Source of the DNA: a virus
Strand: one strand, 5' to 3'
DNA length: 22,641 nt
Virus record (IMG/VR): IMGVR_UViG_3300008110_000554
Location: 1-22,641 of that record
The position numbers and the translations under genes are program-made. Below the pieces are notes generated by a model that worked only from the letters and a program-made list of their open reading frames with translations, made no database searches and was not told where the DNA came from. Positions 1-22,641 of this stretch are shown here, piece after piece. Each line of letters starts with the position of its first letter. The stretch's first letter is position 1.

Positions 1-396
1 AATAAAGAATCCAGTTTGATCTAAAATTTCACCTGTTTCCTCATCAACTACATCTTCCATTTCGAAACCCATGGTTCTCCAGTGGTTCCAATCATGTTTC
101 ATTTCGGTGATGATCAATACAGGGAGTACTCCCATTTTTTGAGCATTAACTGCTACTTCAATGGTCATAGTAGATTTCCCTGTATTTGATTTTCCTCGAA
201 CCATTGAGTTATGGCCCATAGGAATTCCAGGGATAGATAGTGCTTCTTGCAAAGCCGGAGAAAATGGAATCCATTTTTGCTCCTTGAACTTAACGTTTGA
301 CGCTAAACCCTTGTTTGCCTTAAATTTGTCTAAACTAAAGGCGGTTTTCAGTTCTTTGTCCGCCGCCTCAGTTAGCGATTTTCTTCCTTTAGCCAT
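1..396 (-). CDS. uvsX: UvsX/RecA-like recombinase, N-terminal part (runs off window)
   Basis: The first 132 codons of a gene that continues past base 1. The ATG is at 396-394, 14 nt after the gp32 stop codon, so the two genes are probably co-transcribed. The protein shows a short basic/helical N-terminus, a lead-in of the type IPFSPALQEALSIPGIPMG, and then a Walker A motif, GKSNTGKST, at about residues 68-76. A beta-strand segment ending in ITEMKHDW follows. This arrangement fits the RecA/UvsX core, and the position directly after gp32 fits a recombination/replication module in which UvsX loads on ssDNA and gp32 competes for it. The Walker B and DNA-binding loops lie outside the window. Another RecA-fold ATPase, such as a DnaB-like helicase, is possible but less likely given the neighbour and the length of the N-terminal lead. 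Confidence 0.72.
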   Translation of the reverse strand, partial: MAKGRKSLTEAADKELKTAFSLDKFKANKGLASNVKFKEQKWIPFSPALQEALSIPGIPMGHNSMVRGKSNTGKSTMTIEVAVNAQKMGVLPVLIITEMKHDWNHWRTMGFEMEDVVDEETGEILDQTGFFI

Positions 397-410
397 AACC
401 TTAATTCAAA

Positions 411-1241
411 TTAAAATGGCATATCATCATCCTCTTCAAACAAATCATCAAATGCTTCTGCTTTTGATTTTTTAGCTGCTGGTTTAGTAGACAAGCTATA
501 GTTTGATTGAGGTTTTTCTTCCTTTTCTTCTACTGGGAGTAGACCATCTGATGGAGTAAAGTCTTCATCTTCTTCAGGGTTCAACCATTCTTGAAGTGCT
601 GCTTTGATATCATCAAAAGGAAGCATTTTGTAAATGTCTTTTGGATTAACTTGATCATCCAACCACAATTCCAATTCTTTATTATCTTCAGATAATGGAG
701 ACGTTTTCATTGACGGTTGAATAGTAGTTTTGTTGTACACAGTACCTGTTGATTCAGGACCTACAGTAACCAATTTAATGTCACGGCCAGTCATGATGTC
801 TGTGAAATCACCTACTTCTTCATCAGCAGCCATTTGCAAGAATGCCTCGTAAATTTCTTTACCAAATTCCCACAAGTGAACACCTTCAGATTCTTGTCCA
901 CGAACAATTACAGGAGCAAAGATACGAACTTTCGGATCTAATTTCTTAGCCAAGCGCCAGTTTTCTTTGTCGTTTGTACCACGAAGTTGTTTTGCAAATT
1001 CAGCAATTGGATCTTTTTCGCCCCAGTTCAAAGGAGAAGCGATTACCTTTTTACTACCAATACCATAGTAAAATTTCATTTCCGTAAATGGAAACTCTTT
1101 GTTGTATTTGAAAGGAACAACACGAACCGTTTGTTTACCAACTTGCGGTTTAAAGCGCTTTGTTTGGTTGTTTGAGCCACCACCTGATGAGGGTTGTTTT
1201 TGCATCGACTCAAGTTTCTTCTTGATTGCATCTAGATTCAT
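411..1241 (-). CDS. gp32: gp32-like single-stranded DNA-binding protein
   Basis: A 276-residue protein with the gp32 layout. The N-terminus is basic and Lys/Gln-rich (about 1-35). The OB-type core follows with the strand VGKQTVRVVPFKYN, a central LDPKVRIFAPVIVRGQE block and HLWEFGKEIYEAF. A linker leads to a very acidic C-terminal tip, FDDLFEEDDDMPF, the usual protein-interaction tail of phage and bacterial SSBs. It would coat ssDNA in replication and recombination and work with the UvsX encoded next door. By eye the protein contains no cysteine at all, so the Cys/His zinc ribbon of T4 gp32 is absent; the region that would hold it reads ASPLNWGEKDPIAEFAKQL. Start at ATG 1241-1239 without a Shine-Dalgarno sequence. 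I saw no T4-style autoregulatory pseudoknot in the 60-nt leader. Confidence 0.85.
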   Translation of the reverse strand: MNLDAIKKKLESMQKQPSSGGGSNNQTKRFKPQVGKQTVRVVPFKYNKEFPFTEMKFYYGIGSKKVIASPLNWGEKDPIAEFAKQLRGTNDKENWRLAKKLDPKVRIFAPVIVRGQESEGVHLWEFGKEIYEAFLQMAADEEVGDFTDIMTGRDIKLVTVGPESTGTVYNKTTIQPSMKTSPLSEDNKELELWLDDQVNPKDIYKMLPFDDIKAALQEWLNPEEDEDFTPSDGLLPVEEKEEKPQSNYSLSTKPAAKKSKAEAFDDLFEEDDDMPF

Positions 1242-1269
1242 AGTATAACTAATTTATTTGTTTACAACT

Positions 1270-1301
1270 TTAATATAATAACCTTTATTCACTAAACCAA
1301 A
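1270..1301 (-). promoter_or_regulatory. possible Bacteroidota-type promoter for gp32 (weak match)
   Basis: In the 60-nt gap before gp32 the minus strand reads TTTG at 1301-1298, 20 nt, then TATATTAA at 1277-1270. The Bacteroidota consensus is TTTG, about 19-21 nt, then TAnnTTTG. The -7 element matches 4 of the 6 defined bases, so chance in AT-rich DNA is a serious alternative. Confidence 0.25.
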
Positions 1302-1763
1302 CTAGATTTCAACTATTTTAAAAATCTTTGTGTTTAGTTGCTTTATCTCATTGTGTTGAGTTAGCAATATACAATTTCTATAGTGTTGCCAGTTTACTGG
1401 GAAATTTGTATCAACTGCTCCTCCATTGAGTTTTTTAATCAACTCGTTTAGGGCATTTATTGTATATAGTGTATTTGATTCTTTTTTTCTGTGTACCAAA
1501 ATGGTATTGTCGGGAATGTCATTTATGTTACCTTGATCTACATTGTATGTGATAACATACTCGTTATTGCTTTTAACATGTAACACAAACATTTTATTGT
1601 ACATGATAGAATAACGTCTTGACAGTTCTCCAACTAACGCCTCTAAATCATCCAAGGAAGTAAATGTGCAAAACAATCTATTGTTCATCAATAACGTATC
1701 AAATGTAAAATCATAGTCGAATTGATTATACATATGATGGGGTTGTTCCAAAGTGATGTTCAT
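1302..1763 (-). CDS. conserved-looking phage protein of unknown function
   Basis: A 153-residue soluble protein that I do not recognise confidently. It begins MNITLEQPHHMYNQFDYDF and has a central block (DDLEALVGELSRRYSIMYNKMFVLHVK) followed by a strand-rich part and then NTLYTINALNELIKKLNG. The last 30 residues, after VNWQHYRN, include ILLTQHNEIKQLNT. There is no signal peptide, membrane segment or metal-binding cluster. It sits between the polymerase-like gene (5 nt upstream) and gp32, so a role in replication or its regulation is a reasonable inference but nothing more. The mixed alpha/beta pattern would be compatible with a small regulatory or nucleic-acid-binding protein. Start ATG at 1763-1761. 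Confidence 0.7.
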   Translation of the reverse strand: MNITLEQPHHMYNQFDYDFTFDTLLMNNRLFCTFTSLDDLEALVGELSRRYSIMYNKMFVLHVKSNNEYVITYNVDQGNINDIPDNTILVHRKKESNTLYTINALNELIKKLNGGAVDTNFPVNWQHYRNCILLTQHNEIKQLNTKIFKIVEI

Positions 1764-1768
1764 AACTT

Positions 1769-2743
1769 TTATTTAATATTATCGTAGTTTGTACCTTTTT
1801 TGGTTTTAACTTGTAATTTGTATTTGTTAAATATTCCTAATATTTTAAGCATTACATCAGGTTCATTTTCATCATAATCAAATAAAAATGAATCATAAAC
1901 ATATAGCACGAGTTTAGTATTTTTCCCTCGCAATATCTTAAATATATCCCACAATATATTAACATTATTTGCGGTCTCCAAGTTTTGTAACACGTAATTT
2001 AACAACTTTTGCGGATTCATATTTTCCAGTTCGTTGTTATAAAACTTATAATCCGAAATGGGGCATTTAATATGTCCACTAAAGTTAAATGTTTCCCACA
2101 AATCGTCAGTATATGCTACTACTTTTTTAAAGAAGGGAAGTTCCCTATATTCTTTCCAAACTCCTCCATAAAGTTGCTTAAACGTAATTTCTTTCGCTTT
2201 GGCGTAATCCACATTATACATTGTAGCGAAACTCCCATGAATATCAAGGCTATCGAAAGTATAGTCAAGTAGGTTAGCAAGAAGGGTAGGGTGATAAGCA
2301 CTAATATCCATTTCCAAAAATGAACTGTTGCGCGGTATAAAACATTTTCTCTCTCCATTGTCTTTATTTAATGCTGAAAAATTTATATTGTTAAAAGTGT
2401 TTGATGGTCTTGTTGTTAATGTGTTTAAGTTATAGTGCGTGTATATAAACTCGTTTGCTTCTTTGTCAAAGTACTGTTCAAATAACACTTGGTCTACTTT
2501 TATACCCGCTCGTTCTAGTTGATTAAACACCAATGCCGCCTTATTGTAAAACGAGTTAAATCTTATTTCTTCGTAGTTTGCAAAGTTTTGTTCACATACC
2601 TCATAATGTTTTACGATCGGTACAATTGTGTTTAGATTTTGTATCTCCGGGTACCTGTTGTAAATTTGTGTGTGAGCTGTTGTTAGTTGAGGTATATACG
2701 TATTGGGGGAGGGGTATTGGGGGAGGGGGAGGGTTGTATACAA
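1769..2743 (-). CDS. family A DNA polymerase-like palm/fingers domain (3' part of a split gene)
   Basis: This frame carries the recognisable polymerase motifs of family A (Pol I/T7 type). LERAGIKVDQ near residue 75 matches the pre-palm IERNGVKID of E. coli Pol I. LTTRPSN followed by NINF corresponds to the TGRLSS...NIP segment. Motif A is EMDISAYHP. DIHGSFATMY matches the conserved DIH. The O-helix is AKEITFKQLYGG (Lys, Phe and Tyr at the Pol I spacing). Motif C is YVYDSFLFD. Both catalytic aspartates are present, but the motif A glutamate is His, the motif C pair HD is YD, and the O-helix arginine position looks like Tyr. The only start available in this frame is TTG at 2743, two codons after an in-frame TAA, so it is unlikely to be an independent gene. 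The upstream frame (2683-3033) encodes the missing N-terminus, and removing one 14-bp repeat joins them into 416 codons. Confidence 0.75.
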   Translation of the reverse strand: MYTTLPLPQYPSPNTYIPQLTTAHTQIYNRYPEIQNLNTIVPIVKHYEVCEQNFANYEEIRFNSFYNKAALVFNQLERAGIKVDQVLFEQYFDKEANEFIYTHYNLNTLTTRPSNTFNNINFSALNKDNGERKCFIPRNSSFLEMDISAYHPTLLANLLDYTFDSLDIHGSFATMYNVDYAKAKEITFKQLYGGVWKEYRELPFFKKVVAYTDDLWETFNFSGHIKCPISDYKFYNNELENMNPQKLLNYVLQNLETANNVNILWDIFKILRGKNTKLVLYVYDSFLFDYDENEPDVMLKILGIFNKYKLQVKTKKGTNYDNIK

Positions 2744-3033
2744 TGCTTAAGAGCAAAATAATGTAAAAACTCTTTTCTATCCCTTACATAAATGTGTTGT
2801 ATACTGTTTAATACTTTTAAACAATCCTCTATTGTTGCATTTATTGTTTCGCTATGATTTACAGGAATAATGTATCCTTTTGTATCATTTTTTGGACGAA
2901 TATATAAAGCACACACATCATTTTCAACAGCATGTAAGTTATGTGAGTTGGGTATTACCTCAACATAAGCTACATCATGTTTTAAACTTGCGAGTAATTC
3001 AATATGTTTAGGATCTTCTATCAGCCAGTACAT
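2683..3033 (-). CDS. degenerate 3'-5' exonuclease-like N-terminal part of the split family A polymerase
   Basis: A 116-codon frame starting at ATG 3033-3031. Its central part, with AVENDVCALYIRPKNDT leading to GYIIPVNHSE, parallels the strand order around the exonuclease domain of Pol I (SANLVGLSFAI...AAYIPVAH). The Exo I position, FDTET in Pol I, reads YVEVI here, so the metal-binding Asp/Glu pair is lost and proofreading is unlikely. The last codons run through the C-rich strand of the repeat tract, encode a Pro-rich stretch (IQPSPSPNTPPP), and end at a stop 61 nt inside the next frame. If one 14-bp repeat copy is removed, residues 1-107 join directly to the polymerase domain. As written the product would be a short, probably non-functional fragment. 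Confidence 0.6.
   Translation of the reverse strand: MYWLIEDPKHIELLASLKHDVAYVEVIPNSHNLHAVENDVCALYIRPKNDTKGYIIPVNHSETINATIEDCLKVLNSIQHIYVRDRKEFLHYFALKHCIQPSPSPNTPPPIRIYLN
2701..2733. repeat. perfect 14-bp tandem repeat in a G-rich tract at the polymerase frame break
   Basis: The unit TATTGGGGGAGGGG occurs twice back to back (2701-2714 and 2715-2728) and is followed by GAGGG to 2733. Fourteen is not a multiple of three, so the second copy shifts the reading frame. Deleting one copy moves the frame that starts at 3033 exactly into the frame ending at 1769. The tract also has five runs of three or more G (5, 4, 5, 5, 3), enough for a G-quadruplex on the plus strand, which is the transcription template. 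Nothing else in this AT-rich window looks like it. Confidence 0.93.
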
Positions 3034-3056
3034 GCTTTGAAGATACTAACTTATTT

Positions 3057-3689
3057 TTAAAAACCCAAATATCTAGTAAAATCTCCTTTAAAATATTGAA
3101 CAAATCCTGTCCAATTATTTATTGAAGATGCTCTGTTTACACTAGTTGAATTAAACAATGCTACTTGGGAAGGATCCCCCATAATAGACCATTGTAATGA
3201 TAGTACTGAGTATAAATCATATGCTGTTGTTGGGTCTTGGTTTTTTACACGATCGTGATCGGATTGGGAAATTTCAAAGTAAATTAATTCATTATTTTTT
3301 TTACAAAAATAGCGTATAAAGTAACCACGTTTTTTATCTTCAGCAGTAGGTAAAGTTAAATTAAATTGAGGGATAATTCTATCTTGAGGAGTAACAATGC
3401 TACTATATTGATATTTTGGTTCTAAAATATTGGTTATGATCAAATTATTAGCAGGAGTTTGAAGTTCTCTACCTACTTCAAGATTGCTTAAAAGTGGTGA
3501 ATATGGGTATAAAGGTAAACTTGGACTTTCTTGAGGATTTTTTCCTGTAAAAAGTTGTCCTGTTGAAGTTTTATAGTAATACCCTATATAAGATTCAGCA
3601 ACTGAGGAAAATTGATTTGAAGTGGTAGTATATTCTCCCCCATTAGTGTATAGATCTGTCTTAACTTGGGATTTAGGGTAATATGCCAT
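3057..3689 (-). CDS. unknown protein, probable tail/baseplate component
   Basis: A 210-residue protein without a signal peptide or membrane segment. It begins MAYYPKSQVKTDLYTNGGEY and contains SYIGYYYKTSTGQLFTGKNP, a Pro-rich stretch (SPSLPLYPYSPLL) and a strand-rich second half with RGYFIRYFCKKNNELIYFE. I do not recognise a family. It is the last gene of the hub/hydrolase block: its start is 15 nt after the preceding stop, and the spacer reads ACATATTTATTAAT, a variant of the leader motif seen before other genes here. The next gene downstream belongs to the replication block. Co-transcription with the hub genes suggests a baseplate or tail-tip role, by context only. Confidence 0.65.
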   Translation of the reverse strand: MAYYPKSQVKTDLYTNGGEYTTTSNQFSSVAESYIGYYYKTSTGQLFTGKNPQESPSLPLYPYSPLLSNLEVGRELQTPANNLIITNILEPKYQYSSIVTPQDRIIPQFNLTLPTAEDKKRGYFIRYFCKKNNELIYFEISQSDHDRVKNQDPTTAYDLYSVLSLQWSIMGDPSQVALFNSTSVNRASSINNWTGFVQYFKGDFTRYLGF

Positions 3690-3703
3690 ATTAATAAATA
3701 TGT

Positions 3704-4585
3704 TTAAACGTATACTTCTGTTTTGGAAGGATCATAGGTAAAATGCCAATCTTCATTAACAGATTTACCTTCATACCAAGACCATCCATATTTAACGCCA
3801 TTTTTCTTAATCCAATCTTGTACATTTTTAGGTTGAATATCAATAGCTTTACCCCAACCATGGTTTGAAGTTCCAGGGAATGCTGCCGCTACATTCTCGG
3901 TTTTTATTTTACGTCTTTTAGCTCCAGCTTTAGGAGAAGTATCATTATATGATCCACCAGTAGCTACATAATATTCCCAGTCAAATATAGCCGTTTGGGC
4001 TTCATATGTTCTGTAAGAAGAACCTAAAACAGGATTTAAACCTTCTTTTTTCATGTCTTCTACCATTCTTAAATATGCATCTGCAGCTTCAACTGCTAAT
4101 TTATTAATTCCTCCTACGCTTTTTAAAGCACTATCAGGAAGTCTTCCATTCCCACCTTCGGTACCTGCAGGTATGTTAACTGTAGGGGCAGTATCAACTT
4201 GGGCTTCTTCAGATTGGGCAGCAAATGAAATACTACTAGTTATGATATTGTCTATAGGGCCGGTTTTAGGGATTAATGTAGTAGTAACATTAGTTTCCCA
4301 ATCACCGCCTTGAATCTTATGATCTATTCCTGTCACAATAAAATCAGTTGTTTTAGTGTATCCAGGGGGTAAAAAACTAGTATCTATAGAAAGTTCATTG
4401 TAAATCTTAATTCCACTAATACCATCCATAGTAAATGAAATGTTAAAGGGGATAAAACCAATTGATCCAGCAGATTGTTTTTGTTTTCCTTCAGTATCTT
4501 TTTGTTTGCCAGAGACTAAGACTTTGAAGTATTCAGTTGCTACTTCTAAATTTTCATTTATTCTTGAATCTACAAAATGTGGCAT
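3704..4585 (-). CDS. hub-tail protein with C-terminal M15 (VanY/L-Ala-D-Glu type) peptidase
   Basis: 293 residues in two parts. Residues 1-131 are a structural domain shared at roughly 80% identity with the gene just upstream; motifs include SAGSIGFIPFNISFTMDGIS and GIDHKIQGGDWET, which resemble the C-terminal end of baseplate hub proteins. A Gly-rich linker (about 135-155) leads to an M15 peptidase domain (about 156-290) with SYRT at 190-193, a PGTSNHGWGKAIDI block giving the zinc ligands His242 and Asp249, and EDWHF giving Glu278 and His281. M15 enzymes cut peptidoglycan cross-link or stem peptides; fused to a hub piece this would open the wall during infection. Only 3 nt separate it from the upstream stop. 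Start ATG 4585-4583. Confidence 0.85.
   Translation of the reverse strand: MPHFVDSRINENLEVATEYFKVLVSGKQKDTEGKQKQSAGSIGFIPFNISFTMDGISGIKIYNELSIDTSFLPPGYTKTTDFIVTGIDHKIQGGDWETNVTTTLIPKTGPIDNIITSSISFAAQSEEAQVDTAPTVNIPAGTEGGNGRLPDSALKSVGGINKLAVEAADAYLRMVEDMKKEGLNPVLGSSYRTYEAQTAIFDWEYYVATGGSYNDTSPKAGAKRRKIKTENVAAAFPGTSNHGWGKAIDIQPKNVQDWIKKNGVKYGWSWYEGKSVNEDWHFTYDPSKTEVYV
4193..4585 (-). repeat. copy 2 of the duplicated hub-tail domain
   Basis: Encodes residues 1-131 of the M15 hub-tail protein. I counted about 23 differences in 131 residues against the copy at 5162-5554, with no gaps, from MPHFVDSRINENLEVATEYF through the SFAAQ.EEAQ segment. Similarity ends sharply where the catalytic domains begin. 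Confidence 0.9.
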
Positions 4586-4588
4586 AAT

Positions 4589-5554
4589 TTAAAAGCTTCC
4601 GTAAAGTTTTATAATTAATTCTTTAACTTGAGCTAAATATGCTATTCTATCTTTAAATGATTTATCAGGACTATTTGCAGATATAGCTTCTTGTTTCATA
4701 ATTTCATATACTTTTTGATAAGATTTATTATTCTTACTAAAAAGACTAACTGGATATCCCCATCGTTCAAAAGTAGCCATTGCTGCTAGCATTTCTTCGG
4801 CATTAGTAGCCTGGGCAATGAAAGGTTTTGCGATGCCATCAGTGTAACCACTTCCGGGTTGGAGTTCAGCATATAAATAAGTTAATTGACCTTCAAGTGT
4901 AGAATCAGTTCCTGGGGATACTTTTGCTAATTGGGTTCTTCTATTTCCTAGCCATTGAGCGATTCCAAAAGCGTTAGATGTTGGATTTACTGCTAGAGGA
5001 TTTAATTTTCCTCCAGATTCACCCATTATTGCTGCTACTATACCTGCAGCTTTCCATTTAGGGTATCCTTTTTGGTCTATAAAGAATCTTAAAGCTTTTT
5101 CTACATTATCTCCTCCAGTAAGTGGAGCAGTTGAACCAAGCGTAACTGGGGCAGAAATATTATCAGCTTGAGCTTCTTCGGTTTGAGCAGCAAATGAAAG
5201 GCTACTAGTTATAACATTATCTATAGGACCGGTTTTAGGAATTAAAGTTACGTTTATACTAGTTTCCCAATCACCACCTTGAATCTTATGATCTACACCT
5301 GTTACTATAAAGTCTGTAGTTTTTGTATATCCTGCAGGAAGAAAATTAGTATCTAAAGCTAATTCATTGTAAATTTTTATCCCACTTATACCATCCATAG
5401 TAAATGAGATATTGTATGGAATAAAACCTACAGAACCTGCTGATTGCTTTTGTCTGTTTTCAGCATCTCTTTGTTTGGAAGCAACTAAAGTTTTAAAATA
5501 TTCAGTTGCTACTTCTAAATTTTCGTTTATCCTTGAGTCTACAAAATGTGGCAT
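4589..5554 (-). CDS. hub-tail protein with C-terminal phage tail lysozyme domain
   Basis: 321 residues. Residues 1-131 are the same hub-tail domain as in the next gene downstream. After a linker (about 132-150), residues 151-290 form a lysozyme-like domain of the phage tail lysozyme type. KAAGIVAAIMGESGGKLNP contains the probable catalytic Glu179, followed by NAFGIAQWLGNRRTQL and LEGQLTYLYAELQ, then a conserved-looking FERWGYP. The final 30 residues are helical and extend beyond the domain. It would cut the glycan strands of peptidoglycan from the baseplate, complementing the peptide-cutting M15 enzyme encoded 3 nt downstream. The start ATG 5554-5552 is 8 nt after the hub-like gene's stop, so hub and hydrolases are probably made together. 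Confidence 0.83.
   Translation of the reverse strand: MPHFVDSRINENLEVATEYFKTLVASKQRDAENRQKQSAGSVGFIPYNISFTMDGISGIKIYNELALDTNFLPAGYTKTTDFIVTGVDHKIQGGDWETSINVTLIPKTGPIDNVITSSLSFAAQTEEAQADNISAPVTLGSTAPLTGGDNVEKALRFFIDQKGYPKWKAAGIVAAIMGESGGKLNPLAVNPTSNAFGIAQWLGNRRTQLAKVSPGTDSTLEGQLTYLYAELQPGSGYTDGIAKPFIAQATNAEEMLAAMATFERWGYPVSLFSKNNKSYQKVYEIMKQEAISANSPDKSFKDRIAYLAQVKELIIKLYGSF
5162..5554 (-). repeat. copy 1 of the duplicated hub-tail domain
   Basis: Encodes residues 1-131 of the tail-lysozyme hub protein, colinear with 4193-4585. Most changes are conservative and concentrated in residues 22-34 (a charged, probably exposed stretch) and 98-103. The block FTMDGISGIKIYNEL is identical in both. Confidence 0.9.
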
Positions 5555-5562
5555 ATAATAAC

Positions 5563-8196
5563 TTATTTATTTGGAAAACATTCCCATATTTTACCAGCTC
5601 CTTCAATCCCAAAACATCTTGCAGTCCAATTCATTGCTGATTGGAAACTTGCAACTGTGTCTTCTACATCATTTTTAACTCCATTTTGTTGGGTTTCTAC
5701 ATCAGCTGCTACTAATTCAGTTTTAAATCTATCAGTTAATCCATCATTCCACCTAGCAAATGCAGTTGCTTCTGTTCCTTTAACATATCCATTCGCAGTT
5801 GCTCCTACTGTAACCATAGTAGCATATTCTGGTGTAATAGCGGTTTTTAAATCAACTTTTCTAACAAATGTTGAAGAATCTTTAGGATTAGTAACCCCAT
5901 TACCATATCCATAGAGTTGAAGTTTATATCCTGGGTTAATGGATTCTCTTGGTATAGGGGTAGAATCAAAAATACGCAGGGTATTTGAATCTTCATCTAT
6001 AATAGGTTCTAAGTTATTAACACCTGCTAAAGCTTTGTTAATTCCATCACACATGGATTTAATAAAATCATAAACTGAAATATTTCCTCTATCATCGGAA
6101 TTGGAAGTCATACTTTCTGCTATGAAATTAAAATTTAAATATACATTCATAGAATCAGCTGTATTATTTTTGCTTGTATCTTGCCAAGGTTTTAATTGCT
6201 TAAATATATTTTGTTTCCAAGAATTTTCTCTATTAAAATTTTCTCGAGATACAATACAAGTTCTCCAATCAAATGAAATTTGAAGTGGAAGACAACACAT
6301 AGGAGAAAATCCAGTATCAATATTAAAAAGACCAGGCTTATCATCATAATTTGCTCTTGTTAAATTAATTTTAGTAATTACTTTTTTCTTTAATAAATTA
6401 AGTAAGTAACCAAATCGTATATAATACTGGGGTTTGTCTAGGTTTAATACAAAAGCATCTTGTTCTTCATAACCTGTTCCTTTTAATGGATTTGAAATTT
6501 CTTGTGTGTTTTTTGCATCAGCTGATTTACTGGTTTCTTCGGTAAATTTAATATCGTTCTCTTCTAAACTATATGTACTATTTTCAATACTATTTTGAAT
6601 ACCATCACTAAGTATGTTTATTGGGGTAATAGATTCATTTCCGTTATCGGTTTTAACTTTTTTTTCTTTTTTAAGGCTAAATCCAGGGACTTCATCAAGA
6701 AATGATTTTCTAAAAATAACTACGGGATTATTTTGTACCTCTTTATTTTTTTCAGTTAAAACTTCTGATTCTCCATATGTTTTTTTGAATTCTTCATATT
6801 GTTTCCATTCTGTATCACTAAATGTTTTTGATCTAGAGAAGGTTCTAAAGGCATATTTATTTCTAAAAACAACTTTTGCAAATTCTGCGGCTCCTCTTCC
6901 TTCTATTTTGTAACCGTATCCTTTAAAATATTCTGCTCCTTTACTTTTTTCTTGTTCTGGAAGGGTTGTAACGAGGTCTAGGGCTTCGTTAAAAGTTAGT
7001 TTTCTTCCAGTAGTTTTATAATATCCTTCAACTAATTTATCAGAAGATATAAATTCTCCTGTATTTGTATCTTTAAAACCAACTGTAGTAGTTAGTGTTA
7101 AAGTATAATCACTAAATTTAATAGTTGAACCACCTATTGTAAGAAGTTTTCCAGGATAAGCAGTTTGTTGGCCTCCGGTTTCAATCGTAATAGGAGTTCC
7201 TGTAGGGTTTTGGTTTAATACTCTTAAAGTATGAAGAAGAGATAATATAATATTATCTTTTCTATGTTGGTCTAATGTATCATCTTCTGTTATCCATGCC
7301 GTGCCCGTCTGATTAACGTATTTTAATGTATTATAAGAAGCAGGTACATTAGTTTTTAAAGATTCAACTATATCACCTAAACTAATGATGGTAAGTTCTA
7401 CGCTATATGAACCATCGGAGTTAAAAGACCAATTAAAATTTGAAACTTTACCTAATAAGGCATCAAAATTTCCATTATATAATTCTCTAACTTTAGCTAT
7501 TTGAGTAGTAATATCTGAATATGATTTATCGGTTCCATAGGCTGAATTAAACCAACCATTGTTGTCTTCAATAAGAGAAGTATACATTTGTTGTAATCTT
7601 CCGTATTCAATTCTATCTCCTTCTGGTGTAGTACGGTTTTCTGAAGCGAGGTAGATTGAATTACCCCATTCAATTAAAACTGTGTATCCTAGACGCATAT
7701 ATAGAACGTCTAAAATAGCAAGTTGGTCTCTAGTTTGAGCAGTAAGTTTAACAGTAGCTTTTTTTAATGAACCTCGATTTAAAGATTTTACATCTAAACT
7801 TTCTATACCAGGCATTGGAACTATTCCAAAATCATTGCTAAGAGCACTATATGCTCCGTTAGGACCGAAAAATTCTGTTTTTTGGTTTAAAACTCCATTT
7901 CCTCCTTGACTAATACCCATTTCAGAAATACCACCAAATAAAACATATTTTTTGGCAAGGCCCATTCCTTTTAAATCTGTTAAATCTTGTGCATTTTGAA
8001 ATCCAATTTCTTTTAATTTATCTTCTGAAATGGATACTCCTGATGCCATTTTAATAAAGGCATTTCTTGCATTAGCATAGAGTAAAGTTTCATCTGTTCT
8101 TAACAAATCAGAAGAAATTCCACTACCATAAGATGCTTGTCTAACTTTTATTTGGTTTTTAACATAATCTGGGATTTGTTCTCCTAATAGTGCCAT
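5563..8196 (-). CDS. large baseplate hub-like structural protein
   Basis: 877 residues, no signal peptide or membrane segment. The region around residues 120-185 has the pattern FGIVPMPGIESLDVKSLN, then LKKATVKLTAQTRDQLAILD and LYMRLGYTVLIEWGNSIY. I associate this with gp27-type/hub proteins of contractile-tailed phages, where a long beta-rich module is followed by the line on which the protein contacts the tube. The C-terminal part (about 790-877) ends before the fold seems complete, and the next two genes begin with what looks like the missing final hub segment, so the hub may be split between this gene and its two downstream partners. A charged insertion lies around 480-560. The function rests on position between gp53 and the hydrolases plus the weak motif resemblance. 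Confidence 0.65.
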   Translation of the reverse strand: MALLGEQIPDYVKNQIKVRQASYGSGISSDLLRTDETLLYANARNAFIKMASGVSISEDKLKEIGFQNAQDLTDLKGMGLAKKYVLFGGISEMGISQGGNGVLNQKTEFFGPNGAYSALSNDFGIVPMPGIESLDVKSLNRGSLKKATVKLTAQTRDQLAILDVLYMRLGYTVLIEWGNSIYLASENRTTPEGDRIEYGRLQQMYTSLIEDNNGWFNSAYGTDKSYSDITTQIAKVRELYNGNFDALLGKVSNFNWSFNSDGSYSVELTIISLGDIVESLKTNVPASYNTLKYVNQTGTAWITEDDTLDQHRKDNIILSLLHTLRVLNQNPTGTPITIETGGQQTAYPGKLLTIGGSTIKFSDYTLTLTTTVGFKDTNTGEFISSDKLVEGYYKTTGRKLTFNEALDLVTTLPEQEKSKGAEYFKGYGYKIEGRGAAEFAKVVFRNKYAFRTFSRSKTFSDTEWKQYEEFKKTYGESEVLTEKNKEVQNNPVVIFRKSFLDEVPGFSLKKEKKVKTDNGNESITPINILSDGIQNSIENSTYSLEENDIKFTEETSKSADAKNTQEISNPLKGTGYEEQDAFVLNLDKPQYYIRFGYLLNLLKKKVITKINLTRANYDDKPGLFNIDTGFSPMCCLPLQISFDWRTCIVSRENFNRENSWKQNIFKQLKPWQDTSKNNTADSMNVYLNFNFIAESMTSNSDDRGNISVYDFIKSMCDGINKALAGVNNLEPIIDEDSNTLRIFDSTPIPRESINPGYKLQLYGYGNGVTNPKDSSTFVRKVDLKTAITPEYATMVTVGATANGYVKGTEATAFARWNDGLTDRFKTELVAADVETQQNGVKNDVEDTVASFQSAMNWTARCFGIEGAGKIWECFPNK

Positions 8197-8207
8197 AAAA
8201 ACTTTTA

Positions 8208-8525
8208 TTAAATTGTTACATTATTTAAACTCTGAAAGTTTGCTATTATATTAGGTATTCTTGAAGGATTAGGTATTCTAATTTGGGCTCCAACATTTGG
8301 GTATAATGTATCATTGGGTTGTGAAGGATTAGCTCTACTAATTACCCACCACAATGTAGTATCACTATAATATGTTAAAGCTAAAGTATCATATCTATCT
8401 CCTTGACCGGTATATACATAAATATCAGCAGAAGATGGAAAAATAGAAGGATATTTTATATTTGTATATCTTCTTTTAGGATCTTCTACAGTTTTAACTA
8501 TTTGGGCTACACTATATCTATTCAT
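8208..8525 (-). CDS. gp53: gp53-like baseplate wedge protein
   Basis: About 105 residues from MNRYSVAQIV. The core motifs ADIYVYTGQGDRYDTLALTYY, DTTLWWVISRANP and VGAQIRIP are those of the T4 gp53/LysM-like baseplate family, in which gp53 joins wedge and hub. I chose the ATG at 8525-8523 because it overlaps the upstream stop as TAATG, a typical coupling arrangement. The alternative in-frame start at 8555 (MGYSTNN) would overlap the upstream gene by 31 nt and adds ten residues that do not look like part of the domain. The next gene, the hub-like protein, follows after 11 nt, fitting co-expression of baseplate parts. Confidence 0.82.
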   Translation of the reverse strand: MNRYSVAQIVKTVEDPKRRYTNIKYPSIFPSSADIYVYTGQGDRYDTLALTYYSDTTLWWVISRANPSQPNDTLYPNVGAQIRIPNPSRIPNIIANFQSLNNVTI

Positions 8526-10564
8526 TATTCTGCTGTTGTTTGTGGAGTACCCCAAGTATTAAAATCTTCCTCAGAGGAAGTTGAGGTATCAATTTCATTT
8601 TGTTGGTTAAAACTTAAAAAAGTAGAAGCATTAGTTAATGAAGCAACTTGTTCAGGAGATATTGGTCTATTAATATATGAATCAGTAGTATTATCTTTTA
8701 GAGCAATATATTTTTGAGGACCATATGTTGGATCTTGATAAATAATATTATTTTCTGAGAAATCATCAGGTTTGGTTAGGTTACCTAACTTAGTAATTTC
8801 TGGTCTAAAGCGATGGATAGGAGTAAATTTAATTTTAACTTGAACCATATGAGGAACTTGTTTAACAAATTCATCTGTACTTCCATCAAGTGGTAAATTA
8901 ATTTCCCAAGGAGATTCTTCAGGGATAGATAGATCTACTGAAGAAATAAAGCCTGGTTGTTCCCAAAGCCAGTTACCTAAAGTAATTCGAGATAAATTTC
9001 CACGAATAAACCCATTAGCTGAATAGCTTGGAGCCATTGAAGAGGCTAAATAATTTAATTTTTTATATATTGGTAAAAGTTCTTGTTTTGATTGAGCCGC
9101 TACAGTAAATCCAATATTAATATCTCGTTTAAATGAATCATATTTATAAAAACTTTCTGCTCTACCCATATAGTTTATATTTTTCCATTCTGAACTATAC
9201 GAATCAGAAAAATCATCTAAAAGGACTCTAAAATGAAGCCAGTTAAGTTTAATATTATTACTAAATCCAATAGTATCATTATCATATATTCCTATACGAA
9301 AATCAACTAAATCTTTTAAAATAGGATTATTAGAAGCATTAGTGTCTTGATAAATTGGAACAGCATTAATTAAGTCAGTAGGACCTAATACTCTACCTGC
9401 TGTAATATCTTTTTTACCTTCTTTATAATTTTTTCTATTTCCTCTAGCACCAGCTCCTCTAAAATTGGTTCTTTTTTCAATATTGCCTGTATTAGCTGCA
9501 CCTGGGTTATAGCTAGGGGAAATACTAAGGAAGGTTTGTTGTCCTAAACTAGCATCTTTTAATAATTGGGCCCTAAAATCTTCAGATATTGTTGGAGAAT
9601 CTTGAGAATTACTGCTAGATACCTGGGATAAGTCTTTTCTATCCCATGTTAAAGGAATAGAGATAGTTGATTTAGGATTTTCTTTTGTTTTGGTGGAGAT
9701 AGTTCTTAATGCCGCTTCTCCGGTATTGTTGGTAGCGTATTTTATTTTAGTATCACCTACACCTAAAACAGAATTAGGTCCCCCACTATAAGACATAAAG
9801 TGGTTGGTGTTAGCAGATAAATTATATGTTGAATCAACGTTTAAAGCATCTGCTTCAGATACGGTAATATAAGATAATTTACTTAATTTAATTAAGCGGT
9901 TATTTTTTTTATAACTAGTACCTGATGATTGTTTTTCAGCAATAGCTTGTTGATAGTTTCTTATGCTTAAGTTTTCAACCGTTCCTGTAGGGTCAATACC
10001 TTGTTTAAGTAAATGACCTTCAATCACACTTATTGCAGCTTGTCCAATAGTAGAAACTGGGGTGTAAATACCTGAATTAACTGTTCCTGATCCGTAAGCG
10101 GTTCCATAAGATGCTTCGGTTTTTGGAGCAACTCTAGAGAGTAAATTTTGTTTTGCAATAAATAATTCTCCAGTAGAACTTTTTCTATCTGTAAAAAATT
10201 TGGTTAATCTTAATACATCATCTGAGGTTCTAACTAAACCAAAAGCATTTCCTCTATTTAAAAAATCAAGACCCCATGATGATGGGCTATATCTTATTTC
10301 ACTTTTTGCAGTTGATATAGCTTCAAAACCAGGAATAAGTGAAAAATCATATGGATTTGTCGCATTACTTAATTGGTTTAATTGGTTAAAGGTTACACCA
10401 GACCCAGGAATTGGGATTTTAATATATGGTTGGTTTCCATCCCCATACCCAATACTTTTTTGTCCAAATGAATTTGGAGTAGATACAGCATTAGGGTTTA
10501 TGAAGTTTTTTTCTGCATAAAACTTAAAACTAGATGGATCCGTAAGTATTTGGTAAAGTCCCAT
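8525..10564 (-). CDS. large baseplate/tail structural protein, family not identified
   Basis: 679 residues, soluble, rich in Ser/Thr/Asn. The N-terminus MGLYQILTDPSSFKFYAEKN is followed by a low-complexity half. A more conserved-looking domain occupies about residues 415-600, with DFRIGIYDNDTIGF, RVLLDDFSDSYSSEWKNINY, MGRAESFYKYD, an FTVAAQSKQELLPIYKKLNYL helix and QVPHMVQVKIKFTPIHRF at the end. Strand-rich segments leading to a long helix and a paired-strand end recall tube-like folds of baseplate-tube junction proteins (gp48/gp54 in T4), but I cannot assign it. Its position between tape measure/small proteins and gp53 supports a baseplate or tube-initiator role. It begins 3 nt after the preceding stop codon, and its own stop overlaps the gp53 start. 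Confidence 0.6.
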   Translation of the reverse strand: MGLYQILTDPSSFKFYAEKNFINPNAVSTPNSFGQKSIGYGDGNQPYIKIPIPGSGVTFNQLNQLSNATNPYDFSLIPGFEAISTAKSEIRYSPSSWGLDFLNRGNAFGLVRTSDDVLRLTKFFTDRKSSTGELFIAKQNLLSRVAPKTEASYGTAYGSGTVNSGIYTPVSTIGQAAISVIEGHLLKQGIDPTGTVENLSIRNYQQAIAEKQSSGTSYKKNNRLIKLSKLSYITVSEADALNVDSTYNLSANTNHFMSYSGGPNSVLGVGDTKIKYATNNTGEAALRTISTKTKENPKSTISIPLTWDRKDLSQVSSSNSQDSPTISEDFRAQLLKDASLGQQTFLSISPSYNPGAANTGNIEKRTNFRGAGARGNRKNYKEGKKDITAGRVLGPTDLINAVPIYQDTNASNNPILKDLVDFRIGIYDNDTIGFSNNIKLNWLHFRVLLDDFSDSYSSEWKNINYMGRAESFYKYDSFKRDINIGFTVAAQSKQELLPIYKKLNYLASSMAPSYSANGFIRGNLSRITLGNWLWEQPGFISSVDLSIPEESPWEINLPLDGSTDEFVKQVPHMVQVKIKFTPIHRFRPEITKLGNLTKPDDFSENNIIYQDPTYGPQKYIALKDNTTDSYINRPISPEQVASLTNASTFLSFNQQNEIDTSTSSEEDFNTWGTPQTTAE

Positions 10565-10567
10565 ATA

Positions 10568-10999
10568 TTAAATAAAGTCTGAATCTTCGTATTTGGTTCC
10601 TGCTACTGAAGTGTATATTGGCTTAAAAGAAGGATCAGCACTATCAGGATCATTTAAATCTAATGTTGTTGGAGCCGGGATAGGATTATAAACTCCATCG
10701 GCGTATGCATTGTAATTTTTTACAGTTGTAAAACCTGATGGGGATTGATATCCTCTAACAGACCATCCTTCAGTACCTGATTTAAAATCAAAGTGAAGGG
10801 TTGATTGTTTTGTAGCTAATGGATTTATATCAGGTGTATTTCCATCATATTCTGAATAGGTAGATCCGTCTCCATTAAATTCAGGAAGTATAGGGGTTTG
10901 GTCTATAGGAGAAATATCGTTTCCAAAAGATGGACTATTCGGTCCAGCTCCATAAGCTAGAGTTGATCCACCTTGTTGTAATAAATCTAATAAACCCAT
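10568..10999 (-). CDS. small structural-looking protein, paralogue of the upstream gene
   Basis: 143 residues, acidic, Gly/Pro/Asn-rich, no hydrophobic core long enough for a membrane segment. It shares a scaffold with the 91-residue protein just upstream: MGLLDLLQQ, then YSEYDGNTPDINPLATKQS.LH, then YNAYADGV.NPIP.P..LDLN. This copy carries an extra insertion of about 30 residues after MGLLDLLQQGGS and a C-terminal extension ending YEDSDFI. Its sequence does not match a family I know. Position between the tape measure and the baseplate genes suggests a small tail-tip or baseplate accessory protein. Start ATG 10999-10997, only 7 nt after the paralogue's stop. Confidence 0.65.
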   Translation of the reverse strand: MGLLDLLQQGGSTLAYGAGPNSPSFGNDISPIDQTPILPEFNGDGSTYSEYDGNTPDINPLATKQSTLHFDFKSGTEGWSVRGYQSPSGFTTVKNYNAYADGVYNPIPAPTTLDLNDPDSADPSFKPIYTSVAGTKYEDSDFI

Positions 11000-11006
11000 A
11001 ATTTAA

Positions 11007-11282
11007 TTATTGTGGTGGATCTTGTAAGTATGGAGTAGGATTAGTACCGTTTAAATCCAATTGAGATGGAAAAGGTAAAGTATTTGTTACACCATCTAAA
11101 TAAGCATTATACTCATTATTTACTTGTGCTCCAAATGCTCCATTTAATGAATATCCAGCCATACCAGCACCATTAGCATGTAATTTTGATTGATTAGTTG
11201 CTAAAGGGTTTGTTGGTGGTTGAGTACCATCATATTCTGAATAAGATGATCCTTGTTGTTGAAGTTTATCTAAAAGTCCCAT
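11007..11282 (-). CDS. small structural-looking protein, paralogue of the downstream gene
   Basis: 91 residues: MGLLDKLQQQGSSYSEYDG, then NPLATNQSKLHANG, YNAYLDGVTN and LPFPSQLDLNGTNP. It is the shorter, apparently minimal version of the 143-residue neighbour; the shared blocks appear in the same order with a deletion after the first ten residues. There is no known domain. It directly follows the tape measure gene and is preceded by a copy of the TTATAAATAT leader motif (11294-11303), which may mean that transcription or translation is reset here and that this small protein is needed in quantity. Start ATG 11282-11280. Confidence 0.65.
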   Translation of the reverse strand: MGLLDKLQQQGSSYSEYDGTQPPTNPLATNQSKLHANGAGMAGYSLNGAFGAQVNNEYNAYLDGVTNTLPFPSQLDLNGTNPTPYLQDPPQ

Positions 11283-11293
11283 AATTATTTTGT

Positions 11294-11303
11294 TTATAAA
11301 TAT
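11294..11303 (-). promoter_or_regulatory. TTATAAATAT leader motif before the small MGLLD genes
   Basis: Minus-strand ATATTTATAA ending 11 nt before the ATG at 11282. One of seven exact copies in the window. Confidence 0.55.
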
Positions 11304-11309
11304 TAACTA

Positions 11310-13577
11310 TTATTGCATTTTAAAGCTATTTTTGGCTGATTCGGCTCCTTGTGTATTTGGATTAGCACCGGTTGTTGCTTCAATTACTTTTTTACCATCA
11401 ATTGCTACATTTACTGGGCGAGCTGCTAGGGCCATGATTGCTCCTTTTAGTTCTGCTATTTCTTTAGAAGAACCACCTCCACCAACGGTAACACCACCTT
11501 TAGGAGCAGAAACCATATCATTTGCTTTAAACAAATCGGTTCCAGCTACAATAGTATCTTTATTATTAAATGAAATTGCACCTTCAGGACCAAATAACAT
11601 TCTACTACCATAACCCCCACCTCCAGTAGATGGACTAATAACACCGTCATTCATAGTATACATAGCTAATGCTGCTAATCCGGCACCAATTAATCCTCCT
11701 ACAGCAGCAATACCGAGTGGTCCTAAACCGGCTGCCATTTTATAAGAATCTCCTACTACATTAACAGCAGCTTCTTTTTTTTCTACAGCAAATAATGATT
11801 TAGCAACTGAAATAGCTTGTTTGGTTCCAGAAGCAAAGTCTACTATACCTTTAACTAATTTAGCGGCCATAATAGTTCCCATAATAACTAAAATGGTTTT
11901 CATTCCTCCTAATTTCTCGATAATAGCTTTAATTTGATTCCACATATCATTAAAATTTTCATTAATAGTGGTTAAAGCCGGAATAAGGGTTTTATTCATA
12001 GAATCAGCCATTGTTAATTGAGCTGCTCCTAATTTATCTTGTACGTTTTGTTGTTCAAACTGTTTAGCTAATTGTTCATCTTTTAATGCTACCATAGCTT
12101 CTTCAGCGGTCATGGTTTCACGAAGCTTATCATATTGAGCTTTAGCATCTTCTACAGATGCAGCACCAATAGCTTTTAAAGATTCTTGTTCTTGAAGTGA
12201 AGCAGCTAAGTCTTCACGAGTCATACCAACAGATTTTGCAATTGCATCTTGTTGGATTCTGTTCATATTAGCAAAATCAGCTGCGCTACCAACGTTTTTA
12301 GCAATTTCTTCGGCTACGGTGGCAATATCATTATTTAAAGCGGCTTCACGAGCCTTTTCTAAATTTAATTGTTTACCAGTAAGTAATTCTGCACTTAATT
12401 CTGATTCAATTGATTCTTCAAAGTTAAGTATACTTCCTGCTATATCATCTACTTTATCTAAGCTAGTACCTAATGCTTTTGCTTTAGCATACGCGTCACC
12501 TAATCCTTTTGCTGAGCCATGAAAAGACATTTTAATGGCTGCTGATGTTTTAGAGATTTCTTTTAATGCTGTTTTTTCATTTAAAACTAAACCTTTTTGC
12601 ATTCCTGAAAGTTTAGTTTGAGCCATTAATTCACCTGTAAAATCTTCGGCACTTTGACCAGTAGCTAAAGTTAATTTAGCAATGCTATTAGCTTCATCGG
12701 CTGTTAAACCAGCATAATGTGACATTTTAGATAAAAACGTTACATCCTTTTGAAAAGATTCAGTCATCTGTTCAAAAGCAACGTTAGAACCTAAAGATTC
12801 ATTGATAGCTAAAACACTTTCTTGTAGGTGAGTTGAATTTACTAAAGTATCTCCTGTTGCTTTAGCAAATCTAGTCATTTCTATACGAGACCTTCCAGCA
12901 GCCTCATATGTCATGTTCATGCTTTTAGCGGCATCTCCTAACTCGGTGTCAAGATTTTTAACAGTTCCTACTACAAATCCAATTACGTCGTTAAGTAATT
13001 GAAGTGGATTAAGCATTCCACTTAAAGGGGTATTTATTTTATCTAATGATTGTCCTACTTTATCTAATACTTCAAATCCTTTAGCAGCTTGGGTTGCTTG
13101 TTTTAATGCTTTTTCTAAATCTTCAACTTCTGCAGCGGTATTTTCAATTTTTTTATTGAGATCATCTTGGGCATCATTATTAGCATTGATTTCGGACTGT
13201 ATTCCTCTTAAAGCTTTTTGAGCCTCTTTATATGCCTCACTGGTGCGAGAGTTGGTTCTAAGAATTTGTTTTTTGGCTTCTTCTTCCCTAGCAAGAGCGC
13301 CCAATCTTTGGTCTAATGCTTTTTTAGAATCATCTAAATTTTTCTTTTCTAGTCGAACTCTTTCTGAAAGTTTTTTTAATTGATCAGAACTTAATTGGTT
13401 TTCTCTAGATTTATGTTTTTCGAGTTCATCAAAAATCCCAATTAATGATTCAAAAGGACTCATTGACTCTGCTGCAAGGGTTTTAGTTTCCTTTAACTCA
13501 TTATTAAGTTGTTTAGTAACACTTTTCCATTGTTCAACAAGACTTTTTAATTCTTTAGCATCATCATTAGCAGCCAT
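11310..13577 (-). CDS. tail tape measure protein
   Basis: 755 residues. The first ~170 residues are strongly charged, heptad-like coiled coil (many Glu/Lys/Leu, for example KALDQRLGALAREEEAKKQ). A long helical middle follows, and then a hydrophobic segment at about 560-585 and another, GPLGIAAVGGLIGAGLAALA, at about 619-640. The C-terminal block LFGPEGAISFNNKDTIVAGT is a sequence I associate with tape measure C-termini of phages of Bacteroidota. The protein would set tail length, thread the tube and contribute to membrane passage of DNA. It follows the gp26-type/partner ORF pair, the place where tail-assembly chaperones precede the tape measure in many phages. Start ATG 13577-13575, with the leader motif at 13593-13602. 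Confidence 0.85.
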   Translation of the reverse strand: MAANDDAKELKSLVEQWKSVTKQLNNELKETKTLAAESMSPFESLIGIFDELEKHKSRENQLSSDQLKKLSERVRLEKKNLDDSKKALDQRLGALAREEEAKKQILRTNSRTSEAYKEAQKALRGIQSEINANNDAQDDLNKKIENTAAEVEDLEKALKQATQAAKGFEVLDKVGQSLDKINTPLSGMLNPLQLLNDVIGFVVGTVKNLDTELGDAAKSMNMTYEAAGRSRIEMTRFAKATGDTLVNSTHLQESVLAINESLGSNVAFEQMTESFQKDVTFLSKMSHYAGLTADEANSIAKLTLATGQSAEDFTGELMAQTKLSGMQKGLVLNEKTALKEISKTSAAIKMSFHGSAKGLGDAYAKAKALGTSLDKVDDIAGSILNFEESIESELSAELLTGKQLNLEKAREAALNNDIATVAEEIAKNVGSAADFANMNRIQQDAIAKSVGMTREDLAASLQEQESLKAIGAASVEDAKAQYDKLRETMTAEEAMVALKDEQLAKQFEQQNVQDKLGAAQLTMADSMNKTLIPALTTINENFNDMWNQIKAIIEKLGGMKTILVIMGTIMAAKLVKGIVDFASGTKQAISVAKSLFAVEKKEAAVNVVGDSYKMAAGLGPLGIAAVGGLIGAGLAALAMYTMNDGVISPSTGGGGYGSRMLFGPEGAISFNNKDTIVAGTDLFKANDMVSAPKGGVTVGGGGSSKEIAELKGAIMALAARPVNVAIDGKKVIEATTGANPNTQGAESAKNSFKMQ

Positions 13578-13592
13578 ATACTAGATATTTTA

Positions 13593-13602
13593 TTATAAAT
13601 AT
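13593..13602 (-). promoter_or_regulatory. TTATAAATAT leader motif before the tape measure gene
   Basis: Minus-strand ATATTTATAA ending 15 nt before the ATG at 13577. Confidence 0.55.
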
Positions 13603-13617
13603 TAAGGATGCAAGCTT

Positions 13618-13920
13618 TTATTGATACTTGACAGGGGCTTTACCTTTAGGGGCGTTCATATCAAAAGTTTGGGTTTCAGAAGATCTTCCGGCACGTGAAG
13701 TTTTTTTCATTGCTTTTTCATTTGCTGATTTTTCTTCTTCGTAAAATTGTCTCATTTCTTCAAAAACAAAACGACGAAGATAAACTGGCATGTCATATAC
13801 AACAGGCCAGCTATATCCTCCTTTTCCAAAAAAGCAAATTTGGTGTATTTGTTTGTAAATGGCTAATTTTGCTTTAGCCGCTTGATCAATCGAGGTCAGG
13901 CCAAAAAAACTTAATCCCAA
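13618..13920 (-). CDS. small tail-assembly partner ORF, possibly expressed by frameshift from the gp26-like gene
   Basis: The frame is open from 13962 to the stop at 13618 and overlaps the end of the gp26-like gene. Read from the TTG at 13920 it gives 100 residues; the first ATG in frame is about residue 44, inside the conserved-looking part, so normal initiation is doubtful. Key segments are FFGLTSIDQAAKAKL, HQICFFGKGGYSW, VYDMPVYLRRFVFEEMRQFY and a charged, Lys/Ser-rich tail. The overlap includes two runs of seven T on the coding strand (13961-13955 and 13909-13903). A +1 or -2 shift there would fuse this frame to the gp26-like protein, as in the G/GT tail chaperones of other phages. Either coupled TTG initiation or frameshifting is possible. 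Confidence 0.65.
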   Translation of the reverse strand: MGLSFFGLTSIDQAAKAKLAIYKQIHQICFFGKGGYSWPVVYDMPVYLRRFVFEEMRQFYEEEKSANEKAMKKTSRAGRSSETQTFDMNAPKGKAPVKYQ

Positions 13921-14617
13921 TTGGGATATTGACTCTATCCGAATCTCCGGAGGGAAAAAAAGTTAGATCTACATCTGGTTGGAAATTCTTAATATGAGAT
14001 CTTAATGACTTAGCATCTCGAGCTAATAAATGTTTATCTACAAACTCTCGAATTACTTTAGTCTCTCGATTTCCAGCAACAGAAGTAATCATATATTTTA
14101 AACGAGTAGACAATTCAGGCGAATTATCCTTGTTAATTTTTTTAAGGCCTTCTAATTCACGGTTAATATTACTTTCATCGCGATGTTGAAGTAGCTTAAA
14201 TGTAATTTCCGTTTTAGAAAATGGAAATGTATAAGAGAATTCATTTACACCTGGGGTGAATAAAGATTCGTCTAATGGTTTAGAATCTAATTGAGATAAA
14301 TCAACTGTATGAGTTTCTCCATCATATTCAAATGTATATTCACTTCCATATCCCAAAATACGAGAAGCAACCATGACTGCATTTTTATCTCCCACAATCA
14401 AATCATCGTAATTAATTGGAGTTACAATTAATGCTTTCATTAATTTATCAATTGCAGTACCGTTTTTGATATAGTTTGAGTTAAGAAGAATATCTTCTTC
14501 TTTAGCGGTCATGTATTTCATTTCAACATAACCTTGAGCTAATGGACTTTCAGGGGGATAAACTAAACCTTTTGAAGGCAATTCAATTTTTTCAGTTGGG
14601 ATTTTAAATTCTTCCAT
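13886..14617 (-). CDS. gp26: gp26-family (T4 baseplate protein) / tail assembly protein
   Basis: 243 residues. The N-terminal signature KIELPSKGLVYPPESPLAQG, followed by VEMKYMTAKEEDILLNSNYI and a helix with TAIDKLMKALI, is that of the T4 gp26-type baseplate protein family; these proteins are involved in hub assembly and occupy the chaperone position upstream of the tape measure. The middle carries a GYGSEYTFEYDG strand pair and the C-terminal half is charged and helical (RELEGLKKINKDNSPEL). The last codons, ending FFWPDLD, overlap an out-of-frame ORF that lacks a good start of its own. Start ATG 14617-14615; the leader lacks the TTATAAATAT motif present before several neighbours. Confidence 0.78.
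   Translation of the reverse strand: MEEFKIPTEKIELPSKGLVYPPESPLAQGYVEMKYMTAKEEDILLNSNYIKNGTAIDKLMKALIVTPINYDDLIVGDKNAVMVASRILGYGSEYTFEYDGETHTVDLSQLDSKPLDESLFTPGVNEFSYTFPFSKTEITFKLLQHRDESNINRELEGLKKINKDNSPELSTRLKYMITSVAGNRETKVIREFVDKHLLARDAKSLRSHIKNFQPDVDLTFFPSGDSDRVNIPIGIKFFWPDLD
13903..13962 (-). other. candidate programmed frameshift region (two T7 runs)
   Basis: The coding strand holds T7 runs at 13961-13955 (frame: ACT TTT TTT CCC) and 13909-13903 (frame: AAG TTT TTT TGG), both inside the region where the gp26-like frame and the +1 frame are open together. The +1 frame opens right after a TAA at 13965-13963. A -1 shift at the second run would meet a TGA within three codons, so only +1 or -2 is productive. 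Confidence 0.45.
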
Positions 14618-14658
14618 AATTTTTATTTGTTATAACTTAATTGTCTTATATACATATA

Positions 14659-15030
14659 TTAAAGAGCAGAAATATTATCAGGATTTACATTATATGATAA
14701 TACTCCTTCTACTTTTAATATAGCTTTGCGGATATCTTCCATTTTTGAACGGTCGAACCCGCTAGATGCAATCCATGGGTGACCATCTACTTTAATAGTC
14801 ATTATAGATTGGAATTTTTCTGTATCTTGCTCGCTATACTCCATTGGTTCTTTTACAGATGCTACTGTAACACCTGGGATTGAGCGGATATCGGAAAATA
14901 TTTCTTTTTGAGGGCGTTTCTTAATATTGGTAATGAGCATACCTACCATTTTGAACTTGTCTTGGTATTCCTCATTTAGTCGCTTGCTAAGCTCCTCTTT
15001 AACTAACGTACGTAAACTATCTAGTTTCAT
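14659..15030 (-). CDS. small protein of unknown function with a possible ferredoxin-like fold
   Basis: 123 residues, MKLDSLRTLVKEELSKRLNEE at the start (amphipathic helix), then KMVGMLITNIKKRPQKEIFSD, IRSIPGVTVASVKEP, a strand SIMTIKVDGHPW and a closing helix-strand EDIRKAILKVEGVLSYNV. The order strand-helix-strand...strand-helix-strand with I.xIPGV and I..VEGV turns suggests a ferredoxin/ACT-like small fold. I do not know the family. It lies between the T9SS-type secreted protein and the gp26-like gene and has a copy of the leader motif only 4 nt before its ATG (15035-15044), so it starts what may be a separate expression unit. Confidence 0.65.
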   Translation of the reverse strand: MKLDSLRTLVKEELSKRLNEEYQDKFKMVGMLITNIKKRPQKEIFSDIRSIPGVTVASVKEPMEYSEQDTEKFQSIMTIKVDGHPWIASSGFDRSKMEDIRKAILKVEGVLSYNVNPDNISAL

Positions 15031-15034
15031 ATGG

Positions 15035-15044
15035 TTATAAATAT
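15035..15044 (-). promoter_or_regulatory. TTATAAATAT leader motif before the 123-residue gene
   Basis: Minus-strand ATATTTATAA ending only 4 nt before the ATG at 15030. If it were a -10 element, the transcript would begin inside or at the start codon. Confidence 0.5.
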
Positions 15045-15048
15045 TGGC

Positions 15049-17013
15049 CTATCGAATAAGATTAACATTTCCGCTTATAACTTGGTCATTGTCTGTTTCT
15101 TTAAAACCAAATTGAATTTTATATGTGTACAATCCTACAGGACAAGGTGTATTGTTATATGTTCCATCCCAATATTCTACATAGTTATACGATTCATAAA
15201 TTAATTCTCCCCAACGATTATAAATTTCTAAATGAAAATCATATGGGTCAAATCCATTTGTAAATACAGGCTGAAAAACATTGTTATGTTCATTTCCATC
15301 TGGGGTAAAGGTATTTGGAATATAAAACAATAGTTCAGGGCAACGTGCTACTGTAATTGTAGTTTCTTGAATGGGGGAAGCACATCCATTTGAATAATGT
15401 ATTACCGATAAAGGAAACATTCCTGTGTTAGTGAATGCAATTGATATATCATCTTGTTGATACGTTGTACCTATAAACGTCCATTCATTATATCCAGGTA
15501 AGTTAGATAAAGCAGTAAATAAAGTTACTACTGAATCGCCTTCACAAATTTCATAAAATGGATTGTATGGAGAAATTGAATCAAGTGTTGGTTGAGGGTA
15601 TACTGTTACAGTAGTTGTTGTATCAAAAGTACATCCACTCAATGTATATTCATAATTAATAACATTTGTTCCTACTGCGGTTGATGGAAAAAATTCATTA
15701 CCTATAATACCCACACCACTAATGATTCCTCCAACAGGATTTACGTTTAAAATAACAAATTCATCGTATTCACAAAATGGTCCTATAGGATCAATTGTAG
15801 GTAAAATGTTTAAAATAAATAAATCAATAGTTACAGGTAATCCAGTACATCCATTAGCTTCTGGGATTACTTGGATAGCTCCTGGAATAAATCCTGCAGG
15901 GAATGAACTAAAATCTACTGTAACGATATTGGTTCCTTGTCCTGAAGTAATAGGAGCAACACTACTCCACAAGTAATTGTATCCTGCTATTGCAGGTACA
16001 TCATACATTTCGTATGAGCTTAAATAACATATTGTATCTAATCCATTAATAGGACCTAATGATGGAATTGGTGGGCCAGGAACAACTAACACAGTATCAG
16101 GCCCTAAACCAGTACCTCCATTACAAGTAGACCAACCAGCGTTACAAGTTGGGTAAGTTAAATGGCAAGTATATTGAGTTGGTCCATTTGGAGTTACATT
16201 AATAGTAGGACCTGTTCCAATTGGATTTGGGTTTCCAACTTGATACCATGTTAAAGTAGGAGTAACTACTGGTCCTGATGGTGTCCATCTCCAAGCATCG
16301 TTTGTAGCGATCCAAGCAGTTGAGTTTCTACCAGGTACAGCAATTCCTACAGTACCGGCAGCATTATGAATTCCTTGGGTTGCCGTTCCACCTTGCCATT
16401 GTAAACAAGGGGGTTTGTTTTGAATATGGTTTTCGATGTAGTTAGATGATTCATAAATTACAATATGGAATGTACCTTGATTAGAAGTACAACTAAACAT
16501 AGGCATGTTTATCCAACTTACTGTTAACTTTCTACAAGGTGCAACTCCACTTGTTTGATATCTAATTTGCCCTCCAATACCAGGATGCCAATCCTGCCAA
16601 GGACCCATAATACAATTTTTAGGTACTAAAAAATTATTCGTTGGAATAGGTTGGGAGGTAAATGTAGTAGGTTGTCCTGGGGAGAATGAAATCCAACCAT
16701 TTGAACCTACATAAAATTGGGTATATGTTTGTCCAAAGAAACAAAATGTAAACCCAATATTAAATGGACCCTGTTGAGTATCATCACCCATAAACAATTG
16801 AGTGCCTGTATTTGTTTGAGCAACATATGGTATGTTAGAAACACCGTAATTTGTTGTTTGATTGGGGTTTGTGCCTGTACCACATTGACTTAAATTTGCG
16901 GTTAAAGTTGTTGATCCTACACCACAAGGCAATATTTGATCAGGTCCTAAAGCAGGACAATATTGACCATATCCTACAAAGGCCAATAAAAGAAATATAA
17001 ATAGTTTTTTCAT
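15049..17013 (-). CDS. secreted protein with T9SS type B (gliding-motility-type) sorting domain
   Basis: 654 residues, unlike any virion protein around it. It has a Sec signal peptide (MKKLFIFLLLAFVGYGQ, cleavage near residue 16-18). A host-type N-terminal ectodomain (about 60-240) contains GFTFCFFGQTYTQFYVGSNG, IMGPWQDWHPG and IHNAAGTVGIAVPGRNS, segments I associate with surface proteins of Flavobacteriia. Ig/PKD-like repeats with paired cysteines follow (about 250-555). The C-terminal domain (about 558-654) has YIPNTFTPDGNEHNN, LEIYNRWGELIYES, YWDGTYN, PVGLYTYKI and the ending SGNVNLIR, the pattern of the T9SS type B sorting domain. It would be exported by Sec and then by the host's type IX system to the cell surface. 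A terminator separates it from the tail tube gene, so it behaves like a moron. Role unknown: superinfection exclusion, surface modification or host-cell adhesion are possibilities. Confidence 0.88.
   Translation of the reverse strand: MKKLFIFLLLAFVGYGQYCPALGPDQILPCGVGSTTLTANLSQCGTGTNPNQTTNYGVSNIPYVAQTNTGTQLFMGDDTQQGPFNIGFTFCFFGQTYTQFYVGSNGWISFSPGQPTTFTSQPIPTNNFLVPKNCIMGPWQDWHPGIGGQIRYQTSGVAPCRKLTVSWINMPMFSCTSNQGTFHIVIYESSNYIENHIQNKPPCLQWQGGTATQGIHNAAGTVGIAVPGRNSTAWIATNDAWRWTPSGPVVTPTLTWYQVGNPNPIGTGPTINVTPNGPTQYTCHLTYPTCNAGWSTCNGGTGLGPDTVLVVPGPPIPSLGPINGLDTICYLSSYEMYDVPAIAGYNYLWSSVAPITSGQGTNIVTVDFSSFPAGFIPGAIQVIPEANGCTGLPVTIDLFILNILPTIDPIGPFCEYDEFVILNVNPVGGIISGVGIIGNEFFPSTAVGTNVINYEYTLSGCTFDTTTTVTVYPQPTLDSISPYNPFYEICEGDSVVTLFTALSNLPGYNEWTFIGTTYQQDDISIAFTNTGMFPLSVIHYSNGCASPIQETTITVARCPELLFYIPNTFTPDGNEHNNVFQPVFTNGFDPYDFHLEIYNRWGELIYESYNYVEYWDGTYNNTPCPVGLYTYKIQFGFKETDNDQVISGNVNLIR
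15052..15342 (-). other. T9SS type B sorting domain (part of the secreted protein)
   Basis: Encodes about residues 558-654. The hallmark elements are PNTFTPDG (near 566), YNRWGE (near 598), YWDGTYN and a basic C-terminal end LIR. In Bacteroidota such domains are recognised by the type IX translocon and mark surface or secreted proteins. Confidence 0.85.
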
Positions 17014-17017
17014 AGAT

Positions 17018-17049
17018 CTAATATATTAAAAGAAAATAAAAGCCCCAAA
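17018..17049 (-). promoter_or_regulatory. possible promoter of the T9SS-type gene, overlapping the terminator
   Basis: TTTG (17049-17046), 20 nt, TATATTAG (17025-17018), one base off TAnnTTTG, ends 4 nt before the ATG. The TTTG lies in the terminator stem. If real, the mRNA would be nearly leaderless. Confidence 0.25.
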
Positions 17050-17062
17050 TTTCTTTGGAGCT
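17029..17062 (-). terminator. rho-independent terminator after the tail tube gene
   Basis: On the minus strand AGCTCCAAA, loop GAAA, TTTGGGGCT forms a 9-bp stem with one G-T pair (17062-17041). It is followed directly by a T-rich stretch, TTTATTTTCTTT (17040-17029). It lies 28 nt after the tail tube stop codon and before the T9SS-type gene, so it would end late structural transcription and insulate the inserted gene. Confidence 0.8.
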
Positions 17063-17089
17063 CTTATTTATTTATTGTTTAACCTAATA

Positions 17090-17578
17090 TTAGTAATTCA
17101 ATACGCAGTAGTCAGGTTGTACTTCAACAGTAAGTCCTACTATAGTTCCGTCATCATCCCAGCTATAATCGCCAAACCCAGCACTTGTAATAACAGCTCC
17201 TTTAATAATCCATTCAGAAACGATATCACCTACAGGTCCGATAACGTTGAACGTAATATCTTTCTTGTAGAAATCTGAGTAACCATCACGGCCTGTTACT
17301 GATTCGTGGCCTAAACGTACCCATTCCATTACTGCTTGGGCACCACTTGGAGTAATTGCATCATACAATGTAAATGAAATTGTATTCCAAATGGTTTTTC
17401 CTTTCACATAACGTTGAACGTTAATATGATTAAGTGGAACTGGGGTTTGTGATAGAGATATTGCGCTTACACCTTTGACCAAATATGATGGAACACCATC
17501 CATATAAAGGACAAAGCGGTTTGTTTGTTTAGGTTCAAACGCTGTAAAAAATATTTGATTTTGATCTAAAATTGCCAT
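17090..17578 (-). CDS. gp19: tail tube protein (gp19 family)
   Basis: 162 residues, close to T4 gp19 length (163). It starts MAILDQNQIFFTAFEPKQTN and shows the gp19 pattern: FVLYMDGVPSYLVKGVSAIS, PVPLNHINVQRYVKGKTIWN, a SFTLYDAITPSGAQAVMEWV helix and a GAVITSAGFGDYSWDDDG strand pair before the last beta strand. Hexameric rings of this protein stack to form the inner tube of the contractile tail, inside the sheath encoded by the two genes upstream. It is followed by a strong terminator, which fits an abundant structural product at the end of a transcription unit. Start ATG 17578-17576, leader motif at 17600-17609. Confidence 0.9.
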   Translation of the reverse strand: MAILDQNQIFFTAFEPKQTNRFVLYMDGVPSYLVKGVSAISLSQTPVPLNHINVQRYVKGKTIWNTISFTLYDAITPSGAQAVMEWVRLGHESVTGRDGYSDFYKKDITFNVIGPVGDIVSEWIIKGAVITSAGFGDYSWDDDGTIVGLTVEVQPDYCVLNY

Positions 17579-17599
17579 TTTATGTTGTTTAATTCTTTA

Positions 17600-17609
17600 T
17601 TATAAATAT
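17600..17609 (-). promoter_or_regulatory. TTATAAATAT leader motif before the tail tube gene
   Basis: Minus-strand ATATTTATAA ending 21 nt before the ATG at 17578, the longest spacing among the seven exact copies. Confidence 0.55.
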
Positions 17610-17625
17610 CTAAATATTTTATTTT

Positions 17626-19350
17626 TTATCCGGGGAATTCAGCTCCTGTAGGCATTAAGATAAAATCTAACGAAATAAATTCAGCTGTACGTGTTGGTTG
17701 GATATAAATTTGACCGATTAATTGGTTTTGATCAATTACTGCTGGGCCATTGTTTGTATCATCCATAACAACTTTATAAGCATATAATCCTTGTTTTTGT
17801 TGGATTCCTTCTAAATATGGAGTAACTCTTGCGATAAATGAATTTCTGGTTGTGATTGTATTTTGTTCAAACACTACTGTATCTGCAATTTGACGAATAT
17901 AGGATTTTAATTCAATCATTAAACGACGTACATTTACACGATCTAAAGCAGATTGAGATTTTTGTAATGTTTTCTGACCGTATACTACTACACCTTGTTG
18001 AGGTAATGTTGCAATAGGGTTAATATTATTACTGTATAGCGTGTCACGATTACCTTGTGTCAATTTCAATTCAGCTTGAAGAACTGTACTTAATCCACCG
18101 CGGTTAATACCTGCTGGGGCAAACCAAGGGGCAGATACTTTATCGTTAAATGCATATACACCCGGAATTACTGTTGAAGCTGGTACCCATACTTGTTTTC
18201 CTGTTCCTGGATCGATAATACGAACCCAAGGGAAATAAGTTGCAGCATATGAAGTATCACGAGTTTGAGCTTGTATTGTAGCACCTCCTACTGTTGTTCC
18301 GTATACTCCTAAATCCATTACATACATGCTATCACCTCTAGCAATTGTATTATTGATGATGTTTGTAACTTGAGCGGTATGAGTATCATTTAATAAACCA
18401 GGAGCAAATAATAAATTGAATTGATATGCTTCAGCATTACCCATCAATGCAATCATATTATTATAACTAGCACCAATTAATCCTTGAGTGTTAGTTGAAA
18501 TTTTATCATATAAATTGATAGTAGTATTTGCATTTCCTGTAGCACTTGTAAATGAACCACCTGCTGAACCACTACCATTTAATGGAATAGATGCTGTGTA
18601 AGCAGATACTGCAATACCATTTGAATCAAAATAGTTTGGAGTAGGGAAGTTAACTGTTTTAACACGAACATATTGGGACATATTTGGATAACTTCCAGAT
18701 AATTCCATTTGGTTCGTAGAAGAATTGTAGTTTAGTACTTGATCACCAATTACTTGAGAAATGTAACGGTTTGAGTTAGGATCAAGTGTTAAATTGTTCC
18801 ATGATTCTAGTACAGTTTTATTAGCTTCAGTGTCATTACCACGTCTAATTAATACATTAAATGTACCTGATCCAGTATTTGAATTTGTAATCTCCCAACG
18901 AACATTATCAAATGATCCTGAGGTTAAAGATCCAGAAGCTCCAAGCATATTTGAGCCTGAATTATTCATAGTTGTACCTTCAGAAATTGTTTCTAAAACA
19001 AATGAAGCAGAAGTTGCATTTAAGTAATTAGAAATTGTAGTACTTTGAGCTGAAGACCAGTTAGCTGATTCAGTTACTACACGAGCAACTAGTAATGAAG
19101 TTCCTCCGTAATTAAAGTAATTATAAGCAGCAATTGAAGTTAAATAAGAATAAGATTGGCCACCACTAATAAAAGTATCTCCAAATTTTGTTACAAAATC
19201 TGAATATGAGGTTACTAAGGTAGGAGTTTCAATTGGACCTTTAACTGTTGGGCCTATAATAGCGGCACCAGCTTGAACAGGTTGTCCAGTCAAATAAGTA
19301 TTATCTATTTCGCTAATTGCTACTCCAGGGGAAACTGTAAAATTTGCCAT
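17626..19350 (-). CDS. gp18: tail sheath protein, copy 2 (gp18 family)
   Basis: 574 residues of the contractile sheath family. The N-terminal part has SPGVAISEID, AGAAIIGPTVKGPIETPTLV and TSYSDFVTKFGDTF. The C-terminal core has GINRGGLSTVLQAELKLTQG, YGQKTLQKSQSALDRVNVRR, LMIELKSYIRQIADTVVFEQ and IGQIYIQPTRTAEFISLDF. The middle (about 100-280) is variable and Ser/Thr/Asn-rich, where the sheath's protruding domains lie. The protein would polymerise around the gp19 tube and contract on infection. It follows another complete sheath gene by 46 nt and precedes the tube gene by 47 nt. Start ATG 19350-19348, leader motif at 19363-19372. Confidence 0.92.
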   Translation of the reverse strand: MANFTVSPGVAISEIDNTYLTGQPVQAGAAIIGPTVKGPIETPTLVTSYSDFVTKFGDTFISGGQSYSYLTSIAAYNYFNYGGTSLLVARVVTESANWSSAQSTTISNYLNATSASFVLETISEGTTMNNSGSNMLGASGSLTSGSFDNVRWEITNSNTGSGTFNVLIRRGNDTEANKTVLESWNNLTLDPNSNRYISQVIGDQVLNYNSSTNQMELSGSYPNMSQYVRVKTVNFPTPNYFDSNGIAVSAYTASIPLNGSGSAGGSFTSATGNANTTINLYDKISTNTQGLIGASYNNMIALMGNAEAYQFNLLFAPGLLNDTHTAQVTNIINNTIARGDSMYVMDLGVYGTTVGGATIQAQTRDTSYAATYFPWVRIIDPGTGKQVWVPASTVIPGVYAFNDKVSAPWFAPAGINRGGLSTVLQAELKLTQGNRDTLYSNNINPIATLPQQGVVVYGQKTLQKSQSALDRVNVRRLMIELKSYIRQIADTVVFEQNTITTRNSFIARVTPYLEGIQQKQGLYAYKVVMDDTNNGPAVIDQNQLIGQIYIQPTRTAEFISLDFILMPTGAEFPG

Positions 19351-19362
19351 TGTATTTTTTTA

Positions 19363-19372
19363 TTATAAATAT
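19363..19372 (-). promoter_or_regulatory. TTATAAATAT leader motif before sheath copy 2
   Basis: Minus-strand ATATTTATAA ending 12 nt before the ATG at 19350. Confidence 0.55.
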
Positions 19373-19396
19373 CTAAAATTTCCTTAAAATATGCTA

Positions 19397-21169
19397 TTAA
19401 GAAGGAAATGTTGCACCAGTAGGTAATATATTGAAATCAAGTATAATAAATTCAGCTGTTCTTGTTGGTTGTAAATAAATTTGACCAATTAATTGGTTTT
19501 GATCTACAACACTAGGAGGATTATTTGTTTCATCCATTATAACTCTAAATGAAGTTAAGCCTTGTTGTTGTTGAACTAAAGATAAATAAGGATTAACTAA
19601 AGATAAAAAGTTATTTCGTGTGATTTCGTTATTTTGTTCAAATACAAATGTATCTGCTACTTGAGAAATATAGTTTTTAAGTTCAATTAATAAACGACGT
19701 ACATTAACTCGATCTAAAGCAGTAGTTCTTTTTTGGAGCGTTTTTTGTCCAAATACTGTTATTGCAGACCCGTTAGCAGTAGCAACATTTGCAATTGGGT
19801 TTACATTGTTTTTATAAAGTAAATCTCTATTTCCTTGGGTTAATACACGTTCTGTCTTAACAACAGATGTCATTATACCACGGTTAATGCCTGCAGGTGC
19901 AAACCAAGGATAAGCAATAGCATCATTTTGTGCGTATACTCTTGGAATCATGGTTGCTGTAGGAACCCAAACTAAATTAGAAGTATTTGGATCTACTGTA
20001 TATAACCAAGGCCAATAAGCAGCAGCATATGAAGTATCTTTTGTTTGTGCACTAGTAACTACTGGGTTGATATTAGATCCGTATCCTACTACATCGGTTA
20101 CTACCATAAAATCTCCTCTTTGTTGAGCTAAAGTAATCATTTGATTTACTACACTGTTATGTAAAGGGAAATTTGTTGGGTCAGCTATTAAACCTGGGGC
20201 TACTAATAAGTTATAGTTATAGGCATCTTTATTTGCTAATAAAGAAATAGATTCAGTGTATGCGTTAGCTGTTAAACCTTGGATATTAGTATTAGAAATA
20301 TTTTCATAATATGCACCTGGAGTACCAGTTGGGATAATATTTCCTTTTCCATCACCAAATACACCACTTTGAGTTACTGGGATAGATCCTGTATATTGAG
20401 ATTTAGGATTTCCAACATTATCAAAATAGTTTGGAGTAGTTTGGTTTACTTGTTTAACACGAATATAAGAAGATTGATTTGGGTAACTTCCAGACATTTG
20501 AAGATAATACTCTCCATTGTCTTGTTGAATAGTTTCTACTTGGTTTCCAATTACTTTTTCAATATAGTTTGAAGCAAATGGATCAAGTGAAAGAGGACCC
20601 CAAGTTTCTAGAATAGATTGTTGAACACTTGAATCATTTCCTTGACGTAGTACTAATGTAAAAGTTCCACTATTTGTATCAGGAGAAACAATTTGCCATC
20701 TGTAATTTTCTGAGGAACCAGAAAGTAATGTATCATTTGAGCCTGTAGGGCCAACACTATTCATAATAATACCTTCAGATAATGTTTCTAAAACAAAAAC
20801 ATTGGTATTATATGGTGCACCTGCGGGTTGTGCAGATGCAGAAATAAATGATGAAGTAGCAGGAGTCCAATCTGTTGTTGTACTTCCACTTACTACACGA
20901 GTAACTAATAAAGTATTTCCACCACCAGCAAAGTAATTATATGCTGTAATTGATGTTAAAAAAGTATAAGTGCTACTTCCACTAAGAAAAGTAGCACCAA
21001 ACTTATTTAAATAATCTGTATAGGATGTTACTAAAGTAGGGATACCTACTTTACCTTTTACGGTTGGTCCAATTATAGCAGCACCTGCTTGTACAGGTTG
21101 TTGAGTTACAAATGATTGATCGTTCTCTATTGCTAATACACCAGGTGACGAAATAACAGTTTCTGCCAT
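19397..21169 (-). CDS. gp18: tail sheath protein, copy 1 (gp18 family)
   Basis: 590 residues, a tandem paralogue of the next gene. Shared blocks are QPVQAGAAIIGPTVKG, PTLVTSY.D...KFG.TF, APGINRG, a TQGNRD.LY.NN.NPIA segment, GQKTLQK..ALDRVNVRRL and IYLQPTRTAEFIILDF. Conservation is strong at both ends (about 60% by eye over the first 85 residues and higher in the C-terminal core) but weak in residues 110-290, including indels, so the two sheath versions differ mainly in the exposed domain. Both copies are full length with intact C-terminal cores, so neither looks like a decaying copy. Start ATG 21169-21167, with the leader motif at 21183-21192. Confidence 0.92.
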   Translation of the reverse strand: MAETVISSPGVLAIENDQSFVTQQPVQAGAAIIGPTVKGKVGIPTLVTSYTDYLNKFGATFLSGSSTYTFLTSITAYNYFAGGGNTLLVTRVVSGSTTTDWTPATSSFISASAQPAGAPYNTNVFVLETLSEGIIMNSVGPTGSNDTLLSGSSENYRWQIVSPDTNSGTFTLVLRQGNDSSVQQSILETWGPLSLDPFASNYIEKVIGNQVETIQQDNGEYYLQMSGSYPNQSSYIRVKQVNQTTPNYFDNVGNPKSQYTGSIPVTQSGVFGDGKGNIIPTGTPGAYYENISNTNIQGLTANAYTESISLLANKDAYNYNLLVAPGLIADPTNFPLHNSVVNQMITLAQQRGDFMVVTDVVGYGSNINPVVTSAQTKDTSYAAAYWPWLYTVDPNTSNLVWVPTATMIPRVYAQNDAIAYPWFAPAGINRGIMTSVVKTERVLTQGNRDLLYKNNVNPIANVATANGSAITVFGQKTLQKRTTALDRVNVRRLLIELKNYISQVADTFVFEQNNEITRNNFLSLVNPYLSLVQQQQGLTSFRVIMDETNNPPSVVDQNQLIGQIYLQPTRTAEFIILDFNILPTGATFPS

Positions 21170-21182
21170 GTTTATATTTTAT

Positions 21183-21192
21183 TTATAAATAT
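21183..21192 (-). promoter_or_regulatory. TTATAAATAT leader motif before sheath copy 1
   Basis: Minus-strand ATATTTATAAATAAA, ending 13 nt before the ATG at 21169. This copy is palindromic and contains the T4 late octamer TATAAATA in the sense direction too (21187-21180). Confidence 0.6.
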
Positions 21193-21836
21193 TAATAAGT
21201 CCACAAATATCCATAAGCTGTTTTCTGTTTTTTTCTACAACATGATGCTATATTATCTCCTGGCTTAGAATTAAAATGTCTTTCAGCTTCATTAGCACTT
21301 TTCCAAGTTTTAATGAAATTTCCTCTAATATCATATTGACTAACAAATTTACCTGGTCGAGGGGTAAGATGAAAGGAAAAGTCTTGAAGAGGAGAATATG
21401 ACCATATAAATCCTCCAGCTAGCTTGGTATTCTTTTTTAGACATCCATCTATATCAACAGGGTATTTTTGTTTAGCTTCTTTTATACTATCCCATAAATG
21501 AACTAAATCCCCGTTTGTATTGTATTGGTATATTTTTTTACGTAGTTTTAATACTGTTTTTTTAATAGACTCAGGAGACTTAAATGAGGTACCTCCTCCT
21601 CCATTATTTTTATTTAAAACTACAAACCCCCACTGTTTAAATTGTTCTATCCAATAGCATTCTAAAGGTTTCCAATCTTTTGAGTTAATTGAAGGAATTT
21701 GATCTATTACTCCAAATTTTATTTGCTTACCATGTGTTAAATTATGACAATACTCTCTAGATTTGGGATTAACAGTTTTACCGATATAAACTTGATCAGA
21801 TGATATTTCTACTAGATATATGTAAGTGCATTTCAT
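21192..21836 (-). CDS. GIY-YIG homing endonuclease with NUMOD-like repeats
   Basis: 214 residues. The GIY-YIG domain (about 4-80) has TYIYLVE, VYIGKT, Arg27, the catalytic-type Glu59 in PLECYWIEQF and VLNKNNGGGG. Two NUMOD1-like DNA-binding repeats follow (about 102-147 and 165-214), each of the form Y..NG...  W.S..EA and a closing G(F/Y).W.Y: YQYNTNGDLVHLWDSIKEA and SQYDIRGNFIKTWKSANEA. Such free-standing enzymes (Seg type in T4) cut DNA of related phages lacking the gene and copy themselves and flanking markers by recombination. It is intact, sits between a small coiled-coil gene and the first sheath gene, and carries its own leader motif. Its stop codon shares bases with the motif of the next gene. 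Confidence 0.9.
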   Translation of the reverse strand: MKCTYIYLVEISSDQVYIGKTVNPKSREYCHNLTHGKQIKFGVIDQIPSINSKDWKPLECYWIEQFKQWGFVVLNKNNGGGGTSFKSPESIKKTVLKLRKKIYQYNTNGDLVHLWDSIKEAKQKYPVDIDGCLKKNTKLAGGFIWSYSPLQDFSFHLTPRPGKFVSQYDIRGNFIKTWKSANEAERHFNSKPGDNIASCCRKKQKTAYGYLWTY

Positions 21837-21839
21837 TTA

Positions 21840-21849
21840 TTATAAATAT
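21840..21849 (-). promoter_or_regulatory. TTATAAATAT leader motif before the homing endonuclease
   Basis: Minus-strand ATATTTATAA ending 8 nt before the ATG at 21836. Its presence suggests that the mobile gene is expressed with the same timing as the structural genes. Confidence 0.5.
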
Positions 21850-21866
21850 AGTGCACTTAATCCAAA

Positions 21867-22130
21867 TTACTCTACTGGAGTAATTTCACCAGTCTCAGGG
21901 TTGATACTGGATTTACCATATTTGTCAAATACCGATTGAGTGAATTCTTTTTCTTTTTCACCTAGTTCGGTTAAGAATTTTTTAGCGTTAGCGTGACGCT
22001 CTTCCAATTGGATTTTGATTAATTCAATTTCACCCAACTCAGCAATAAGTGCTTGAGTGTTTGTTTGAATTTCTTTCAATGTGTTTTTTTCTTCTTCTGT
22101 TAAGAACTTTTTTTCTGAAACGATTGACAT
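21867..22130 (-). CDS. small coiled-coil protein of unknown function
   Basis: 87 residues, mostly charged helix with a heptad-like pattern: KKFLTEEEKNTLKEIQTNTQ, then ELGEIELIKIQLEERHANAK and LGEKEKEFTQSVFDKYG, ending in a short extended tail with NPETGEITPVE. No signal peptide or membrane part. Proteins with this layout (two helices joined by a turn, then KYG...NPETG) recur in T4-like phages, but I know of no established function. It lies between a tail fibre-type gene and the sheath genes and has the best promoter match of the window just upstream. Start ATG 22130-22128. Confidence 0.7.
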   Translation of the reverse strand: MSIVSEKKFLTEEEKNTLKEIQTNTQALIAELGEIELIKIQLEERHANAKKFLTELGEKEKEFTQSVFDKYGKSSINPETGEITPVE

Positions 22131-22168
22131 AATTTAAAAATTTATTAGGTTTTATTGATAAATATATA

Positions 22169-22200
22169 CAAATGTATTAAAAGTCGTTTAATTAAGCAAA
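22169..22200 (-). promoter_or_regulatory. Bacteroidota-type promoter before the small coiled-coil gene
   Basis: Minus strand TTTG at 22200-22197, 20 nt, then TACATTTG at 22176-22169, an exact match to TTTG-N19-21-TAnnTTTG. The TTTG overlaps the last codons of the fibre gene. Transcription would begin about 30 nt before the ATG at 22130. Confidence 0.55.
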
Positions 22201-22641
22201 GGAACTTGATCTCCATGTACCACTCATCCACATGTAAAGGAAATGTTGTCCTCCTACTGTTGCAGGGATCATTTCACCATTTGAGCCAGTCCATGTTGGG
22301 GCAGCTGATTGAGTAGTTGGTAAAACAATAGAACCTGACATTCTTACTTTAAATGCATCTCTACGGGTACTTAAACTACCATTTCCTACAATGAATAAAG
22401 ATGTTGTATCTCCTTGAGTATTGTATTCACCTGTTACAGTTTGTTGAGATCCTGAGGCGATAGTTCCTCTACCAGAGGTAAATGAAGCATATGCGATTGC
22501 TTTAGTATTATCGCCTAAAGCTACACTATATTGACCAGATGCAGAATTTTGGAAACCAAAAGCAAAACTAAAGTTTGAATTGATATAAGATTCATATCCC
22601 CCTACAAATGAATATGCTCCAGCAACAGTATTTAATAAACC
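22192..22641 (-). CDS. tail fibre/adhesin with YadA-like head repeats, C-terminal part
   Basis: The last 149 codons of a gene entering from the window's right edge. Residues of the visible part show short repeats of the YadA/Hep_Hag head type: SFAFGFQNSASGQYSVALGD, TKAIAYASFTSGRGTIASGS and QQTVTGEYN, in which Gly and small residues recur every 14 or so positions, as in left-handed beta-roll trimers. A connector with SLFIVGNG and DAFKVRMSGS follows, and then a C-terminal domain with PTTQSAAPTWTGSNGEMIPA and HFLYMWMSGTWRSSSF. This fits a trimeric receptor-binding fibre or structural appendage. The N-terminus, which would attach it to the virion, is outside the window. Confidence 0.75.
   Translation of the reverse strand, partial: GLLNTVAGAYSFVGGYESYINSNFSFAFGFQNSASGQYSVALGDNTKAIAYASFTSGRGTIASGSQQTVTGEYNTQGDTTSLFIVGNGSLSTRRDAFKVRMSGSIVLPTTQSAAPTWTGSNGEMIPATVGGQHFLYMWMSGTWRSSSFA

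Follow-up and report, generated by a model that had tools for sequence, protein, structure and literature searches.

Contractile phage tails are usually depicted as machines of strict three- or six-fold symmetry that carry one puncturing enzyme set. In phage T4, the hub is gp27 and a single lysozyme is held in a separate spike protein, gp5. Enzymes carried on gp27-type hubs are nevertheless known already. The hub gp15 of cyanophage A-1(L) is a gp27-type trimer with hydrolases, whose endoglucanase and peptidase domains were both active in assays (PMC10966104; PDB 8kea), and gp147 of Bacillus phage 0305phi8-36 is an enlarged homologue of gp27 that bears peptidase domains for cutting peptidoglycan, in which conserved structural domains are fused to exchangeable ones (PMC2147016). 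The "evolved" VgrG proteins of type VI secretion systems also form hub-fold trimers: VgrG1, VgrG2 and VgrG3 of V. cholerae are paralogues with different C-terminal effectors for which a heterotrimer has been proposed, although that work finds the requirement to lie in having several effectors and not in the heterotrimer itself (PMC8668125).

The locus described here resembles these systems and differs from each of them. In the parts of the A-1(L) account used here, all hydrolases lie in one chain and every subunit carries all of them, whereas here they belong to separate genes with different ends. The hub of 0305phi8-36 is one gene, and the portions of its description used here mention no duplicated C-terminal hub piece (PMC2147016); the VgrG paralogues are whole VgrG genes of a bacterial secretion system, as far as the consulted sections of that work describe them (PMC8668125). 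The closest named relative, gene 237 of Flavobacterium phage immuto (MW353176.1), shares the order of hub body, a shared domain that we call the socket, and M15 carboxypeptidase, but the three are fused and in single copy, and the hub is ~27-29% identical. The titles and abstract openings of the open-access literature that we searched held no phage hub with separate, multiplied C-terminal cassettes. Enzymes on gp27-type hubs and proposed VgrG heterotrimers are established ideas; one body served by separate, multiplied C-terminal cassettes appears to be new.

The source is a 22,641-base virus fragment (IMG/VR record IMGVR_UViG_3300008110_000554), referred to in its full length as the window. 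The features concerned are the following.

5563..8196, minus strand: hub body gene, 877 aa, without the C-terminal socket that fused relatives hold within the gene
4589..5554, minus strand: gene A, 321 aa, socket plus Phage_lysozyme2
5162..5554, minus strand: socket A (gene A residues 1-131), a conserved helix (residues 8-25) and then the last hub strands
4703..5107, minus strand: Phage_lysozyme2 domain (PF18013), gene A residues 150-284
3704..4585, minus strand: gene B, 293 aa, socket plus VanY/M15 peptidase
4193..4585, minus strand: socket B (gene B residues 1-131), 83% identical to socket A
3728..4102, minus strand: VanY/M15 domain (PF02557), gene B residues 162-286
3057..3689, minus strand: YYPKSQ protein, 210 aa, conserved downstream gene, function unassigned

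The hub body lies 8 nt upstream of gene A, and 3 nt separate A from B. An earlier note on this DNA had described the two adjacent genes as about 80% identical over 131 residues and divergent thereafter, in agreement with our BLASTP comparison, in which 109 of the 131 N-terminal residues are identical (83%, gapless, E 3e-82) and no significant similarity was detected past residue 131. Ungapped DNA identity per 30 nt runs at 70-93% across the first 390 nt, drops abruptly at ~390 nt and stays at 20-40% beyond. Across the 131 codons there are 38 silent and 22 residue-changing differences (6 silent and 1 replacing in the first 24 aligned codons), and because of this excess of silent changes we conclude that A and B are two maintained protein-coding copies and not an assembly repeat. 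The same gene pair is also present in a second contig.

The two genes carry different enzymes. Gene A is made up of the socket, a linker and a Phage_lysozyme2 domain (E 8.4e-16, 58.9 bits against a curated cut-off of 28.2), with GESGG at residue 178, whose Glu we take to be a candidate catalytic residue. Gene B matches VanY (E 3.3e-17, 62.9 bits against a cut-off of 25) and contains SNHGWGKAID (240) and DWHF (279), the zinc-ligand motifs; family match and motifs together place it among the VanY/M15 D,D-carboxypeptidases. This confirms the earlier assignment of a lysozyme to one gene and an M15 peptidase to the other. Pfam found no spike domain in gene A, and its predicted structure past residue 148 contains, at low confidence, helices only, so that gene A does not show the OB-fold and beta-helix of a T4 gp5-type spike-lysozyme.

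We further investigated how relatives of this locus are organized. Relatives were collected by scanning viral contigs and genome contigs, and local HMMs were applied to recognize the N-terminus of the hub, the socket and the YYPKSQ protein gene, a downstream marker that ends the hydrolase block. The resulting 397 loci fell into 156 groups, 127 of which were complete with hub, socket and marker, the other 29 being omitted since one of the three was absent from the available stretch. The census is a sample, with at most the best 80 loci per viral scan, and excludes two pieces of the window itself. The marker, which matches no known family in Pfam or PHROG, comes after the hub-hydrolase block in the majority of the relatives (249 ORFs, counting those from overlapping loci). 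Bacterial and archaeal genome contigs contributed one distant relative; among named phages, hub relatives appeared in four immuto records, a single unannotated record of an uncultured phage matched weakly, and the remaining matches were to the enzyme part only.

Body and socket are fused in one gene in 101 of the 127 complete groups. Elsewhere, the hub is split mid-body with the socket on its second half (14 groups), the body is followed by two sockets (seven, window included) or three (three), or three entire hub paralogues stand in tandem (two, L100 and L214); the latter phages come closest to multi-VgrG spikes. Of the complete groups, 115 have one socket, 7 have two, 5 have three and none has more, a group with a broken second copy (L379) being scored as two-socket. 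The fused form, a search for which the earlier note had proposed as a check, is thus the common one, and it is also that of immuto35A_237, whose 938 aa hold body, socket and M15 in a single gene and to which the 877-aa body of the window aligns.

The 877-aa protein has no Pfam family, and neither it nor the fused relative L161 matches a PHROG hub. A hub profile produced a chance match only against PDB sequences, and residues 79-210 of gene A matched the baseplate hub phrog_196 weakly (E 0.0069). Because hub sequences lack a Pfam or PHROG hub match, the fold assignment rests on structure comparison. We predicted the structure of L161 (residues 1-867, 66 sequences; pLDDT 81.9, pTM 0.80), a relative whose hub body is ~45% identical to that of the window in the best segment. 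Window socket A is homologous to model residues 759-856, where the socket forms a helix (759-779) and strands from 793 to 851, in blocks mostly at pLDDT 77-92. In a second-look structure comparison, the best match listed was the A-1(L) hub at Z 12.2 (260 aa, 3.2 A), ahead of Mu gp44 (Z 11.4), T4 gp27 (Z 10.9 over 218 aa) and VgrG1 (Z 9.6). All four alignments extend to L161 residue ~850 or further, that is, to the socket end, and the matches listed are hub, baseplate, tail-tip or VgrG proteins. Foldseek alone returned four matches at E <= 0.001, likewise baseplate or eCIS proteins.

The model suggests a hub of the gp27/gp44/VgrG type for L161, in which the socket makes up the C-terminal strands; it is for this fused relative that the gp27/gpD-type fold (body plus C-terminal strands) was predicted. 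Gene A predicted alone scored poorly (pLDDT 57.4, with a thinner alignment), as would be expected for a piece that needs its body. Because relatives are fused and the socket lies inside the L161 hub fold, the split in the window falls within what is elsewhere one hub chain. Homology and the model of the fused relative therefore support the proposal of the earlier note that the shared 131-residue domain forms the C-terminus of a hub that has the 877-aa gene product as its body, and indicate that the hub encoded in the window is split and comes with two C-terminal ends that can be interchanged. Likening it to T4 gp5 as a hub-lysozyme did not hold: the likeness to T4 gp27-gp5 (PDB 1k28) lies in the gp27 hub fold, C-terminal part included, and the part homologous to the socket is the end of gp27, not gp5.

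The hub sits in a baseplate cluster with phrog_7145 (wedge-like), phrog_167 (tape measure), phrog_150 (hub), phrog_4542 (tube) and sheath genes. Two adjacent tail sheath paralogues (17626-19350 and 19397-21169, minus strand) each contain Phage_sheath_1C and Phage_sheath_1, and a GIY-YIG/NUMOD1 endonuclease-like gene (21192-21836, minus strand) adjoins them. Two short adjacent proteins (10568-10999 and 11007-11282, minus strand) have N-termini that look alike by eye (MGLLD.LQQ). Within the tail cluster, a 654-aa protein (15049-17013, minus strand) combines a CHU_C type IX secretion signal (E 5.6e-14) with a PKD-like domain, and is apparently a phage protein addressed to the host's own secretion system. 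Since immuto infects Flavobacterium and this window protein bears a type IX signal, the host is probably a Bacteroidota bacterium.

We then asked how often several enzymes accompany one hub. With socket-borne ends scored from 100 aa upward, and separate genes ahead of the marker from 150 aa upward, hydrolases number none in 2 groups, one in 108, two in 12, three in 4 and four in 1. The last is L214, whose fourth hydrolase is a CHAP-like gene without a socket, so that not every hydrolase beside the hub occupies a seat. The claim of two hydrolases on one type of socket was upheld, some relatives holding three. A quick tree built from 131 hub N-termini needs no fewer than 8 changes to account for the multi-enzyme state, which was reached in different ways: the whole hub gene is present three times, the socket twice or three times, or a short plug stands ahead of the enzyme. 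In L116 and L242, a hub-socket without an enzyme of its own precedes two enzyme genes with a common short N-terminal stretch, and in L147 and L166 the fused end is Hydrolase_2-like and a VanY-like gene stands separately behind it. These hub-, socket- and plug-level arrangements mean that enzymes were multiplied at three distinct breakpoints. The plug would be a short helix ahead of split-off enzymes; with a small HMM, five split-off genes scored above the best shuffled control (10.7 bits) and the remaining ones did not exceed the shuffled controls, in partial support of the idea.

Glycan- and peptide-type labels were assigned by us from Pfam, PHROG, NCBIfam, PDB profile, BLAST and profile-profile results. 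Firm labels are Phage_lysozyme2, phage lysozyme, VanY, M23 and, for L117, M15_4; weaker ones are Hydrolase_2, GH19, SLT, CHAP and clusters named through PHROG or BLAST matches to endolysins, transglycosylases or metallo-endopeptidases. Three clusters from single-enzyme groups are presumed peptide-type from motifs spotted by eye only. PDB profile searches with four enzyme classes gave CHAP at E 0.097-0.14 for class 0 and weak or no matches for the others, and NCBIfam returned a single weak match across ten cargos. The end domain of the first hub of L214 (L214:8364-8993) had no Pfam, PHROG or NCBIfam match; by eye we take it to resemble an SGNH/GDSL esterase.

Among the 17 multi-enzyme sets, 11 are fully labelled, and each of these contains both a glycan-type and a peptide-type enzyme. 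Where the last enzyme of a set carries a label, it is peptide-type (15 of 15 sets), while in L171 a peptide-type enzyme comes first with an unlabelled partner. Independent draws at the frequencies seen in labelled groups with one enzyme (glycan 28, peptide 48; the 32 without a label set aside) give P = 0.00086, a value that overstates the case because related phages are not independent and several labels are weak. Altogether, the pattern turns up in several lineages, which reached it in different ways, and it combines an enzyme that cuts glycans with one that cuts peptides, a point absent from the earlier note.

Sockets and enzymes vary separately. Position-1 sockets are 84-87% identical between the window, L202, L203 and L205, whereas the enzyme behind them is lysozyme2 in the window and Hydrolase_2-like in the other three; at position 2, the window and L202 carry VanY and L203 and L205 carry M23. 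The third enzymes of L100 and L214 are 64% identical, and their first two are unrelated (16-19%). These sequence comparisons show the enzyme to be a swappable module behind a conserved socket.

In the socket tree, position-1 sockets of the window, L202, L203 and L205 cluster, and their last sockets cluster with those of L133 and L208, which excludes a recent duplication for this clade and points to paralogues that are old and retained, with several tree forks below the starred level. L100 and L214 sockets pair by position; their hub-body and socket trees disagree, and hub-body identities gave no clear homogenisation of the kind left by gene conversion. By contrast with the pairing by position, L136 and L197 copies cluster by phage, where duplication or conversion may be recent, and copies 2 and 3 of L207 are identical over their first 25 codons, likely a conversion tract.

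Our preferred reading, to which we give a probability of about 0.6, is that of a split gp27-type trimeric hub whose seats are filled with both socket versions, most likely in one virion. The 877-aa body and a 131-residue socket would together make up a subunit of a trimeric baseplate hub of the gp27 type, whose gene, judging from homology and the fused-relative model, was split ahead of the final part of the hub fold. That final part comes in two versions, bearing the tail lysozyme (A) or the M15 carboxypeptidase (B). Because the fold is that of its structural relatives, the hub should be a trimer in which every subunit needs a socket, and because each of the three seats would take one socket, both versions would use the same type of seat. 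A single baseplate would then present a glycan cutter and a peptide cutter for DNA entry; we favor the same virion over alternative virions because the enzyme types are paired. Against a mixed set weighs the fact that a single enzyme suffices in 108 of the 127 groups.

A stricter form of this reading, tentative and in our view falling somewhat short of even odds, is an obligate mixed hub, in which the three seats are deliberately given different enzymes, an outcome reached repeatedly through the three breakpoints and capped at three sockets because the hub has three seats. That sockets never exceed three in 127 groups is consistent with a VgrG-like heterotrimeric hub. A fixed 2:1 ratio or an obligate heterotrimer is possible.

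Sockets A and B, at 83% identity, could instead interchange between homotrimers, each virion hub being all A or all B, so that the progeny would be a bet-hedging mixture of lysozyme-type and peptidase-type particles. Sequence forces no mixing, but we consider this unlikely: the enzymes are complementary rather than substitutes in all fully labelled sets, and A-1(L) and 0305phi8-36, as far as the portions of their descriptions used here go, always hold two hydrolases together in one hub chain. There is also no sign of a switch. The long repeats are direct (the A/B repeat is 79% over its 300-nt reference) and a repeat check of both genes found no inverted repeat spanning A and B, leaving inversion-type switching between A and B unsupported.

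It is quite improbable that only one socket protein enters the virion while the other serves lysis or is an unused copy with a relic socket. Such a fate is seen in L209:3754-4896 (same contig as L379), a decaying cassette whose second socket is cut to 56 aa, so a second copy can be lost, and most relatives have a single socket. In the window, however, conserved residues are intact in both sockets and 38 of the 60 changed codons are silent, position-specific socket lineages have been retained across phages, and a comparison of 79 codons between the last sockets of L208 and L133 gives 25 silent but only 2 replacing differences.

Separate encoding in the window would also suit a socket that acts as an independent adaptor on the outside of hub or spike rather than as part of the hub subunit. 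We hold this to be very improbable, as the socket directly continues the hub body C-terminally in the 101 fused groups, the structural matches pass through it, and in 8 of 10 split-socket groups the gap between the hub stop codon and the start of the first socket has a length divisible by three, likely a trace of fission from one reading frame. Those in-frame gaps are all that speaks for readthrough or frameshifting that would make body and socket A a single chain, B then providing a second end, a prospect with next to no probability and ruled out by out-of-frame gaps in the window and L304 and by a second in-frame stop within the gap in 7 of the 8 in-frame groups.

On the preferred reading of a trimeric hub holding both socket versions, a separate and multiplied hub end would allow several wall-cutting tools per tail tip, exchangeable without altering the rest of the tail. 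If true, how a threefold machine carries an uneven enzyme set would become directly testable in a phage, and an obligate mixed hub, if true, would be the phage equivalent of the heterotrimer proposed for VgrG. Studies of modular tail-tip enzymes have a natural attachment point in the conserved socket.

What the first reader, a model, noticed from the sequence alone, without database searches (positions are those of the whole stretch)
15049..17013. A T9SS-exported, host-type surface protein encoded inside a phage tail gene cluster
Seen: a signal peptide, a flavobacterial-style ectodomain with Ig/PKD-like repeats, and a complete type B sorting domain ending in NLIR, between tail tube and tail assembly genes and on the same strand. 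Known: such C-terminal domains direct Bacteroidota proteins through the type IX system to the surface. Inference: the protein leaves the cytoplasm, where virions assemble, so it is unlikely to be a virion part. It is more likely to act on the surface of the infected host, for example by masking receptors (superinfection exclusion) or changing adhesion or gliding. A lytic-type phage using the host's T9SS would be unusual; I do not know of a description.
Basis: partly seen in the sequence, partly recalled or inferred. Interest (0 to 1): 0.87.

Follow-up and report, generated by a model that had tools for sequence, protein, structure and literature searches.

The report
Phage-borne T9SS surface adhesin gene
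A group of T4-like phages of aquatic Bacteroidota carries, in one exact slot between two tail genes, a captured host surface-protein gene whose product bears both address labels for export through the host's type IX secretion system; it probably remodels the surface of the infected cell rather than forming part of the virus particle.

Summary
The minus-strand ORF 15049-17013 (654 aa) has a signal peptide with the Bacteroidota Q-rule cleavage residue, a host-type ectodomain, Ig/PKD modules and a type B T9SS sorting domain above curated cut-offs (TIGR04131, CHU_C). It lies between the tail tube gene and a probable tail terminator gene. It is not a chimera: 141 IMG/VR stretches encode relatives, and dozens of contigs share both junctions. 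A scan anchored on the tail terminator gene found the slot filled in about 55 of 79 contigs and cleanly empty in 24; the empty sites match the window with just the CDS missing. The nearest cultured relative (Flavobacterium phage immuto) also lacks it. So the gene is accessory, not needed to build a tail. All 47 family representatives keep the Q residue and the type B domain, and dN/dS is low. The phage copies form one clade nested among Bacteroidota surface proteins. Checked phage records have no PorP/SprF shuttle; seven bacteria checked have 5-19 each. Best reading: a host-exported, shuttle-anchored mini-adhesin on the infected cell. Superinfection exclusion is plausible but untested. Phage-encoded T9SS cargo has a published precedent (type A, Cryophage, PMC7468147).

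The parts
15049..17013 (-). T9SS cargo gene: signal peptide + host-type ectodomain + Ig/PKD modules + type B CTD, 654 aa
16966..17013 (-). signal peptide, residues 1-16, followed by invariant mature N-terminal Q17 (Q-rule)
   Evidence: Q17 invariant, 47 of 47; rule from PMC5837995
16075..16965 (-). cysteine-rich N-terminal ectodomain, residues 17-313, shared with Bacteroidota surface proteins; beta-rich; no convincing solved fold
15346..16074 (-). Ig/PKD-like modules, residues 314-556, similar to repeats of the GhpA grappling hook; some relatives carry SprB repeats
15049..15345 (-). type B T9SS C-terminal sorting domain, residues 557-654 (with stop codon)
   Evidence: nearest bacterial CTDs
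15045..17019 (-). inserted segment (about 1,975 bp) absent from empty-site relatives; the CDS and little else, with a 4-5 nt overlap of the flanks at the junction
17034..17069 (-). terminator-type hairpin after the tube gene, present in occupied and empty slots
   Evidence: (z -3.8)
15036..15044 (-). ATATTTATA element before the tail terminator gene; the same element precedes six other genes, mostly tail genes, but not the cargo gene
17090..17578 (-). tail tube protein (upstream border of the slot)
14659..15030 (-). tail terminator-like protein (downstream border of the slot)
   Evidence: weak matches

Best explanation
The gene is a phage accessory (moron-like) gene captured from a Bacteroidota surface adhesin. 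Its product is made in the infected cell, exported by Sec (Q-rule signal peptide), passed through the host's T9SS by its type B CTD, and anchored on the outer surface by a host PorP/SprF-like shuttle, because the phages checked encode none. The conserved cysteine-rich head is held out on an Ig/PKD stalk, as in a miniature SprB/GhpA-type adhesin. The most likely use is to alter the infected cell's surface so that competing phages, or released progeny, cannot use gliding/T9SS-dependent receptors: by masking the receptor or by occupying the shuttle that would display it. Supported by sequence: the export signals, their conservation, host origin, accessory status and repeated movement. Inferred: export and anchorage. 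Guessed: the superinfection-exclusion role (about 0.4 by itself).
For: TIGR04131 and CHU_C in 47 of 47 representatives; PorP/SprF PF11751 in 0 of 22 phage records but 5-19 per genome in 7 of 7 bacteria. Q17 and eleven head cysteines invariant. dN/dS about 0.04-0.2 in the ectodomain. Slot filled in about 55 and empty in 24 of 79 informative contigs found with the tail terminator as bait; precise empty site; nearest isolate empty. The same family lies outside the tail region in other phage contigs. Phage clade nested in Bacteroidota proteins. Ig modules like GhpA, a Bacteroidota adhesin with a terminal sorting domain; SprB repeats in 22 of 47. CTD exchanged independently of the ectodomain yet always type B, as expected if it must fit the host's shuttle (PMC12618676). 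T9SS/gliding mutations give phage resistance in F. columnare (PMC9233685).
Against: No expression, secretion or surface data exist. No anti-adsorption assay. No host is experimentally known for the window phage. The ectodomain has no solved structural match that would show what it binds. The cargo gene lacks the element that precedes the tail genes (0 of 51), so its timing is unknown. The ectodomain is conserved (69-99% identity), which is unusual for a receptor-masking protein in an arms race. Absence of PorP/SprF was tested mostly on incomplete records.
Confidence: 0.55

Rival explanations
1. Surface adhesin that changes adhesion, aggregation or gliding of the infected cell (for example particle attachment or clustering before lysis) rather than blocking other phages.
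For: Closest characterised relatives of the modules are adhesins: GhpA and SprB repeats. The head domain is strongly conserved, which fits a constant ligand better than a receptor arms race.
Against: No ligand or phenotype known; the benefit to a lytic-type phage is unclear.
Confidence: 0.25
2. Virion part: an Ig-rich tail or decoration protein, with the signal-like ends being incidental.
For: Sits in the tail gene cluster between tube and terminator; Ig domains are common on phage virions (searches list weak matches to virion proteins).
Against: Signal peptide, Q17 and type B CTD kept in 47 of 47; empty slot in close relatives with otherwise intact tail genes; same family outside the tail region in other phages; ectodomain is a Bacteroidota surface-protein domain.
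Confidence: 0.07
3. Host-benefit or passenger cargo: a captured surface protein that feeds or protects the host during a long infection, or a selfish hitch-hiker with no set role.
For: Accessory, repeatedly gained or lost, deletion remnant L130 and broken copy L031.
Against: Strong purifying selection, one intact copy per contig in most records and wide spread.
Confidence: 0.12
4. Chimeric contig joining host and phage DNA.
For: The gene is host-like and composition shifts slightly (GC about 0.36-0.38 in 15501-17500 against 0.32-0.33 around it).
Against: Both junctions recur in dozens of independent contigs with diverged sequence, and matching empty sites exist.
Confidence: 0.01

Closest known systems
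Cryophage T9SS cargo genes (Bellas et al. 2020, PMC7468147)
   Same: Phage-encoded proteins with a T9SS sorting domain; proposed to use the host secretion system; superinfection exclusion suggested
   Different: Those are type A domains on an endoglucanase, a glycoside hydrolase and a PA14 protein in highly variable genes; here a conserved type B adhesin-like family, with a fixed slot inside the tail module in one phage group and other locations elsewhere
SprB, gliding adhesin of Flavobacterium johnsoniae (type B CTD, SprF shuttle; PMC9143113, PMC12618676)
   Same: Signal peptide, type B CTD, repeat-built surface protein; SprB repeats in 22 of 47 relatives
   Different: Far smaller; no SprF gene nearby; the window protein itself has no SprB-repeat match; gliding role untested
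GhpA grappling hook protein of Aureispira (PDB 9flp and others)
   Same: Ig-module stalk and C-terminal sorting domain; only significant PDB profile match (1.6e-90)
   Different: 5,898 aa against 654 aa; the head domain is not matched
Phage superinfection-exclusion surface proteins such as T5 Llp (from memory)
   Same: Phage protein displayed at the host envelope that could block adsorption
   Different: Function not tested here; would use T9SS instead of lipoprotein export; no sequence relation examined
Q-rule secreted proteins of Porphyromonas gingivalis phages (PMC10367356)
   Same: Phage proteins adapted to Bacteroidota export
   Different: No T9SS sorting domain reported there

Membership tests
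T9SS type B cargo protein | Sec signal peptide | tested here: met
   K-K-hydrophobic N-terminus read by eye, Q17 invariant in 47 of 47; no SignalP run available
T9SS type B cargo protein | Type B CTD at the extreme C-terminus above curated cut-off | tested here: met
   TIGR04131 42.1 bits against 35; 47 of 47 members match
T9SS type B cargo protein | Cognate PorP/SprF-like shuttle available | tested here: inconclusive
   None in 22 phage records; 5-19 per genome in 7 Bacteroidota genomes carrying the ectodomain; actual host unknown
T9SS type B cargo protein | Secretion depends on T9SS | not testable with these tools
   needs experiment
SprB/GhpA-type adhesin | Ig or SprB repeat stalk | tested here: met
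   GhpA profile match, Foldseek top hits GhpA fragments though with low TM-scores, SprB PF13573 in 22 of 47 relatives
SprB/GhpA-type adhesin | Giant size and own shuttle gene | tested here: not met
   654 aa, no PF11751 in phage records
Cryophage-type (type A) T9SS cargo | Type A sorting domain | tested here: not met
   window matches type B only; 5 of 47 relatives also match the type A model TIGR04183
Phage moron / accessory gene | Present or absent at one site in otherwise similar phages | tested here: met
Phage moron / accessory gene | Own promoter and terminator | tested here: inconclusive
   hairpin upstream, shared with empty sites; no tail-type element before the gene (0 of 51); no terminator in the 18 nt after it
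Superinfection exclusion protein | Blocks adsorption or entry of further phages | not testable with these tools
   needs experiment
Virion structural protein | Required and conserved in the tail module | tested here: not met
   empty slot in 24 contigs and in phage immuto

The most novel reading that the evidence does not exclude
A widespread clade of aquatic Bacteroidota phages has domesticated a host T9SS type B adhesin as a fixed infection gene, and swaps its C-terminal sorting domain to fit the shuttle of each host, so that the infected cell's gliding/T9SS surface is taken over to exclude competing phages.
Probability: 0.3. Interest if true: 0.82.

Novelty: new variant of a known kind. Interest (0 to 1): 0.64.

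Why it matters
It suggests that export through a host-specific secretion machine is a stable, selected trait of a phage gene family, not a one-off variable island. It gives a concrete gene, a precise empty-site control and a mechanism that can be tested in Flavobacterium. If the CTD swapping follows host shuttles, the sorting domain could be used to predict hosts of uncultured phages. T9SS and gliding genes are known phage-resistance loci in Flavobacterium (PMC9233685), so a phage that supplies its own T9SS surface protein bears on how phages compete at that receptor layer.

Tried and rejected
Chimera: rejected. Virion part: made unlikely. Phage-encoded shuttle: not found (positive control). 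PHROG match for the protein: none. Fold of the N-terminal head by Foldseek (no match at E 0.001) and VIA-align (best Z 6.9 over about 75-85 residues, only an Ig-sized part): no informative match, not evidence of a new fold. NIDO-like nature of the head was considered from memory; no Pfam match supports it. Closest bacterial CTDs: no obvious PorP/SprF gene was recognised beside them by eye in the short stretches held, so no cognate shuttle could be named. Reading ATATTTATA as a T4-type late promoter is uncertain: on the coding strand it is the reverse complement of TATAAATA. Paper searches for type B phage cargo found nothing beyond Cryophage in the held open-access library.

Full report
CHECK OF THE OBSERVATION. 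The ORF at 15049-17013 is real, on the minus strand, 654 aa. Its last 90 residues match the type B sorting domain (TIGR04131, 6.9e-11; CHU_C, 5.6e-14), above both curated cut-offs; a PKD-like domain lies at 319-390. Upstream on the same strand are the tail tube (phrog_4542) and two sheath genes; downstream a tail-terminator-like gene (weak match, E 0.0049), a baseplate hub-like gene and a tape measure gene. UvsX-like and gp32-like genes show a T4-like phage. No integrase is seen, but the window is all that is held of this virus record (22.6 kb), so lifestyle is not settled.

IT IS A PHAGE GENE FAMILY. A scan of IMG/VR gave 141 stretches, all encoding relatives, 80 kept. In about 50 contigs the order sheath-sheath-tube-cargo-terminator-hub-tape measure is kept as far as the contig reaches. 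In about 28 others the relative lies in quite different surroundings, some in contigs of 100-170 kb, and in the 634 kb uncultured phage LR745206. CHU_C occurs once in most of the 22 records checked, twice in two contigs, and four and three times in the two huge phages.

THE SLOT TEST. To avoid circularity I searched with the tail terminator protein instead. Of 79 informative contigs, about 55 have a cargo gene in the slot and 24 have none, only 76-128 bp between tube and terminator; contigs may repeat the same virus population. Filled slots hold proteins of about 654, 733, 819 or 420-460 aa. Those whose ends were printed start with a signal-peptide-like stretch and close with a sorting-domain-like end, apart from L130, a deletion remnant, and L031, a frame-broken copy. 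Against empty-site relatives the window's flanks join with 4-5 nt overlap; the extra segment is 15045-17019, the CDS and little else. Contigs with empty slots, up to 95 kb, have no CHU_C elsewhere in the DNA held. The nearest cultured phage, Flavobacterium phage immuto, has about 50-56% identical sheath and tube proteins, an empty slot of about 109 bp and no CHU_C match. A tail can therefore be built without this gene.

CONTROL SIGNALS. A strong hairpin followed by T-rich sequence ends the tube gene (z -3.8) and is present in most filled (48 of 51 distinct) and empty (16 of 17 distinct) slots. The element ATATTTATA occurs 7 times on the coding strand, against 1.66 expected on both strands together, 4-22 nt before genes that are mostly tail genes. 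It precedes the terminator gene in 51 of 51 filled and 17 of 17 empty slots but never the cargo gene (0 of 51). I read this as a sign that the cargo gene may be timed differently from the tail genes. This is inference.

THE PROTEIN. Across 47 representatives the mature N-terminal Q, eleven cysteines of the head, and the CTD are kept. The Q-rule is specific to Bacteroidota signal peptidase I substrates (PMC5837995). Pairwise dN/dS is about 0.04-0.2 in the head and 0.16-0.36 in the stalk (computed). AlphaFold gives an all-beta multi-domain model, mean pLDDT 82, pTM 0.44; the head alone reaches pLDDT 88 and pTM 0.83 but has no solved match at E 0.001. The profile's only significant PDB match is GhpA, the Aureispira grappling hook (1.6e-90); Foldseek ranks GhpA fragments first with low TM-scores. 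SprB repeats appear in 22 of 47 relatives, not in the window protein itself.

ORIGIN. The head is found in many Bacteroidota MAGs, in proteins mostly 400-2,600 aa long, up to 67% identical. In the tree the 48 phage rows form one group (98% SH-aLRT) among 78 bacterial rows. The nearest bacterial copies L158, L159, L160 and L166 sit among ordinary chromosomal-type genes by eye. The label 'tail slot' needs about 7 changes on the phage tree, so the gene has moved in or out of the slot several times. The CTD has been exchanged separately: L019 is 90% identical to the window in the head but 58% in the CTD, L062 86% and 97%. The window's CTD is closest (up to 60%) to those of genomes in one Bacteroidota order, 115 of 299 with E at most 1e-25. 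That order includes the genome of a MAG titled Flavobacteriales (L186 = G040), so the host is probably of that kind. This is inference.

MECHANISM. Type B cargo depends on a PorP/SprF-like shuttle for secretion and anchorage, and shuttles accept foreign cargo if the CTDs are similar (PMC12618676, PMC9143113). The 22 phage records have none, while the seven bacterial genomes checked have 5-19. The phage protein would thus borrow a host shuttle. In F. columnare, gld and spr mutations give phage resistance (PMC9233685) and the receptor is thought to lie in the gliding machinery (PMC7345892), so a phage-made T9SS surface protein is well placed to mask or displace a receptor. That last step is a guess; the adhesin rival is next.

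VERDICT. Observation confirmed; interpretation partly supported. General precedent exists (PMC7468147). What is new here is the type B class, the conserved single family spread over many phages, the exact removable slot inside the tail module, and independent CTD exchange.

Noticed in passing
window 3704-4585 and 4589-5554: Two tandem genes with nearly the same N-terminal ~110 aa but different wall-cutting C-termini: VanY carboxypeptidase (PF02557) and phage tail lysozyme (PF18013). Looks like one baseplate part with two alternative lytic tips.
   Followed up: no
window 17626-19350 and 19397-21169: Two tandem tail sheath genes, about 57% alike, kept as a pair in many relatives.
   Followed up: no
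window 21192-21836: GIY-YIG/NUMOD1 homing-type endonuclease gene before the second sheath gene, found at this place only in the identical contig L027 among the loci.
   Followed up: no
window, coding strand, 11295, 13594, 15036, 17601, 19364, 21184, 21841: ATATTTATA element before genes, mostly tail genes; enriched over chance; possible phage regulatory signal.
   Followed up: partly
PP395634.1 (L261): Microcystis phage Mel-JY01 has tail tube 60% and sheath 51% identical to this Bacteroidota-type phage, closer than other cyanophages; its stated host may deserve a check.
   Followed up: no
L002 (LR745206.1) and L003 (LR756502.1): Two uncultured huge phages (635 and 642 kb) carry four and three CHU_C domains, in proteins up to 1,670 aa.
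   Followed up: partly
L047, L065: A second, larger T9SS cargo protein (about 1,350-1,550 aa) lies near the family member in these phage contigs.
   Followed up: no
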